DNA of 64,000 nt from Pseudoroseicyclus aestuarii (lineage in GTDB: Bacteria; Pseudomonadota; Alphaproteobacteria; Rhodobacterales; Rhodobacteraceae), in the NCBI RefSeq assembly GCF_003217255.1, contig NZ_QJTE01000004.1, positions 248,001 to 312,000 of the forward strand. Reading direction: 5' to 3'. Each line of letters starts with the position of its first letter. The first letter of the stretch is position 1. This document shows positions 1 through 64,000 of this stretch, one piece after another. A model generated the notes under the pieces. That model saw nothing but the letters and a program-made list of their open reading frames with translations. It did not search any database and had not been told where the DNA came from. A program made the position numbers and the translations under genes.

Positions 1-1
1 C

Positions 2-247
2 AAGCGCCTGAAGCGCCTCGAAGGACAGGTCCGGGGGGTCACCCGGATGGTCGAGGACGACCGCTACTGCGTCGATATCCTGACGCAGATCGCCGCCGTC
101 CGCGCCGCCCTCAAGGGGGTCGAGAAACTGCTGATCGACGATCACGCCGCCCATTGCATCGAGGATGCCCTCGCCTCCGGCGACCGGGAGGACCAGAGGG
201 CGAAGTTCACCGAGCTTCTGGACCTTCTCGACAAGGCGCGCGGCTGA
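2..247 (+). CDS. Metal-sensing transcriptional repressor, CsoR/RcnR (DUF156) family, N-terminus cut off
   Basis: The frame is open from the first bases of the window, so the true start lies upstream; about 81 residues are visible. The start matches the CsoR/RcnR/FrmR helix 1 (KRLKRLEGQVRG). A cysteine in RYCVDIL lies 25 residues before the first histidine of DDHAAHC, which ends in HxxHC. This gives the Cys-His-Cys set of copper CsoR and also the second His used by nickel/cobalt RcnR, so the metal cannot be decided. These all-helical tetramers repress metal-efflux genes until metal binds. The next gene, convergent, encodes a NicO-type Ni/Co transporter, which makes an RcnR-like role plausible. 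The frame and family are certain; the ligand is inferred. Confidence 0.85.
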   Translation, partial: KRLKRLEGQVRGVTRMVEDDRYCVDILTQIAAVRAALKGVEKLLIDDHAAHCIEDALASGDREDQRAKFTELLDLLDKARG

Positions 248-373
248 CCGCATCGAGGGAACGGCTCGCGCCAGTTCCCGCCCCTGGAGCAGGGTTGCGC
301 CACCCGCGCGCTTTCCTCGATTGGGGCCCAGATTAGGCCCAACGCCCGCGCGGCCTGCTGCGTGTCGCGGCGC

Positions 374-1321
374 CTAGATCAGCCGGGCCAGCACCTCAAG
401 GGAGACGAGGCAGATCGCCGCCCCTGCAGCGATCTCGACGACGGGAAGGAGGCGCAGGGCGCCGGTCCCGCCCCCGAAGGAGCGCAGCGTGCTTTCGCGG
501 ACGAAGACGCTGGCGATGGCGACCGCCACCGTCACCGTCGCCGTCCCGAGGGCCATGGACAGGGTTCCGAGGATGCCCATAGGCAGAAGGTCCATGTAGG
601 CGGACAGAACGAGCAGCAGGATCGCGCCGGAGCAGGGGCGGATCGCCACGCCGCCGACCAGCATCAGCATGTCGCGCAGACCGCCCGCCCGCTCGACCTC
701 GTCGAGGGTCGGCGCGTGACGATGGCCGCAGCCGCAATGATCGTGGTCGTGACCGTGGTCGTGATGGTGGGCATGCCCGTGAGAGCATTCCTGCAGCGCC
801 TCCCCGGCAGGGGCGCTGGTCTTCCAGAGCCGCCAGAGGGAGATCAGGCCGCGGATCACCAGCCACAGCCCGATGCCGGCCACGGCCAGGGTGCTCGCGG
901 GGAGCATCAGGGTCTCTGCCGCGCCCGTGAGTTGCTGGCGGGTGAAGCCCACCAGCAGCAGCCCCACGAGCACCAGCAGGATCGCCGTCGCCGCCTGCCC
1001 CAGGGAGGAGATCACCGCGATCCCCGCAAGGCGAAGCAGCGCCACCCGCCGTCCCAACCCGTAGCCCCCGATAAGCAGCTTGCCATGGCCCGGGCCCACG
1101 GCATGGAAGAAGCCGTAGGCGAAGCAGATGCCGAGAAAGAGGGTGACCGCCCCGGGCTCGCCCGCGCGCAGCGCCCGCAGCGTTCCGGCAAGCGATGTCT
1201 GGAAATCGCGCTGCCAACCCGCGGCCCAGGCGGCCACCCGCATGTCGACGCCGCTGGCCAGCACCCAGACGAGCGCCGCCACCAGCACCGCTGCGGGTGC
1301 GATCAGGAGGGCGCGTCGCAT
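374..1321 (-). CDS. Nickel/cobalt transporter, NicO/RcnA family
   Basis: A 315-residue polytopic membrane protein. It has an N-terminal hydrophobic segment (about 5-24), the family motif HAVGPGHGK near residues 73-81, several further membrane helices, and a cytosolic or periplasmic loop at 181-202 made almost only of His, Asp, Gly and Cys. Such His-rich loops are typical of RcnA-type Ni2+/Co2+ exporters and some NicO transporters. It overlaps the 3' end of the upstream DUF1007 gene by 19 bp and is the last gene of a reverse-strand set led by a zinc-type binding protein. DUF1007 and NicO genes commonly pair. Export is favoured over import because of the RcnA-like loop, but substrate and direction are inferred. 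Confidence 0.85.
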   Translation of the reverse strand: MRRALLIAPAAVLVAALVWVLASGVDMRVAAWAAGWQRDFQTSLAGTLRALRAGEPGAVTLFLGICFAYGFFHAVGPGHGKLLIGGYGLGRRVALLRLAGIAVISSLGQAATAILLVLVGLLLVGFTRQQLTGAAETLMLPASTLAVAGIGLWLVIRGLISLWRLWKTSAPAGEALQECSHGHAHHHDHGHDHDHCGCGHRHAPTLDEVERAGGLRDMLMLVGGVAIRPCSGAILLLVLSAYMDLLPMGILGTLSMALGTATVTVAVAIASVFVRESTLRSFGGGTGALRLLPVVEIAAGAAICLVSLEVLARLI

Positions 1322-1968
1322 GTCAGCCTGAAGCTGTCGGCGAAGAGGACGCCGATGTCGGGAATCTCGATCACTTCGAAGGGGTCCTCCCCCATGTCGA
1401 TGGCGGCGAGCCTGTCGCCGTATTCCTGCTGCGCCGCATCGGTATCCGCCTCCGTGCGCGTCAGCTGGCAGTCGTCGCGGCCAATGACGCCGGGCTCGCC
1501 CGGAACCTCGTAGGCCACGAAATACGTCGGATCGTAGGAGCGCGCGACGATATCCGCCCCGGCGAGGGCAAGGGGTTCAGCAAGGCGGCGGGTGTGGGAT
1601 GTCGTGATGCGATCACCCTCGAAGCTGGCGGCATGGTCCGTCGGACGGTCCAGGGTCACCTCGGCCCCGTCCCGCGTGACGCTGAAATCGCCCGGAAAGC
1701 CGGCCTCCCAGTCGACGTCCTGCCCGGCGAAGGCATCGAGGCGATCCTGCTCGGGCACCCCGTCGCCGTCGGCATCCAGATCGCTCTCCTCGATCATCAG
1801 CAGCGTGTAGAACTCGTCGTAGGTCCAGTCGATCCGCACGGCCACGAGCTGCCCCTCCTCGATGACGAGGTCGAAGCGGGTGTCGATGAAGATATGCGGA
1901 TGCGCGGCCGCGCTTCCCGCCGCACCGGCGAGGATCACCAAGGAGAGCAGGAGGTCGCGTCTGGCCAT
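1303..1968 (-). CDS. DUF1007 family exported protein
   Basis: About 221 residues starting at the ATG that gives a clean signal peptide (cleavage near residue 22, before HPHIF). The HPHIFID start of the mature protein is characteristic of DUF1007, whose members sit beside NicO or nickel transporter genes. An EF-hand-like acidic loop (DADGDGVPEQD) follows about 50 residues into the mature part and could bind a divalent cation. An in-frame ATG 219 bp upstream exists but gives an Arg/Pro-rich leader that looks non-coding. The stop codon lies inside the NicO gene, suggesting translational coupling. A periplasmic accessory role in metal transport is an inference from context. Confidence 0.82.
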   Translation of the reverse strand: MARRDLLLSLVILAGAAGSAAAHPHIFIDTRFDLVIEEGQLVAVRIDWTYDEFYTLLMIEESDLDADGDGVPEQDRLDAFAGQDVDWEAGFPGDFSVTRDGAEVTLDRPTDHAASFEGDRITTSHTRRLAEPLALAGADIVARSYDPTYFVAYEVPGEPGVIGRDDCQLTRTEADTDAAQQEYGDRLAAIDMGEDPFEVIEIPDIGVLFADSFRLTCDAPS

Positions 1969-2104
1969 GGGGCCATCTGTTATCCGCCCGCGCCCCGTCC
2001 CGCAAATGCATGCTCCGGGTGCGAGCGGAACGATGCCGGGGCCTGCCGCCGCGCGCGGCTGGCGAGCGCGCCTCCCGCGCCCTGCCCGGACGTGACGCGG
2101 GAGA

Positions 2105-2137
2105 GGGACCAGCCGGCCGCGAGGGGCGGCTGGTCCC
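2105..2137 (-). terminator. Strong stem-loop after the zinc-binding protein gene
   Basis: A 10-bp perfect stem (GGGACCAGCC pairing with GGCTGGTCCC) lies in the 215-bp gap between the binding-protein stop and the DUF1007 start. There is no T-run, so it may be a weak terminator or an RNA-processing/stabilising hairpin that sets a higher level for the binding protein than for the downstream genes. Confidence 0.45.
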
Positions 2138-2183
2138 GGCCTTGGCCGGCCCGCGCAGCCGGTAGCTGCAGCGGCCCTCTGCC

Positions 2184-3245
2184 TCACTCGGCGCAGGAGA
2201 CGATCGCCTCGCCGATGGCGGTCAGGAACGCCGGGTAGAAGTCCGGGCCGAGCGCGATGTCGCTGCCAAGGGGGTCGATGGTGCCGGAATGCCCATCGGC
2301 GCCCTCGAGCACCGTCTCGACGAGGCCCTGATTGAACTGGGGCTCCGAGAAGACGCAGCTCACGCCCAGCTCTTCCACCGTCTCGCGGATCTCCGCCACG
2401 CGGGCCGGGCTCGGGTCGGAGGCGTCGCCGACCGAAATCGCGCCCGCCGCCGTCATGCCGAAGCTGGTCTCGAAATACTGGTAGGCGTCGTGGAAGACGA
2501 CGAACTCAAGCCCCTGGACCGGAGCGAGCGAGGCGCGGACCTCCTCGGCAGCCGTCTCGATCTCTGCCCTGCCCTCTTCCGCGTTCGCCTCGTAGGTCGC
2601 GGCATTCTCGGGATCGGCTTCGGCCAGCGCCTCGGCGATCACGCCGAGCCAGACCTGCGCATTGTGCGGATCGAGCCAGGCGTGGGGATCCGCTCCGTCG
2701 TGGGAATGGTGGTGGCCTTCGTCCCCGTGCTCCACGTGGGCATCGGCATCCGCGTCCTCATGGGCGTGATCGTGATCGCCGTGCTCGTGGTCATGCTCGC
2801 CATGGTCATGATCCCCGTGGTCGTGGTCACCGTGGTCATGCTCGCCATGGTCATGATCCCCGTGGTCGTGGGCTTCGAAGGTCGCCCCCTGGCAGAAGGG
2901 CAGCGTTTCGGTGCCCGGCGCGTCGAGAAGCGCGATCACCTCCGCATCGCCGGCAAGGGTCTCGATCACCCCGCCCAGCCAGGGCTCGAGCTCCGGTCCG
3001 ACCCAGAAGACGAGGTCCGACTCCTGCAGCGCACGCGCCTCGGACGGGCTGAGCGAATAGCCGTGGGGCGTGGCGCCCTGCCGCACGATAAGCGCGGGCT
3101 CCCCCAGCCCCTGCATGACCCGGGCGACGAGGCCGTGAACCGGGCCGATATCGGCCGAAACCTGCGGCACATCCGCCGCGGCGGGCATCGCGCAGGCCGA
3201 GGCGAGCAGGCTCGCGATGACTGTCTGGTGAAGGCGGTTGGGCAT
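2184..3245 (-). CDS. znuA: Zinc ABC transporter substrate-binding protein, ZnuA type, with long His-rich loop
   Basis: About 353 residues. The chosen ATG is preceded by AGGAGA at good spacing and gives a signal peptide (about 1-25); an upstream in-frame start would run through the operator. The mature part is a cluster A-I metal-binding protein: a first ligand His in ATPHGYS (residue 61), a His/Asp-rich loop (about 126-182), then DPHAWLDPHN and FHDAYQYF, which carry further ligand positions. Such proteins capture Zn2+ in the periplasm for ZnuBC, and the charged loop is typical of high-affinity zinc forms. No znuB or znuC is next to it; instead DUF1007 and NicO genes follow. A Zur-like palindrome sits about 40 bp upstream. 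Family assignment is firm; zinc specificity is likely, not shown. Confidence 0.88.
   Translation of the reverse strand: MPNRLHQTVIASLLASACAMPAAADVPQVSADIGPVHGLVARVMQGLGEPALIVRQGATPHGYSLSPSEARALQESDLVFWVGPELEPWLGGVIETLAGDAEVIALLDAPGTETLPFCQGATFEAHDHGDHDHGEHDHGDHDHGDHDHGEHDHEHGDHDHAHEDADADAHVEHGDEGHHHSHDGADPHAWLDPHNAQVWLGVIAEALAEADPENAATYEANAEEGRAEIETAAEEVRASLAPVQGLEFVVFHDAYQYFETSFGMTAAGAISVGDASDPSPARVAEIRETVEELGVSCVFSEPQFNQGLVETVLEGADGHSGTIDPLGSDIALGPDFYPAFLTAIGEAIVSCAE
2789..2871 (-). repeat. 45-bp period tandem repeat coding the His-rich loop
   Basis: A 38-bp stretch at 2789-2826 recurs without change at 2834-2871, a 45-bp period (15 codons). It encodes the HDHG-type repeats of the binding-protein loop. 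Being in frame, copy-number change would lengthen or shorten the metal-binding loop without breaking the gene. Confidence 0.8.
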
Positions 3246-3283
3246 CTGTCTCTCCTTCTGGACGACCGTGTCGAAGCCATACA

Positions 3284-3303
3284 TGATACAGTATAACGTA
3301 TCA
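3284..3303. promoter_or_regulatory. Zur-like operator palindrome upstream of the zinc-binding protein gene
   Basis: TGATACAGTATAACGTATCA is a 20-bp dyad with 16 of 20 positions symmetrical, AT-rich in a GC-rich setting, about 40 bp upstream of the start codon. Its centre resembles the GTTATA/TATAAC half-sites bound by Fur-family zinc regulators (Zur). This fits zinc-repressed expression of the downstream set. Assignment to Zur is inferred from motif and position. Confidence 0.55.
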
Positions 3304-3480
3304 ATACGAGACATGGGCAACCCCGAGGGTCGAAAATCCGATGAGCCGGCCGGACGGCGCACCTTGCCAGCGCGGTGCCCGCTTCGCCTATGCCCGTCGC
3401 GGGCAAGCGCCGGGCCTGAACGGCGCCTCGGTTTTCCGGGCTGGGAGCCCTGTTAGGCCGCTCCAAAGACGATTGGCTTT

Positions 3481-3506
3481 AGGAGAGGAGTGGTGCCCGG
3501 GGGCGG
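3481..3506. repeat. Left copy of tRNA-Phe 3'-end direct repeat (putative attachment site)
   Basis: 26 bp that match 25859-25884 at 24 positions, including an 18-bp identical core AGTGGTGCCCGGGGGCGG. The core is the 3' end of the tRNA-Phe gene (acceptor stem plus CCA, complement). The next 11 bp still resemble the tRNA T-arm at 7 positions, but the rest of a tRNA is absent. This is what a tyrosine-recombinase integration at a tRNA 3' end leaves at the far end of the inserted element. Confidence 0.7.
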
Positions 3507-3782
3507 CGTCGGATCACGCCCTGAAGCCCTTGTAATTGTTGCTGTAGGTGTCCACCAATCACGCTGAAGCAATTCCAGTTAGATCAATGTGTTGGGTGTA
3601 AGGTGTCCACCACCGTTGAGCAGAAGGCATGATGCTGAACCATGCCGTAAGTAGCTAGTACTATCGGCCCAAAGCTGGCGTTCGGTGCTCTGGCCCGCCG
3701 CAGCCGTTCTCGGACGAGGCTTTGTGAGACCATCGGAGTCTCAGAACAACGGGATTGTGGGCACGAGATGCATTGCCCCGAC
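3507..3782. other. Non-coding left end of the island
   Basis: About 276 bp without a credible gene, lower in GC than its neighbours. It holds two copies of AGGTGTCCACCA (3546-3557, 3601-3612). It also has the string CTGAAGCAATTCCAGT at 3564-3579, whose two halves reappear in inverted orientation and 8 bp apart just left of the right repeat (about 25836-25860). Short open frames here have no recognisable product. Confidence 0.5.
3546..3612. repeat. Two AGGTGTCCACCA repeats near the left island end
   Basis: Two identical 12-bp copies, starting at 3546 and 3601, lie 40 to 95 bp inside the left attachment-like repeat. A third identical copy lies near the right end (25794). The spacing and presence at both ends resemble arm-type integrase binding sites, although remnants of an insertion end are also possible. 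Confidence 0.45.
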
Positions 3783-4349
3783 TCACCGCAGCAGCTCCGC
3801 CAGCGGTATGAGCGTGACGAAGACCAGCGCATCGGCAGCGTTGCCTGCCAGTGTGCCCGTGTCGACCGTCAGGCAAGCGGGAGTGTGGAACAGACGTAGG
3901 GCGGGCAGCATGCGCGGCACCTCGCGGGCATAGTCCGCATAGCCGGCGAAGGCAGCGCGCAGGAAGCGTTCCTCGCGCGATGCGGTCAGGGACAGGATCA
4001 CGAATGCCGCCCCTCCCATCACCGCCGCCAGCGTCACGCTTTCCAGCATCAGACCGAAGCCCGTCGCGCCGATGGTGGAGAACAGGTAGAGCGGGTGACG
4101 GCAGATCGAATACGGCCCCTCTCGCAGAAGGGTCCGGTTCTTGCGCCCACCGATGTAGAGGATGGCCCAGAAGCGGCCCAGCACCGCCAGCAGGATGGCC
4201 AGGATGCCTGCCGTTTCCAGCAGGTCCGCCGCACCGCCGGAGATCGCGGGACGGGTGAAGAGGGTCAGCGGAAGCAGGCCAAGGAAGGCCAGTCGCAGCG
4301 CGAGGATACGGATCTTCTGGTTGAACGGTCGGGCAATGGTCGCGGTCAT
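3783..4349 (-). CDS. Isoprenylcysteine carboxyl methyltransferase (ICMT)-family membrane protein
   Basis: 188 residues with three or four membrane helices. The motif REGPYSICRHPLY (about residues 77-89) followed by a hydrophobic span and a later EERFLxxxFxxYADY segment are the hallmarks of the ICMT/phospholipid methyltransferase superfamily, in which this conserved region holds S-adenosylmethionine and the active site. Bacterial members methylate varied small or lipid substrates; the substrate here is unknown. The gene begins 10 bp after the upstream phosphatase gene, so the two form an operon. I chose the ATG giving MTATIARPF; an upstream in-frame ATG lies inside the phosphatase gene. Confidence 0.78.
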   Translation of the reverse strand: MTATIARPFNQKIRILALRLAFLGLLPLTLFTRPAISGGAADLLETAGILAILLAVLGRFWAILYIGGRKNRTLLREGPYSICRHPLYLFSTIGATGFGLMLESVTLAAVMGGAAFVILSLTASREERFLRAAFAGYADYAREVPRMLPALRLFHTPACLTVDTGTLAGNAADALVFVTLIPLAELLR

Positions 4350-4359
4350 GATGCCCCCC

Positions 4360-4917
4360 CTACGAGGCATAGCCGAGCCAGCCTTCCAGAGCCTCCCAGC
4401 TCTGGTCGATCGGCCATGCGGCGGTGTGGGGAAGGGAGATATGGCCATAGCGGAAGGAAATCTGCGCCTCGGCCACCTCCTCGTCCTGCCCGTGATCCGC
4501 CAGATATAGCGCCGAGGCGAGGCCGCTGCGGTCGGCGCCCGACATGCAATGGATCAGCACCGGCTTCGGTGCGTCGCGAAGCAGCGCGATCAAGGCGGCG
4601 GCCTGTGTGCGATCCAGCCCCTTGCTGGCTGACATCGCGAAATCGTAGTGGGCCAGGCCAAGGCTATTCGATGCCGCGACCTCCTCGTCGTACCAGGCCG
4701 TGCCCTCATGCGCGCCGCGCAGGTTGATGACGCTGCGGATGCCGCTGTCCTGCACCCATCCGCGCAGATCGGCAGCATCGGGCTGGGCCGAGCGATAGGC
4801 CTCGCCCACTACGACGGGGTGGAAATTGCCGCTGGCTTGAAGGTAGCCAAGGTACCCGCCCGGCACGGCAAGGCACAGAGAACAGGCGACGGCGGCGCGG
4901 CGCAGGAGGGGCTTCAT
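4360..4917 (-). CDS. Membrane-anchored dual-specificity/tyrosine phosphatase-like protein
   Basis: 185 residues. An N-terminal hydrophobic segment (about 8-27) acts as signal anchor or signal peptide. The rest is a compact cysteine-phosphatase fold with the P-loop HCMSGADRSG (Cys124, Arg130, the C-x5-R signature) and an upstream YRSAQPD motif typical of DSP-like phosphatases (DUF442/fused DSP family). The active domain would be periplasmic if the N-terminus is a signal anchor. The gene is divergent from an OmpR-type two-component system 97 bp away and co-directional with an ICMT-like gene. Lipid or sugar-phosphate substrates are as likely as phosphotyrosine. Confidence 0.78.
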   Translation of the reverse strand: MKPLLRRAAVACSLCLAVPGGYLGYLQASGNFHPVVVGEAYRSAQPDAADLRGWVQDSGIRSVINLRGAHEGTAWYDEEVAASNSLGLAHYDFAMSASKGLDRTQAAALIALLRDAPKPVLIHCMSGADRSGLASALYLADHGQDEEVAEAQISFRYGHISLPHTAAWPIDQSWEALEGWLGYAS

Positions 4918-5014
4918 TGTCGGGGTCCGTGTGATTGCCCGCCCCCTATCGCGCGCCAAGCTGACGCGAACCTGAATGGCTGGCGCGGCCCGGGCCGCAG
5001 GCTATGATCGGGGG

Positions 5015-5671
5015 ATGCGGATCTTGCTGATCGAAGACGACGAAGGCCTTGGATCGGCCGTGCGCGACCAGATCGCGGCGGAGGGTCACGTGCCGGACTG
5101 GGCGATGGACCTCGCGGAGGCACGGGATCACCTGGCAACCATGCGCTACGATCTGCTGCTCCTGGACATGATGCTGCCCGACGGCGCGGGGCTGACGGTG
5201 CTGCGCGAGTTGCGGCGCGGGGGCGCGGCGGTGCCGGTCATCATCCTGACGGCGATGGACCGCATCACAGATCGGATCGACGGGCTGAACGCCGGGGCGG
5301 ACGATTACCTCGTGAAGCCCTTCGACCTGACGGAGCTTTCAGCCCGCATTGGCGCGGTCGCGCGCCGCTATGCCGGGAACCCGAACCCGCACCTGCGCCT
5401 CGGACCCTTCGCCGTCGATCTGGCGCAACGCCGCATCGACGGACCGGGGGGGGCGGTGGATCTGAGCCAGCGCGAATGGATCGTTCTGGAGACGCTGCTT
5501 CAGAACCGCGGCAGCACCGTCGCGAAGTCCCGCATCGAGGATCGGCTCTACTCCTTCGACGCCGAGGTCGAGAGCAACACGATCGAGGTCTATGTCAGCC
5601 GCCTTCGCAAGAAGCTGGGCCGGGACAGCGTGGAGACGTTGCGCGGCCTCGGCTACCGGATCGCACGATGA
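5015..5671 (+). CDS. Response regulator, OmpR/PhoB family (QseB/PmrA-like)
   Basis: 218 residues: receiver domain (1-115) with the acidic pair Glu7-Asp8-Asp9, phospho-acceptor Asp51 and Lys101 in DDYLVKPFD, then a winged-helix DNA-binding domain ending in SRLRKKLG...RGLGYRI. The start chosen is the ATG giving MRILLIEDDEG, which matches the family exactly; an upstream in-frame start only adds a non-family leader. The stop overlaps the start of the histidine kinase gene by 4 bp (ATGA). Among OmpR regulators it is closest in look to the QseB/PmrA branch. The divergent phosphatase/ICMT genes are likely targets. Confidence 0.93.
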   Translation: MRILLIEDDEGLGSAVRDQIAAEGHVPDWAMDLAEARDHLATMRYDLLLLDMMLPDGAGLTVLRELRRGGAAVPVIILTAMDRITDRIDGLNAGADDYLVKPFDLTELSARIGAVARRYAGNPNPHLRLGPFAVDLAQRRIDGPGGAVDLSQREWIVLETLLQNRGSTVAKSRIEDRLYSFDAEVESNTIEVYVSRLRKKLGRDSVETLRGLGYRIAR

Positions 5672-6933
5672 GGGTGCGCAGCCTGCGCCGCGACCTGGTG
5701 CTCGGCCTGGGACTTGGGCTGACGGCGCTTTGGGTGCTGGCGATGCTGGGCGCGTCGGTGATCGTCCGCGAGGAGATGGGCGAGGTCTACGACAGTCTGC
5801 TGGAGGAGACCGCCGACCGCATCCTGCCGCTGGCCCTGCAGAGCGGCGCACAGGATCTTCCAGCCGAGGCGGAGGTGCTGCTGACCTGGGTGCTGCGCGA
5901 CGCCGGCAGCATCGTCCGGCGCTCGGGAGACGCGGAGGATGCCGTCTTCGCCACCCCCGCGCCCGAGGGGTTCAGCACGATCGACGATCACCGCCACTTT
6001 GTCCGCACAGATGGGAGCCGCAGCCTCGACGTGGCCAGCCCGCTGGAAGAGCGGCGCGAGGCAGGGCGCGGCATCCTGCTGTCGTTGCTGGTTCCGGCGC
6101 TGGTGCTGCTGCCGCTGTCGCTTCTCGGCATCGCCTGGTTCACAGGCCGCAGCTTTCAAAGCGTCACCGCCCTTTCGGCCGAGGTGGCGGCCCGCGCGCC
6201 GGAGGATCTGCACCCCCTGACAACCCCTGACCTGAAGGCCGAAATGCTGCCGATCCGCGATGCCGTGAACCGGCTGATGGGGACTCTGGACACGGCGCTG
6301 GAAGCGGAGCGGGCGTTCTCGGCGAATGCCGCGCATGAACTGCGCACCCCCATCGCGGCCACATTGGCGCATGTCCAGCGCCTGCTGGCCGAGGCCGACG
6401 GCCCCCTGCGCGACCGTGCCGTCACGGTGGAGGCGGAACTGAAGCGCGTGGCCCGGCTGATGGAGAAGTTGCTGCAGCTGGCCCGGGCCGAGAACGTGCC
6501 CGGCCCCTCTCATGCCATCGATGCAGTGCCGATCCTGCGCATGGTTGCGGACGACCTGCGCTTGCCCCTGACCGGGCCAGAGGCCCTTCCGGTGCGGATG
6601 GACCCCGACGCACTGGCGATCCTCACGCGCAACCTCGCCGAGAACGCCGCCCGGCACGGCCACGAGCCCCGCATCACGCTGTCGGAGGCCGGCAGACTGA
6701 CGGTGGTGAACGCCGGACCCATTGTCGCTCCGGAGCGGCTGCCCCTCCTCACACGTCGCTTCGAACGAGCCGGCGCGCGCAGTCAGGGCTCGGGTCTGGG
6801 GCTGGCCATCGTCGCCGCGATCTGCCGAAATCACGACCTGACGCTCCATCTCGCGTCCCCTGCACCCGGGCAGAGGGACGGGTTCGAAGCGCAGGTCGAT
6901 CTGCTCGTCGCAAGCGCACGGGAGCGATCCTGA
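5668..6933 (+). CDS. Sensor histidine kinase, partner of the preceding response regulator
   Basis: 421 residues. Transmembrane helix 1 (about 10-32), a periplasmic sensor segment of about 100 residues, helix 2 (about 137-158), a HAMP-like linker, an H-box with phospho-acceptor His223 in AAHELRTPIAA, and a C-terminal ATPase with the G2 box GSGLGLAIV. The N-box (NLAENAARH) is present and the CA domain is short but complete. Translation is coupled to the regulator by an ATGA overlap. The domain order is that of QseC/PmrB-type kinases, which sense cations or membrane stress in the families known; the signal here is unknown. Confidence 0.92.
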   Translation: MRVRSLRRDLVLGLGLGLTALWVLAMLGASVIVREEMGEVYDSLLEETADRILPLALQSGAQDLPAEAEVLLTWVLRDAGSIVRRSGDAEDAVFATPAPEGFSTIDDHRHFVRTDGSRSLDVASPLEERREAGRGILLSLLVPALVLLPLSLLGIAWFTGRSFQSVTALSAEVAARAPEDLHPLTTPDLKAEMLPIRDAVNRLMGTLDTALEAERAFSANAAHELRTPIAATLAHVQRLLAEADGPLRDRAVTVEAELKRVARLMEKLLQLARAENVPGPSHAIDAVPILRMVADDLRLPLTGPEALPVRMDPDALAILTRNLAENAARHGHEPRITLSEAGRLTVVNAGPIVAPERLPLLTRRFERAGARSQGSGLGLAIVAAICRNHDLTLHLASPAPGQRDGFEAQVDLLVASARERS

Positions 6934-7003
6934 CGAGGCGGGGACTATCGACAGAAAACGAAGGCCTGCTGTGCGAACCTTCCGAGCGCGACAGATCAGC
7001 CAG

Positions 7004-7939
7004 TCATTGCAAGTGAGGCGCCGCTTGGCGACCCTTTCGACCATAGGCTCCCGGCGCCATGCCGACGAGCCGCCTGAACGCAGTGCTGAAAGCGGCATCC
7101 GACTCGTATCCGAGAGAAACGGCAATTTGCGAGATCGTCTCGTCTCCGCTGAGCAGACGGTCACAGGCCAGCATCATGCGCCACTGCGTCAGGTATGCGA
7201 TCGGCGCAGAGCCACAGACGGTCCGGAAGCGCTGCGCAAATCTCGACCGGGACATCCCGGCAATCTGTGCAAGGTGTGGCAGCGTCCACTTCGCCCCCGG
7301 ATCACGGTGGATCGCGGCGATCGCCGGTCCGATCCGCTCATCACCTATAGCGAAGAGCCAACCGACGCCCCGGTCTCGCTCCTGCGACAGGTAGAGCCGG
7401 AGCGCCTGGACGAGAACAAGATGGGCCAGGTTTCGAACCACGAGCGACGCACCCGGGCCGACATCGACGAGCTCGCGTCTCATCCGATCCAGTGTCCACA
7501 TCAACCCGACCCGGTCATCGCCGTCGCGAAGGGGGGCGATCACCTGCATGGAACCGAGCAGCAGGTCCGAATGCGCGCCGGTGAAGTCGAAGTGCCCGCC
7601 GAGCATCATCGTGTCGCCGCCCCCGTTCACTGTGGCGATGCCCCCGTTCCAACCCTCGTCGGGGAGCGACGAGATCGGCATGGCATCGACGGCCGACCCC
7701 CTCGACACGGTGAAGCCGCGCCCATGCGGCAGCAGGACGCAATCTCCCGCCGACAATTCTATCTGCTCGGGCTGGTCGTCGACCTGAAGCCATGCGGCTC
7801 CCGAAACGAGGGCGAAGCACTTCAGCCCGCTGTGCTTGCCGAACCTGATCCCCCAGTCGCCGCCGAAATCGAACCCACCGACGACCGAGGTGCGCGGCTT
7901 CATGAACGACAGGATATCGGAAAAGGGGTCGGCTGCCAT
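7004..7939 (-). CDS. AraC-family transcriptional regulator with N-terminal cupin domain
   Basis: 311 residues. The N-terminal half is a cupin sensing domain of the AraC-binding type, with SGAAWLQVDDQ and SAGDCVLLPHGRGF as the usual beta-barrel strands. The C-terminal 100 residues hold two helix-turn-helix motifs (LPHLAQIAGMSRSRFAQRF and ISQIAVSLGYESDAAFSTAFRR), the AraC signature. It is divergent from a small EthD-domain gene 114 bp away, its likely target. Regulators of this type usually respond to small aromatic or polar metabolites, but no ligand can be read from the sequence. Confidence 0.9.
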   Translation of the reverse strand: MAADPFSDILSFMKPRTSVVGGFDFGGDWGIRFGKHSGLKCFALVSGAAWLQVDDQPEQIELSAGDCVLLPHGRGFTVSRGSAVDAMPISSLPDEGWNGGIATVNGGGDTMMLGGHFDFTGAHSDLLLGSMQVIAPLRDGDDRVGLMWTLDRMRRELVDVGPGASLVVRNLAHLVLVQALRLYLSQERDRGVGWLFAIGDERIGPAIAAIHRDPGAKWTLPHLAQIAGMSRSRFAQRFRTVCGSAPIAYLTQWRMMLACDRLLSGDETISQIAVSLGYESDAAFSTAFRRLVGMAPGAYGRKGRQAAPHLQ

Positions 7940-8053
7940 GAGCGGGACGATCGCGAATATTATAGGGACGTCATCGCATAGCGCGTCCGATCACCGGTAG
8001 CTATCTCCGCATCACGGCAAGGGCCGCTTCCGATTGCCTACAAGGAGATTTCG

Positions 8054-8392
8054 ATGATCAAGCTCGTGATGACTTTCAAGCGTCGAGCGGGGATGGACGT
8101 GCAGGCGTTCCGCGACTACCGGCGCGATGTCCACGCCCCTATCCTCCTGTCTATTCCAGAGGCCGAACTCATGCGCCGCCTCGTCGTATCCTATCCGGCA
8201 ATCCCACCGGCCGGCGCAGAGGAACCGCGGTTCGACGCCATGGTCGAGGTCTGGTTCGATACGGCACACGACATGATCGCCATGTTTCAGTCGGACGGCT
8301 TCCGCACCAAGGTTGATCCCGACCATGCGAACTTCGTCGACCCGACGTCCTTTGAGCAAGTCGTGACGGAAGAGATCATCCTCGTCGAGTGA
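8054..8392 (+). CDS. EthD domain-containing small protein
   Basis: 112 residues, a ferredoxin-like alpha/beta barrel of the EthD family (dimeric alpha-beta barrel superfamily), seen in KLVMTFKRRAGM at the N-terminus, FRDYRRDVHAP and the FVDPTSFEQVVTEE end. A good ribosome site (AAGGAG) precedes the ATG. EthD proteins accompany degradation pathways, often of ethers or aromatics, with unclear chemistry. It forms a divergent pair with an AraC regulator and has no further genes behind it, since the next gene is a broken integrase. A stand-alone stress or degradation accessory is the most that can be said. Confidence 0.78.
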   Translation: MIKLVMTFKRRAGMDVQAFRDYRRDVHAPILLSIPEAELMRRLVVSYPAIPPAGAEEPRFDAMVEVWFDTAHDMIAMFQSDGFRTKVDPDHANFVDPTSFEQVVTEEIILVE

Positions 8393-8658
8393 CGGATCGA
8401 TGACGCGTCTGGCTGACACCGCAGATGGCGAAGCCGACGACCTCCGCTTTCGGCACGCCGCGGCGCAGATTGGAGGGGCTAGGGAGGTCTGCGATAGCCG
8501 ATCACGACAAACGCGGCCGTGCAGCGACTGGCGAAGCCTCCTAAGACCAGCGCAGTCATATTTGGCTCGGGGCGGACTTCCGGCATCGCGGCTTGCTATC
8601 CTGTGGCACCGATACGGTGCCGATGATGGGAGGAGCCAGGCGCACCGGAGAAATTGCC

Positions 8659-9345
8659 ATGCCTGCCTCGACCCTTCCCGCAATCCGCACGTATCGGCCA
8701 GCCTGGAACAAGGGCCGCATCGTGGGCCCAAAACGCCTGCTCCTGCCAAAACACGTCTCGGCAATCCGCGTGCGGATCGAGCTCGCCGACCGTGCCGGTG
8801 ATCTCGCCCTCTTCAATCTGGCAATCGACAGCAAACTGCGAGGCTGCGATCTCATCTATCTCCGGATCGCCGACGTCTTCGCGGCGGGTCAGGTGAAGGA
8901 GTGAGCCTCGGTCCTCCAATGCAAGGCCCGGCAACCGGTCCGCTTCGAGATCACCGATGGCCCGCGGAAGCTCCTCTTTGACTGGCTCGAAGATCTCGAA
9001 CTGGTCGGCTCGGAACTTCAATGGCCGGGGCGGTTCCACGAGCGGCTCCACATCTCGACCCGCCAGTATGCTTGCCTCGTCCGAGGCTGGGTTACCTCAA
9101 TCGGCCTGGAGCCGAGCTCATACGGTACCCCTTCTATGCGCCGGACCAAGTTGGCACAGATCTACCGCAAAGCCGGCACCCTTAGCGCCGTCCAGCTCCA
9201 ACTCGGACATAGGAAGGGGAACAGCCCCGTCCGCTACCTCGTGGTCGAACCCGAAGACGCCGTGGCAATATCCGAAGAAGTCGAGATTCAATCTTCGGCC
9301 TCACACGGTACAGTCAGTGCCCTACACGTACCCAGGCGCTCTTGA
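8659..9345 (+). pseudogene. Degenerate tyrosine recombinase/integrase with internal stop
   Basis: One reading frame encodes a typical short site-specific integrase of about 228 residues interrupted by a TGA at 8902-8904, where this family has Arg (one CGA-to-TGA change). Upstream: RTYRPAWNKGR, then LALFNLAIDSKLRGCD, with the first catalytic Arg. Downstream: RFHERLHISTRQYA, SMRRTKLAQIYRKAG with the second catalytic Arg, QLGH and RYLVVE with the nucleophile Tyr. The first His of the usual THSMRRTK box is Pro here. An internal stop plus a lost catalytic His mark an inactive relic. It is the only recombinase found inside the tRNA-Phe-bounded segment, so it may be the remains of the integrase that inserted it. 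Confidence 0.88.
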
Positions 9346-9480
9346 TCCAGAGGGGACCTCAGCGCGGAGTTGGGTGCCAGCCGTTTCCGGCCCTTAGCGG
9401 ACCTTTGAGTAGCCTGCAGCGAACTGCGGTTTCGAGCCCATCCACGACAATCGCGCGAGCTACAGCACATGGCGTCAAGG

Positions 9481-9528
9481 GCGCAGACCGGACCTTCGCC
9501 GCTTGCTTAACGAACGTCCGGTCTGCGC
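9481..9528. repeat. 13-bp inverted repeat behind the integrase relic
   Basis: GCGCAGACCGGAC (9481-9493) pairs perfectly with GTCCGGTCTGCGC (9516-9528) around a 22-nt loop. It lies in a 270-bp non-coding gap between the integrase relic and the convergent SHMT-like gene. It could be a bidirectional terminator or the inverted end of a lost insertion element. Confidence 0.55.
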
Positions 9529-9615
9529 CTCCTCGGCGGGGCATCAGCAGGCGGGGTCACCCCGACAAAGTCCTGGCCTACGCCTTCCGTCCGGAGTTTC
9601 CCCCGGATCAGATCC

Positions 9616-10938
9616 TTACCCTCGGATGAAGTGGAGCCGGTCAAACCCCCCGCGCCACGCGGCGACATCCGGTGCCAGCGTTTCGGGCTGCGATGATCGC
9701 AGGGCCCGGGCGATGAAGTTTGCCAGCTGCGCCATGTCATGGTCCGTCATGCCCCAGCGGCAGAGCTCTGGCGTGCCCAGGCGCAGGCCATTAAGGTCTC
9801 CGTCGACGGGCGCGACCGGCAGGCCGATGCCACAGGCAAGGAGGTTGGCTTTGCGCAGGTGTTTCGACGCGGCTTGCCCGCCCCCGAAGGCCGCGGCCTC
9901 GAGCGCAAACTGGTGCGAGCCGGTGTAGCCCTGCGAGGTTGCGAAGACCGGCATGCCCTCGGCCGCGAGAGCCTCGGCCAATGCCCGGGAGGTCGAGACC
10001 ATCGCCTCGGCATAGGCGACACCGAACTCCCGCCAGTCCAGCAGCCCGATCGCGAGCGCGGCGGATTTCGCGACGTCGAAGTTCGCGGTCAGCCCGGGGA
10101 AGGCGATCTGCTCGAGCCGCTGCGCCAAGTCATCATCGTTGGTCACGATGAGGCCGCCTGCCGGACCACCGAGGCTCTTGTAGGTGCTCATGGTCATCAG
10201 GTGGGCGCCCTCAGCCAGCGGGTCCGCGAAGACGCCGCCCGCGATCATGCCGCATTGGTGGGCGGCGTCGAACAGGACCTTCGCGCCGACCTCGTCCGCG
10301 ATGGCGCGGATCTCGCGGATCGGATGCGGGAAGAGGTTCAGGCTCATCCCGATGGTGATGAGCTTGGGCCGGACCTCAAGGGCAAGGTCGCGCAGCCGGT
10401 CGAGGTCGACGGTGTAGCCGTCGGCATTCACCGGCGCGGCATGCGTCTTGAGGTGGTAAAGGCCGGCGCAGCCGGCGCCGTGATGCGTCACGTGCCCGCC
10501 GATGCTGGCCGGCGGCGCGATAATCGCATTGCCCGGCGCGCAGGTGGCCATGAAGGCGTAGAGGTTGGCGAGCGCACCGGAGGCCACACGGATCTCGGCG
10601 TGCCGGGCGTGGAAGATCTCGGCCGCGAGCTGTGCGGCGATCACCTCGATTTCCTCGATCGCCTCGAGCCCCATCTCGTACTTGTCTCCGGGGTAACCGA
10701 GCGATGGTCGCGATCCGAGCCCACTGGCGAGGATCGCCTCGGCCCGGGGGTTCATGACGTTGGTCGCGGGATTGAGGTTGAAGCATTCGCGCTCGTGGAT
10801 GGCGCGGTTGCGTTCTGCGAGCGCAACGACACGCGCTTCGAGCCGATCCGACGGGGCGCGCCCGGTCTCTGCACTGATCTCGGCAATGCGGTTGGCAACG
10901 GTTTCGGGCAGCCAGGGGCGAAGGTCTTGAATGGTCAT
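9616..10938 (-). CDS. PLP-dependent serine hydroxymethyltransferase-like enzyme
   Basis: 440 residues with the SHMT fold. Visible features: SGALANLYAF (cofactor pocket), the cofactor-ring Asp in LFDAAHQCG (Asp224), and the Schiff-base Lys254 in STYKSLGGPAGG. It is longer and more diverged than housekeeping GlyA and has a dedicated LysR regulator divergent from it, which suggests a special substrate such as an alpha-methyl or beta-hydroxy amino acid (aldolase, retro-aldol or hydroxymethyl transfer). The ATG chosen gives MTIQDLRPW; an earlier in-frame start adds nine residues. The fold and cofactor lysine are clear; the reaction is not. Confidence 0.85.
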   Translation of the reverse strand: MTIQDLRPWLPETVANRIAEISAETGRAPSDRLEARVVALAERNRAIHERECFNLNPATNVMNPRAEAILASGLGSRPSLGYPGDKYEMGLEAIEEIEVIAAQLAAEIFHARHAEIRVASGALANLYAFMATCAPGNAIIAPPASIGGHVTHHGAGCAGLYHLKTHAAPVNADGYTVDLDRLRDLALEVRPKLITIGMSLNLFPHPIREIRAIADEVGAKVLFDAAHQCGMIAGGVFADPLAEGAHLMTMSTYKSLGGPAGGLIVTNDDDLAQRLEQIAFPGLTANFDVAKSAALAIGLLDWREFGVAYAEAMVSTSRALAEALAAEGMPVFATSQGYTGSHQFALEAAAFGGGQAASKHLRKANLLACGIGLPVAPVDGDLNGLRLGTPELCRWGMTDHDMAQLANFIARALRSSQPETLAPDVAAWRGGFDRLHFIRG

Positions 10939-11036
10939 CTGAGGTCTCCAATCCGGTTGACGCAATCCTCGGCAGATCCCGGCTTTCCGGCAACGCAGAT
11001 TTCAGGAATAATAGGCTTAGAAAAAATGAGCATGAT

Positions 11037-11915
11037 ATGTCTGTTGCGCCGCCCTTTCCCCGCCTCCCGTCGCTCAATGCCCTGAGGGCCTTCGAGGCGT
11101 CCGCCAGGCTCGGTGGCTTCGCCCTCGCCGCTGAGGAACTGCGGGTCACGCCCGGCGCCGTGGCGGCGCAGATCAAAAACCTCGAGAGCGAGGTCGGAGC
11201 CCCGCTCTTCAAGCGGAATGCCCAGGGCGTGCAGCTGACCGAGATCGGGGCGCGGGCGCTGCCGGGCTTCGTCGAGGCATTCGACCGACTGGGGGAGGCC
11301 GTGCAGGCGCTGCGGCAGGACGCGGCGCCGAAGCGCATTCACATTGCCACCCTGCCGGCGCTCGCGCAGCTGTGGCTGGCGCCACGCCTCCCTGCCCTGC
11401 GCACGGCGATGCCGGGTGTCGAGCTCTCCGTCACCGCCGTCGAAACGCCACCGAACCTGAAGCGCGTCCCCTTCGACATTTCCCTGTTCTACGTCGATGA
11501 TCGTCGTGACATGAGCGGACGCATCACCGACGACGAGATCCTTCCGGTATGCGCCCCCGACCTGGCCCCGATGATGCGGACGCCCGATGATCTGCGGACG
11601 ATGACCTGCCTGACAGACGCCATATGGGCCGACGACTGGACAACGTGGGCGGCCTCGGCGCTGTCCGGGCAGGCCTTCGCCCCTCGCGGACCGGTCTTTT
11701 CTCTCTACGCGGTCGCTGTCGAGGAGGCGCTGAACGGCGCGGGTGTCCTGATTGCGCGGCGGGCGCTGGTGGCCAGGCACCTCGAGGCCGGGACCCTTGT
11801 CGCCCCGCTCGGGGCAGGCGTCAGGGCCCCCGAGGCGATCAGCGCCTGGGCCTTGCCGGGCCTGGATTTGACCCGCCACCGGGAGCTGCTGAAAACGCTG
11901 CGCGATCTGCGTTGA
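11037..11915 (+). CDS. LysR-family transcriptional regulator (GcvA-like)
   Basis: 292 residues with the LysR winged helix at the N-terminus (LNALRAFEASARLGGFALAAEELRVTPGAVAAQI in segments) and an effector-binding periplasmic-protein-like domain. The LPSLNALRAFEA start and general shape match the GcvA branch, which controls amino-acid enzymes. It is divergent from the SHMT-like gene with a 98-bp shared promoter gap that is strikingly AT-rich (about 11000-11036), and it very likely controls that gene and itself. Confidence 0.9.
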   Translation: MSVAPPFPRLPSLNALRAFEASARLGGFALAAEELRVTPGAVAAQIKNLESEVGAPLFKRNAQGVQLTEIGARALPGFVEAFDRLGEAVQALRQDAAPKRIHIATLPALAQLWLAPRLPALRTAMPGVELSVTAVETPPNLKRVPFDISLFYVDDRRDMSGRITDDEILPVCAPDLAPMMRTPDDLRTMTCLTDAIWADDWTTWAASALSGQAFAPRGPVFSLYAVAVEEALNGAGVLIARRALVARHLEAGTLVAPLGAGVRAPEAISAWALPGLDLTRHRELLKTLRDLR

Positions 11916-12341
11916 ACGGAAGTGGGCCAGGCGAGTAAGAAGCGGTCAATCGTTTGGCCGGCTTGGAATGTCGGCTATGGGCCTTTCGGGCGGCTATTAC
12001 CTCGAGTGCGAATGTCAGGATCGTCCGCAGAGCCGACCTTTCACCTGAGCGCAGCGAACGACCGCTCTCCGCCCTCAAGCGACCATGGTGGTCGCCGCCG
12101 GTACCGCCCGCTCGCCGAATAGCCGCAGTCTCCGTGCTACGCGCAGACCGGCGTATGGCGACCCGGTAGAAACATCGTCGCGCACGCTGAGGCCTGAAGA
12201 ACGTTTAACCGTCCGAGATCCAGACAGAGTAGGGCCGGCCATTCATGAAGCTTAGTACCAGAGGTGGATTTTGGAGCCCTTCGTCAGCTCGGAGGGCATT
12301 ACGCGCGCAGGCATGCGTAAGAAGGGCGGCATTTGCTTTCG
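11916..12341. other. 426-bp gap without recognisable genes
   Basis: Both strands lack a credible gene. Base composition is mixed, with lower-GC patches around 12180-12330, and short open frames have no family-like sequence. It may contain remnants of decayed genes, as expected in an ageing island, but no specific element could be identified. Confidence 0.4.
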
Positions 12342-12755
12342 TCACGAAGCGAACAGTGCGTCGAAATCCTTAAAACCCTTGATCTCGATCGGGTTGCCAG
12401 AGGGATCGAAGAAGAACATCGTCCGCTGCTCCCCCGGCTGGCCTTCGAAGCGGACGACCGGCGGGATGTCGAAGGCCACGCCCGCCTTCTGCAGCCGGTC
12501 CGCCAGGGCCAGCCAGTCCTCCAGCCGCAGGACGGCGCCGATATGCGGCATCATCACCATGTGATCGCCGACCTTCCCGGTCCGCGTCGTCGCGAAAGGC
12601 GTGCCGAGGTGCAGCGACAGCTGGTGCGAGAAGAAGTCGAAATCGACCCATGTCTCGGCAGAGCGGCCCTCGCGGCAGCCCAGGACGCCGCCGTAGAAGG
12701 CGCGCGCCTCGTCCAGATCGGTGACATGGATGGCGAGGTGGAAGAGGGATTGCAT
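12342..12755 (-). CDS. VOC-family (glyoxalase/bleomycin resistance-type) protein
   Basis: 137 residues made of paired beta-alpha-beta-beta-beta modules of the vicinal oxygen chelate fold. FHLAIHVTDLDEARAFYGGVLG opens the protein with a metal-ligand His, HLGTPF lies in the middle, and FFFDPSGNPIEIKGF near the end gives a ligand Glu. Proteins of this type carry out isomerisation, epimerisation or ring opening at a metal centre, or bind toxins. It stands alone between a non-coding gap and the ABC operon and shares its direction, but a 145-bp gap separates it from the permease gene. Substrate unknown. Confidence 0.82.
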   Translation of the reverse strand: MQSLFHLAIHVTDLDEARAFYGGVLGCREGRSAETWVDFDFFSHQLSLHLGTPFATTRTGKVGDHMVMMPHIGAVLRLEDWLALADRLQKAGVAFDIPPVVRFEGQPGEQRTMFFFDPSGNPIEIKGFKDFDALFAS

Positions 12756-12900
12756 GGGAGCCTCTGGCTAGGTTGTTTGCAGGATGTCGTACGGCGCCCG
12801 AGACGGTCGGGACGTCCACTTCAGGGAGGCTAAGAGGCGCAGAGGCGCTGTTGCCTCATTCCGGACTGTGGTCCCGAGGCGTCCACTGTCGCCCATGCTG

Positions 12901-13788
12901 TCAGCCCCGCGGCTCCATGGCGTCGCGCAGCCCCTCGCCGACGAAGTTCACCGCCAGCACCGTGAAGAAGATGCACAGGCCCGGCGGGATCGCGAGCCAT
13001 GGCGCGATGGCAAGCCAGCCACTGGCCGAGTTCAGGATGTTCCCCCATGTCGGCACCGGCGGCAGGATGCCGAAGCCAAGAAAGGACAGCGCCGATTCCA
13101 GCATGATCGAGCTGCCGACCGCCAGCGTCGCGGCCACCGTGATCGGCCCCAGCGCATTGGGCAGGATGTGGCGAACGATCAGCCGCGGCCCCCCTGCCCC
13201 GAGCGCCCGCGCTGCCTCGACATACTCGCGCTCGCGCAGGGCGAGGAACTGCGACCGGACGAGGCGCGCGGTGCCCATCCAGATCAACCCGCCGACGATC
13301 ACCACCAGCAGCACCGGGCTGGGCCGGAACAGGGTCGAAAGCAGCAGCACCAGCGGCAGCGTCGGGATCGAGAGCATCACGTCGGTGAACCGCATCAGCA
13401 GCATGTCCCAGACCCCGCGGTAGAAGCCGGCGAGAGAGCCGATTAGGGTTCCGACGAGGGTCGAGATCACCGCCCCCAGCAGCCCCACCCCCAGCGAGAC
13501 ACGCCCGCCGTAGATCAGCCGGGTCATCGCGTCCCGCCCCAGCTCGTCCGTTCCCAGCCAATGGGCCGCCGAGGGCGCACCGGGCATGCCGATCAGGGCA
13601 AAATCCTGCTGGTCGTAGGCATAGGGCGACAGCCACGGCCCGACGATGACGATCAGCGTCATGAGGGTCAGCACCACCAGCCCCATCAATGCCAAACGGT
13701 GCCGGGCAAAGCGCGTGGCCATCTGCCGCAGCGGCCTTCGGCTTTGCTGCGGCGGCGTTTCGAGAGTTTCTGTTGTCAGGTCAACCAT
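12901..13788 (-). CDS. ABC transporter permease, DppC/OppC type
   Basis: 295 residues with five or six membrane helices. A long cytoplasmic N-terminus precedes helix 1; WLGTDELGRDAMTRLIYGGR is the family OppC_N signature, and the EAA loop (EYVEAARALGAGG...HILPNALGPI) contacts the ATPases. It overlaps the DppB-type gene by 8 bp and ends the operon. With the DppB partner it forms the inner-membrane channel of a peptide-, opine- or nickel-type importer. An upstream in-frame start inside dppB is rejected. Confidence 0.9.
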   Translation of the reverse strand: MVDLTTETLETPPQQSRRPLRQMATRFARHRLALMGLVVLTLMTLIVIVGPWLSPYAYDQQDFALIGMPGAPSAAHWLGTDELGRDAMTRLIYGGRVSLGVGLLGAVISTLVGTLIGSLAGFYRGVWDMLLMRFTDVMLSIPTLPLVLLLSTLFRPSPVLLVVIVGGLIWMGTARLVRSQFLALREREYVEAARALGAGGPRLIVRHILPNALGPITVAATLAVGSSIMLESALSFLGFGILPPVPTWGNILNSASGWLAIAPWLAIPPGLCIFFTVLAVNFVGEGLRDAMEPRG

Positions 13789-14734
13789 GACGGATCCGCG
13801 GGTCGAGCGTGGCATAGACGATGTCGGCGATGATGTTGGCGGCGACGACCCCGACCGAGCCCATCATCATAAGCCCCATCAGCATCGGGTAGTCGCGCCC
13901 GTTCATGCTTTCGACAAACAGCCGGCCGATGCCGGGCCAGGCGAAAACCGTCTCGGTGATGACGGCCCCCGAGATGATGGTGACGAAGTCGATGGCGATC
14001 ACCGTCACCGCCGGGATCATCGCGTTGCGCAGCGCGTGGCGCAGGATCACGCTACCCTCGCGCCGGCCCTTGGCATAGGCGGTGCGGATGTAATCCTGGC
14101 TCAGCACGTCGACCATGCCAGAGCGGATGTAGCGGCTCCAGCTGGCGATGGTGGCCAGTGACAGGACGGTGACGGGCAGGATCAGGTGCAGCAGCCGGTC
14201 CGAGACAGAGCCGTCGCCGATGGACTTCATCCCCGCCGAGGGCAGCCAGCCCAGCCAGACGCTGAACACCAGTTGAAGCAGAAGGGCCGACCAGAACACC
14301 GGCAGCGAGATGCCGGCAAAGGCGGCAAGTGTGACGGTGCTGTCCGTGCGGCTGCCGCGGCGCGCGGCGCTGATGATGCCCAGCGGCACGGCAACGAGGA
14401 AGGACAGCAGCATCGAGATGCCGCCAAGCTGCATCGTCGGGCCGAGCCGGGTCAGGATCTCGTCCAGGACGGGACGGCCCGTGCGGATCGACAGACCCCA
14501 GTCCCCCACCAGCATGGAGCGCAGCCAGAGCACGTATTGCACCGGCACGGGCCGGTCGAGGCCGAAGGCCTCGCGGATCTGCTCCAGCGCCTCGGGCGAG
14601 ACGGAGGGATTGTCGGCATAGACGTCGAGCGGCCCGCCGGGCGCGAGGTGGATGATGGTGAACAGCACCAGCGAGATCCCGAAGAGCAAGGGAATCGCGC
14701 CGAGGATGCGCCGGATGAGGAAGCTGAAGCTCAC
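13781..14734 (-). CDS. ABC transporter permease, DppB/OppB type
   Basis: 317 residues, six membrane helices. The N-terminus (RRILGAIPLLFGISLVLF) and QVY-like VPVQYVLWL...GDWGLSI region are the OppB_N signature; the EAA loop is DYIRTAYAKGRREG...HALRNAMIPAV. It pairs with the downstream DppC-type gene and lies 70 bp after the binding-protein gene, with a hairpin between them. No start ambiguity: the ATG begins the conserved SFLIRRIL helix. Confidence 0.9.
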   Translation of the reverse strand: MSFSFLIRRILGAIPLLFGISLVLFTIIHLAPGGPLDVYADNPSVSPEALEQIREAFGLDRPVPVQYVLWLRSMLVGDWGLSIRTGRPVLDEILTRLGPTMQLGGISMLLSFLVAVPLGIISAARRGSRTDSTVTLAAFAGISLPVFWSALLLQLVFSVWLGWLPSAGMKSIGDGSVSDRLLHLILPVTVLSLATIASWSRYIRSGMVDVLSQDYIRTAYAKGRREGSVILRHALRNAMIPAVTVIAIDFVTIISGAVITETVFAWPGIGRLFVESMNGRDYPMLMGLMMMGSVGVVAANIIADIVYATLDPRIRHG

Positions 14735-14766
14735 GTGGTTGAAGTCCCTGCGGCAGGAGCGGAAGG

Positions 14767-14794
14767 GCCGGCCGCGGAGGGATCCGCGACCGGC
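14767..14794 (-). terminator. Attenuating stem-loop between binding protein and permease genes
   Basis: A 12-bp stem with one mismatch (GCCGGCCGCGGA with TCCGCGACCGGC) and a 4-nt loop, in the 70-bp gap behind the binding-protein gene. Hairpins here are common in ABC operons and raise binding-protein mRNA over permease mRNA. No T-tract follows. Confidence 0.5.
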
Positions 14795-14804
14795 GTATCG
14801 GAGA

Positions 14805-16412
14805 TCACTCCTCGAGGTACCAGTCGGCCGTGTTGACGAAGTTGGTCATGTTCGTCGGGTTCGGCACGAAGTTCTTCAGCGCGGTCGTCTTGGTGATCAG
14901 CGCCACGTTGGTCGTGAGCGGGATCGAGGGCAGGTCCTCGGCGATCATGTGCTGCATGGTCGAGGAAGCCTCCTGCCGGATCTCGGGATCGAGGCTGCTT
15001 TCCAGCGTGGCCAGGACCTCGTCGAGCGCGGGGTCGGAGTAGTCCTGCCCGTTGTTGGCCCCGCCGGTGCCGTAGAAGACCGAGTATACCGGATCGGCCG
15101 AGGTGATCCAGCGCCCGTAGATCATGTCGTAATCGCCCGAGTAGCGCGCCTCGCGGTAGGCGACGCCGGCACGATTGTCGGGGACCAGCTCGATCCCGAT
15201 CTCCTTGAGTTGCGCCATCAGGATTTGCTGGATGTTCTCGTCATCCGCGTTCCCCGCCGTCACGACGAACTCGAAGGACATCCGCTCGCCATCCTTGGTG
15301 CGGATGCCGTCATCGCCCATCTCGTAGCCGGCCTCGTCGAGAAGCTGGTTGGCCATGTCGACGTCGTAGGCCAGCTCGGGCGTGGTGTCGTCGTACATCG
15401 AGAAGACCGGCACGACGATCGACTTGATCGCCTCGGGGAAGCCGCCCTGCGCGCGGATCAGCACCTCGCGGTCGATGGCATGGGCCACCGCCTGGCGCAC
15501 GGCCAGATCGTCCAGCATCGCGTTGCGGAAGTTGAAGTCGAGGTGCTGCCAAGAGAGCAGCGGCCCGACGACCAGCTCAAGCCCGTCCATCGCCTCGATC
15601 TGCGCGGCCTGATTGTAGGGCGTCTTCACCACGAGATCGAGCTCGCCCGAGCGCAGCTGCGTCATGACGGTGTTGGAGTCAGGGACGATGTGGAACACGA
15701 TCCGGTCGAGATAGGGCAGCTGGGTGCCGTCCTCGGCGGTGCGCCAGTAGTCGGGGTTGCGCTCGGCCACGACATACTGGCCGCGCTCGAACTCGGTGGC
15801 CATGAAGGGGCCGGTGCCGATCGGCAGTTCGTTGTACTCGGCGGTGTTCAGGTCGACGCCCTCGAGAACATGCTTGGGCATCACGCCGAAGGTGAAGAGG
15901 GTCGAGGCGAAGTCCGGCGCGACCGTGTTGTAGTGCACGATGACGGTATGATCGTCCGGCGTCTCGATGCTGTCGATGGTCTCGGTGCCGGACTTGGATT
16001 CGGCGATGAAGGCCGGATCCTTGACCGCTTCCCAGGTGAAGGCGACGTCGGCAGAGGTGAAGGGCTCACCGTCGTGCCAAGTCACGCCCTCGCGCAGGTG
16101 GTAGGTGATGGTCATGGTCTCGCCGTCCTCGGACAGCTCGATCCCGCCGTTGTCCAGCGTCGGCACCTCGGTCGCGAGTACGGGGACGTAGTTGGCGTCT
16201 TTGTCGGGGGCCAGCAGCCCTTCGACGATGGTCGCCTGCGCATCGCCCAGATAGCCCGTCGAATAGACGTTCATCGTGTCGATCTCGTAGGTCAGGCCGA
16301 CATCGAGGGTGCCGCCGCTTTGCTGGGCCGCGGCCCAGCCGGTGGAAAGCACCGTCAGGGCGGCGCCCGCGACGGTGGCCCGGAACATGCCGCGGCGTGT
16401 GAATCTGGTCAT
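14805..16412 (-). CDS. Extracellular solute-binding protein, family 5 (DppA/OppA type), Tat-exported
   Basis: 535 residues. The N-terminus TRRGMFRATVAGAAL carries a twin-arginine-like signal with cleavage near GWAAA, so export may use the Tat route. The mature part shows the family 5 pattern: an early WHDGEPFTSADVAFTWEAV region, the YLDRIVFHIV strand, and RQAVAHAIDRE. Such proteins capture di/oligopeptides, opines, glutathione, haem or nickel; pocket residues cannot be read reliably. It is the periplasmic receptor of the complete ABC system here. The open frame runs on upstream through the 2-hydroxyacid dehydrogenase gene, but the signal peptide fixes the start. Confidence 0.9.
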   Translation of the reverse strand: MTRFTRRGMFRATVAGAALTVLSTGWAAAQQSGGTLDVGLTYEIDTMNVYSTGYLGDAQATIVEGLLAPDKDANYVPVLATEVPTLDNGGIELSEDGETMTITYHLREGVTWHDGEPFTSADVAFTWEAVKDPAFIAESKSGTETIDSIETPDDHTVIVHYNTVAPDFASTLFTFGVMPKHVLEGVDLNTAEYNELPIGTGPFMATEFERGQYVVAERNPDYWRTAEDGTQLPYLDRIVFHIVPDSNTVMTQLRSGELDLVVKTPYNQAAQIEAMDGLELVVGPLLSWQHLDFNFRNAMLDDLAVRQAVAHAIDREVLIRAQGGFPEAIKSIVVPVFSMYDDTTPELAYDVDMANQLLDEAGYEMGDDGIRTKDGERMSFEFVVTAGNADDENIQQILMAQLKEIGIELVPDNRAGVAYREARYSGDYDMIYGRWITSADPVYSVFYGTGGANNGQDYSDPALDEVLATLESSLDPEIRQEASSTMQHMIAEDLPSIPLTTNVALITKTTALKNFVPNPTNMTNFVNTADWYLEE

Positions 16413-16480
16413 CGTATTCTGTCTCCTGGTTGGACTGGATCCGCCGGGGTTCTGCGCCCCGATCGAAGAAAAGCGCGCGG

Positions 16481-17407
16481 TCAGTATCCCGCCGCGCGGT
16501 CGACGGTGTTCCGCATCGGCTCTCCGGCCTGATGGAGCCGGATGTTGGCCGCCATCTCCGCGACGGCCGGCCCGGGATGGGTCGGCGCCGCGACATGCGG
16601 AGAGACGAGGATGCGGGGGTGGTGCCAGAGCGGGCTTTCGCCCGGCAGCGGCTCTGTCCGGAAGACGTCGAGCGCGGCGCAGGACAGGCGTCCCTCGTCC
16701 AGCGCCGCGATCAGGTCGGCCTCGACGACATGGGCGCCGCGGGCGCCATTGACGAAAAGGGCGCCTTTGGCGAGGCGCGTCAGCAGCGCCGCGTCGATCA
16801 GGTCGCGGGTCTCGGCTGTCAGGGGCAGCAGGTTGACCAGCACCTCGGCGCCCGTCACCGCCGCACCCAGATCCTCGGCGCCAAAGGCGCGGCAGCCCTT
16901 GATGTCCCTGCCCGACCGGCTCCAGACGCGGGTCTCGAAGCCCAGGGCGGCGAGGGTCTCTGCCGCCCGTCCGCCCAGCGCGCCGGCGCCCAGAACCGTG
17001 ACGACACGGTCCCGCGCGAGCTTCTCCTTCTCGGGCACCCACTCCGCCCGGGGCTGAACCCGCAGGTAGTGCAGGATGTTGCGGTGCCAGGCAAAGACCT
17101 GCGCCAGCACCCATTCCGTCATTCCCTCGGCCAGGCCGTCGTCGACCATCCGCACGATCGGCATCCCCTCGGGCACCTCGCCCGAGGCCAGAAGATGCTC
17201 GACCCCCGCGTTCAGCGAGAGGACGACCTCGACGCCGGGGACCGAGGCGATGGTGCCCGGATCGGGGCGGCCGACGACGATGTAGGGACAGGGCGCGGCG
17301 CCAAGCGCGGCCTGATCGGTAATAACCTCGGCCTCAGGAAGCTCGGCCTCGAAGAGCCGGGCAAGACCGGCGCGGTCGCCCTTGGATGCGATGAAGATGC
17401 GTATCAT
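16481..17407 (-). CDS. ghrA: D-isomer 2-hydroxyacid dehydrogenase, glyoxylate/hydroxypyruvate reductase A-like
   Basis: 308 residues from the ATG; a GTG nine bases upstream is also possible. The Rossmann motif VLGAGALGG (about 136-144) binds NAD(P)H. Catalytic residues follow in order: Arg in NGARGAHV, Glu in the FRTEPLP region and His in SPHVAAPTHP. Length and order match GhrA, which reduces glyoxylate and hydroxypyruvate. In the operon it could reduce an alpha-keto acid freed from the imported substrate. A sequence shared with the LysR promoter lies about 50-80 bp upstream, so this gene may have its own regulated promoter behind the ATPase gene. Confidence 0.85.
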   Translation of the reverse strand: MIRIFIASKGDRAGLARLFEAELPEAEVITDQAALGAAPCPYIVVGRPDPGTIASVPGVEVVLSLNAGVEHLLASGEVPEGMPIVRMVDDGLAEGMTEWVLAQVFAWHRNILHYLRVQPRAEWVPEKEKLARDRVVTVLGAGALGGRAAETLAALGFETRVWSRSGRDIKGCRAFGAEDLGAAVTGAEVLVNLLPLTAETRDLIDAALLTRLAKGALFVNGARGAHVVEADLIAALDEGRLSCAALDVFRTEPLPGESPLWHHPRILVSPHVAAPTHPGPAVAEMAANIRLHQAGEPMRNTVDRAAGY

Positions 17408-17453
17408 GGGTCTCACGCTATTGGCTGGGAGGGGTCGGACAACGCTTCAAAAA

Positions 17454-17485
17454 CTTGGCTATGCATTGCGCTGAACTCATGCATG
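17454..17485. promoter_or_regulatory. Putative LysR-type operator upstream of the 2-hydroxyacid dehydrogenase gene
   Basis: CTTGGCTATGCAT (17454-17466) is followed by AACTCATGCATG (17474-17485). The same elements, CTTGGC.ATGCAT and the inverse CATGCATGAGTT, occur in the promoter region of the LysR regulator at 24626-24643. Together they read as half-sites of one regulator acting at both ends of the operon. The motif match is direct; binding is inferred. Confidence 0.5.
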
Positions 17486-17509
17486 CAGGGCCGGCGGCAC
17501 GGGCGCGGG

Positions 17510-18496
17510 TCAGGCCGGAGCAAGATCGATCTCCTCGGCCCGGATGCAGGCGACCTCGTGCCCCGGCGCCCGCGCCAGAAGCGGCGGAATGGCCTGAGCG
17601 CAGGCCTCGGTCGCGAAGGGGCAACGGGTGCGGAAGATGCAGCCCGAGGGCGGGTTCACCGGGCTCGGCAGATCGCCCGTCAGCATGATCCGGTCGGTCC
17701 GCCGCCGCGTTGTCACCTGCGGCGCGGCATCGAGAAGCGCCCGCGTGTATGGGTGCCTCGGGCGCTGGTAGATGTCGGCGACGGTCCCCGTTTCCATCAC
17801 CCGGCCCATGTACATCACCATCACCCGGTCGCAGAGATACTCGATCACCGACAGGTCATGCCCGATGAACAGGATCGACAGATCCAGCGCCTCGCGCAGG
17901 TCGTGCAGCAGGTTCACGATCTGCGCCTGGATCGAGACGTCGAGCGCACTGACCGGCTCGTCCGCGACGATGAAGGCGGGATTGACGGATAGCGCGCGGG
18001 CGATGCCGATGCGCTGACGCTGCCCGCCGGAAAACTCATGCGGGTGGCGCTGTGCGGCGCTCGCAGGAAGACCCACCTTCTCGAGCAGCGTCGCCACCCT
18101 GTCCCGCCGGTCGGCGCGGGTGCCGATGCGGTGCAGGTGCAGCGCCTCGCTCAGGATCTCGCCAACGCTCATTCGCGGATTGAGGCTGGCGAAGGGGTCC
18201 TGGAAGATGATCTGCATCTCGGACCGGGCGCGACGCAGGCGCGCCGGGGACATTGTCGTCACCTCCTCGCCGTTCAGCCGGACAGAGCCGCCCGTCGGTT
18301 CCACCAGCCGCAGCAGGGACCGGCCCAGCGTCGTCTTGCCGGACCCGCTTTCCCCGACGAGGCCCAGCACCTCGCCCTTGCCGATGGACAGCGAGACACC
18401 GTCGACGGCACGGACCGTGACGCCTTGGTTGAACATCGTGCGCCCGACCGGGAAATGGACCGAGAGGTCGCGGACATCGACCAGAGGCTGGCTCAT
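17510..18496 (-). CDS. ABC transporter ATP-binding protein, DppF/OppF type
   Basis: 328 residues. Walker A GESGSGKT (about 48-55), signature FSGGQRQRIGIARAL, Walker B FIVADEPVSALD, and the C-terminal oligopeptide-type extension with Cys residues (CIFRTRCPFATEAC) that in this family can hold an iron-sulphur cluster. It overlaps the DppD-type gene by 4 bp. Together the two ATPases drive the importer formed by the downstream permeases. Confidence 0.93.
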   Translation of the reverse strand: MSQPLVDVRDLSVHFPVGRTMFNQGVTVRAVDGVSLSIGKGEVLGLVGESGSGKTTLGRSLLRLVEPTGGSVRLNGEEVTTMSPARLRRARSEMQIIFQDPFASLNPRMSVGEILSEALHLHRIGTRADRRDRVATLLEKVGLPASAAQRHPHEFSGGQRQRIGIARALSVNPAFIVADEPVSALDVSIQAQIVNLLHDLREALDLSILFIGHDLSVIEYLCDRVMVMYMGRVMETGTVADIYQRPRHPYTRALLDAAPQVTTRRRTDRIMLTGDLPSPVNPPSGCIFRTRCPFATEACAQAIPPLLARAPGHEVACIRAEEIDLAPA

Positions 18497-19503
18497 GCGA
18501 TTTCCTTCCAGCGGATGCAGCGGGCGTGGCCTTCCGGCCCCGTGGCCTCCAGCGGCGGGACGGCGGCGCGGCAGGCGGGGCCGGACCAGGCGCAGCGCGG
18601 CTCGAAATCGCAGCCGGGCGGCGGGCGCAAGGGATCGACCATGCTGCCGGGGATCTGGACGAGGCGCTCTCGCTGGCCGCTGGCGCGGGCGGCATGGTCG
18701 GTGCGCGGTACGCTGCCCAGCAGGCCCTTGGTATAGGGATGGCGCGGCGCCTCGAGGATGCGGTCCACCGGCGCATCCTCGACGATGCGGCCGCCGTACA
18801 TCACCGCGACCCGGTCCGCGATTTCGGCCACGACGCCAAGGTTGTGGGTGATGAAGAGGATGCCCATCCGGAACTCTTCCTGCAGACGCTTGAGCAGGAC
18901 GAGGATCTGCAGCTGCACGGTGGAATCCAGCGCCGTCGTCGGCTCGTCCGCGATCAGCAGCGAGGGGTTGCAGACCAGCGCGCTGGCGATCATCACCCGC
19001 TGCCGCATCCCGCCCGACAGCTGGTGCGGATAGGCCTCGGCCCGGCGCTCGGGTTCGGGAATCTCGACGAGGCGCAGCATCTCGATGGCGCGGGCCCTGG
19101 CAGCCTTGGCCGACAGCCCCTCGTGCAGGCGCGCCGCCTCGGCGATCTGCGCACCGATCCGGTGCGCGGGATTGAGCGAGGTCATCGGCTCCTGAAAGAT
19201 CATCGCGATCTCGGAGCCGCGCAGGTCGCTCATCGCGCGCTGGTCCAGCTGCGCCAGATCGCGGACCCTGCCGTCACGGCCCTGGAACAGGATCTCGCCG
19301 CCCGCGATCCGGCCCACCCGATCGGGGATCAGCCGCATGGCCGACAGCGAGGTGACCGACTTGCCAGAGCCGCTTTCGCCCACCAGCGCCAGCGTCTCGC
19401 CCCGCGCGATGGTCAGGTCGACGCCCTTCACCGCGCGCAGAAGACCGGCCTCGGTGCGAAACTCGGTCACGAGGTCGCGGATATCGAGAAGCGGCCCGGT
19501 CAT
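18493..19503 (-). CDS. ABC transporter ATP-binding protein, DppD/OppD type
   Basis: 336 residues. Walker A GESGSGKS (about 42-49), [12 protein letters not shown]-loop, signature [12 protein letters not shown], Walker [13 protein letters not shown], and the OppD C-terminal tail with [14 protein letters not shown]. It starts inside the stop of the DUF885 gene (ATGA overlap) and its own stop overlaps the next ATPase gene, so translation is coupled along the whole set. The much longer open frame upstream is a shadow of the DUF885 gene. Confidence 0.93.
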
Positions 19504-21095
19504 GCGGCAAGCATCCCCTGCCGGCCCATGTGCTCTGCCACTGTCGTCAGCGGCACATGGCCCAGAGACAGCAGCGTGTCGTGGAAGCCCTGCGTCGTCC
19601 CGGTCCAGCGGCGGCGCAAGTCGCGGATGCCCTCGACCCCGATCCAGTACATCAGGCGGCTGCCGGGGAACATCGCGTTGCGGGTCACTTCGCCCGCCAC
19701 GCGGGCCGGGGCAAAGCCTGCCTCTTCGGCATAGAAGCGCGCGGCCTCTTCCAGGCTCCAGGCGCCTGTGTGGATGTTCACGTCCACGAGGACGCTGGCG
19801 GCGTTGCGCCGCTCGAAGGACTTGAGCAGCAGGCATTCGGCGGGGCTGTAGAAGCCCGGCGCCTCCATCAGCAGGTCCTCGACGTAGCAGGCCCAGCCTT
19901 CGATCAAGGTGCCGGAGCCGAGGAAGGCTAGGCCCATGACGCAGTCTGTACCGGCGAGGCGGCCAAGGCGCGAGGGCGCCTGCCGGGCGCGGGCGTTCTG
20001 CGTGTGATGGCCGACGCTGCCATGGTGGACGGCATGCACGGTCTTGAGCATCGCGGTGCTGTTGGCGGCGAGGTAGGCCGCCATGTCGTCCCCCGGACGG
20101 CTGACCCAATAGGTGCTGCCCTGCCCCGGGTTCATGGCGGGCGGCGAGCGGTAGAACAGGAAATATAGCGTCTTGCTGACGGTCCGGGCCCAGTCCGGGA
20201 AGAACCGGTAGTCCAGCGCGTAGCCGGTGGCGGGCGTGACGAGACCCTGCGCGGCCTCCAGTCCTTGCGCGTCGAGGGCCGTCACCTCGGCCATGACGCC
20301 GGCCTCGTCTGCTGCATGCGTCGCGGAAAGCGCGGCGATCTGCTCCTGCCATGGGGTGCTTGGATCGATGGCGCGGGCCATCTCCTCAAGCTCGGCGCCC
20401 ATGCGATCGAAGGCGTCGCGGGCCCGGGCGGCGGCCTCTGCGGGGCCGAACTCCAGCCGATGCTGCTCGCGCATCACCAGTTCAAGGTGCGCGGTGCCAC
20501 AAGACGGGTCGGCATACGGCAGGCCGTCAAGGCTGGCGGCGTAGTCTTCGAAGGCGCGGGCGGCGGCTTCGGCGGGGGCGGACCAGACGGCATCCCAAGC
20601 CTCGTGCAGCTGGATATCCGCGCGCAGGAAGGTGGCGAGGGCGGCGCATTCGGCCTGCGCCCGCCGGACCCAGCCCTCGGGCGTGGGCGCCGTGCCGATC
20701 GCTGCGCGCCCATCCTTCAGGAAGGCGGGAATGGCGGCGAGGCGGGCGGCAATGGCCGCCCCCTTCCAGGGCTTCGACTGCGGCAGCAGCAGGGAGATCA
20801 CGCCAAAGCCCGCCTCGCCCGTATGCCAGGCCGGGTTGCCGTGGCGGGGGCGCGTTTTCAGGGCTGACTGTTCGACCCGCAGCTCGGCCAGCAGCATCTG
20901 GCGGTCCGAGGCCATCATGGCGCTGTCGCCCTCGACCCGCGCAAGAAGCGCCTCGATCTCGGCCAGCTCGGCCTCGGCGGCGCCGGGGCCGGTGCGCGGC
21001 AGGCGGTCGTCATGCCCCTCGGCGCCCATGAACGTCGCATCCACGGGCCGCCAGTCGAAGCGATGCGCGAGATAGGCGTCCAGCGTATCGGTCAC
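19500..21095 (-). CDS. DUF885 family protein with a variant metal motif (peptidase-like)
   Basis: About 531 residues from a GTG that overlaps the previous stop (GTGA). The fold is helical, as in DUF885, with the family segments STYWV, EGWACYVEDL and RLMYWIG in order. Where most DUF885 members carry HExxPGH, this one has VHHGSVGHH, so a Glu of the zinc-protease motif is absent. The His-His-x4-His-His set could still bind metal. It may be a divergent enzyme or a catalytically changed partner of the second DUF885 protein in the same operon. A hydrolytic role on an imported peptide or conjugate is inferred from the ABC importer beside it. Confidence 0.78.
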   Translation of the reverse strand: MTDTLDAYLAHRFDWRPVDATFMGAEGHDDRLPRTGPGAAEAELAEIEALLARVEGDSAMMASDRQMLLAELRVEQSALKTRPRHGNPAWHTGEAGFGVISLLLPQSKPWKGAAIAARLAAIPAFLKDGRAAIGTAPTPEGWVRRAQAECAALATFLRADIQLHEAWDAVWSAPAEAAARAFEDYAASLDGLPYADPSCGTAHLELVMREQHRLEFGPAEAAARARDAFDRMGAELEEMARAIDPSTPWQEQIAALSATHAADEAGVMAEVTALDAQGLEAAQGLVTPATGYALDYRFFPDWARTVSKTLYFLFYRSPPAMNPGQGSTYWVSRPGDDMAAYLAANSTAMLKTVHAVHHGSVGHHTQNARARQAPSRLGRLAGTDCVMGLAFLGSGTLIEGWACYVEDLLMEAPGFYSPAECLLLKSFERRNAASVLVDVNIHTGAWSLEEAARFYAEEAGFAPARVAGEVTRNAMFPGSRLMYWIGVEGIRDLRRRWTGTTQGFHDTLLSLGHVPLTTVAEHMGRQGMLAA

Positions 21096-22216
21096 GTGCC
21101 CACCTCGACCCAGCGCCGCTCGTAATGCGCCTTGATGAAGGCATCGACGATCTCCTGGCTCTTGGCGCCGTCGAAGAAGGTGCATTCCTGCGGCCGATCC
21201 TCGAGGATCTCGTCGACGAAGTGCCGCACGAGGTTGCGGTAATAGAGCTCGGGCCATGGCGTCGCGAGCGTGGTGCCCGGCGGCAGCGTGCTGTCCGGCA
21301 GGTCCAGCTTGCGAAACTCGAAGTTCTCCTTGGTCGCGACATGCAGCGTCTCCTGCACGTCGTATTCCGAGATCAGCCGCGCGATGGCCGCGCCCTTGGA
21401 GCCGTAGACCCGGATCTCGACGCCCGGGTAATTGCCGACCGCGATGTAGCTGGTCTGCAGCGTGCCCTGCGCGCCGCTGGCGTATTCCACAAGGCCCACG
21501 GTGCCGTCGTCGATCAGCACGCGCTGGCGGCCTTCCTCGCCGCGGATGACGCGCTCGGGGATGAAGTTCTTCATGCTGGAGACGACGCTGTCGAACTCTC
21601 CGCCGATCCAGCGCATGAGGTCGATCAGGTGGCTGCCGTAGCCGACGATGGAAGACGGGATCAGTTCGTCCCGTTTCGCATCCGGCGCGACCTGGCGCAG
21701 CGGAAAATCCGGGTCGAGCCACTGCTGGTTCTGCTCGAACCCGTGGATGTGGTAGATCTCGCCCAGCTCTCCCGACGCCACCGCCTGCTGGATCCAGCGG
21801 ATCGCCGGTGAGTAGCGGAAGGTGAAGCCCAGCTTTGTCCGCACACCGGCGGCATCGGCGCGGGCGGCGGCATCGAAGGCCGGCGCGGCCTCGGTGTGCA
21901 GCGGCTTTTCCGACAGGACGTGCTTGCCGGCGGCGATGGCATCCAGCGACAGCGGCAGGTGCGTATGGGTCGGCGTGCAGACGTCGACCAGCCGAACCTC
22001 GGGATCGGCGATCAGATCGGCGGCATCGGTATAGACCTTGCGCGCGCCGAACTTCTCGGCCGCGGCCCGCGCCCGCTCTTCGTTGACGTCGCAGACGGCG
22101 ACGATGTCCACACGCTCATGCGCCTTGTAGCCGGGAAGATGCGCCTTGTCGGCCCATGCGAAGGTGCCGATGACGCCGACACCTAGCTTTTCGTCACTCA
22201 TGGCTTCGTCACTCAT
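21092..22216 (-). CDS. Gfo/Idh/MocA-family NAD(P)-dependent oxidoreductase
   Basis: 374 residues. N-terminal Rossmann fold (LGVGVIGTFAWADKAHLPGY; VAVCDVNEERA) and the family motif EKPLHTEA, whose Lys acts in catalysis, then a beta-sheet substrate domain. The start overlaps the preceding gene (ATGA). A perfect 15-bp tandem duplication at the start gives two possible ATGs (MSDEA MSDEK). Family members oxidise or reduce sugars, inositols, opine-like imines and other compounds; here the substrate should be a product of the imported compound. Confidence 0.88.
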   Translation of the reverse strand: MSDEAMSDEKLGVGVIGTFAWADKAHLPGYKAHERVDIVAVCDVNEERARAAAEKFGARKVYTDAADLIADPEVRLVDVCTPTHTHLPLSLDAIAAGKHVLSEKPLHTEAAPAFDAAARADAAGVRTKLGFTFRYSPAIRWIQQAVASGELGEIYHIHGFEQNQQWLDPDFPLRQVAPDAKRDELIPSSIVGYGSHLIDLMRWIGGEFDSVVSSMKNFIPERVIRGEEGRQRVLIDDGTVGLVEYASGAQGTLQTSYIAVGNYPGVEIRVYGSKGAAIARLISEYDVQETLHVATKENFEFRKLDLPDSTLPPGTTLATPWPELYYRNLVRHFVDEILEDRPQECTFFDGAKSQEIVDAFIKAHYERRWVEVGT

Positions 22217-23295
22217 GGCAGGGTCTTTCCGCAATCGGCCACATAGGCCTCGAGTTCATCGTAGTTCTGGAAGCCGAGCGGACGCTGCCCCTCCTCGATC
22301 TCGTAGATCATCTCGAAGAGCTTCGCGTTCAGCCGCGTGTCGGCGCCGACTTCTTCGCCGTAGGCAATCAGCTTGCCGCTGGAGGACCGCGTCTCGGAGG
22401 CGCGCTTGCGGTAGACGATGTCCCACCAGATGCCCGACCCCTTCTTCTTGAACTGGTGGGCCGGCTTGGTGTCTTGGTCCTTCTTCAGCAGCCAGATCGC
22501 GTGGTTGACGTTGTCGAGCAGCTTGCGCGTGTCATCGGCCGTCTTCACCCGGTAGTTCGCGGGATCGAAGAAGTCGAAGGGCTGGACGTCGATCCCCTTG
22601 GCATCCGCGATCTCCAGCGCCTCCTTCACGATGGCGCCGGCGATACGGGCATAGCGCTCGTTGCCCAGCGTCTCGCGGATCGGGGCGTCGACGAGGGCCG
22701 AGAAGACGACCTGGCTGGCGTAGACTTCCTTGGCCCAGATCTGGCCCCAGATACGGTCCGAGACCTGAACCTCGGTCAGCGCGGAGAGGGCCTTTGCGAT
22801 CTCCGTCAGCCGGTCCGACAGGGTGCCGTCCATCTCGCCCAATTGGATCGGCCCCTCGTGGACGAACTCGATATAGCCGGGATCGACCAGCGCACCGCCG
22901 TAATTGGGGATGGAGCCCATCACGATCCGCGCACCCGGCAGCCCCGCCTCGTCCAGCGCGGCGATAAGGTCGGGCTCGTTGAAGCCGTTCTGGAACGAGA
23001 CGACGCAGCTTTCCGCATCGAGCAGCGGCACGATCTCCTTCAGCGCCTCGACCGCGTGCTGCGACTTCGTGGCAATCAGCACCACGCCCAGCGGCGCGGT
23101 CAGATCGGCGGGCATGGCGGCCTTGACCCGCACATGCCTGTCGCCGCGCACGCCGTCGACCCTCAACCCGTCGGCCTGCATCGCGGCGACATGCTCGGCC
23201 CAGCGGTCGACGAGGGTCACGTCATGCCCGGCCTCTGTCATCCAGGCCCCGGCGAGGCCGCCGATGGCGCCTGATCCGATGATGGTGAACTTCAT
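22213..23295 (-). CDS. Ketopantoate reductase (ApbA/PanE)-family oxidoreductase
   Basis: 360 residues. Rossmann motif IIGSGAIGGLAGAW at the N-terminus, VLIATKSQHA and FQNGFNE in the dinucleotide domain, and an all-helical C-terminal domain with IWAKEVYASQ that carries the usual Lys. The chosen ATG has GGAG 8 bp upstream; a GTG three codons earlier is less likely. It is larger than biosynthetic PanE (about 300 residues) and sits in a catabolic operon, so pantothenate synthesis is not implied. Such enzymes can be keto- or imino-acid reductases, and an opine-dehydrogenase-like role fits the context. Confidence 0.85.
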   Translation of the reverse strand: MKFTIIGSGAIGGLAGAWMTEAGHDVTLVDRWAEHVAAMQADGLRVDGVRGDRHVRVKAAMPADLTAPLGVVLIATKSQHAVEALKEIVPLLDAESCVVSFQNGFNEPDLIAALDEAGLPGARIVMGSIPNYGGALVDPGYIEFVHEGPIQLGEMDGTLSDRLTEIAKALSALTEVQVSDRIWGQIWAKEVYASQVVFSALVDAPIRETLGNERYARIAGAIVKEALEIADAKGIDVQPFDFFDPANYRVKTADDTRKLLDNVNHAIWLLKKDQDTKPAHQFKKKGSGIWWDIVYRKRASETRSSSGKLIAYGEEVGADTRLNAKLFEMIYEIEEGQRPLGFQNYDELEAYVADCGKTLP

Positions 23296-23300
23296 CTGCG

Positions 23301-24479
23301 TCACTCCGCCGGGAACATGTCGAGGCTGCGCGGGCTCTGCGCCCGGCCCAGCAGCGCGTGCAGGAAATCAGGCTTCTGCTCGGGGCGGATCCGTTCGCGA
23401 ACCGCGCGCACGGCCTCGTTCCCGGCCCAGTAGGAGGCGATGAAGGGGCCGCGGAACGGGTGGGCCGCCATGCGCAGGCGGCCGCGGGCCCAGGCCTCCT
23501 GCCCCATCGCGACCTCACGCAGGTAGCGCATCACCTCTTCGGCGGGCTTGCCTTCGACCATGTAGACCCAGGCGGCGGTGGTCTGCGCGGCGGAGCGTAG
23601 GCGCCGCAGCTCGAGCTGGATCTGGTCGTCATCGTCCTCGATCCAGTCGATAAGCTGCACGCCCTGATCACCAATCCCCTCCTGCACGCAGCCGGTGATG
23701 GCATTGGCGGTGATCAGCAGCGCATCCATGGTGGACCGGCCGGCATCGACCTCGGCCCGGGTGTAGAGAAGCTGGGTGGAATGGCCCGGGTAGACCTCGT
23801 GGCACACCAGATGCTTGAGAGCCGAGCGCGTGAAGCTGAGATCGGTGTTCAGGTCCATCTTCGCGTCGTCGAAGTTGCAGCGCGCCGTGTATGGCACGTC
23901 CGAGACCGGGTTCAGCGCCATGGTGTAGTCGCCGGTGTCGAAGATCATCTCGTCCGTGCGCGCCTTGGCCTGGGCCATGAGATCGGTGAAGACCTCCTGC
24001 AGCCGGGCCGGGTCCACCGCCCGCTCCTGCTCCCATTTCGCGACGCGCTCGGGCAGGCTGCCATCGGTGAAGCCGGCCTGCGCCAGCAGCCGGTCGATGT
24101 TGTCGCGGGCGGTTTCGATGATGGCCGCATCGACCTTGCCGCGCGGCGCGCCGACGAGATCGACCACCTTTTCCTCGAAGGTCGGAGAGCCGCCGGAAAA
24201 AAGCCTCACGGCAAGGCGCAGCGACGAAAGCATTCCCTCCATGAATACCTTACGCTCGCCCTTCGGCAGGGCCTCGACATCGTCCTGAAGGCCGCTGAGG
24301 TCCGACTGCGCGGCCTCCCAGCTGCTGTAGTCCCGCGCGGTGACCAGATCGTCGCCCATGAAGATCGGCACCAGCCCCTCGCCATCGAGCAGGCTGCGGC
24401 CATCGTTGCGCGTCCGCTCGAAACGGTCGATTCCCATGGTCACGGCAGTCAGCTGGCGACCGATTTTTGACAGGCTCAT
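23301..24479 (-). CDS. DUF885-related peptidase-like protein with HExxPGH motif
   Basis: 392 residues, shorter than the usual 550 or more. It contains KHLVCHEVYPGHSTQLLY, an intact HExxPGH-type zinc motif, followed by a conserved EGIGDQGVQL helix, as in gluzincin-like DUF885 proteins. There is no signal peptide, so it is cytoplasmic. It is the first gene of the operon, divergent from the LysR regulator, and starts after a 176-bp gap. Its likely task is metal-dependent hydrolysis of the imported compound. The ATG chosen gives MSLSKIG; an earlier in-frame start adds a low-quality leader. Confidence 0.75.
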   Translation of the reverse strand: MSLSKIGRQLTAVTMGIDRFERTRNDGRSLLDGEGLVPIFMGDDLVTARDYSSWEAAQSDLSGLQDDVEALPKGERKVFMEGMLSSLRLAVRLFSGGSPTFEEKVVDLVGAPRGKVDAAIIETARDNIDRLLAQAGFTDGSLPERVAKWEQERAVDPARLQEVFTDLMAQAKARTDEMIFDTGDYTMALNPVSDVPYTARCNFDDAKMDLNTDLSFTRSALKHLVCHEVYPGHSTQLLYTRAEVDAGRSTMDALLITANAITGCVQEGIGDQGVQLIDWIEDDDDQIQLELRRLRSAAQTTAAWVYMVEGKPAEEVMRYLREVAMGQEAWARGRLRMAAHPFRGPFIASYWAGNEAVRAVRERIRPEQKPDFLHALLGRAQSPRSLDMFPAE

Positions 24480-24625
24480 GGTATTCCTTCTGTACTGCTG
24501 TGCGCCGCCGCCCATGTGGGCCCTGCCCGTATCGGCGGCGTCTCCGGCACGGGCGAGACGGGGAAGGCCTCTTCGTTACGGCTGCATGACACGGCAGGTT
24601 GCGCTGCGTCGCAAGCGGCCTAAAG

Positions 24626-24643
24626 CTTGGCCATGCATGAGTT
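24626..24643. promoter_or_regulatory. Putative LysR-type operator in the divergent promoter
   Basis: CTTGGCCATGCATGAGTT lies 13 bp before the LysR start codon. Both its halves recur upstream of the 2-hydroxyacid dehydrogenase gene (17454-17485), one of them inverted. Position fits an auto-regulatory and operon-control site of the LysR protein. Regulator identity is inferred. Confidence 0.5.
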
Positions 24644-24655
24644 GAAGGAATGCAC

Positions 24656-25552
24656 ATGGCCGGCCGAACCCTCCCCTCTCTCAATGCGCTGCGCAGCTTC
24701 GAGGCGGCCGCTCGCCACGGCAGCTTCACCCGCGCGGCCGAGGAGTTGAACGTCACGCAGAGCGCCGCGAGCCGGATGGTGCGCAGCCTCGAGGACTATC
24801 TCGAGATCGAGCTTTTCACCCGCCGCAGCCGGGTGATCGAGCTGACCGAGCAGGGCCGCTACTATGCCGGCCTGCTGAGCGATGCGATGAACCGGATCGA
24901 GGCCGGCACGCTGGAGCTGACCTCGACCCGCGCCGGCACCGGCACGCTGACCGTCGGCATCGTTCCCAGCTTCGGGACCAAGTGGATGATCCCGCGGCTG
25001 AATTCCTTCCAGCAGCGCCACCCGGACATCTCGCTCAACATCGTGGCCAGCGACGGCCCCTCGGTCGAGGACGACAAGACCATCGATACCGCGATCCGCT
25101 TCGGCTACGGCGAATGGCCGGACCATGTCGCGCAGCCGATCATGTCCGAGGAGATGCAGGTGGTCTGCAGCCCGCGGATCATGGACGGCCCCTACCCGCT
25201 GGTGGACTACGAGATGCTGCGCCGGCACACGCTGATCGTCCATTCCACCCGGCCGCGCGCCTGGGACCACTGGTTCCGCTCGACCGGGATCGATCCCGCG
25301 GCAATGACCTGGGGCCTGAAGCTGGAGCACTTCTTCATGGTCCTGCAGGCCGCCGTCTCGGGTCTCGGGGTGGCGCTTCTGCCGACCTTCCTGGTCGAGA
25401 CCGACATCGCCTCGGGCAACCTCGTCGCGCCCTTCCCGGTGCGCGTGAACGGACCCGGCGGCTACTACCTCGTGACGCCCGAGGGCAAGAGCGACCTGCC
25501 GCGCGTCCGGGCCTTTCGCCGCTGGCTCGCGCAGGAGGCACGCGACGCCTGA
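24656..25552 (+). CDS. LysR-family transcriptional regulator (GcvA-like)
   Basis: 298 residues: helix-turn-helix near 10-45 (SLNALRSFEAAARHGSF, AAEELNVTQSAASRMV), then the effector-binding domain with GIVPSFGTKWMIPRL. It belongs to the same broad GcvA-like branch as the other LysR protein in the island but is not closely similar. The second ATG is preferred because GAAGGA then has proper spacing. It is divergent from the ten-gene operon and is the obvious regulator of it. Confidence 0.9.
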   Translation: MAGRTLPSLNALRSFEAAARHGSFTRAAEELNVTQSAASRMVRSLEDYLEIELFTRRSRVIELTEQGRYYAGLLSDAMNRIEAGTLELTSTRAGTGTLTVGIVPSFGTKWMIPRLNSFQQRHPDISLNIVASDGPSVEDDKTIDTAIRFGYGEWPDHVAQPIMSEEMQVVCSPRIMDGPYPLVDYEMLRRHTLIVHSTRPRAWDHWFRSTGIDPAAMTWGLKLEHFFMVLQAAVSGLGVALLPTFLVETDIASGNLVAPFPVRVNGPGGYYLVTPEGKSDLPRVRAFRRWLAQEARDA

Positions 25553-25793
25553 GGCGGCGTGCTTACTGATCGTGCACCCGGCGGGCCGTGGAAATTCAGT
25601 TGGCGGATTGCGAAATCGGGGTCGCTGTCATCAGCGGGCGGGCGCTCGTTGAGCGGGCTCCCAGTTTCTGACCCTCTGCAGACGGCTCGGGCGATCCAGC
25701 GGCCACCATCACCAAAGCTCATTCGCGCATTAGGCGTGGCGGGAAAGGCGAGGCCGCCGCAATGACGGCCATCGAGGGGCTCGAGATCGGCTG

Positions 25794-25826
25794 AGGTGTC
25801 CACCACGCCTTCAGACTCGTGGACAC
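25794..25826. repeat. AGGTGTCCACCA repeat plus inverted GTGGACAC near the right island end
   Basis: The 12-bp string AGGTGTCCACCA starts at 25794 and is identical to the two left-end copies; the inverse core GTGGACAC follows at 25819. They lie 33 to 75 bp inside the right attachment-like repeat. The rest of the 316-bp gap after the LysR gene has no gene. Confidence 0.45.
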
Positions 25827-25858
25827 TATTCCAGATACTGGAATTATATCAGTGCTTC

Positions 25859-25884
25859 AGGAGAATAGTGGTGCCCGGGGGCGG
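25859..25884. repeat. Right copy of tRNA-Phe 3'-end direct repeat (putative attachment site)
   Basis: Overlaps the 3' end of the intact tRNA-Phe gene from the CCA inward. It matches the left copy at 24 of 26 positions, with an 18-bp identical core at 25867-25884. An element inserting here keeps the tRNA functional because its own copy restores the 3' end. Confidence 0.7.
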
Positions 25885-25943
25885 AATCGAACCACCGACA
25901 CGAGGATTTTCAATCCACTGCTCTACCCCTGAGCTACCCAGGC
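25869..25943 (-). tRNA. tRNA-Phe(GAA)
   Basis: 75 nt with CCA encoded. Acceptor stem 7 bp (one T-G pair), T8-A9, D-arm GCTC/GAGC, anticodon loop TTGAAAA giving GAA, and T-arm GGTGG TTCGATT CCGCC. The anticodon stem has one T-T mismatch at the second pair. It sits next to yacG and RNase E/G, the usual place in this family. Its 3' end is duplicated 22.4 kb away. Confidence 0.95.
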
Positions 25944-26068
25944 ACGGGGACGTCGAAGGAGGCCTTCGCGTCGGGTGAGGGCCTTCTAGGCGAGGCGGGC
26001 GGGACTGTCCAGCCCCCGAAGACGCGCGCGCGATGCGCCGCAGCGTAAGGCTGCGGCGCGGGCCGGGA

Positions 26069-26284
26069 TCAGTGCCGGGGCTCGTCGTCGTCGGCGGCCG
26101 CGCCCTCGCGCAGGGCCTCGTCCAGCGCCTCTTCCAGGGCGTCCGGATCGTCGGAGGCCGAGGGGATGGCATAGCCGCCGCCCAGCCACTTGCCGAGGTC
26201 GAGATCGGCGCAGCGCTTCGAGCAGAAGGGGCGGTAGGCGGGCACGGTCTCGTTGCCGCAGAGGGGGCAGAGGCTCATGGTCAT
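26069..26284 (-). CDS. yacG: DNA gyrase inhibitor YacG (zinc-ribbon protein)
   Basis: 71 residues with four zinc ligands: CPLCG (Cys6, Cys9) and CSKRC (Cys21, Cys25), then LGKWLGGGYAIP, the YacG signature. The tail is acidic. YacG binds GyrB and inhibits gyrase in E. coli. The start overlaps the RNase E/G stop by 4 bp (ATGA). Confidence 0.93.
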   Translation of the reverse strand: MTMSLCPLCGNETVPAYRPFCSKRCADLDLGKWLGGGYAIPSASDDPDALEEALDEALREGAAADDDEPRH

Positions 26285-27345
26285 CCTGCAAGGATCGCGG
26301 GGAGAATAGCCGCCAGCGGCAGACGCTCGCGCTTGCGCTGCAGTTCGAATAGCCCGCCGGTGGTCCAGCCGACGAGCGAGGTCTCGATCGGGTCGGCCCG
26401 GAAGGAGGCGCGCAGCGATTGCTCCACCTGGCGGCGGTGGGCCTTGGACATCGGCGCGAAATCGACCGCCACCTGCCCGCCCAGCCCGCGCAGGCGCAGC
26501 GCCCGCGGCAGGGCGCGCGCGGCGGCCAGATTGGCCTTGAGCGCCGCGGCGGGCGAGGTGTCGCCGCCCGTGTTCACATCGACCGCGACGAGGGCCCGCG
26601 TCGGCTCGACGAACATGGTCCCCTCGCCCAAAGGTACCTCGGCGCGCAGCAGCGCCTCGGCGGCCTCGAGAACGCCCTCGCGGGCGAAGCCGCCGGGCTC
26701 GGTCACGACATCGGGGGCGGTCCATTCGCGCCAGGCGTAGAGATGCGGGCCGTCGCCTTCGGTCAGCGCCTCGGGCTTGTCGCCCTGCGCGTCACCGGCA
26801 AGGGCGGCGGCAAGGGCGATCATCTCGCCGATATCGGCGGCGACGGCCTCTTCCTCGGCCCCGGCGGTGGAGGAGCGCAGGATCAGGCCCGTGTCCTCGG
26901 GCACATCGGCCTCTTCCCAGAGCGTCATCGCGAGCGCGCGCAGGCGCAGACGCTCTTCCTCGTCGTCGATCCGGCGCGAGAGGTTCACGCCGGGCGCGCC
27001 GGGGGTGACGATGGCATAGCGGCTTTTCAGCAGGAGGCGCTGGGTGACAGGCAGGGCCTTTCCCGGCTCCGCAGTGCCGGTGACCTGCACCAGCAGCGGC
27101 TGACCGGGGCTGAGACCCTTGGCGCCGCGCAGAAAGGCGCTGCCGCCCTCGGGCAGGCGCAGGAACATGCCGCCCTGCCCCTTCACGGGGCGGTCGCAGA
27201 TGCCGCGGAAGATCGCGCCCTGGTAGGGGGTCTCGGGGTCCTCGATCAGCAGATCGTCGAGCGCCCCGTCCACCATCAGGGCCGCGGCCTCGCGCCCGGC
27301 GATATGGTCGAGGATGATGCGGCGGCCCTTCACGGCGTTCTCCAT
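26281..27345 (-). CDS. Ribonuclease E/G family protein
   Basis: 354 residues, the short form found in this order beside maf and yacG. The catalytic Asp motifs are in [10 protein letters not shown] and QVAVDFAPM. The S1-like region is at the N-terminus ([18 protein letters not shown]). It lacks the long C-terminal scaffold of RNase E and the spacing of the zinc-link Cys pair is not evident, so it is closer to RNase G. It processes rRNA or decays mRNA in the family. It overlaps the 3' end of maf by 16 bp. Confidence 0.88.
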
Positions 27346-27929
27346 AGATCATGGCCCGCGGCGGTCAGCAGGGCTGAAGTTTCGGCCAGTGGAAGGCCCA
27401 CGACAGAGGTAAAGCTGCCGCCGATCCAGGGGATGAAGGCGGCGGCGGGGCCCTGGATGCCGTAGCCCCCGGCCTTACCGCGCCAGTCGCCTGTGGCGAG
27501 GTAGCCCGCGATCTCGGCGCTGGAGAGCAGCTTCATCTTCACGGCGGTCAGCACGTCACGCTGCCAGATGCTGGTCCCGCGGCGCAGCGCGACGGCGGTG
27601 ATGACCCTGTGCCGCCGCCCGGACAGCAGCCGAAGGAAGGCCTCGGCCTCGGCCTCGTCCGCGGGCTTGCCCAGAATGCGGCGCCCGGCGGCGACGGTGG
27701 TATCGGCACAAAGGACGATATCGTCCGGCCCGGCCTCGACGGCGGCAAGCTTCGCCGCGGCGATCCGGCGAACGTAGTCGCGCGGTGTTTCGGCCTTGAG
27801 CGGGGTCTCGTCGATCTCGGGCGGGAGGACCGCATCGGGGGTCACGCCGATCTGCGCGAGCAGATCGAGCCGCCGCGGCGAGGCGGACCCGAGGATCAAT
27901 CTCGGGCGGCCCGCGTCTTCCTGCGTCAC
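27330..27929 (-). CDS. maf: Maf-family nucleoside-triphosphate pyrophosphatase
   Basis: 199 residues. The family start [13 protein letters not shown] gives the Ser-x-Arg-Arg phosphate-binding site; [18 protein letters not shown] is the metal-site region with its Asp, and [10 protein letters not shown] is present. Maf hydrolyses dTTP/UTP or modified nucleotides and affects division. The GTG is taken as start; a TTG directly before it is also possible (both sit 5-8 bp behind AAGGCGG). Lies 10 bp after infA. Confidence 0.93.
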
Positions 27930-27939
27930 CAATCCCGCC

Positions 27940-28158
27940 TTAACGGAAGCGATAGTTGATGCGGCCCTTGGTCAGGTCGTAGGGGGTCATTTCGACCTGA
28001 ACGCGGTCCCCCGCGAGCACGCGGATGCGGTTCTTGCGAAGTTTCCCTGCCGTATGCGCGATGATTTCATGGCCGTTTTCCAACTCGACCCGGAACGTCG
28101 CATTCGGCAGGAGCTCCTTCACGACACCGGGAAATTCGAGAAGTTCTTCCTTGGCCAT
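27940..28158 (-). CDS. infA: Translation initiation factor IF-1
   Basis: 72 residues, full length for IF-1: [11 protein letters not shown] start, [18 protein letters not shown] and [17 protein letters not shown], an OB-fold that binds the 30S A site. It is first in the infA-maf-RNase-yacG operon. Confidence 0.98.
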
Positions 28159-28367
28159 GTCGTCTCCTGAAAATTCGCCCGTCACTGCGGGCAGTGGCGC
28201 TGATTTGCGCGCCTGCCCCCCGTTTTTCAAGGGCTAAACGCCGCCTGCTGCCTCGGTGGCCTCGAAATCGCACACGAAACAGTCGCGATTTACACAATTT
28301 AGGGGGAACAGCCCTCCATCGGCAGGTGTTTGCCTATCGAACCTGCACAGCCTCTAGGAGACTGACG

Positions 28368-30152
28368 ATGAAACTGACGCACCTGATGGTCACCACTGCC
28401 CTGACCATTCCGGCCGCGACCGCCCTGCACGCTCAGGACGCCACCGCCGCCGCCTGCGACAACCTCGCCATGATGGTCGAGCAAGGCGTGACCGACAACG
28501 ATGCCGTGAACGAAGCCGACGTAATGGCCGTGATCGATGGCGCCGACGACGACCAGTGCGCCATCGTGCTGTCCGACCTCGAAGAGGCCGGCCTGACGAT
28601 GACCACGCAGGACACCGACGTCGCCGAAGATGACCCCGACGCGACCGAGACCGAGCAGGTCGACGCCGACACCGATGTCACCGTCACCAGCGACGCCGAT
28701 GGCGAGGCTGAAGGCGAAGTCGCCGATACTGCCGAAGCCACCGTCACCGTCGAGAACGAAGTGACGTTGCAGGGCATGGTCTACCTCGACCAGACGCCGC
28801 CGAGCGTCGACGTCGAGGAAGGCCAGACCGAGATCGACGTCGCCAGCGCCCAGCCGCAGGTCTCCGTGACCGAGGGCGAAGCCGAGATCGTCGTGCGCCA
28901 GGCCGCTCCGACCATCACCATCGACATGCCGCAGCCGACCATCCGGATCGAGCAGCCGGCCCCCGAGATCATCATCACGATGCCCGAGCCGGGCGTGGAC
29001 GTCGCCAACAGCCGTCCGCAGGTCGAGGTTCGCCAGTCCGAGCCGACCATCTCGGTCTCGCAGGCCAACCCGCAGGTCGAGCTTGAGCTGATGCCCTCCA
29101 CCAGCGCCGACGGTGAAGAAGGCGACGAGGGTATCCAGGTCACCAACCGCAACACCGGTGAGACCTACACCCCCGGCGCGAGCGACGACTCCGAGGCCCG
29201 CGAAGTCTCGGACGCCGAGGTCAACCTCGTCCAGACCGAGCCGCTGATTAACTATCAGGACTCCGAAGGCGAATCCGAAGTCACGATCAACCGCAGCGAG
29301 CCGACCGTCAGCTACGAAGCGGCCGAGCCCAGCGTGCAGTTCGTCGACAACGGCGAGCCGAACGTCGAATTCGTCCAGTCGGGCGAGCCGACCGTGACGG
29401 TCAACGACGCCGAAGGTGCCGCTGAAGACGGTCAGGACGAGGCGATGGCCGACGAGGCAGCGACTGACGAGCCGGCTGCTGACGACGCCGTGTCCGATGA
29501 GGCCATGACCGACGAGGCCATGACCGAGGACACCGCCGAAGACGGCGCCATGGTCGAAGAGACCGTGACCGAGGATCCGGCCGGAGACGAGGCCACGCTC
29601 GAAGAGCCTGCGTCGGGCGAGGCCATGGCTGAAGAGTCGGCCACGGACGAAGCGATGACCGAAGAGCCGGCCATGGACGACGCCGAGACGGAGGCCGATA
29701 CGGCCGCCACCGAAGCGCCCGCCACCGACGAGTCGGCCGAGATCGTGGCCGATGAGCCGACCACCGAGGCCGACCCGCAGGAAGCTGTCGGCACGGACGT
29801 CGAAGAGTCTGCCGAGGCTGCCGAAGCGGCCCCGATGGGTCCGACCATCGAGCGTGAAGGCTACACCACGGCCGAAGCCGGCGCGATCGAGGCGACCGAG
29901 ATGACGGGTACGGCCGTCTACGGTGTCGACGACGAGACCATCGGCGACATCAACGACATCATCCTCAGCGACTCGGGCGAGATCGAGAGCGTGATCGTGG
30001 GTGTCGGCGGCTTCCTCGGCATCGGCGAGAAGAACGTCGAAATCCCGTTCAACGAGATCACCTTCCTCGTGAACGACATGGGCGGCGACGTCCGGGCCTA
30101 TGTCGACGCCACCGAAGACAGCGTCGAAGCGATGCCCGCCTACGAAAACTAA
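28368..30152 (+). CDS. Large exported acidic repeat protein with C-terminal PRC-barrel domain
   Basis: 594 residues behind an AGGAG ribosome site. Parts in order: signal peptide (1-22, cut after HA); a short Cys-containing region; an acidic DTDVAED stretch; about 11 units of 9-10 residues, each Pro/Glu-x-Val/Ile-x-Val/Ile (for example PTITIDMPQ, PTIRIEQPA), with alternating hydrophobic strands; a second similar block around 285-350; a long Glu/Asp/Ala/Met/Thr tract with DEAMTDE-type repeats (about 350-500); and a PRC-barrel from about 512 (GVDDETIGDINDIILSD). PRC-barrels bind partner proteins or RNA at membranes. No function is known for this architecture. Its pI is very acidic. It is transcribed alone, divergent from infA, and ends in a strong terminator. 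Confidence 0.85.
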   Translation: MKLTHLMVTTALTIPAATALHAQDATAAACDNLAMMVEQGVTDNDAVNEADVMAVIDGADDDQCAIVLSDLEEAGLTMTTQDTDVAEDDPDATETEQVDADTDVTVTSDADGEAEGEVADTAEATVTVENEVTLQGMVYLDQTPPSVDVEEGQTEIDVASAQPQVSVTEGEAEIVVRQAAPTITIDMPQPTIRIEQPAPEIIITMPEPGVDVANSRPQVEVRQSEPTISVSQANPQVELELMPSTSADGEEGDEGIQVTNRNTGETYTPGASDDSEAREVSDAEVNLVQTEPLINYQDSEGESEVTINRSEPTVSYEAAEPSVQFVDNGEPNVEFVQSGEPTVTVNDAEGAAEDGQDEAMADEAATDEPAADDAVSDEAMTDEAMTEDTAEDGAMVEETVTEDPAGDEATLEEPASGEAMAEESATDEAMTEEPAMDDAETEADTAATEAPATDESAEIVADEPTTEADPQEAVGTDVEESAEAAEAAPMGPTIEREGYTTAEAGAIEATEMTGTAVYGVDDETIGDINDIILSDSGEIESVIVGVGGFLGIGEKNVEIPFNEITFLVNDMGGDVRAYVDATEDSVEAMPAYEN

Positions 30153-30172
30153 GTCGCGCCTCGCGCGACAGC

Positions 30173-30207
30173 AGAAGGGCCACCCTGCGGGGTGGCCCTT
30201 CTTCGTT
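30173..30207. terminator. Strong intrinsic terminator between convergent genes
   Basis: A 13-bp perfect stem (AGAAGGGCCACCC with GGGTGGCCCTTCT) and a TGCG tetraloop, followed by TTCGTTCT on the plus strand. It closes the PRC-barrel gene and could also serve the convergent phosphatase gene. Confidence 0.9.
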
Positions 30208-30234
30208 CTGCCCGGCCTTTTGTCGCGCCTGGGG

Positions 30235-30708
30235 TCAGCCCTCAGCCCATCGGGCCTTGAGGCGCGCCTGGATCGCGTCACGGATCCGTCGGGTGGCGTC
30301 CAGCCGTGCCTCGCGCCCCTCGCCCGCGCCGGGGGCGCCGGGATCGGGCAGGGGCCAGTACTCCACCGCCATGTGCCAGCGCTCGGCCAGTGCCTCGGCG
30401 CGGTGCCGGCTCGCCTCGCTCAGCGCGACGACAAGATCGTAGGAGGACAGGTCGTCCCCTTCCTCGATCAGCCCGTCGAAGCTGCGCGAGCGGTGGCGCG
30501 ACAGCTCCACCCCGATCTCGGCGCAGACGGCGATGGCGAAGCCGTCGATCTCGGCGTCGCTGCGCAGGCCGACAGACTGGACGTAGCAGGCCTCGCCGTA
30601 GAGCTTCTTCATGATGCCCTCGGCCATGGGCGAGCGGATGGCATTGTGATCGCAGCAGAACAGAACGGCCTGCGGCAGCGTCTTCGGCGCGGTCCCGGCT
30701 GCGCCCAT
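30235..30708 (-). CDS. Low-molecular-weight protein-tyrosine-phosphatase-family protein
   Basis: 157 residues with the LMW-PTP/arsenate reductase P-loop CDHNAIRS (Cys19 to Arg25) followed by PMAEG. The general-acid Asp would be in the LPDPGAP stretch. LMW-PTPs remove phosphate from tyrosine; ArsC relatives reduce arsenate, but the extra Cys pairs of ArsC are not evident. It is the third gene of the hisD-UPF0262 operon, a conserved order in this family. Confidence 0.85.
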   Translation of the reverse strand: MGAAGTAPKTLPQAVLFCCDHNAIRSPMAEGIMKKLYGEACYVQSVGLRSDAEIDGFAIAVCAEIGVELSRHRSRSFDGLIEEGDDLSSYDLVVALSEASRHRAEALAERWHMAVEYWPLPDPGAPGAGEGREARLDATRRIRDAIQARLKARWAEG

Positions 30709-30713
30709 GCCCC

Positions 30714-31193
30714 CTACCCCGCCGGACCCAGCACGCAGATCAGCGTGAAGAGCCGGCGCGCGGTGGTCAGATCCACCTCGGCCTTCCCCTCCAGCCGCTC
30801 CTGCAGGACGCGGGCGCCCTCGTCGTGGATACCGCGGCGCGCCATGTCGATGGTTTCGATCTGGCCCGGCGGCAGCGTCTTCACCGCCTCGTCGTAGCTT
30901 TCGCAGATCTGGAAGTAATCCTTCACCACCTGCCGGAACGGCCCGAGGCTGAGGTGGAATTCTCCCGCCGGGGCGCCGTCCGGCGCACTGAGGTCGAAGA
31001 CCAGCCGCCGCTCGCGGATCGCGAGGACGAGGGCAAAGGGCCCCTCCTGCCGGGGCTGCCCCTCGCGCGGCGGCAGGGCGAAGACGTTCTCCTCGAGCAG
31101 GTCGTGCACGGCCACGCGCCGCTCCTGCTCCATCTCGGGGGTGGGCGGGGCGCGGCCGGCATCGTCCAGCGCGATGGAGACGAGGTGGCTCAT
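30714..31193 (-). CDS. UPF0262 family protein
   Basis: 159 residues matching the UPF0262 family, which is known almost only from alphaproteobacteria and is usually next to hisD. It has ERRVAVHDLLEEN near the N-terminus and FHLSLGPFRQVVKDYF..CESYDEA in the middle. No catalytic motif is seen and the function is unknown. Overlaps hisD by 4 bp (ATGA). Confidence 0.88.
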   Translation of the reverse strand: MSHLVSIALDDAGRAPPTPEMEQERRVAVHDLLEENVFALPPREGQPRQEGPFALVLAIRERRLVFDLSAPDGAPAGEFHLSLGPFRQVVKDYFQICESYDEAVKTLPPGQIETIDMARRGIHDEGARVLQERLEGKAEVDLTTARRLFTLICVLGPAG

Positions 31194-32503
31194 CCCGCCT
31201 CCGGCCCGTTCAGCCGATCCAGCCGCGCCCGCAGCGCGAGGCCATGCGCCTCGAGGCCCTCGGCCTGCGCCAGACGCTCTGCCGCGGGGCCCAGCGCCGC
31301 CAGCGCGCCGGGGGTCAGCCGCGACAGCGTCGTGCGCTTGAGAAAATCGAGCACCGACAGCCCCGAGGAGAAGCGCGCCGAGCGGGCGGTGGGCAGCACG
31401 TGGTTCGGCCCCGAGATGTAATCCCCCGCCGCCTCGGGCGTCATCGGCCCGAGGAAGATCGCACCGGCATGGCGCACCTTGGCGGCGACGGCCTCCGTTT
31501 CGGCGCAGCAGATCTCGAGGTGCTCGGGCGCGATGCGGTCGGACAGGGCCGCGGCCTCTTCCATGTCGCGCACGATGATCACCGCGCCGAAGTCGCGCCA
31601 GCTTGCCGCGGCGATGTCGCGGCGCATCAGCCCCTGCAGCCGCGCTTCGAGCGCCTGCTCGACCGCGCGGCCGAAACTTTCGTCGTCGGTGATCAGGATC
31701 GCCTGCGCGCTCTCGTCGTGCTCGGCCTGGCTCAGCAGGTCGAGGGCGATCCAGTCGGGGTCGTTCTGCGCATCGGCGATCACCAGGATCTCCGAGGGGC
31801 CGGCGATCATGTCGATGCCGACCTTGCCGAAAACGCGCCGCTTGGCCGCCGCGACCCAGGCATTCCCGGGGCCGGTGATCTTGTCGACGGGGGCAATGGT
31901 CTCGGTGCCATAGGCCAGCGCGGCGATCGCCTGCGCGCCGCCGACGCGGTAGACCTCATCGACCCCGGCGATGCGGCAGGCCAGCAGCACCAGCGGGTTC
32001 AGCCTGCCGCCCGGCGCGGGCACCGTCACCGCCAGTCGCTCGACCCCGGCGGCCTTGGCCGGCACGGCATTCATCAGCACCGAAGAGGGATAGGCCGCCG
32101 TGCCGCCGGGCACGTAGAGACCCGCTGCCTGCACCGGCGTCCAGCGCCAGCCGAGCGAGGCGCCGTCGGGATCGGTCCACATCGCGTTTTCGGGCAGCTG
32201 GCGGACGTGGTAGGCGCGGATGCGCTCTGCTGCCAGCTCCAGCGCGGCGCGATCCTCGGAGGAGACCTGCGTGGCCGCCTCGTCGATCTCCTGCGCCGAG
32301 ATGCGCAGGCTGTCCTGCGTCAGCTCCAGCCCGTCGAAGCGGGCGGTCAGCTCGATCAGCGCGGCATCGCCGCGGGCGCGGACATCGGCGATGATCGCCT
32401 GCACGACCTCGTCCACGTCGGGGCTGTCCTCGCGCTTGGCCGAAAGCAGGGCGGTGAAGGCGGTCTCGAAATCGGGATCGAGCGTGGACAGGTACTGCGG
32501 CAT
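31190..32503 (-). CDS. hisD: Histidinol dehydrogenase
   Basis: 437 residues. The enzyme makes the last two steps of histidine synthesis, histidinol to histidinal to histidine, with NAD+ and zinc. Motifs: YVPGGTAAYPSSVLM, GPSEILVIAD, QAEHDESAQ with Glu/His base, and NHVLPT. Start ATG has AAGGAG 7 bp upstream. The open frame upstream of this start is shadow. Heads the hisD-UPF0262-LMW-PTP operon and is divergent from an acyltransferase gene. Confidence 0.96.
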   Translation of the reverse strand: MPQYLSTLDPDFETAFTALLSAKREDSPDVDEVVQAIIADVRARGDAALIELTARFDGLELTQDSLRISAQEIDEAATQVSSEDRAALELAAERIRAYHVRQLPENAMWTDPDGASLGWRWTPVQAAGLYVPGGTAAYPSSVLMNAVPAKAAGVERLAVTVPAPGGRLNPLVLLACRIAGVDEVYRVGGAQAIAALAYGTETIAPVDKITGPGNAWVAAAKRRVFGKVGIDMIAGPSEILVIADAQNDPDWIALDLLSQAEHDESAQAILITDDESFGRAVEQALEARLQGLMRRDIAAASWRDFGAVIIVRDMEEAAALSDRIAPEHLEICCAETEAVAAKVRHAGAIFLGPMTPEAAGDYISGPNHVLPTARSARFSSGLSVLDFLKRTTLSRLTPGALAALGPAAERLAQAEGLEAHGLALRARLDRLNGPEAG

Positions 32504-32677
32504 CGGACGGCTCCTTTCCAAGGGGCCATAGCGTCCGGCGCGGGGACGCTCAACTGCCCAGCTGCAGCGGCACCGTTTCGCCATCGCTGCGGCAGGTGAC
32601 AGCGAACACTCGCCAAACGGGGCTGCATGATCTAGATGGTTACAGAACTGACATGTCGTCATGGTCCTCTGAGCTTC

Positions 32678-33538
32678 ATGCAAGAACGCATAGACCCCTT
32701 GATCGCCGAACGGGCCCCCTGGCTGTTCCGGCCCTCCCCGATGATCCGGGGCATGCGCAGCGTCCTCAATCGCACCCTGTCCTATGACAAGACGATCGAG
32801 CTGGGCGGCCAGTATCGCGACGAATCGACCGCGAAGATCATGGGCGACATGGGCCGGATGCTGGCGCAGACGCTGACCGTCAGCGGGCTGCACAACATCC
32901 CCCGCCAGGGGCCGGCGCTGATCGTCGCCAACCACCCCACCGGCATCGCCGACGGGATCATCCTCTACCACGTGCTCGCCGGGATCAGGCCCGATCTCTA
33001 CGTCTATGCCAATGGCGACATCCTGCGGGTCATGCCGCAGATGTCGGATTTCATCGTGCCGGTGGAATGGCGCAAGGAAAAGCGCAGCCACTCCAAGACC
33101 AAGCTGACGATGGATCTCACGCGTCAGGCCGTGGCGGAGGAACGTCTTGGCGTGATCTTCCCCGCCGGGCGGCTGGCCAAGCGCAAGGGCCTGCGCCTGT
33201 ATGAGCGGCCCTGGATGCCTTCGGCGGCGATGCTGGCGCGCAAGTTCAAGCTGCCGGTGATCCCGGTGAACATCCGCGCCCGCAACTCGGTGCTGTTCTA
33301 CCTCTTCGACCTGATGCACCCGACGCTGCGCGACATCACCCTGTTCCACGAGATGCTGAACAAGGCGCGCCAGCCCTTCGTCGTGACCGTGGGCGAAGAG
33401 ATCAGCCCCGCCGCCCTTCCGGCCACCTCGGAAGAGGGGATCGAGATGCTGCGCCGTGCGACCCTGGCGCTCGGGGGCGAGGATGCGCCCACCGTCAGCC
33501 TCGTGCGGTCCACCCGCAAGCTGCTGCCCTTCTCCTGA
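32678..33538 (+). CDS. Membrane glycerophospholipid acyltransferase-like protein (PlsC family)
   Basis: 286 residues with the PlsC-type catalytic motif NHPTGIADG (an N-H-x4-D form) and VIFPAGRLAKRKG as the second motif. It resembles the 1-acylglycerol-3-phosphate O-acyltransferase fold without long membrane helices. The start is uncertain: no good ribosome site; I prefer MQERIDPLI, and a start 14 codons earlier is possible. Divergent from hisD. It may act on membrane lipids or hydroxyl groups of lipid A or ornithine lipids; substrate unknown. Confidence 0.82.
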   Translation: MQERIDPLIAERAPWLFRPSPMIRGMRSVLNRTLSYDKTIELGGQYRDESTAKIMGDMGRMLAQTLTVSGLHNIPRQGPALIVANHPTGIADGIILYHVLAGIRPDLYVYANGDILRVMPQMSDFIVPVEWRKEKRSHSKTKLTMDLTRQAVAEERLGVIFPAGRLAKRKGLRLYERPWMPSAAMLARKFKLPVIPVNIRARNSVLFYLFDLMHPTLRDITLFHEMLNKARQPFVVTVGEEISPAALPATSEEGIEMLRRATLALGGEDAPTVSLVRSTRKLLPFS

Positions 33539-33556
33539 GCGGGCGTCCTGTCCTGA

Positions 33557-33579
33557 GCGGGCGCCTTAGCGGCGCCCGC
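33557..33579. terminator. Bidirectional stem-loop between convergent genes
   Basis: 9-bp perfect stem (GCGGGCGCC with GGCGCCCGC) in the 49-bp gap between the acyltransferase and transglycosylase stops. Without a T-tract, but placed as a shared terminator. Confidence 0.55.
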
Positions 33580-33587
33580 AGGCAAAT

Positions 33588-34448
33588 TCAGTCCAGCGCC
33601 ACCTTGTAGCTGTCGCCGAAGTCGGCGTCGCTGCCCGCGTAGCTCATGGTCGAGATGGTGACGTGGATCTCCGGCACGACATCGGCCGCGGCGAGGGCCA
33701 GATGGGCGGGCCGCTCCTGCGGACGGAGGGAGGCTTCGGGCGCGACATCTGCGCGACGATCCAGCCGGCAGTAATCCTGCTCGCGCGTCCAGGCCGAGAC
33801 GGCCTCGCGCACGGAGCCGCGGGTCAGTGGGCCCCATTGCTGCGCCGCGCCCTGCCAGCGCCCCTCGTAGACTGCGACGGCATCGTCGCGCGGCACCGCC
33901 AGTTCGAGAATGCGCGCGGTGCAGGAGAGGTTGGCCAGCGGATCCTTGAGGCCGGCGCCCTGCCCCGCCCGGCAGCCGACGGCGCGGGCGGTATCGGGCA
34001 GGATCTGCATCAGGCCGTAATAGAGACCATTGCCGCCCACGACCTCGGGCTGATGCCGGCTTTCGTACCAGGAAACCGCGGAAACCAGACCGGCCCAGAA
34101 GGCGCGCCGCATTTCCGCCGTGTTGCGGCTGTAGGCGGGGCACCAGGTCTCGATATCCTGCGGCACGACGTCGTCCAGACGGGGTGCATTGGTCTCGAGC
34201 GCCGACATCAGGGTGCGGGTCCAGACCGCGCCCTCGGGCTCGTCCTCCCAGCGGGTGCTGGGGATGTAGAAATCGCGGGCCTGCGGACGCAGGGCGGCAT
34301 GGACCCTGACGCTGCCATCCGGCGCCGCAACGGCGCGGGACCCTTCGACATTGGCTTGCGCCGGACCGAACGTGCAGGCGGCGGCAAGAGCGGCGGCCGC
34401 GATGCCGCGCGCAGCGGCGCCGGGGCGCCGGAATTTGAAACTGATCAC
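33588..34448 (-). CDS. Lytic transglycosylase-like (SLT) exported protein, copy 2
   Basis: 286 residues from a GTG that has AGAGG 7 bp upstream. A signal peptide is seen (AALAAACTFGPAQA). The SLT fold is marked by SWYESRHQPEV with the catalytic Glu and GLMQILPDTARAVGC. It cleaves peptidoglycan glycans if active. The upstream neighbour is a paralogue with the same plan, so this is a tandem duplication. The gap is 59 bp, so they may be co-transcribed. Confidence 0.82.
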   Translation of the reverse strand: MISFKFRRPGAAARGIAAAALAAACTFGPAQANVEGSRAVAAPDGSVRVHAALRPQARDFYIPSTRWEDEPEGAVWTRTLMSALETNAPRLDDVVPQDIETWCPAYSRNTAEMRRAFWAGLVSAVSWYESRHQPEVVGGNGLYYGLMQILPDTARAVGCRAGQGAGLKDPLANLSCTARILELAVPRDDAVAVYEGRWQGAAQQWGPLTRGSVREAVSAWTREQDYCRLDRRADVAPEASLRPQERPAHLALAAADVVPEIHVTISTMSYAGSDADFGDSYKVALD

Positions 34449-34507
34449 TGAAAAACCTCTGTTACGAAAGCCGCCCCGAAAACACCCGGGGCGGCGGTAA
34501 TGGCCGG

Positions 34508-35152
34508 TCAACCGCGCGTGGTGGCCTCCGGCTTGCAATAATCCTGTTGCGACACCCACTCGGCCATGCCGTTGCGGGCGGCGGAGCTGTGGAACGGGCC
34601 CCAGTCGGCGGCGAGGCCGCGGCGGCCCGAGGCGACGACGCCGTCGCGCAGGACCGTACGGGCGGCGATGCGCACCGCGCAGGACAGGTTGGCCGCGCCG
34701 TCCTTCAGCGCCTGCCCGGTGCTGGCGTTGCAGCCGTAGCCCCGCGCCGTGGCGGGCGAGATCTGCACCAGCCCGAACCACTGGCCGCCGCCGCCGACGG
34801 CTTCGGGGTTCCAGGTGCTCTCGTAACGCGCCAGGGCCGAGAACATGCCCGCCCAGAAGGCGGCCCGCTCATCGGCCGCGGCGGTGGTGTAACCGGGGCA
34901 CCAGGCCGCGATGTCGCCGGGCACAAGGTTGACCAGCGGTGCGCCCACGCCGTCCAGCGCGGCAAGCGTCGTTTCGGTCCATTGATCGGCTTCGGGGCGA
35001 TGGTCCCAGGCCATGACAGGCAGCGCCTGCACCACCGGCGCGGGCTCCGGCGCCGGCGTCTGAGCGCAGGCGGCAAGAACGGCGATCACCGGCAGGACCG
35101 CGAGCCGGGAAAGGCGGCGGACGGGTCCGAAGCTGAAGGAGCGAAACTGCAT
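34508..35152 (-). CDS. Lytic transglycosylase-like (SLT) lipoprotein, copy 1
   Basis: 214 residues; lipoprotein signal with lipobox LAAC. Catalytic region [14 protein letters not shown] and [15 protein letters not shown], as in copy 2, plus the shared [28 protein letters not shown]-type segment. The lipid anchor would hold it to the membrane while the paralogue is soluble periplasmic. Cysteines in like positions suggest the same disulphides. Confidence 0.82.
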
Positions 35153-35370
35153 CGATCTGCGGGTCTTTTTTTCTGTGGCAACAACGTCACGCTCTGTCGC
35201 CGATCCCACGTAAACGAGTCGAGTCCGCGGGCGCGAGGACCCCGACTTCGGCGAAACCTCGCGCAAAATGCCCCACCGTCGCCCGAAAGGCGCCTATCGC
35301 GCGCCGCTTGATCGCGCCTGCCCAAGCGCCTAGGAAGCAGATCGTGCAGCAAGACGAGGAGATGGCGCCG

Positions 35371-36894
35371 ATGCTGGATCTCAGCTACGAGGCCCCCGCC
35401 CCCAAGGTCATCCAGGGCGCCACAGGCGATTGGGAGCTTGTCATCGGCCTCGAGGTGCATGCCCAGGTCGCCAGCAAGGCCAAGGTCTTTTCCGGCGCCT
35501 CGACCCAGTTCGGCGCCGAGCCCAACAGCAACGTTTCCTTCGTCGATGCGGGCATGCCGGGGATGCTGCCGGTGATCAACGAGGGCTGCGTGGCGCAGAC
35601 CGTGCGCACCGGGCTGGGGCTGAAGGCGGCGATCAACCTGCACAGCGCCTTCGACCGCAAGAACTACTTCTACCCGGACCAGCCCGCCGGCTACCAGATC
35701 AGCCAGCTCTACCACCCCCTCGTCGGCGAGGGCGAGGTGCTGGTCGAGCTTGGGAACGGCACGGCCCGCCGCGTCCGGATCGAGCGCATCCACCTCGAGC
35801 AGGATGCCGGCAAATCGATCCACGACATGGATCCCACCATGTCCTTCGTGGACCTCAACCGCGCCGGCGTCGCCCTGATGGAGATCGTCAGCCGGCCCGA
35901 TATCCGCAGCCCCGAGGAGGCGGCGGCCTATATCCTCAAGCTGCGGCAGATCATGCGCTACCTCGGCACCTGCGACGGCGACATGCAGAACGGCAACCTG
36001 CGCGCCGACGTCAACGTCAGCGTCTGCCGGCCCGGCGATTACGAGAAATACGCCGAGAGCGGCGATTTCTCGCATCTCGGCACGCGCTGCGAGATCAAGA
36101 ACATGAACTCGACCCGCTTCATCCAGGCGGCGATCGAGGTCGAGGCGCGGCGCCAGATCGCCATCCTCGAGGATGGCGGCCAGATCGTGCAGGAGACCCG
36201 CGGCTTCGACCCCGACAAAGGCGAGACGCGCAGCCAGCGCTCCAAGGAGGAGGCGCACGACTACCGCTACTTCCCCGATCCCGACCTGCTGCCTCTCGAG
36301 ATCGAGCAGGCCTGGGTCGATGACATCGCCTCTGCCCTGCCCGAACTGCCGGATGCCAAGAAGGCCCGCCTGATGGAGGCCTTCGGCCTGTCGGACTACG
36401 ACGCTGGTGTGCTGACCGCCGAAGTCGAGAATGCCGCCTATTTCGAGCAGGTGGTCTCGGGCGGCACGAAGCGCGACGGCAAGACCGCCGCGAACTGGGT
36501 CATCAACGAGCTCTTCGGACGGCTCAAGCGCGACGGCGACAAGGCGATCACCGAAAGCCCGGTCTCGCCGGACCAGCTGGGCGGCATCGTCGAGCTGATC
36601 GGCAAGGGCGACATCTCGGGCAAGATCGCGAAGGACCTGTTCGAGATTGTCTATACCGAGGGCGGCGATCCGGCGCAGATCGTGGAAGAGCGCGGGATGC
36701 GGCAGGTCACCGATACCGGCGCCATCGAGACCGCGGTGGACGAGGTGATCGCCGCCAACCCGGCGCAGGTCGAGAAGGCCAAGCAGAACCCCAAGCTGGC
36801 CGGCTGGTTCGTCGGCCAGGTGATGAAGGCGACGGGCGGCAAGGCGAACCCGGCGGCGGTCAACCAGATCGTCTCGGCCAAGCTGGGCCTCTGA
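35371..36894 (+). CDS. gatB: Asp-tRNA(Asn)/Glu-tRNA(Gln) amidotransferase subunit B
   Basis: 507 residues. GatB acts with GatA and GatC to amidate mischarged Glu-tRNA(Gln) or Asp-tRNA(Asn). Motifs: [46 protein letters not shown], and [14 protein letters not shown]. The C-terminal YqeY-like domain is present to the end. The ATG has GAGGAG 9 bp upstream; ATG 9 bp earlier or a GTG at 35344 are alternatives. It stands alone; gatA and gatC are not in this window. Confidence 0.97.
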
Positions 36895-37012
36895 CCGGAC
36901 CTTTGGCGCGCGCCCGGTGCCGGCAGAGTGCTGCCGCCCGGTCGCGCGAACCCTTGGCCCCGCGCGCCGCAACCGTTAGGCTCCGCCGGCACGAGATCAG
37001 CCGGAGCTTCCC

Positions 37013-37501
37013 ATGCCCTACGAGTACAAGGTCGTCCCCGCCCCCAGCCGCGGGCTGAAGGGGGGCGGCAAGGGAGAGGACCGCTTCGCCCATGCGCTGG
37101 CCAGCGCGATGAACGAGCAGAGCGCCCTGGGCTGGGAATACCTGCGCGCCGAGGCCCTGCCCGCCGAGGAACGGCGCGGGCTCCTGCGGCGCGCCTCGGT
37201 CGAGACGCGCTACCTGCTGGTCTTCCGCCGCGCGCGCGATGCCGCCGCCCAGGCCCGCGGGCCCGAGCTGGCGCCGGTTGCGCCCGCCGCGCTGGACGCG
37301 CCGCGTCAGGAGCCGCCCGCGCCGCAGGCCGAGACCACCTCGCCCTCCGTGCGGCCGCCCTCCGCCGCCCTCGCGGCCGCGCAGCGCCAGGCCGCCGCGG
37401 CCCGCCGCAGCGAGCCGGCCACCGCGCATCCGGCCCCCAAGGTCGACCCCGAGGGCAGCGCCGTGCCGGCCGAGGCCCCCGCCGCGCGGCGCGATGACTA
37501 G
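37013..37501 (+). CDS. DUF4177-domain protein with Ala/Pro-rich tail
   Basis: 162 residues. The first 75 form a DUF4177-like domain (YEYKVVPAPSRG; LGWEYLRAEALP; YLLVFRR). The tail is low-complexity Ala/Pro/Arg rich and probably unstructured. Alone downstream of gatB; no function can be given. Confidence 0.75.
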   Translation: MPYEYKVVPAPSRGLKGGGKGEDRFAHALASAMNEQSALGWEYLRAEALPAEERRGLLRRASVETRYLLVFRRARDAAAQARGPELAPVAPAALDAPRQEPPAPQAETTSPSVRPPSAALAAAQRQAAAARRSEPATAHPAPKVDPEGSAVPAEAPAARRDD

Positions 37502-37601
37502 CGTGCGGCGCGGGCCGGCTGGAAATTCTCGGCACGCCCCTTCCGATTTACGCTCATCGGTTTAGAGTACCGCGTCCGACTCGAAAGGAGAGGCAGAGCG
37601 C

Positions 37602-38234
37602 ATGGCAAAATCCGACCCCTTCGGCTTCGACATCTCGGTCTCGGCCTCGAAGAAGAAGAACCCGCGCGGCCGCCGAGGCATGTCCGGCGCCTCCGAAACC
37701 TCGACCCGCATCTGCGACCATCCGGGCTGCCAGGAGGCGGGCAAGTACCGCGCCCCGAAAAGCCCCGATGTGCTCGATGACTTCTGGTGGTTCTGCAAGG
37801 ACCACGTGCGCGAGTATAACCTGAAGTGGAACTTCTTCGACGGCACGACCGAGGCCGAGTTCAGCGACAAGGTCAATCAGGACCGCGTCTGGGAACGCCC
37901 GACGAAGCCTTTCACCAGCGAAGAGCAGCGCGCCTGGGCCCGGCTGGGCGTCGACGATCCGCACCAGGTCCTGGGCGGAAATGCGACGCGCAACCCCGGC
38001 CGCCGCAATGGCGGTGGGCGCCGCCTGCCCCCGACCGAGCGTCGCGCCGTCGAGATCCTCGAGCTGAAGGACACCGCCACCAAGACCGAGGTGCGCAAGG
38101 CCTACAAGGCGCTGATCAAGGTGCTGCACCCGGACATGAACGGCGGCGACCGCAGCCACGAGGAGCAGTTGGCCGAGGTCGTCTGGGCCTGGGACCAGCT
38201 CAAGACCAGCCGCAACTTCAAGGACGAGGGCTAG
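37602..38234 (+). CDS. J-domain (DnaJ-like) protein
   Basis: 210 residues with the J domain at the C-terminus: helix I ILELKDTATKTEVRKAYKALIKVLHPDMNGGD holds the HPD motif, and the preceding part contains a Cys/His pattern (CDHPGC, FCKDHV) that may bind metal. This layout, N-terminal linker and C-terminal J domain, is the form that precedes cobS in this family. It would recruit an Hsp70. The gene runs directly into the frame of the next gene. Confidence 0.88.
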   Translation: MAKSDPFGFDISVSASKKKNPRGRRGMSGASETSTRICDHPGCQEAGKYRAPKSPDVLDDFWWFCKDHVREYNLKWNFFDGTTEAEFSDKVNQDRVWERPTKPFTSEEQRAWARLGVDDPHQVLGGNATRNPGRRNGGGRRLPPTERRAVEILELKDTATKTEVRKAYKALIKVLHPDMNGGDRSHEEQLAEVVWAWDQLKTSRNFKDEG

Positions 38235-38430
38235 CGCCTTCGCCGCCCTGCCCGCCGGCCCTCTCGCCGATCCGGCGCGCTGGCCCTCTCTGGCCGGGGA
38301 GCGGGCGCTGGCCGCCCGCCTCGGGCAGGAGCGCGATCTGGCGCTCTGGCTGGCGGAGCAGGTCGCGCGGACGGAGGATCTCTCATTCGCGCGCCTCTTC
38401 TCCGATCACATCGATCTGCCGGGTATCGGG

Positions 38431-39174
38431 GTGCAGGACTACCTGCACCGCCACCTCCGCACCCCCTCGGGCAGCCTGATCGGCGGCATCCGGTTCTTCG
38501 GGCAGGACATCCGCCGCCCCTTCGTCGAGGTCGTGGCGCATGATTTCGACAACCTCGACACCCTGCGGGACGCGGTGCGCTTGGCCTGGGCGGGCTTCGC
38601 GCCGCATGCCCTGCAGCTTCGGGACCTGCCGGGGCTGATCCGCGCGCCGGACGCGCGCCTCGATCAGACGATCCACGCCGCGCGCCATGACGCGATGACG
38701 CCCGCCGACGGGCGCGTATGGCTTCGGCCCTTCGCCGACTCTGAGCCGGCCGAGGCGCTGCTGCGCCAGCGGTTTCGGCGCCTCGCCCAGGACGACCCCG
38801 CACTCGCCGCCGATATCCAGCCTGCCGCGCCGCGGGAGCTGCGGGTCTGGCACGCAGAGGGGATGCTGCGCGCCATCGTGCCGCGGGGGCGGCAGGAGCC
38901 CGCAGGGCTGATCGCGATCCGGCCGGATCGCTGCCGCTGGATTACTGGCGACGTGGTGCAGGAAGAGGCTGTCGCGGCACATCATGCGGGCCGTGGCTAT
39001 GCCGCCGCGGCGCAGGCCGCATGGGCGGCAGAGGTCGCGCCCGACAGGAGCCGGCTGATGATCGGCACCATCGACGGGCGCAACGCGGCCTCGCGCATCA
39101 GCGCGCGGCGCGCCGGGCGCGAGGCGGTGCTGGAGGAGGTCTTCCTCCCCCTCGACCGGGGCCGGCGCGCTTAG
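38431..39174 (+). CDS. GNAT-like protein with missing or unusual start codon
   Basis: 247 residues from the first standard start (GTG), but the same frame is open and protein-like for 66 codons upstream to the J-domain stop (FAALPAGPLADPARWP, LALWLAEQVARTEDLSFA), with no ATG, GTG or TTG there. The likely native start, by analogy, would overlap the J-domain stop. The C-terminal part (ITGDVVQEEA..GRGYAAAAQAAW, LMIGTIDGRNAASRISARRAGR) is GNAT-like. The N-terminal part (SGSLIGGIRFFGQDI) is unfamiliar. Either a non-standard start, a lost start or a sequence error. It overlaps the convergent anti-sigma gene by 4 bp. Confidence 0.65.
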   Translation: MQDYLHRHLRTPSGSLIGGIRFFGQDIRRPFVEVVAHDFDNLDTLRDAVRLAWAGFAPHALQLRDLPGLIRAPDARLDQTIHAARHDAMTPADGRVWLRPFADSEPAEALLRQRFRRLAQDDPALAADIQPAAPRELRVWHAEGMLRAIVPRGRQEPAGLIAIRPDRCRWITGDVVQEEAVAAHHAGRGYAAAAQAAWAAEVAPDRSRLMIGTIDGRNAASRISARRAGREAVLEEVFLPLDRGRRA

Positions 39175-39875
39175 CCCGCTTCTTCGGGCAGCGTGCCGCT
39201 TGCCAGAACCGCGCCCGTCGGCGCGCCGGTGGGCGAGCCGCCCGCGGGCTCGTCCGAGATGGCGAGCGTCGCGCCGGGCATCAGCGGCAGCAGGTCCGGC
39301 TCGAAGGGCAGCACGATTTCCGGCTGAACCTCGCTGATGACGGCGAGCGAGATCGGCTCTCCGCTCTCGGGGATCAGCCAAAGCTGGTGCGCGCGGCCCG
39401 CAGGCGGCCCCTCTGCGTCGATGGCGAGATCGAGCGCCGAGGCGGCGGCATCGATCCGGGCCTCGATCAGCACGGTGCCGTCGGCCGAGGCGATCTCGGT
39501 GCGCAGGCCCGGCAGCGCCTCGCGCTGCGGCGTGAGCAGCCCGGCCTCGGAGACCAGAAGCGCCACGAGCGCGGCCGCCAGCGCGCCGCCGAGAGCGGTC
39601 CCGACCCCGAGCCGCCGCCAGAGCGGGCGCGCGCCACCGCCGAAAAGCCGCTGCTGGATCCGGCGGCGAAGGCGCCGCGGCGCCTCCACCGGGGGGACCG
39701 CGGCGGCGACGCCGGCCATCCGCTCCGTCCAGTCGCGGTGCAGCGCCCGAAAGCCGCTGTCGGTCTGGAGGCGCCGATCCGCTTCGGCAGCCTCTTCCGC
39801 ACCGAGCAGACCGAGCACATGCTCTGCCGCGAGAACGGAGTCGTGGTCCCTGTCTTCCGGTCCGGCCCCGCTCAT
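39171..39875 (-). CDS. Anti-sigma factor, RskA-like
   Basis: 234 residues. Cytoplasmic N-terminal anti-sigma segment ([36 protein letters not shown]), one membrane helix (about 105-125), and a periplasmic beta domain ending in [10 protein letters not shown], as in RskA. It overlaps the sigma gene by 4 bp (ATGA). It should hold the ECF sigma factor inactive until released, often by proteolysis. Confidence 0.88.
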
Positions 39876-40426
39876 CGGCTCATGCACTCCTTCAATCGCT
39901 GCAGGCTGCGCCGCAGCCATGTCCGCATCGTGTTCAGCGGAACCGCGTAGCGATCCGCAAGCTCGGCATAGGTGAAGCCGAACATATAGGCGCCCTGCAC
40001 CGCCTCGGACCGCTCCGGCTCGAGCTCGCCCAGGCAGGCGCGCAGCAAGTCGCCGTCCGACCGGGCCAGGGTCAGGGCCTCGGGCCCCGGGCTGGCGTCG
40101 GGCTGCTCCATCGCCTCGGCGATGGGCGCCTGCCCGCTCCGCTCCGCCACGCGGCGGCGGCGCAGCAGATCGATCGCATGGTTGCGCGCGATGGTGATCA
40201 GCCAGGTCATCGGGCTGAGCCCCAGCACCTGATACCGGTCCGCGTTATGCCAGACCCGAACGTAGACTTCCTGCAGGGCGTCTTCCGCCTCTGCCCTGCT
40301 TCTCAAGATACGCAGGCAGATCCCGAACAGTTTCGCCTGGGTCCGCTCGTAAAGCTGACCGAAGGCCTTGCGGTCCTGCAGCGCCACCCGCGCGATGATG
40401 CGCTCAAGCTCGTCTCGATCGGTCAT
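39872..40426 (-). CDS. ECF RNA polymerase sigma factor, partner of the RskA-like anti-sigma
   Basis: 184 residues. Sigma-2 region ([31 protein letters not shown]) and sigma-4 ([30 protein letters not shown]) are clear. Sigma K-type ECF with a membrane anti-sigma. It is divergent from cobS across 219 bp, where an autoregulated promoter is expected. Confidence 0.93.
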
Positions 40427-40645
40427 CCCGTCTCCGCTCAGGGGCCCGAGGGCAAGGCTCTTGCCCTGCCGTCAAGGGCGAAGGATGCTGCCCGCGGCAG
40501 CGAATTGCAACGGCACGAGGCATCGTGCGACCCCGGGTCAACCTGCGGCCTGCTTCAGGGCGCCGGTCCCGCCCCTCTCTTGAACCCGGATGGCATATGC
40601 TCCATTGCTGTGCCCGATATCCAGATCAGGCGCGGGAGGTCCGGC

Positions 40646-41632
40646 ATGGCGGACGGCAGCATCGACATCGCGGCACGGCCGACGGAAGAGATCGACGTGC
40701 GCGAGGTCTTCGGCCTCGACACCGACATGCGCGTGAAGGGCTTTGCCGAGCGCACGGAGCGGGTGCCCGAGATCGACCCGACCTACAAGTTCGACCCCGA
40801 CACCACCTTCGCGATCCTCGCGGGCTTCGCCTACAACAGGCGTGTGATGATCCAGGGCTACCACGGCACCGGCAAGTCCACCCATATCGAACAGGTCGCC
40901 GCGCGGCTGAACTGGCCCTGCGTGCGCGTGAACCTCGACAGCCACATCAGCCGGATCGACCTGATCGGCAAGGATGCGATCAAGCTGAAGGACGGCAAGC
41001 AGGTCACCGAATTCGCGGAAGGCATCCTGCCCTGGGCGCTGCGGCACCCCTGCGCCATCGTCTTCGACGAATACGATGCCGGCCGCGCCGACGTGATGTT
41101 CGTGATCCAGCGCGTGCTGGAGACGGACGGCAAGCTGACGCTGATGGACCAGAACCAGGTCCTGACGCCGCATCCGAACTTCCGCCTCTTCGCCACGGCC
41201 AACACCGTCGGCCTTGGCGACACGACGGGCCTCTATCACGGCGTCCAGCAGATCAACCAGGCGCAGATGGACCGCTGGTCCCTCGTGGCGACGCTGAACT
41301 ACCTCAGCCACGACGCCGAGGCCGCGATCGTCCTGTCGAAGGCGCCGCATTACAACTCGGCCGAGGGGCGCAAGATCGTCAGCCAGATGGTCACCGTCGC
41401 CGACCTGACGCGCACCGCCTTCATGAACGGCGACCTGTCCACGGTGATGAGCCCGCGCACGGTCATCAACTGGGCCACCAATGCCGAGATCTTCCGCAAC
41501 GTGGGCTATGCCTTCCGCCTGTCGTTCCTGAACAAGTGCGACGAGCTCGAGCGTCAGACGGTGGCAGAGTTCTACCAGCGCTGCTTCGACGAGGAGCTGC
41601 CCGAAAGCGCCGTCTCGGCGGCCCGCGGATGA
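40646..41632 (+). CDS. cobS: Cobaltochelatase subunit CobS (AAA+ ATPase)
   Basis: 328 residues from the ATG with GGGAGG 6 bp upstream. Walker A GYHGTGKS (71-78), Walker [10 protein letters not shown], sensor-1 [10 protein letters not shown]. CobS forms a ring with CobT that drives CobN to insert cobalt into hydrogenobyrinic diamide in aerobic B12 synthesis. CobN is not in this window. The shadow extension at the start is rejected. Confidence 0.97.
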
Positions 41633-41651
41633 CGGTCGCGGCGGGCTGAGG

Positions 41652-41999
41652 ATGCGGGGCGCGCTGATCCTGTCGCTTGCGCTGGCCCTGCCGCTTCCGG
41701 CAGCGGCGCAGGGGGCCATGGGCGCCTATTCCGCCGCCGATTGCGCCGCCTTCTGGAGCGCCTATGCCCGCCGCATGGGCGGCAGCGACATCGCCCGCCT
41801 CGCCGAAGGCTTCGGGCAGGCGGCGCAGCGGATCGAGGGGGCCGGCCCCACGCAGGCGCGGCGCGATGCGATGCTGGCCCTGATCCGGGCCTATATCGAA
41901 AACAACGACCGGCAGAGCCGCGACCTGTTCAACAGGCTCGCGCAGGCCTGCAGCAGCCTCGCCGCCGAGCTGCCCGAGACGCGCGGCATCCGGATGTGA
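41652..41999 (+). CDS. Small exported hypothetical protein
   Basis: 115 residues with a signal peptide (LILSLALALPLPAAAQ). The mature part is mostly helical with two Cys (CAAFW, CSSLAAE) that may form a disulphide. It lies 19 bp after cobS, ends in a strong hairpin, and is not a family I know. Probably a periplasmic protein co-transcribed with cobS. Confidence 0.7.
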   Translation: MRGALILSLALALPLPAAAQGAMGAYSAADCAAFWSAYARRMGGSDIARLAEGFGQAAQRIEGAGPTQARRDAMLALIRAYIENNDRQSRDLFNRLAQACSSLAAELPETRGIRM

Positions 42000-42000
42000 C

Positions 42001-42025
42001 GAAGGGCGCGCAGGGCGCGCCCTTC
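42001..42025. terminator. Bidirectional terminator-like hairpin
   Basis: 11-bp perfect stem (GAAGGGCGCGC with GCGCGCCCTTC) and AGG loop between the convergent exported protein and FMN reductase genes. The stem's CCTTC end is only weakly T-rich. Confidence 0.65.
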
Positions 42026-42031
42026 CCCGCC

Positions 42032-42616
42032 TCAGCCGCGCGCGGCTTTCAGCGCATTGGCCCACCAGACCAGATCGTCGAACATCGCGGTGGCCGAGGG
42101 GCGCAGCACCGCGTCGATCGCGCTCATCTCGGCATTCTCGCCCAGCGGGTGCACCTTCATGAATTCGCCGCCGCCGATGTGGGTGGCGAAGCGGATCGGC
42201 GCCATCTGCAGCTCGGAGGCGATGGTGCGCAGGTGCTCGACCGCGCGGGCGCCGCCGTTGCCGCCATAGGCCAGCGCCGTCATCGGCTTGCGGACCCAGG
42301 GGGTATAGGCTTGATCCAGCGCGTTCTTCAGCGCGCCGGTGATCGAGTGGTTGTACTCGGCCACCTGGAAGACGAAGCCGTCGTAGGGCTCCAGCGCCTC
42401 CTGCCAGCGCACGGCATTGGCGTCGCTGCTGGGCATCCACAGCTGCGAGGCGGGCTCGTTGAAGAAGGGCAGGTCGAAATCGCGGATATCCAGAATATCG
42501 AGCGTGAGGTCGTCGCGCTCTGCGGCGACGCCCTTCAGCCATGCGACGGGCTTCTCGGCGAAGCGGCTGTCGCGGGTGGAGCCGACGATAAGGGCGATGC
42601 GCGGGGTTTCGGCCAT
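42032..42616 (-). CDS. NADPH-dependent FMN reductase-family protein
   Basis: 194 residues, flavodoxin-like: N-terminal phosphate loop IVGSTRDSRFAEK and EYNHSITGALKNALDQAY with the FMN site. It starts at an ATG with AAAGGA upstream. Such enzymes reduce FMN or quinones and azo compounds. It is antisense between cobS and cobT. Confidence 0.88.
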   Translation of the reverse strand: MAETPRIALIVGSTRDSRFAEKPVAWLKGVAAERDDLTLDILDIRDFDLPFFNEPASQLWMPSSDANAVRWQEALEPYDGFVFQVAEYNHSITGALKNALDQAYTPWVRKPMTALAYGGNGGARAVEHLRTIASELQMAPIRFATHIGGGEFMKVHPLGENAEMSAIDAVLRPSATAMFDDLVWWANALKAARG

Positions 42617-42776
42617 GATCTGTCCTTTCAGGAGGAATGACTGCGCTCTCTGCTTTGGCGATCCACCGGCGGCGCGCAAGCTGGGCCGGCCCTGCACCGG
42701 CGCACAGCCCCTGACCCCTGCCGCACGAAGCCGGCGCATCTTGCCGCGCCCCGGCCACAATGGTTAGGTGCCGCCC

Positions 42777-44672
42777 ATGGCGCATTCCTCAGACAATCCT
42801 GCCGATCCCTTCAAGAAGGCCCTCGCCGAGGCGACCAAGGTCATCGCCGGCGACGGCGATCTGACGGTCAGCTATTCCGTCGACCCGCCGGGCCAAAGCG
42901 GCGAGGCGCTGCGCCTGCCGCAGGTCAGCCGCCGGATGACCGAGGAAGAGGTGCTGCTGGCCCGCGGCACCGCCGATTCGCTGGCGCTGCGTCACCGCTA
43001 CCACGATGCCGCCATCGCGGCGCGCTACATGCCGCCCGGCGGCGTCGCGCGCGAGCTTTACGAGGCGATGGAGGGCGCGAGGGTCGAGGCCGTGGGCGCG
43101 CGCCACATGCCCGGCACCGCTAAGAACATCGACGCCCGCATCGGCCACGAGGCCGAGCGCAAGGGCTATGCCCAGATCCGCGACCGCGCCGATGCGCCGC
43201 TGTCCGTCGCCGCCGGCTACCTGATCCGCCACCTCGCCACCGGCCGCCCGCTGCCCGAAGGCGCGGGCAACGTCATGGAGCTGTGGCGCGACTTCATCGA
43301 GAGCCAGGCTGCGGACCGCCTCGGCGGCCTCGAAGAGGCGCTGGAGGATCAGCGCAGCTTCGCCCGCTTCGCCCGGGACCTGATCCGGGACCTCGGCTAC
43401 GGCGACCAGCTGGGCGACGATCCGGACATGGAAGACCCCGAGGACGAGAGCCAGGCCGAGGAGGGCGACGAGGAGGAGCAGGAGCCCGACAGCACCGGCG
43501 AGGACGAGGATCAGGAGGCCGAGGACGAGGCCGCCCCCGACCGCAGCCAGGAGCAGCAGCAGGACGACAGCCAGGCCCAGGTCTCGATGGACGACGAGCC
43601 CGACAGCGAGATGTCCGAGGAAAGCGACAGCCCCGAGGGCGAGGCCCCGCAGGAGCCGCCGCAGCCGCAGCCGGTCTCGGAGGCCGATCCGAACTACAGT
43701 GTCTACGACGACACCCACGACGAGGAGATCGGCGCCGCCGATCTTGCCGAGCCGGCGGAGTTGGAGCGTCTGCGCGCCTACCTCGACCAGCAGCTCGAGC
43801 CGCTGAAGGCCGCCGTCGGGAGGCTGGCCAACAAGCTGCAGCGCCGTCTGCAGGCCAAGCAGAACCGCAGCTGGGAGTTTGATCTGGAAGAGGGCGTGCT
43901 CGACGCCGGGCGGCTGGCCCGCGTGGTGGCGAATCCCACGACGCCGCTCAGCTTCAAGGTCGAGAAGGACACCGAGTTCCGCGACACCGTCGTGACGCTG
44001 CTGCTCGACAACTCCGGCTCGATGCGGGGGCGGCCGATCTCGATCGCGGCGATCTGCGCCGACGTGCTCGCCCGCACGCTCGAACGCTGCGACGTCAAGG
44101 TCGAGATCCTCGGCTTCACCACCCGCGCCTGGAAGGGCGGGCAGAGCCGCGAGAACTGGCTGGCCGATGGCCGCCCCGCCGGCCCCGGCCGCCTGAACGA
44201 CCTGCGCCACATCGTCTACAAATCCGCCGATGCGCCCTGGCGCCGGACCCGGCCCAACCTCGGGCTGATGATGAAGGAGGGCCTGCTGAAGGAGAACATC
44301 GACGGCGAGGCGCTGGAATGGGCGCACCGCCGGATGCAGGCCCGCCCCGAGCAGCGCAAGATCCTGATGGTGATCTCGGACGGCGCGCCGGTCGATGATT
44401 CCACCCTCTCGACCAACCCGGCGAACTACCTCGAGAAGCACTTGCGCGACGTGATTGCCATGGTCGAACGCCGCCGCGCGGTCGAGCTGATCGCCATCGG
44501 CATCGGCCATGACGTGACGCGCTACTACCAGCACGCGGTGACGATCACCGATGTCGAACAGCTGGCCGGCGCGATGACCGAGCAGCTTGCCGGCCTGTTC
44601 GACCGCGACCCGCGCAAGCGCGCGCGGGTGCTCGGCATGAACCGCGTCGGCCGCAAGACCCGCGCCGCCTGA
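42777..44672 (+). CDS. cobT: Cobaltochelatase subunit CobT
   Basis: 631 residues. Helical N-terminal part, an extended acidic, Gln/Glu-rich linker (about 220-315), and a C-terminal von Willebrand A domain with [13 protein letters not shown]. It works with CobS and CobN in cobalt insertion. The second in-frame start (ATG) is used; a GTG nine bp earlier is possible. Confidence 0.96.
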
Positions 44673-44692
44673 GGCGCAGAAGGAAAGACCCC

Positions 44693-46492
44693 ATGTTCCA
44701 GACATTCACCGCCAGCGCCCGCCCCGAACAGGGGCCGCCGCGCCTCGATGCCCTGCGCGCCGCGATGCGGGAGGCCGGCGTCGATGCCTGGCTCGTGCCG
44801 CGCGCCGATGCCCACCGCGGCGAGAACGTCCCCGAGGGAGAGGAGCGTCTGGCCTGGCTCACGGGCTTCACCGGCTCCGCCGGCTTCGCAGCGATCACGC
44901 AAGGCGCCGCGGGCGTCTTCATCGACGGGCGCTACAGGGTGCAGGTGAAAAGCCAGGTCGCCGATGTCTTCACCCCGGTGCCCTGGCCCGAGACCGGCCT
45001 CGCCGAGTGGCTGGCCGAGGCGCTGCCCTCGGGCGGGCGCCTCGGCTTCGACCCCTGGCTGCACACCCCGGCCGAGCTAGCCGAGCTGCGCGCCGCGCTC
45101 GAGCCGAAGGGGTTCGGCCTGATCCCGCTCGAGAACCTGATCGACGGCATCTGGACCGATCGTCCCGCCCGCTCCGATGCGCCCTTCTACCCCCACCCGC
45201 TTGAGGTCGCCGGCGAAAGCCACGCCGACAAGCGCGCCCGCATCGCGCGGACCCTGGCCGAGGCCGGCCACCGCAGCACGGTCCTCAGCCTGCCCGATTC
45301 CATCGCTTGGCTGCTGAACATCCGCGGCGCCGATATCGCGCGCACCCCCGTCCCGCTCAGCTTCGCGGTGCTCTACGACGACGGGCGGGCAGAGCTTTTC
45401 TGCCGCCCCGGCAAGGCCGAGGCCCTCGCCGATCACCTCGGCCCCGACGTGACCGTGCTCGACGAAGAGGCCTTCCTCGGCGCCCTCGGCCAGCTGCCGG
45501 GGCCGGTCCGCGTCGATCCCAAGTCGATCCCCGAGATCGTCGTCTCCACCCTCAAGGGCTGGGAGATCGAGATCGCCGAGGCGCCTGATCCGGTCGTCCT
45601 GCCCAAGGCGCAGAAGAACGAGACAGAGCTTGCCGGCATGCGCGAGGCGCATCTGCGCGACGGCGCCGCGGTCTGCAGCTTCCTCGCCTGGCTCGACGAA
45701 GAGGCGCCGAAGGGAGCCCTGACCGAGATCGCCGTGGCCCAGGCCCTCGAAGGCTTCCGGCGCGAGACGAATGCGCTGCGCGACATCAGCTTCGAGACCA
45801 TCTCGGGCGCCGGTCCGCATGGCGCCGTGGTGCATTACCGCGTGACCGAAGAGACGGATCGCGCCGTGACGCCGGGCGATCTGCTGCTCGTGGACAGCGG
45901 CGGTCAGTACGACGACGGCACCACCGACATCACCCGCACCATCGCCGTGGGCGAGGCCGGCGCGGAAGAGGCACAGCGTTATACCCTGGTGCTGCGCGGC
46001 ATGATCGCGATCAGCCGCGCCCGCTTCCCCAAGGGGCTCGCCGGGCGCGATCTCGACGCGCTGGCCCGCGCCCCGCTCTGGGCCGAGGGTCTGGATTACG
46101 ACCATGGCACCGGGCACGGCGTCGGTGCCTATCTATCGGTGCACGAAGGCCCCGCCGGCCTGTCCCGCCGCAATACCGAGCCCCTGGCCGCCGGCATGGT
46201 GATCTCGAACGAGCCCGGCTACTACAAGGAGGGCGCCTACGGCATCAGGATCGAGAACCTGCTGGCGGTGACCCCGGCGCCCGATCTGCCCGGGGCCGAC
46301 GACAGGCCGATGCTCTCCTTCGAGACGCTGACCTGGGTGCCGCTCGACCGGCGCCTGATCCTCGCGGATCGGCTGACACAAGCGGAACGGGACTGGATCG
46401 ATCGCTACCACGCCGATACACTCCGGCTGATCGGCCCGCGCGTCAGCGGTCCGGTCGGGGATTGGCTGAAGGCGGCCTGCGCGCCGCTCTGA
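44693..46492 (+). CDS. Aminopeptidase P-family metallopeptidase (M24B)
   Basis: 599 residues in three domains: two creatinase/prolidase-like N-terminal domains and a pita-bread catalytic domain. The metal ligands follow in order: VDSGGQYDDGTTDITR (two Asp), GTGHGVGAYLSVHEGP (His), SNEPGYY (Glu), and RIENL (Glu). Long form as in eukaryotic-type APP. It splits Xaa-Pro bonds in peptides. Close behind cobT (20 bp) and may be co-transcribed. Confidence 0.93.
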   Translation: MFQTFTASARPEQGPPRLDALRAAMREAGVDAWLVPRADAHRGENVPEGEERLAWLTGFTGSAGFAAITQGAAGVFIDGRYRVQVKSQVADVFTPVPWPETGLAEWLAEALPSGGRLGFDPWLHTPAELAELRAALEPKGFGLIPLENLIDGIWTDRPARSDAPFYPHPLEVAGESHADKRARIARTLAEAGHRSTVLSLPDSIAWLLNIRGADIARTPVPLSFAVLYDDGRAELFCRPGKAEALADHLGPDVTVLDEEAFLGALGQLPGPVRVDPKSIPEIVVSTLKGWEIEIAEAPDPVVLPKAQKNETELAGMREAHLRDGAAVCSFLAWLDEEAPKGALTEIAVAQALEGFRRETNALRDISFETISGAGPHGAVVHYRVTEETDRAVTPGDLLLVDSGGQYDDGTTDITRTIAVGEAGAEEAQRYTLVLRGMIAISRARFPKGLAGRDLDALARAPLWAEGLDYDHGTGHGVGAYLSVHEGPAGLSRRNTEPLAAGMVISNEPGYYKEGAYGIRIENLLAVTPAPDLPGADDRPMLSFETLTWVPLDRRLILADRLTQAERDWIDRYHADTLRLIGPRVSGPVGDWLKAACAPL

Positions 46493-46547
46493 CGGAAGGG
46501 TCCCTTGGGGCAAGACCGGGCCGCGTGCCCGGAGAAGGAAACATGAC

Positions 46548-46889
46548 ATGACGGATCGCATCACCATCCGGCCCTCGGGCCGCAGCTGGGTCGTCCGCGC
46601 CGACGGCGCCGTTCTGGGCGAGAGCACGACCGTGCTCGAACTTCTCGAAGAGGGGCACGAGCCGGTGATCTATTTCCCGCGCGAGGATATCGCGATGGCC
46701 TTCCTCGATGCCTCGGAGACCCGCACCACCTGCCCCTTCAAGGGCGAGGCGCGCTACTTCTCGATCATCGCGCAGACCGGCGCGATCAAGGACGCCGCCT
46801 GGTCCTACGAGGACCCGAAGGAGGCGGTGCGCCAGATCGCCGGCCACCTCGCCTTCGACCGCAGCAAGGTCGCGGTCGAAGCGATCTGA
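46548..46889 (+). CDS. DUF427 family protein
   Basis: 113 residues with the DUF427 pattern: RADGAVLGES, PVIYFPREDI, and TTCPFKGEARYFSI. A small beta fold of unknown function. Ends the cobS-cobT strand group; a conserved 3'-flanking module follows. Confidence 0.88.
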   Translation: MTDRITIRPSGRSWVVRADGAVLGESTTVLELLEEGHEPVIYFPREDIAMAFLDASETRTTCPFKGEARYFSIIAQTGAIKDAAWSYEDPKEAVRQIAGHLAFDRSKVAVEAI

Positions 46890-46901
46890 GCGCGCGCCCC
46901 T

Positions 46902-46971
46902 TCTTCTCTTTGCAAATATCCTCGGGGGGTGAAGCGGGCCACCGGCCCGCGAGGGGGGCAGACAGCCCCCC
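46902..46971 (+). repeat. Conserved 3'-flanking module: TTCTCTTT-AAATATCC-G-run plus hairpins
   Basis: Twelve bases after the DUF427 stop: TTCTCTTTGCAAATATCC, then CTCGGGGGG, then two hairpins (GCGGGCC/GGCCCGC; GGGGGGC/GCCCCCC). A second copy lies behind murD on the other strand (63464-63524), with the same order of parts. It may be a transcription-ending or RNA-stabilising element. Its recurrence is direct; the role is inferred. Confidence 0.6.
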
Positions 46972-46998
46972 TCCCCCGCATGCCGCAAAGGCGCCGCG

Positions 46999-48744
46999 TC
47001 AGGAATGCTCCTCCGCCGCCTGCCGCGCCAGCGCGCGGTTCATCGCCCGCAGCGCATCGACCTGGAACAGCGTGCCCCAAAGCTGCGGCGGCGCATCGGC
47101 CGTCTCGCCGAAGCTGACGACGGGGATCCAGGGGGCGGCGGTCTTCTCGAACAGCGGCATCGCCTGCTCCAGCGTCGCGTCGCTCTCCAGGAACAGCCCC
47201 TCGCGCACCCGCGCCATGGCCTCCTCCTCGGGGGCGGCGCGCGGCGCGCCGGCGGCGCGCATGACGCTTTCGACCCGCAGCGTGCACAAAAGCCAGGCCT
47301 GCGGGCCGGCGGCAAGATGCACCCCGCGCCGCTCGAGCTGGGTCAGAAAATAGCTGCGATCCACGATGCGCGAGGCCAGCGCCGTCGAGATCGAGACCGC
47401 GACCATGACAGCCAGCCCGGTCTGCCAGTCACCCGTCAGCTCGAAGACGATCAGCGTGGTCGAGATCGGCGCCCCCAGCACCGCTGCCGCCACCGCTCCC
47501 ATCCCGGCCAGCGCGTAGAGCGTCCCCTCGCCCGAGGCCTCGGGAAACAGCGAGGTCGCCACGGTGCCGAAGGCCAGCCCCGTCAGCGCCCCCACCATGA
47601 GCGAGGGCGAGAAAACGCCGCCCCCCATGCGCCCGCCGAGGGTGATCGCCGTCGCCAGCACCTTGACCGCGGCGAAGATCACCGCCGTCCCCAGCGCCAG
47701 CTCACCCACCAGCGCGCGCGAGGTCGTCTCGTAGCCGACGCCGATGATATGCGGGAACCATACTGCGATCCCGCCCAGCATCACCCCCGAGAGGGCGGGC
47801 CGGGCCCAGCGCGGCAGGCCGCTGCGCGCCTGCGCGCGCGCGGCCATGTCCTCGGCCAAGAAGATCGCGCGCATCAGCGCCACCGCGACGCAGCCGCAGA
47901 CCAGCCCCAGCAGCACGAAGGCCGGAAGCTCCTGGTAGAAACCGAGCTGCCCCTTCACCGGCAGCACGAATTCGGTCACGTCGCCGAAGACGCTGCGGGC
48001 CAGGACCGTGGCGGCGGCGCTCGCGATGACGATGGGGGCGAAGGCATGGACCGCGAAATGCCGCAGCACCACCTCCAGCGCGAAGAGCGCCCCGGCAATG
48101 GGCGCATTGAAGCTGGCCGAGACGCCGGCGGCGACGGCGCAGCCCAGCATGTCGCGCCCGGTGCGCCCGTCGGCCCGCATCAGGCCCGAGGCATAGGTCG
48201 CCAGCACGCTCGACAGGTGCACCACCGGCCCCTCGCGCCCCGTCGAGCCGCCGGTCGAGAGGGTGATCATGCTCGCCAGCGTCGAGATCAGCCCCCGCCG
48301 CTTCTGCACCCGCCCCTCGGTCAGGGCCGCCCCCTCGATCACGTCGGCGACAGAGCGGACGCGCCCGTCCTCGGTGAAGCGGTCGAGAAGCAGCCCGACG
48401 GTCAGCCCGCCAAGCGCCGGGATCGCCACCAGCCAGTACCAGGGCAGAGAGGCGGCAAAGCTGTGCAGATGCGCCGGATCGTCGGTGCCGTAGATCCGCT
48501 CCTGCAGCAGGCCGACGCTCAGACGAAAGGCGATTGCGCCAAGGCCCGCCGCGCAGCCGAGAAAGAGGGCGATGAACCAGAACTGCAGCGCCGTCGGGCC
48601 GCGGCGGCGGATCAGGCCCCAGGCCTCGCCCCAGCGGCCGCGCAGCGCCCGGGCCGTGACCGCGCGGCGCCCGGCTTTCGCCGCCGGCTGTGACGGTGGT
48701 ACTTCCTGTCCCGGGCCTGCCGATGCGGCGCCGCCTTTCGTCAT
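46999..48744 (-). CDS. ClC-type voltage-gated chloride channel/transporter with CBS region
   Basis: 581 residues, about 11-12 membrane segments. ClC motifs: GSTGREGPVV (the GREGP selectivity motif), GGVFSPSL, and AGMGAVAAAVLGAPIS. The C-terminal cytosolic part (about 480-575) resembles CBS domains (FLESDATLEQAMPLFEK). The usual gating-glutamate position of exchangers is in GREGP, so H+/Cl- exchange is possible. Divergent from the flavoprotein gene. Confidence 0.9.
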   Translation of the reverse strand: MTKGGAASAGPGQEVPPSQPAAKAGRRAVTARALRGRWGEAWGLIRRRGPTALQFWFIALFLGCAAGLGAIAFRLSVGLLQERIYGTDDPAHLHSFAASLPWYWLVAIPALGGLTVGLLLDRFTEDGRVRSVADVIEGAALTEGRVQKRRGLISTLASMITLSTGGSTGREGPVVHLSSVLATYASGLMRADGRTGRDMLGCAVAAGVSASFNAPIAGALFALEVVLRHFAVHAFAPIVIASAAATVLARSVFGDVTEFVLPVKGQLGFYQELPAFVLLGLVCGCVAVALMRAIFLAEDMAARAQARSGLPRWARPALSGVMLGGIAVWFPHIIGVGYETTSRALVGELALGTAVIFAAVKVLATAITLGGRMGGGVFSPSLMVGALTGLAFGTVATSLFPEASGEGTLYALAGMGAVAAAVLGAPISTTLIVFELTGDWQTGLAVMVAVSISTALASRIVDRSYFLTQLERRGVHLAAGPQAWLLCTLRVESVMRAAGAPRAAPEEEAMARVREGLFLESDATLEQAMPLFEKTAAPWIPVVSFGETADAPPQLWGTLFQVDALRAMNRALARQAAEEHS

Positions 48745-48820
48745 CCGCCTCCCCTTTCAGCGCCCTTTTCCTTTGCCCGCTCGATCCCTACCCTGCGCCG
48801 GCACGGCAGGAGAGACGAGA

Positions 48821-50200
48821 ATGACCATGGATGCGGCGCTCGATGCGATGGCCCAGCTTCTAGGGGATCGGCTGTCCCGATCAACCCCGGACCGCGATGC
48901 GCATGGCCAGTCCGAAAGCTGGTTCGCCCCCATGCCGCCCGATGCCGTGGCCTACCCTAAGACCACGGAAGAGGTCGCGGGCCTCGCCCGCATCGCCCAT
49001 GCGCATGGCGTCCCGCTGGTCGGCTGGGGGGCCGGCACCTCTCTGGAAGGCCATGCGCTTGCGGCCAGGGGCGGGGTCTGCATCGACTTCTCGCGCATGG
49101 ACAGGGTGCTGCAGATCAACGCCGAGGATATGGACGTGCGCGTGCAGCCCGGCGTCACCCGCACCCGCCTGAACGAGGAACTGCGCGCCACTGGCCTGTT
49201 CTTTCCCGTCGATCCCGGCGCCGATGCCTCGCTCGGCGGGATGGCGGCAACGCGGGCCAGTGGCACCACGGCGGTGCGCTACGGCACGATGCGCGACGCG
49301 GTCCTCGCGCTCGAGGTGGTGCTGGCCGACGGGCGGGTGATCCGCACCGGCAGCCGCGCGCGCAAGACCTCCGCCGGCTACGACCTGACGGCGCTGATGG
49401 TCGGTTCCGAGGGGACGCTGGGCCTGATCACCGAGCTGACGCTGCGCCTGCGCGGCCAGCCCGAGGCCGTCTCGGCCGCGAAGGTTGCCTTCGAGACCAT
49501 CGAGGGCGCGGTCGATGCCGTGATGGAGGTGATCCAGTGCGGCGTGCCCATGGCGCGGATCGAATTCGTCGATGCCGCCACCGTCGAGGCTTTCAACAGC
49601 CAGCACGATGCCGGCATGCCGCTGCACCCGCATCTTCTGGTGGAATTCCACGGCTCTCCCACCGCCGTCGCCGAGCAGGCAGAGCTTTTCGGCGCGGTCG
49701 CCGAGGAGCATGGCGGCGAGGGCTTCCAATGGTCCGACAAGGCCGAGGACCGCAGCCGCCTGTGGGAGATGCGGCATCGCGCCTACTGGTCGATTCTCGC
49801 CAGCCGCCCCGGCACACAGGCGCTGATCACCGATGTCACGGTCCCGATCTCGCGCCTGGCCGAGGCGGTGCGCGAGACGCAGGCCGATATCGAGGCCAGC
49901 GGCATCGAGGGGCCGATCCTGGGGCATGTCGGCGACGGCAACTTCCACGCCATCCTGCTGCTCCGCGACGGCCAGGAGGAGGATGTCGCCGAGGCCAAGG
50001 CGCTGGCGCACCGCATGGCCGACCGCGCCCTGAGGCTGGGCGGCACGGTGACGGGGGAGCATGGCGTCGGCCTTGGCAAGCTGGGCTACATGGAGGCCGA
50101 ACTTGGCGAGGGGTGGGAGGTGATGGGCCTGCTCAAGCAGGCGCTCGATCCCAAGGGCATCCTGAACCCCGGCAAGCTGCTGCGGCAGCCGGAGGCCTAG
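48821..50200 (+). CDS. FAD-linked oxidase, D-lactate/glycolate dehydrogenase type
   Basis: 459 residues. The PCMH FAD-binding half (VGWGAGTSLEGHAL) and the DLD-like GGMAATRASGTTAVRYGT and VGSEGTLGLITELTLRL; the C-terminal part has GHVGDGNFHAILL and GEHGVGLGKL. Best fits cytochrome-linked D-lactate dehydrogenase (Dld type). Start has AGGAGA spaced 7. Single gene before lpxC. Confidence 0.9.
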   Translation: MTMDAALDAMAQLLGDRLSRSTPDRDAHGQSESWFAPMPPDAVAYPKTTEEVAGLARIAHAHGVPLVGWGAGTSLEGHALAARGGVCIDFSRMDRVLQINAEDMDVRVQPGVTRTRLNEELRATGLFFPVDPGADASLGGMAATRASGTTAVRYGTMRDAVLALEVVLADGRVIRTGSRARKTSAGYDLTALMVGSEGTLGLITELTLRLRGQPEAVSAAKVAFETIEGAVDAVMEVIQCGVPMARIEFVDAATVEAFNSQHDAGMPLHPHLLVEFHGSPTAVAEQAELFGAVAEEHGGEGFQWSDKAEDRSRLWEMRHRAYWSILASRPGTQALITDVTVPISRLAEAVRETQADIEASGIEGPILGHVGDGNFHAILLLRDGQEEDVAEAKALAHRMADRALRLGGTVTGEHGVGLGKLGYMEAELGEGWEVMGLLKQALDPKGILNPGKLLRQPEA

Positions 50201-50299
50201 GCCCCGCCCCGGCAGGCCGGGCTGTTTCCGCCCGCACAGGCACTGTTACATGCTGTCGCAAAGAGTGAATTGTGACTCGAGCAAGGCGCCACTACCTCA

Positions 50300-50312
50300 A
50301 ACTGTAACAGTT
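50300..50312. promoter_or_regulatory. Palindrome upstream of lpxC
   Basis: AACTGTAACAGTT is a 13-bp palindrome around a single A, 22 bp before the lpxC start, in an AT-rich patch. A further CTGTTACA at 50243-50250 repeats its half. It could be an operator or a core promoter part. No regulator can be named. Confidence 0.35.
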
Positions 50313-50334
50313 AATAAACGTTCGAGGTCTCACC

Positions 50335-51273
50335 GTGCAGACGACTCTTTCGCAAAAGACGAGCTTTGCCGGCACCGGGCTGCACAGTGGCCGCCCCGCT
50401 CGCGTGACCCTGCATCCCGCGCCCGCCGATCACGGCATCGTCTTCCGGCGCAGCGACTTCGCCCGGATCGACGGTGCCGCCGATCCGCTGATCCCGGCGC
50501 TCTGGGACCGTGTCATCGTCTCGCCGCTGAACACGCGGATCGAGAATGCCGAGGGCGTCAGCGTCTCGACCATCGAGCATCTGATGGCCGCACTCTCGGG
50601 CTGCGGCGTGCATAACGTGCTGGTCGAGATCGACGGACCCGAAGTGCCGATCCTCGATGGCAGCGCCGCCCTCTTTGCGCGCGGCATCCTCTCGGCCGGC
50701 CTCGCGGTGCTGGATGCGCCGCTAATGGCGATCGAGGTGCTGCGCCCCGTCAGCGTCACGCAGGGCGAGGCGACGGCCCGTCTCGAGCCGGCGCGCAAGC
50801 CCGGCCTGACCATCGACTTCGAGATCGACTTCGCCGATGCCGCCATCGGCCGCCAGATCCGCCAGATCGACATGGCGAACGGCGCCTTCCTGCGCGAGCT
50901 TTGCGACAGCCGCACCTTCTGCCGACTGCAGGACGTGACGGCGATGCAGAAGAACGGCCTCGCGCTTGGCGGGACTGTCAACAACGCGGTCGTCGTCGAC
51001 GGCGCAACGGTGCTGACGCCCGGCGGGCTGCGCCACAAGGACGAGGCCGTGCGGCACAAGATGCTCGATTCGGTGGGCGACATGGCCACCGCCGGCGCGC
51101 CGATCCTTGGGCACTACAGCGGCCACCGTGCGGGCCATGCGCTGACCAACGCCCTGCTGCGCGCGCTTTTCGCAGAGGCCGGCAACTGGCGCCTGCGGCC
51201 CATCGACGCGGGCCTCGCGCGGCACCTGCCGGGCGCGGACCTGCGGCAAGAGGATCTGGCCGCCGTCGCCTGA
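50335..51273 (+). CDS. lpxC: UDP-3-O-acyl-N-acetylglucosamine deacetylase
   Basis: 312 residues from a GTG with GAGG upstream. LpxC makes the committed step of lipid A. Zinc sites: His in IEHLMAALSG and the HKMLDSVGD (His and Asp) motif; LDGSAALF is the substrate loop. In front of bamD-recN on the plus strand, while ftsZ is on the minus strand. Confidence 0.97.
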   Translation: MQTTLSQKTSFAGTGLHSGRPARVTLHPAPADHGIVFRRSDFARIDGAADPLIPALWDRVIVSPLNTRIENAEGVSVSTIEHLMAALSGCGVHNVLVEIDGPEVPILDGSAALFARGILSAGLAVLDAPLMAIEVLRPVSVTQGEATARLEPARKPGLTIDFEIDFADAAIGRQIRQIDMANGAFLRELCDSRTFCRLQDVTAMQKNGLALGGTVNNAVVVDGATVLTPGGLRHKDEAVRHKMLDSVGDMATAGAPILGHYSGHRAGHALTNALLRALFAEAGNWRLRPIDAGLARHLPGADLRQEDLAAVA

Positions 51274-51423
51274 GACAGGCGCGGCGCTGCTGGGCCGGCC
51301 CCCGCCGGTCCCGGCAAAAGGCATTTTGCCTCCCGATCTTCCATGCTAGACCCGCGGCCAATCGGGGCGGCAGCCCTTAGAACAGCCCAGGGGTCGCAGG
51401 ATCCGAGGCGGCGAAGGAATCGG

Positions 51424-52299
51424 GTGGCAGGCGACGTGCGGACGACAGGGCGGCAAATGGGCTCCGGGTTGCGGCGGACGCTGGGGGCCGGCGGGTTTAT
51501 CCTCATGCTGGGCCTCGCGGCCTGCGGGCCGGACACCGATCTTTCGCCGGGCGCGCTCGACGGCTATTCCGCCGAAGAGATCTACCAGCGCGGCGAATAC
51601 GAGCTTGAGCGGAACCAGCCCGACGACGCCGCCCTCTACTTCGGCGAGATCGAGCGGCTTTACCCCTATTCCGACTGGGCCAAGCGCGGCCTGATCATGC
51701 AGGCCTTCGCCTATCACCGCGACCGCGACTACGAGAACAGCCGTGCCGCCGCGCAGCGCTACGTCGACTTCTACCCTGCCGACGAGGATGCCGCCTATGC
51801 GCAGTACCTGCTGGCGCTGTCCTACTACGACCAGATCGACGACGTCGGCCGCGATCAGGGCCTGACCTTCCAGGCGCTACAGGCGCTGCGGGTGGTGATC
51901 GAGCAGTATCCCGACACGGATTACGCGCAATCGGCCACGCTGAAGTTCGACCTCGCCTTCGATCACCTCGCCGCCAAGGAGATGGAGATCGGGCGCTACT
52001 ACCTGCGCCGGGGCCATTACGCCGCCGCGGTGAACCGCTTCCGCACAGTGGTCGAGGATTTCCAGACCACCAGTCACACGCCAGAGGCGCTGCACCGGCT
52101 GGTCGAAAGCTACCTCTCGCTCGGTCTGACGGACGAGGCCTCGACCGCTGGCGCGATCCTCGGCTTCAACTACCGCTCGACCGAGTGGTACGAGGACAGC
52201 TACGCCCTGCTGACGGGCCAGGGCCTGCGGGCCGAGGTCTCGGGCGACAACTGGCTTGCCTCGATCTACCGGCAGGTGGTCCGGGGCGAGTGGATTTGA
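51424..52299 (+). CDS. bamD: Outer-membrane assembly lipoprotein BamD
   Basis: About 291 residues from the GTG with AAGGA upstream; an ATG 33 bp later (giving MGSGLRRTLG) is also likely and lies just before the lipobox (LAAC). TPR-like repeats EEIYQRGEYELERNQ, YFGEIERLYPYSDWAKR, and YAAAVNRFRTVVEDFQTT. BamD is in the BAM complex for beta-barrel insertion. Next to recN 32 bp away. Confidence 0.93.
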   Translation: MAGDVRTTGRQMGSGLRRTLGAGGFILMLGLAACGPDTDLSPGALDGYSAEEIYQRGEYELERNQPDDAALYFGEIERLYPYSDWAKRGLIMQAFAYHRDRDYENSRAAAQRYVDFYPADEDAAYAQYLLALSYYDQIDDVGRDQGLTFQALQALRVVIEQYPDTDYAQSATLKFDLAFDHLAAKEMEIGRYYLRRGHYAAAVNRFRTVVEDFQTTSHTPEALHRLVESYLSLGLTDEASTAGAILGFNYRSTEWYEDSYALLTGQGLRAEVSGDNWLASIYRQVVRGEWI

Positions 52300-52331
52300 G
52301 GCGGCGCCCGATAGCGCCGAAGACCTGAGAG

Positions 52332-53987
52332 ATGCTGCGCGCGCTCGACATCCGGGACATGCTGATCATCGACCGGCTGGAACTTAGCTTTCAGCCCGGC
52401 CTCAACGTGCTGACCGGCGAGACGGGCGCGGGCAAGTCGATCATGCTCGACGCCCTCGGCTTCGTGCTGGGCTGGCGCGGACGGGCCGAGCTTGTGCGCA
52501 GCGGCGCCGAGCAGGGCGAGGTCACCGCCGTCTTCGACCTGCCGCAGGGCCACCCTGCCCGCGCGGTGCTGGAGGAGGCCGGGATTGATGCCGACGAGGG
52601 CGAGCTGATCCTGCGCCGGATCAACACCGCCTCGGGCCGCAAGACCGCCTGGGTCAACGACCGCCGCGCCTCGGGCGAGGTGCTGCGCCAGCTGTCGGAC
52701 ACGCTGGTCGAACTGCATGGCCAGCAGGATGACCGCGGCCTTCTGAACCCGCGCGGCCACCGCAGCCTGCTCGACGATTACGCCGCCGCTGAGAGTGCCC
52801 TGGCCGAGGTGCGCGGCGCTTGGCGCGCCCGCCGCGAGGCGCGCTCCGCGCTCGAGGCGGCGCAGGCCCAGCTCGAGGCGCTGAAGGCCGAAGAGGAATA
52901 CCTGCGTCACGCTGTCGGAGAGCTGGATACCCTGAACCCGCAGCCCGGTGAGGAAGCGGAACTGGATATCAGCCGCCGCCGCATGCAGGGCGGCGAGCGT
53001 GTGCGGCAGGACATCGCCCGCGCCCACCAGATCATCGGCGGCGAAGGTGCCGAGGGCGCCGTGGCCGAGGCCATGCGCTGGCTCGACGGCGCCACCGAGG
53101 GGGCCGAGGGCAGCCTCGACGCCCCGCTCGAGGCGCTGGCCCGCGCGCTCGACGCGCTGGGCGAGGCCGAGGGCGGCGTGGCGGCGGCGCTGGAGGCGCT
53201 GGACTTCGATCCCAACGCCCTAGAGGCCACCGAAGAGCGGCTCTTCGCGATCCGCGGCCTCGCGCGCAAGCACGAGGTGCAGCCCGACGACCTCGCCGGT
53301 TTCGCCGAGGATTTGCGGGTCCGTCTCGCCGCGCTCGACGCCTCCGAAGGCGACATGGCCGAGCGTGAGGCCGCGGTTGCCCGCGCCGACGCGGCTTATG
53401 ACCAAGCCGCCGCCGCGCTGACCGCGCTGCGGCAAGAGGCTGGCACCCGCCTCGCCCAGGCCATGGCGCAGGAGCTGGCGCCCCTGAAGATGGAGCGCGC
53501 GGTCTTCGACGTCCGGGTCGAGCCGGCGGAGCCGGGGCCCGAGGGGCGCGATGCCGTGACCTTCGAGGTGGCGACCAACCCCGGCGCCCCCTCAGGCCCC
53601 TTGAACCGCATCGCCTCTGGCGGAGAGCTGTCGCGCTTTCTGCTGGCGCTGAAGGTCTGCCTGACCGGCGGGCGCGCCGGCCTGACGATGATCTTCGACG
53701 AGATCGACCGCGGCGTCGGCGGCGCCACTGCCGATGCCGTCGGGCGCCGGCTCGCCGCGCTGGCGGGCGCGGCGCAGGTCCTCGTCGTCACCCACAGCCC
53801 GCAGGTCGCGGCGCAGGGGGCGCATCACTGGCGGGTGGAGAAGGCCGTCTCGGATGGCGTGACCACCAGCCGCGTCGTGCCGCTGAACGAAGGCGAGCGG
53901 GTGGACGAGATTGCCCGCATGCTGGCGGGCGATGCGATCACCGACGCCGCGCGCGGCGCCGCGAGGGCACTGCTCGGCACGGACTGA
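52332..53987 (+). CDS. recN: DNA repair protein RecN
   Basis: 551 residues, SMC-like: Walker A GETGAGKS (29-36), a coiled-coil middle, signature SGGELSRFLLALK and Walker B MIFDEIDRGVGG, and THSPQVAAQG. It acts in double-strand-break repair. The operon ends at a perfect terminator 30 bp on. Confidence 0.96.
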   Translation: MLRALDIRDMLIIDRLELSFQPGLNVLTGETGAGKSIMLDALGFVLGWRGRAELVRSGAEQGEVTAVFDLPQGHPARAVLEEAGIDADEGELILRRINTASGRKTAWVNDRRASGEVLRQLSDTLVELHGQQDDRGLLNPRGHRSLLDDYAAAESALAEVRGAWRARREARSALEAAQAQLEALKAEEEYLRHAVGELDTLNPQPGEEAELDISRRRMQGGERVRQDIARAHQIIGGEGAEGAVAEAMRWLDGATEGAEGSLDAPLEALARALDALGEAEGGVAAALEALDFDPNALEATEERLFAIRGLARKHEVQPDDLAGFAEDLRVRLAALDASEGDMAEREAAVARADAAYDQAAAALTALRQEAGTRLAQAMAQELAPLKMERAVFDVRVEPAEPGPEGRDAVTFEVATNPGAPSGPLNRIASGGELSRFLLALKVCLTGGRAGLTMIFDEIDRGVGGATADAVGRRLAALAGAAQVLVVTHSPQVAAQGAHHWRVEKAVSDGVTTSRVVPLNEGERVDEIARMLAGDAITDAARGAARALLGTD

Positions 53988-54017
53988 CCGGCCCCCCTAC
54001 CCCGCCTGCTGAAACGC

Positions 54018-54051
54018 AAACGGCCGCCCCGATCTCTCGGGGCGGCCGTTT
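54018..54051. terminator. Strong bidirectional terminator between recN and ftsZ
   Basis: 15-bp perfect stem (AAACGGCCGCCCCGA with TCGGGGCGGCCGTTT) with TCTC loop; A-tract before and T-tract after, so it works for both convergent genes. Confidence 0.93.
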
Positions 54052-54071
54052 CGCTGTGTCGGATGTCTGGC

Positions 54072-55823
54072 TCAGTTCGCCTGGCGACGCAGGAAGGCCG
54101 GGATCTCGCTCTGGTCCTGCTCGTCGTCCTGCGCCTCTTCGGTGCGCTCGCGCGGGGCGGCATTGCCCTTGGGCGGCTGCGGACGCAGGCGGCCTGCGGG
54201 CGGATGGGCCGGCTGGCTGCGCTGCTGCGCGGGCTGCTGCTCGCCCTGATGGCCGGTCATCCGGTTGATCAGGGAGTTGATGCCGAAGCGCGGACGCTCG
54301 CCCTCCTGGCCCTGGGCGCGCTGGGCGGTCGCCGCGGGACGCTGGGCCGGCTGATGCTGCAGCGGTTCGCGCTGCTGCGGACCGCGGTTCTGGGCGGCGG
54401 CGCGCAAGCGCGCCAGCGCCTCGGGCGAGGCACCGTTTCCGCCACCGGCACCGGCCGCGGGGGCCTGCGGGCGCGGCGCAACGAAGGCCTCGGGCTGCGA
54501 CGACATCGGCGGCTCGGCGCGGGGACGGTAGGCGGGCGGCGGCACGTCGCCCTCTTCCTCGGCCTCGTTGCCCCAGGCAGCGTCAGAGCTGAAGGCGTTG
54601 CTCTCCTCGTCGAAGAGGCTCGGCTCTTCTTCTTCGTAGGCCTGCTGCGGCGGCTGGGCGGCGCGCTGCGGCTGCGCGGGGGCGGCGGCACGCGGGGCCG
54701 GCTCGGGCGCGGGTTGTTGCGCGGCGGGCTGCTGGCGCGGCGCCTCGCGCTGGAAGGCCGGCTCGGGGGCCTGACGCACGTCCTCGGCCGAGACGCTTTC
54801 ACGCAGCGGCTGGCTCATCTTGCGGCGCGGCACGGGCATCTCTTCGCTCTTGTCCGCGGCGTCGATGCCGGTCGCGACGACGGAGACGCGCATCTTGCCG
54901 CCCATCTCGGTGTCGAGGGTGGAGCCGACGATGATGTTCGCCTCGGGGTCGACCTTCTCGCGGATCTTGTTCGCGGCCTCGTCCAGCTCGAACAGGGTCA
55001 GGTCGTAGCCGCCGGTGATGTTGATCAGAACGCCCTTGGCGCCTTCGAGGCTGATCTCGTCCAGCAGCGGGTTGGCGATGGCCTTCTCGGCGGCCTGAAC
55101 GGCGCGGTCCTCGCCCTCGGCCTCGCCGGTGCCCATCATCGCCTTGCCCATCTCGTCCATCACGGCGCGGACGTCGGCGAAGTCGAGGTTGATCAGGCCG
55201 GGCCGGACCATCAGGTCGGTCACGCCCTTGACGCCCTGATAGAGGACGTCGTCGGCCAGCGCGAAGGCCTCGGTGAAGGTGGTGTTCTCGTTCGCCAGCC
55301 GGAAGAGGTTCTGGTTGGGAATGATGATGAGGGTATCGACGACCTTCTGCAGCGCATCGACGCCGGCCTCGGCCTGCTTCATCCGCTTGCCGCCCTCGAA
55401 CTGGAAGGGCTTGGTCACGACGCCGACGGTCAGCACGCCCAGCTCGCGCGCGGCCTGCGCGATGATCGGCGCGGCGCCGGTGCCGGTGCCGCCGCCCATG
55501 CCGGCGGTGATGAAGCACATATGCGCCCCGGCGAGGTGATCGACGATCTGCTCGATGCTCTCCTCGGCGGCGGCGGCGCCGACCGCGGCGCGGGCGCCGG
55601 CGCCCAGCCCCTCGGTCACCTTGACGCCCATCTGAATCTTGGCGACCGCCTGGCTTTGCTGCAGGGCCTGCGCGTCGGTATTCGCGACGACGAACTCGAC
55701 CCCGTCCAGCTGCTTCTCGATCATGTTGTTGACAGCATTGCCGCCGGCACCGCCCACGCCGAACACGGTGATCCGGGGCTTCAGGTCGTCCTCCTGCCCG
55801 GGCAGGGAAAGATTCAGAGTCAT
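54072..55823 (-). CDS. ftsZ: Cell division protein FtsZ (long linker form)
   Basis: 583 residues. Tubulin-like GTPase (about 1-320) with GGGTGTG (110-116) and the T7 loop [11 protein letters not shown]. About 240 residues of Gln/Pro/Ala/Glu-rich linker follow, and the C-terminal peptide [12 protein letters not shown]. The linker is long, as in Rhodobacterales. FtsZ forms the division ring. ATG start is clear. Confidence 0.97.
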
Positions 55824-55998
55824 CGCTGTCCGCCTGTCGTTTCTGGGCCCGTGTCCCCGGGCAAATTGGCCTGATTTGAAATTATTCTACGCCACTGTGT
55901 CCTGAACGTCACGGGAAAAACATCGGGCAGGCACGAAATCTACGGCTAGTTTGCGCCGGAAACCGCCGTATATCGCGCATTCGGCGAAATCTTGCGTA

Positions 55999-57330
55999 TC
56001 ACCAGTTTTCCTTGAACCAGCGGAAGGCGCGGCGCAGCGAACGGTTGGAATATCCCTCGGCCGGAATTTCGAAATCCCACCATTCGTCCTGCGGATGCGC
56101 GGCGAAAAGCGTGAGGCCGACGGCACCGGCAAAGGCCGGGCCGGTGGCGGCCTGCGGCAGGCCCTGAACGCGCAGCGGACGGCCCAGGCGCACCTGCTGG
56201 CCGAGGATGCGGCTCGCCAGCCCGTCGAGGCCGGGGATCTGGCTGCCGCCGCCGGTCAGCACGATCTGCTGGCTGGGCAGGCATTCGAAGTTCGCCGCAT
56301 CCAGACGGGCGCGCACCTCTTCGAGGATCTCCTCGACGCGGGGGCGCATGATGCCGATCAGCTCTGCCCGGCTGACGGTGCGGCGGTCCTTTTCCCAATC
56401 GCCCGAGTCGCCGCCGATCTCGATCATCTCGCGGTCGTCCATGCCCGTGGCGTGGACCCCGCCGTAGAAGGTCTTGATCCGTTCGGCGGTGGCATTGGGG
56501 ACCTGCAGGCCCATGGCGATATCGCCGGTCACATGCTCTCCGCCCATGCGGACGCTGTCGGCGTAGATCATGTGCTTGCGGATGAAGATCGAGATGCCAG
56601 TCGAGCCGCCGCCCATGTCGATGCAGGCGGCGCCCAGCTCCTGCTCGTCCTCGACGAGGCTGGAGATACCCGAGACATAGGCGCTGGAGGCGAGGCCCGC
56701 GAGCTCCAGATCGCAGCGCTTGATGCAGAACAGCAGGTTCTCGATGGAGGTGGCATCGACGCTGAGGACATGCATGTCGGTGGCCAGCGTCTGGCCGATC
56801 TGGCCGCGCGGATCGGCAAGGCCCGAACGATGGTCGAGCGTGAAGTTCACCGGCTGGGCATGCAGCACCTCGCGCCCGTCGCCGTAGTCCGGCATCTCGC
56901 AGGCGGCCAGCACGCGGCCGATATCGGCGCCCGTCACCTGCCCGGCCTCGACCTCCACCTCGCCGGCGAGGCCGTAGCTGCGCGGGCGCGCGCCCGAGAG
57001 GGTGGCGATGACGTGATCGACGCGCACGCCGGCCATCTTCTGCGCGGCCTGCACGGCGGTGCGGATCGCGCGCTCGGTCTCGGCCATGGCGGCGACCTCG
57101 CCGAAGCGCACCCCGCGCGAGCGGGTGGTTGCCGCGCCGATCACCCGGAAGGCGCTTTGCCCGGCCATCGAGCCGACGCCATCGGCCACCGGGCGCAGGT
57201 CGGCATCGAAGCGCAGGACCAGGCAGGCGATCTTCGACGTGCCGACGTCGAGGATGGCGATCACGCCGCGCTGCATCGCGGCCTGTCGCATGTTCCGCAT
57301 CGCCCGCTGCGTCTGGTAAAGTTGCGCCAT
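55999..57330 (-). CDS. ftsA: Cell division protein FtsA
   Basis: 443 residues. Actin-like ATPase: DVGTSKIACLV, DMGGGSTGISIF, and LTGGGSQIPGL; the 1C domain and a C-terminal amphipathic end (RSLRRAFRWFKENW) that may tether it to membrane. Starts 13 bp after ftsQ. A start nine codons upstream inside ftsQ is less likely. Confidence 0.95.
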   Translation of the reverse strand: MAQLYQTQRAMRNMRQAAMQRGVIAILDVGTSKIACLVLRFDADLRPVADGVGSMAGQSAFRVIGAATTRSRGVRFGEVAAMAETERAIRTAVQAAQKMAGVRVDHVIATLSGARPRSYGLAGEVEVEAGQVTGADIGRVLAACEMPDYGDGREVLHAQPVNFTLDHRSGLADPRGQIGQTLATDMHVLSVDATSIENLLFCIKRCDLELAGLASSAYVSGISSLVEDEQELGAACIDMGGGSTGISIFIRKHMIYADSVRMGGEHVTGDIAMGLQVPNATAERIKTFYGGVHATGMDDREMIEIGGDSGDWEKDRRTVSRAELIGIMRPRVEEILEEVRARLDAANFECLPSQQIVLTGGGSQIPGLDGLASRILGQQVRLGRPLRVQGLPQAATGPAFAGAVGLTLFAAHPQDEWWDFEIPAEGYSNRSLRRAFRWFKENW

Positions 57331-57343
57331 TCCCGCCTGCCCC

Positions 57344-58240
57344 CTAGTTCGTTTCATCCTGCGCGCGCCGCACCCTGACGAGGGCAGGCTCGCTCATCCG
57401 CACAGTCGGGCGATGCCCGTTGCGCATGTCCACGGCCACGATATCGCGGCTCAGAACCTCTTCGGCCTGGTTCAGCGCCAGCACCCGGTCGAGCGCGGCG
57501 ACAGGCTGCTCGGTCGGCAGCAGGATGCGCAGCCCGCCGTCCAGCACCATGTCCCAGCGCCGCTCACCCATGCGGACGAGGCCGCGCACCCGGGCCGAGA
57601 TCGGCTCTGCCGCGGCAAAAAGGGCCAGCGCCTCGTCGATATGCTCGCGCGCGCCGTCGCCGGCGATCAGCGGCAGGTCGGCGCGGTCCGAGCGGCCGCG
57701 GATCATTCCGGTCATCACGCCGCTGCCGTCGACCAGCCGCAGCCCGTCGACATTGCGCCAGACCGCCACCGGCGTGCGCGGCGTGACATGCACCGCCAGC
57801 GTGCCGCCCGGCCGCACCCGCAGGACCACGTCCTCGACGGCCGTCAGCTCACGGATGCCGGCGCGCAGCTCGACGAGGTCGAGATCCCATGAGCTGACCG
57901 GCAGCTCCTGCGGCAGGTAGCCCCGGATCGCACTGTCCAGCGCCGGCTCGGCGCCGTCGATCTCGAGCGTCGTGACCATGAACTCGGGGCGCTGCTGGAT
58001 CGTGCGCTTGGCGTGTTCGATCCCGTCGAGCACGGCCTGCCGGTTGCCGTCCACGGACAGCCAGGCCGCCGTCACGCTGGCCGAGATCACCATCGGCAAA
58101 CCGATCCGCAGCGCCAGCCGGAAGGCCGGCGTCAGCATCAGCCGCTGCAGCCGGTAGCGCCAGCGCGAGGGGGCGGGATCGCGCGGCACGCCGAAATCGG
58201 GCTGACGGCCGAAGGAGAGGCGCGGGATCAGCGATCGCAA
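57344..58240 (-). CDS. ftsQ: Cell division protein FtsQ (TTG start)
   Basis: 298 residues from a TTG with GGAGGA about 7 bp upstream. The alternative ATG (MLTPAFRL) would lose the conserved [13 protein letters not shown] tail of the cytoplasmic N-terminus. One membrane helix (about 48-68), a POTRA domain ([13 protein letters not shown]) and the beta domain. It joins FtsBL in the divisome. Overlaps ddl by 13 bp. Confidence 0.93.
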
Positions 58241-59142
58241 GACGCGTCCTCCACCATCCAGCGGCAGAGATCGGGAAAGGCGATGCCGCAGGCCGCGGCC
58301 TGCTCGTTCGCCAGAGAGGTCGGCGTCATGCCGGGCTGGGTATTCGTCTCGAGCAGGATCAGCCCTTCGAGGCCGCGCGTCTCGTCCCAGCGGATGTCCG
58401 TCCGGCTGAGGCCGCGGCATCCCAGCGCGCGATGCGCCCGCAGCGCGTAGTCGAGGCAGGCCTCGGTGATCTCGTGCGGCAGATCGGCGGGCGTCACGTG
58501 GCGGCTGCCGCCGGGCGCATACTTGGCCGTGTAATCGTACCAGCCATCGGTGACGATGTCGGTCACCTGCAGCGCGCGGTCGCCCATCACCGCGACCGAC
58601 AACTCGCGCCCCGGCACGAAGGTCTCGACCATCAGCGTCTGCGGCATCTCGGGCGCCAGCTTCGGCGGGCTGTTCGCCCCGTCGCGCACCAGCACGACGC
58701 CGACGCTGGAGCCTTCGTTGTAGGGCTTCACGACGTAGGGCGGCGCGAGGACGTGGCTCGCCTCGATCTCGGCCTTGTCCGCCAGGCGGCTTTCGGCGAC
58801 GGGCAGGCCGGCGGCGCGGAAGGCGGCCTTGGCACGCATCTTGTCCATGGCGAGGGCCGAGGCCAGCACGCCCGAATGGGTATAGGGGATGCGCAGCCAT
58901 TCCAGCAGGCCCTGCGCGCAGCCATCCTCGCCCCAGCGGCCATGCAGCGCGTTGAAGACGACATCGGGGCGCATCTCGGCCAGCCGCGCCGGAAGATCGG
59001 CTTCGGCCACGACTTCGCGGACGGAGTATCCCGCCTCGCGCAGCGCCTTTGCGCATTCGCGTCCCGTCGACAGGGAAACCTCGCGCTCGGCCGAGGGTCC
59101 GCCCATCAATACGACGACTTCGGGGAGTGCCTGCTCGCCCAT
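58228..59142 (-). CDS. ddl: D-alanine-D-alanine ligase
   Basis: 304 residues; ATP-grasp. [32 protein letters not shown], and [14 protein letters not shown]. It makes D-Ala-D-Ala for peptidoglycan. ATG start. In this place a murB gene usually lies upstream; it is not present. Confidence 0.96.
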
Positions 59143-59355
59143 TGTCTACTGCCCATTGCGGCGCGCGTCTTTGGCGCGCCTGCCTCGTTCGCGGGCCGTT
59201 GATCGGCCCGTCTGACGTATCGTTGTTGTCCTGAGCGGCCTTTGCGCCGCCGGAGCCGGGGTATTGTTCTGTCTGCGGATCGCGGCCCCGTCCCGATCCG
59301 ACTTCACTCTACCGTGCAGGAGGTTTTCGCGGCAACCCCTAAGGCGCCCTGATCG

Positions 59356-59601
59356 CTACTGCATCTGCCGCGACAGCCACCGCCCCAGAAACAGCAGCGG
59401 CCAGCGCAGGACGCTCGCCCCCGCCGCCAGCAGCGCCAGACCGATGAGCGGCCCGTGCTGCCATGTGACAAGGCCCAGCAGCGGCACGCCCACCGCGATC
59501 AGGCAGACCGCCCGCAAGCGGTGTCCGTCCTGCGACGGCAGGATCGCCAGCACATTGGCGGCGATCAGCCAGAGAAGGGCAAGGATCAGCGGCGCGCTCA
59601 T
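59356..59601 (-). CDS. DUF2484 family small membrane protein
   Basis: 81 residues, with two to three membrane helices (LILALLWLIAANVLAILP; LIGLALLAAGASVLRWPLLFL). The DUF2484 family is found in Rhodobacterales between murC and murB. Function unknown. 30 bp after murC; the 213-bp gap behind it to ddl has no gene. Confidence 0.85.
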   Translation of the reverse strand: MSAPLILALLWLIAANVLAILPSQDGHRLRAVCLIAVGVPLLGLVTWQHGPLIGLALLAAGASVLRWPLLFLGRWLSRQMQ

Positions 59602-59631
59602 CCGGCGCGGCCCCGCGGACGGGCGCGCAAG

Positions 59632-61050
59632 TCAGGCGCCCAGCCGGGCGGGCAGGCCATTGGCCCAGGTGCTGATCGTGCCCGCGCCAAGGCAGACGAC
59701 GATGTCGCCCGGCCGCGCCTGCTCGCGCACCAGCCGCTCGAGATCCTCTTCGTCGCGCACGGAGCGCGCGTGCCGATGGCCGTGGCGGATCAGCCCGGCG
59801 ACGAGGTCGTCGCGGCTCGCGCCCTCGATGGGCTGTTCACCGGCGGCATAGACCTCGGCGATGCCGACGACATCGGCCTCGTTGAAGCAGGTGCAGAAAT
59901 CCTCGAAGAGGCTGTGCAGGCGCGAGTAGCGGTGCGGCTGGTGCACAGCGATCACCCGCCCCTCGCTGGCCTGACGCGCGGCCTTGAGCACGGCGGCGAT
60001 CTCGACCGGGTGGTGGCCGTAATCGTCGATGATCGTCACGCCATCGACCTCGCCCACGCGGGTGAAGCGGCGGTTGACCCCGCCGAAGGCGGCGAGCGCG
60101 GCGCGGATCTCCTCGCGCTTCATGCCGAGGTGCCGGGCCACGGCGACGGCGGCCAGCGCGTTCGAGACGTTGTGATCGCCGGGCATCGGCAGGGTGCAGC
60201 CCTCGATCACCGCGTCCTCGAAGTTCAAGCGAATGTCGAAATGCGCGACGCCGCCCTTGTAGGTCAGGTTCACCGCCCGCACGTCGGCCTGCGCGTTGAA
60301 GCCGAAGGTACGCACGCGCCGGTCGGCGACGCGGCCCACGAGGCTTTGCACCTCGGGGTGGTCGGTGCAGCAGACGGCGAGCCCGTAGAAGGGGATGTTC
60401 GAGACGAAGTCGTAAAAGCCCTGGCGCAGGTTCTCGATCGAGCCCCAGTGCTCCATGTGCTCGGGATCGATGTTGGTGACGATGGCGATGGTGGCGGGCA
60501 GGCGGTTGAAGGTGCCGTCGCTCTCGTCGGCCTCGACTACCATCCACTCGCCCTGCCCCATCCGGGCGTTCGAGCCATAGGCATGGATGATCCCGCCGTT
60601 GACGACCGTCGGATCGAAGTTCCCGGCGTCCAGAAGCTGGGCGACCATGGTGGTCGTCGTCGTCTTGCCATGGGTGCCGCCCACGGCGACGTTCGAGCGC
60701 AGGCGCATCAGCTCTGCCAGCATCTCGGCGCGGCGCACGATCGGCAGGCCGCGGCGGCGCGCCTCGTCAAGCTCGGCATTGCCCGGCTTGATCGCGGAGG
60801 AGATCACGACGACCTCGGCCCCTTCGAGGTTCTCGGCCCGCTGCCCCTCGTAGACGAGGGCGCCGAGGCCCTTCAGCCGCTCGGTGATCTTGGAGCCCTT
60901 CAGGTCGCTGCCCTGAACGACGTAGCCCATGTTCAGCAGCACCTCGGCGATGCCGGACATGCCGATGCCGCCGATGCCGACGAAATGGATCGGCCCGACG
61001 TCGAGGGGGAGTTTGGTGGCAGCCGCCATATGGGGATTTCCGTCCATCAT
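59632..61050 (-). CDS. murC: UDP-N-acetylmuramate-L-alanine ligase
   Basis: 472 residues. N-terminal Rossmann-like [18 protein letters not shown]-loop GGTHGKTT (124-131), and [15 protein letters not shown]. It adds L-Ala to UDP-MurNAc. Start overlaps the murG stop (ATGA) with AAGGAG 8 bp upstream; an ATG seven codons later is possible. Confidence 0.97.
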
Positions 61051-62168
61051 GCCTGTGGCTCCTTCTGTCGCTGCGCCAGCCGCTCTACAAGACCCGTCAG
61101 CCGTTCCGCCGCATCGGGCGTGCCCGCTGCGGCCGCGGCCCGGGCCATGGCGCTGGCCCGGCCCGGATCGCCGAAGACGGAGGCGAGGCGCGCGCTCAGG
61201 GCAGCGGGGGTGAAATCGGCCTCGGCCATCGCCTCGGCTGCGCCGGCCTCGACCAGCATGCGCGCATTGGCGCTCTGGTGATCGGCGGCGGCGGCGGCAT
61301 AGGGCACGAGGATCGCGGGCCGGCCGATCACCGACAGATCCGCGATGGTCGAGGCGCCGGCCCGGCTGACGACGAGCTGCGCCTCGGCCATCCGCGCCGG
61401 CACATCGGCGAAGAAGGTGCGCACATCGGCGTCGATCCCCGCCTCGCGGTAGCTGGCGCTCACGCGGTCCAGATCCTCCTGGCGGGCCTGGTGGCTGACA
61501 CGGATGTGCCGGCGCAGCGCGCCCGGCAGATCGGAAAGGGCCACAGGGACGACCTCCGACAGGATGCGCGCGCCCTGGCTGCCGCCGATCACCAGCAGCG
61601 ACATCGGGTAATCGCCCGGCGGGATGTAGCTGGCGCCCGCGCGTTCGGCCACGGCGGCGCGCACCGGATTGCCGGTATGGATGCCCTCGACCCCCTCGGG
61701 CAGCGCGGTCGGCCATGTGCCGCAGGCGACGGCATCGACGCGCGGCGCGAAAAGGCGGTTCACCCGGCCCAGGACGCCGTTCTGTTCGTGGATGATCCGC
61801 GGCAGGCGCAGCGCGGTGGCCGCCGACAGCGCCGGGATCGAGGGGTAGCCGCCGAAGCCGACGACGATGCGCGGGCGATCGCGCAGCATCCGCGCCATGG
61901 CCGCGGCAGTGCCGGCGCCGATGCGCAGCGGCACGGCGGCCTTTGCCGCCAGCCCGCCGCGGGCGAAGGTGGCCGCGCCCACGCGCTCGATCTCGACCTC
62001 TTTCGGGAAGCCGCCGCTGTAGCGCGCGCCGCGCGCGTCGGTCGAAAGCTTGACCCGCCACCCGCGCGCCAGCAGCGCCTCGGCCAGGCTTTGCGCCGGA
62101 AACATGTGCCCGCCGGTGCCCCCGGCGGCGATCACCGCAAGGGGCGCGTCCTGCACAGCCGCCGCCAC
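61047..62168 (-). CDS. murG: UDP-GlcNAc:lipid I N-acetylglucosaminyltransferase
   Basis: 373 residues from a GTG one base after ftsW. GT-B fold: [47 protein letters not shown], and [12 protein letters not shown]. Makes lipid II. Membrane-bound at the inner face. Confidence 0.97.
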
Positions 62169-62169
62169 C

Positions 62170-63336
62170 TCAACGACCCCGCCGCAGCAGCAGATCGCCG
62201 ATCTCGCCCTGCGGGCGCTGGCGGGTAAAGGCGAGGAGCATGCCCACGGCGATGCCGCTGGCGATGACCGAGCTGCCGCCGTAGCTGACGAAGGGCAGCG
62301 TCATGCCCTTGGCGGGCAGAAGGCGCACGGCGACGCCCATGTTGATCATCGCCTGAACGGCAAAGGAGCAGGCCAGTCCGCAGCCGGCGAGGCGAATGAA
62401 GGGATCGCGCTCCTTCGTCAGCCGCGCGAGCGAGCGGACGACCACGGCGCAATAGAGGATCAGGATCAGCGCGACGCAGATCAGCCCGTATTCCTCGGCC
62501 GCGACGGCGATGATGAAGTCGGTATGGGCATCGGGCAGCGACCATTTCACCTGCCCCTCGCCGACGCCGACGCCGAAGAGGCCGCCCTCGCGGATGGCGC
62601 TGGTGGCGTAGCCGATCTGGGTGGTGGGATCGAGGTCCGGGTTCAGGAAGCCGTCGATCCGCCGCGCGAAGTGCTCGGAGCTGTTGTAGGCCGCGGTACC
62701 GGCCAGCGCGACCATGCCGCCCAGGATAACCAGCAGCAGCATCGGCGCCCCGGCGACGAAATACATCACGCCCCACGAAAAGAGGACCAGCGCCGCCTGC
62801 CCGAAGTCGGGCTGCAGCGCCAGGAACATCACGATGGTCACCGCCATGACGAAGGAGATCGACTTGCCCGGGGGGCCGCCGACCTCCTGCCCCGCGGCCA
62901 TGACCCAGGCGGCGGCGACGACGAAGCCGGGCTTGAGGAACTCGGAGGGCTGCACCGAGGCGAAGCCAAAGGAGTACCAGCGCACCGCGCCCTTGCCAAA
63001 ATCGGTGCCGAAGATCGGCAGCAGCACCAGCGACAGGAAGCCCAGGCCGAAGCCGAGGACAGCGAAGCGCCGCACCATCTGCGGCGACATCATCGAGATG
63101 CCGAACATCACGATCAGCGCGACGCAGCCGAAGAAGGCCTGCCGCTGCACGTAGTAGAAGGGATCGAGCCCGTTGCGCGAGGCCAGCGGCGGCGAGGCGG
63201 CGAGGCCCAGCAGCAGGCCGATCGCGAACAGCAACAGCACGCAGGACATGGTCCAGCGGTCGATCGTGCGCCACCAGCGTGGAAGAATCGGGTCGCCCGC
63301 GGATACGGGAACCGCGCCATGGACCATCTCTGTCAT
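62170..63336 (-). CDS. ftsW: Lipid II polymerase/flippase FtsW (SEDS family)
   Basis: 388 residues, about 10 membrane segments. SEDS motifs: [28 protein letters not shown], and [13 protein letters not shown]. The ATG (MTEMVHG) fits, as the extension upstream is not conserved. Works with PBP3 at the septum. Confidence 0.96.
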
Positions 63337-63463
63337 GGTTGGCCTTGCCTGCTCTGCTCTGCCCGTTTTCCGGGTCTGCAGGCAGGCTACAGGCATCGCG
63401 GCCCGGATGCCACCAAAATGACGGCTGCTCACCCGGCCCTGCATCGGACGGGGGCCGGCGTTG

Positions 63464-63524
63464 GGGGGCTCTGCCCCCGCCCGCGCTGACGCGCGGTCTC
63501 CCCCGGGATATTTCGAAAGAGAAG
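63464..63524 (-). repeat. Second copy of the conserved 3'-flanking module (behind murD)
   Basis: On the minus strand, 10 bp after the murD stop: TTCTCTTTCGAAATATCC, then CGGGGGAG, and a GGGGGC/GCCCCC hairpin at 63464-63478. It matches the part order of the copy behind DUF427. It separates murD from ftsW by about 200 bp, so here transcription may be partly cut. Confidence 0.6.
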
Positions 63525-63534
63525 ATGGGGGGCG

Positions 63535-64000
63535 TCAGCCGAGGCGGAGGCGCACCTCGGCCATGAAATCCTCTCCCCGGCGCTCGAAGCTGTCGTATTG
63601 GTCGAAGCTGGCGGCGGCGGGGGCGAGAAGCACCGTCTCGCCCGGCTGGGCTTCGGCCATGGCGCGGTCGACCGCGCGCTCCATGGTGGTGCAGACCTCG
63701 ACCTCGACGCCGGTCAGCTGCAGGGCGAAATGCTCGGCCTCGCGGCCGATGACATAGGCCTTGGCGACACGGCCCAGATGCGGGGCCAGCGCCTCGAGGC
63801 CGCCCTCCTTCTCGAGCCCGCCGCAGATCCAGCGGATGCGGTCGAAGGCGGCCAGCGCCTTGGCGGCGCTGTCGACATTGGTGGCCTTGGAATCGTTGAC
63901 ATAGGCGACGCCGCCTTCCTCGGCGATGCGCTGGGAGCGGTGCGGCAGGCCGGGGTAGCTGTGCAGCGCCGCCTCGATCTGGCGCGGGCCGAGGCCGAGG
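63535..64000 (-). CDS. murD: UDP-N-acetylmuramoylalanine-D-glutamate ligase, C-terminal part
   Basis: The frame is open to the window end; 155 C-terminal residues are seen. MurD C-terminal signature: [45 protein letters not shown]. The N-terminal and central domains lie beyond the window. It adds D-Glu to UDP-MurNAc-L-Ala. It leads toward ftsW in the same direction. Confidence 0.96.

Follow-up and report, generated by a model that had tools for sequence, protein, structure and literature searches.

A dispersed gene-end element of Pseudoroseicyclus aestuarii that joins a near-invariant tag to a variable hairpin arm

We analysed a stretch of 64,000 nucleotides of the Pseudoroseicyclus aestuarii genome (hereafter the window, meaning the whole stretch), in which the same short element occurs twice behind unrelated genes. 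Site 1 lies in the convergent gap between a DUF427 gene and a ClC chloride channel gene, and site 2 in the gap between murD and ftsW, which point in the same direction (Table 1). Both sites have a common layout: the stop codon is followed by 9 to 12 mostly C/G bases, then by TCTTCTCTTT, two free bases and AAATATCC, and after this tag comes an arm composed of a G-run, an inner hairpin and a second hairpin of the form GGGGGC..GCCCCC. At site 1, the terminal CCCCCGC of the arm can in addition pair with the first G-run.

The core sequence TTCTCTTTNNAAATATCC has exactly two matches in the window, at 46904-46921 on the plus strand and at 63506-63523 on the minus strand, each with 0 mismatches, versus a mean of 0.02 matches at up to 3 mismatches in 100 dinucleotide shuffles of the window. 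These shuffles, together with a genome-wide reversed control of 0, rule out chance as the source of the tag matches. A sequence-only reading had claimed that the DUF427 and murD genes share a 3'-flanking module in which the tag precedes a G-run and C/G hairpins. The two exact matches confirm the shared module, and the G-run and hairpins are present, at site 1 as two hairpins plus the outer pairing of G-run and C-run. The distance of 12 nt that it gave between the DUF427 stop and TCTTCTCTTT was correct, and the one behind murD is 9 nt instead of 10. No Rfam family matched the element at the gathering score; the only match in the window was a tRNA (25872-25943, minus strand).

Table 1. Coordinates of the element and its flanking genes at the two window sites
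Feature	Position in window	Strand	Remarks
DUF427 gene, 3' end towards element	46548..46889	+	PF04248
C-rich lead-in, DUF427 stop to tag	46890..46901	+	
Tag D1, copy 1, TCTTCTCTTTGCAAATATCCT	46902..46922	+	G000:C4:294902-294922; 1 mismatch to consensus, at the last base
Right arm, copy 1: CGGGGGG, inner hairpin, second hairpin, CCCCCGC	46923..46979	+	
Inner hairpin H1, GCGGGCC ACC GGCCCGC	46934..46950	+	
Second hairpin H2, GGGGGGC AGACA GCCCCCC	46953..46971	+	
ClC-type chloride channel gene, convergent, 3' end towards other side of element	46999..48744	-	PF00654
ftsW, next same-strand gene	62170..63336	-	TIGR02614; start codon uncertain, ORF start 63444 also possible
Right arm, copy 2: CGGGGG, inner hairpin (63481-63496), second hairpin GGGGGCAGAGCCCCC (63464-63478)	63463..63505	-	
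Tag D1, copy 2, TCTTCTCTTTCGAAATATCCC	63505..63525	-	G000:C4:311505-311525
murD, 3' part, cut by window end	63535..64000	-	TIGR01087; score below full-length cut-off

Copies in the genome and their placement at gene ends

The tag at both window sites, D1 (TCTTCTCTTTNNAAATATCC, 21 letters), occurs in 70 copies in the 3.44 Mb genome, of which 50 are exact, 19 have one mismatch, 1 has two and 0 have three (reversed control, 0). Among convergent gaps we noticed a sister tag, D2 (TTCATGTTTCNNNAAATACTCC), with 36 copies genome-wide (reversed control, 0); 9 of them match the search pattern exactly, 20 with one, 6 with two and 1 with three mismatches, and the context, profile and folding figures given for D2 rest on 30 of the 36 copies. 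Together, the two tags reach a density of about 1 per 32 kb. Within sets chosen at up to 3 mismatches, 13 of the 21 D1 positions are identical in all 70 copies and 18 of the 22 D2 positions in all 30 copies examined. The half AAATATCC is found 78 times in the genome, 66 times within D1 tags, and the C-rich lead-in recurs genome-wide, with C at bases 2-6 before the D1 tag in 47 to 61 of the 70 copies.

Several copies have features of their own. Five D2 copies end in AAATACTCA (G000:C1:254765, C1:635796, C2:715719, C3:295588 and C2:113204); the four of this kind that were examined all occur without a G-run arm, and C3:295588 lies between ybaB and recR, C1:254765 within a predicted gene. Inverted pairs are formed by a D1 and a D2 tag that point apart at a spacing of 31 bp (G000:C8:37139-37212) and by two D2 tags spaced 149 bp from each other (G000:C1:635625-635817), and similar pairs are seen in the relative G005 and in a Rhodobacteraceae metagenome bin. 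L229 has a further D1 tag in decayed form, with the ending AAATATCTC, about 20 bp from the first and pointing away from it.

For the analysis of placement we combined 100 own sites (70 D1 and 30 of the 36 D2) with 127 sites from four other genomes (two relatives, Tropicibacter naphthalenivorans and the Rhodobacteraceae metagenome bin), using gene calls from a simple codon-usage caller, not a standard annotator. Among these 227 sites, 95 were in convergent, 108 in same-direction and 10 in divergent gaps, 12 at edges and 2 inside genes. This count skips genes that span a site, such that L057 and L251 were scored as edge or same-direction even though they lie inside predicted genes; 3 of the 100 own sites do so in total (L057, L251, L390). 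Own sites split 49/42/5 between convergent, same-direction and divergent gaps (96 of 100, the other 4 having no clear gene pair), versus 23.0/42.3/30.7 expected from intergenic bases (p ~1e-11, background from 464 kb); the split differs from the 15.3/54.1/26.6 expected from gap counts, too. That is, the element favours convergent gaps and avoids divergent ones. Of 49 same-strand upstream neighbours, 27 have the D1 tag 5-16 nt behind their stop codon, and on the arm side the distance to the stop is 33-78 nt in 43 of 51 cases, which is about one arm's length. Since the tag runs with the genes in 52 and against them in 56 same-direction cases, its orientation is neutral and the element marks the 3' end of the upstream gene either way round. 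The sequence-only reading had taken the module for a genome-level element behind unrelated genes, and the 70 D1 copies and the strong 3'-end bias support this: the genome-wide motif search with stop-codon positions that it proposed, once run, yielded many copies with a bias to gene ends, contrary to the few copies without bias that it named as the refuting outcome. The second tag, the genome-specific spellings and an arm that varies beside a tag that hardly does lay outside its view.

Such a placement would be seen if the element were a plain transcription terminator of local type, with the pyrimidine-rich tag serving for termination or for the loading of Rho, the hairpins setting the RNA 3' end and RNA polymerase or Rho constraining the tag. 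Besides the convergent excess and the divergent avoidance, tags sitting snugly behind stop codons speak for this, as does an ordinary hairpin ending in a C-run before the tag in L046, L048, L223, L383, L385 and L406. We regard it as an unlikely reading. In a simple scan of same-direction gaps (12 gaps of >300 bp and 2 odd sites left out), T-tail hairpins were found in 4 of 23 D1, 3 of 12 D2 and 25 of 126 element-free gaps, and were thus missing from most element gaps (19 of 23 and 9 of 12). Convergent gaps had them in 14 of 33 cases with D1, 7 of 14 with D2 (some of these being the reversed tag itself) and 14 of 24 without an element; mononucleotide-shuffled controls gave 3 of 216 flanks and 2 of 31 convergent, 6 of 132 same-direction and 12 of 61 divergent gaps. 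A hairpin with an immediate T-run along the gene, the feature of intrinsic terminators, is accordingly not general in the element gaps of this genome. Strict replacement of ordinary terminators by the element is not borne out either, as part of the element gaps, the convergent ones among them, keep T-tail hairpins: an element and an intrinsic terminator can share a gap, and the two are not the same thing.

Copies within likely operons also argue against simple termination. Own copies lie within the pairs ccmB-ccmC, purL-bolA (purL being assigned from the C-terminal 300 residues of its product, which score under the cut-off of the model), ybaB-recR (where the copy lacks a G-run arm), pyrC-pyrE, cdd-deoA and murD-ftsW, and one between a peptide-transporter permease and its ATPase, a pair assigned by best matches below cut-off. 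The genes of each of these pairs usually form one operon. Plasmid matches filled 20 rows from 19 different records; the taxonomy of the six records opened is Rhodobacterales, to which we take the genera of the remaining matches to belong as well. Judged by these names, the window's own family is probably the Rhodobacteraceae in a wide sense. Here, copies were found between hmgA and fahA (Gemmobacter fulvus, Tropicibacter oceani), between two xanthine-dehydrogenase-type subunits (Ruegeria; the xdh gap), between a NuoF-type gene and a formate dehydrogenase alpha gene (Roseinatronobacter) and between bchN-type and bchB genes (Sulfitobacter). Cereibacter sphaeroides 2.4.1 has one copy on plasmid pB, in a convergent gap. 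Two of the 20 plasmid matches, H17 in Paracoccus liaowanqingii and H20 in Haematobacter massiliensis, fall under annotated genes (putA and an ABC transporter ATPase) and correspond to the D2 element or its arm; the other 18 rows do not.

Since copies occur within likely operons, the element is not simply a terminator. The role in termination that the sequence-only reading had considered fits the bias to gene 3' ends, and pure termination is too narrow given these copies and the same-direction gaps that mostly lack T-tail hairpins. RNA stability and protein binding, which it had also named, may play a part. In addition, enzymes common to all genomes should have no need of the genome-specific spellings described below. 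The terminator reading accounts for the placement, not for the operon copies or the spellings.

The hairpin arm

A G-run arm is present in 57 of 70 D1 and 25 of 30 D2 copies. Only the short CGCCGGAGGC arm was found in 13 of 70 D1 copies and 1 of 30 D2 copies, and in 4 of 30 D2 copies the G-run arm is missing altogether; given such short-arm and armless copies, the hairpin is not obligatory. We picked 30 arms by hand for their three-part look and left out L031 because of its interrupted second G-run. The inner segment formed a stem of 5-9 bp in 29 of the 29 arms that remained (mean 6.5 versus 3.7 shuffled), which, the arms having been hand-picked, is no genome-wide rate. These 29 inner hairpins comprise 27 distinct sequences. 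Because a MAFFT alignment of these arms had too many gaps for base pairs to be counted, each sequence was scored for stems separately. The G-run arms have modest fold z-scores, averaging about -1.2 in D1 and about -1.0 in D2, with similar values on both strands. Only a subset of copies has a hairpin in front of the tag; in the main classes, the 45 upstream bases have a mean z of -0.4 to -0.8.

Among the arms, those of L038, L044, L050, L224, L247, L253, L383, L384 and L409 have the loops GCGAA, GTGAA, GGAAA or GCAAA. On the tag strand these nine loops fit GNRAA, with a closing pair that switches between C-G and T-A. The arm of L054 has a different loop outside this set.

Some own D2 copies have long identical arms in common, as copying would give. 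A recent burst of identical copies is not supported, since the examined arms diverge, although some D2 arms are alike. Copies from such a burst would have similar arms, and the examined arms have drifted with the stem kept while the tag has not drifted, so that recent copying is a poor explanation of the tag. This difference between arm and tag is our main ground for supposing that a reader of the tag keeps its sequence constant.

Spellings among relatives

Relatives were searched with the loose pattern CTTCN{4,14}AAATAYYC, and a genome was called enriched if it had at least 20 matches and at least 5x the reversed control. Strong enrichment was found in 64 of 120 genomes of the family (own included) versus 3 of 140 genomes from other families in the class. 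Summed matches amounted to 5782 versus 527 in the control within the family and to 2557 versus 1450 outside it, where a mild excess is thus seen too; in all these figures a site with repeated CTTC counts twice and spellings that do not start with CTTC are missed. The heaviest carriers were G126, G002 and G104 with 313, 239 and 229 matches (control: 3, 4 and 1).

Each genome inspected had one or two main spellings among the matches listed. Within these matches, G005 uses CTTCATCTCTTTNNAAATACTC and CTTCTTCTGTTYNNAAATATCC, G051 CTTCATCTGTGCNNAAATACTC and CTTCTTTTGTGCNNAAATACTC, G108 CTTCTTTGGGTNNAAATATCC, G010 CTTCGTTGYNNAAATACTC and G058 CTTCTTTCGGANNNAAATACCC. Spellings are not strictly private, since that of D1 was found in two other genomes, Tropicibacter naphthalenivorans and the Rhodobacteraceae metagenome bin; the latter also carries CTTTCATCTTGCCNCAAATATCC.

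Genome-specific spellings placed at gene ends resemble the uptake sequences of Neisseriaceae and Pasteurellaceae (excerpts of PMC1852404 and PMC3630211). The tag could in that case be a self-recognition sequence for DNA exchange, a mark of kin DNA that is placed at gene ends and often within hairpins, and an exact search with the own spellings found neither tag plus G-run on viral contigs. The tag density of the own genome lies far under the at least 1,000 copies usual for uptake sequences (excerpt of PMC1852404), and the attached structured arm is left unexplained. We consider this reading very improbable.

We then looked at orthologous gaps. The gap between hmgA and fahA carries the element in three genomes (G. 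fulvus, T. oceani and G005), and so does the 3' flank of murD (own genome, G005 and metagenome bin). In the xdh gap the tags differ, CTTCATCTGGCTATAAATATCC in Ruegeria and CTTCATCTCTTTGCAAATACTCC in G005, and are followed by 28 arm bases that are identical by eye; T. naphthalenivorans has the AAATATCC half only. G005 also uses the spelling of this gap elsewhere in its genome. In Ruegeria, 200 kb of plasmid yielded one copy, which makes its tag a candidate for a genome's dialect; as arms of the xdh type are common in addition, the case is no more than suggestive. Overall, conservation of position is weak: own element-adjacent genes were matched by 6 of 114 element-adjacent genes elsewhere versus 8 of 392 others, and element-like sequence was seen by eye in the printed 3' flank of about 4 of 29 DUF427 relatives and 3 of 29 murD relatives. 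Strong positional conservation is hence not borne out, and the telling cases are single ones.

Low positional conservation would be expected of a mobile repeat of REP or MITE type, spread by a transposase, in which case the spellings would be lineages of mobile elements. Dispersed copies that form two families in the own genome, occasional inverted pairs (e.g. C8:37139-37212) and the long arms common to some D2 copies fit such a history. Arguing against it are orthologous gaps with different tags, inner hairpins that, where examined, are almost all different next to a tag that is not, the scarcity of intermediate, decayed D1 copies (50/19/1/0) and the lack of a Y1 transposase gene (PF01797, the only transposase type searched) in the own genome. 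We rank a mobile repeat next after a REP-like 3'-end module and consider it improbable.

Possible function and relation to known systems

The reading that we prefer, and to which we give about an even chance, is that of a REP-like 3'-flanking element with two modules, a hairpin arm acting as a barrier and a tag read by a putative factor. The first module is the asymmetric tag of 20-22 letters with its variable gap of 2-3 bases, which is near-invariant within the genome and has another spelling in most of the other genomes that we inspected; the second is the GC-rich hairpin arm of most copies, in which the fold is better preserved than the sequence. REP hairpins of E. coli are held to block 3'-to-5' exonucleases and so to protect the upstream mRNA. 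In a transcript, the arm may similarly be a barrier to 3'-to-5' exonucleases that stabilises the mRNA of the upstream gene, and between convergent genes it would mark a 3' end and occasionally serve as an RNA end point. The tag may be an address on double-stranded DNA for a sequence-specific factor, as its orientation does not matter, and the specificity of this putative factor would have shifted between lineages. That relatives have their own spellings of a near-invariant tag suggests such a putative reader.

More tentatively, and with less confidence than in the two-module element as such, we propose that a fast-evolving putative factor reads gene-end tags across the family, and that on a shift of its specificity about a hundred tags would be rewritten in place while the hairpins stay. 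Rewriting of tags beside unchanged hairpins is suggested by the xdh gap. Under this proposal, which we offer as a possibility only, the tags would be a genome-wide gene-end code with lineage-specific dialects.

In R. sphaeroides, a published MEME search of 15 bases before PNPase-dependent 3' ends found no motif (excerpt of PMC7866481). It concerned another genome, and motif-free ends of this kind, as far as that excerpt goes, do not favour the barrier. Among the open-access titles and abstract starts listed there was no published description of the element; one may exist in subscription journals. Should a factor read the tag, about a hundred gene ends per genome would be under a common, unrecognised signal throughout the family. 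A near-letter-perfect tag next to a hairpin whose sequence is free poses the question in concrete form, and since the laboratory strain Cereibacter sphaeroides 2.4.1 is among the named carriers, the matter is accessible to experiment. Even if the element is only a REP-like repeat, it would be a family-wide annotation feature that predictors of terminators or small RNAs may mislabel, and a natural experiment in the joint change of dispersed repeats.

With Rho-independent terminators the element shares its position at gene ends, GC-rich hairpins and a nearby T-rich stretch. Unlike in these terminators, the T-rich stretch precedes the arm on one strand, GATATTT or GAGTATTT follows on the other, and copies are also found within likely operons. 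Bradyrhizobium japonicum has GAATCCAT(N)23ATGGATTC and similar spaced motifs near gene ends (excerpt of PMC5217627). Like the element, this motif has tens of copies near gene 3' ends and no assigned function; it differs in being palindromic, and the same excerpt describes neither a dialect series nor a hairpin arm for it (PMC5217627). With the dialects of DNA uptake sequences the tag has in common that it is short, fixed within a genome, spelled otherwise in other genera and located at gene ends. Unlike uptake sequences, it has tens of copies per tag (70 and 36) and not about 1,000 or more, and it is asymmetric and bipartite with a structured arm alongside.

E. coli REP sequences occur in many extragenic copies at gene 3' ends and in intercistronic gaps, form hairpins and belong to families that differ between genomes. 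The element is like REP/BIME of E. coli and Pseudomonas in its many extragenic copies, its location at 3' ends and in intercistronic gaps, the hairpin arm of most copies and the way its families vary from genome to genome. It is unlike them in that its conserved part is the unpaired tag of 20-22 letters and not a palindrome, and in that its inner hairpins vary. REP palindromes have a GTAG- or CGTC-type tetranucleotide at one end, and supercoiling, termination and mRNA stability are the roles hypothesised for REP in the excerpt of PMC3733652. Within 71 bases of the tag end, GTAG was found in 5 of 70 D1 copies (6.0 shuffled) and 1 of 30 D2 copies (2.8), and CGTC in 20 of 70 (22.0) and 6 of 30 (12.1); neither is enriched, and the same holds for their complements beside the arm. 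The bases on the tag side next to the arm are AAATATCC or AAATACTCC. RAYT-type Y1 transposases (PF01797) gave 0 matches in the own genome, with positive controls in 5 of 14 genomes. A RAYT-driven REP is ruled out by the absence of both PF01797 and the REP tetranucleotide. Because neither GTAG/CGTC enrichment nor a RAYT-type gene was found, the element is not a member of REP; in its placement, it is REP-like.
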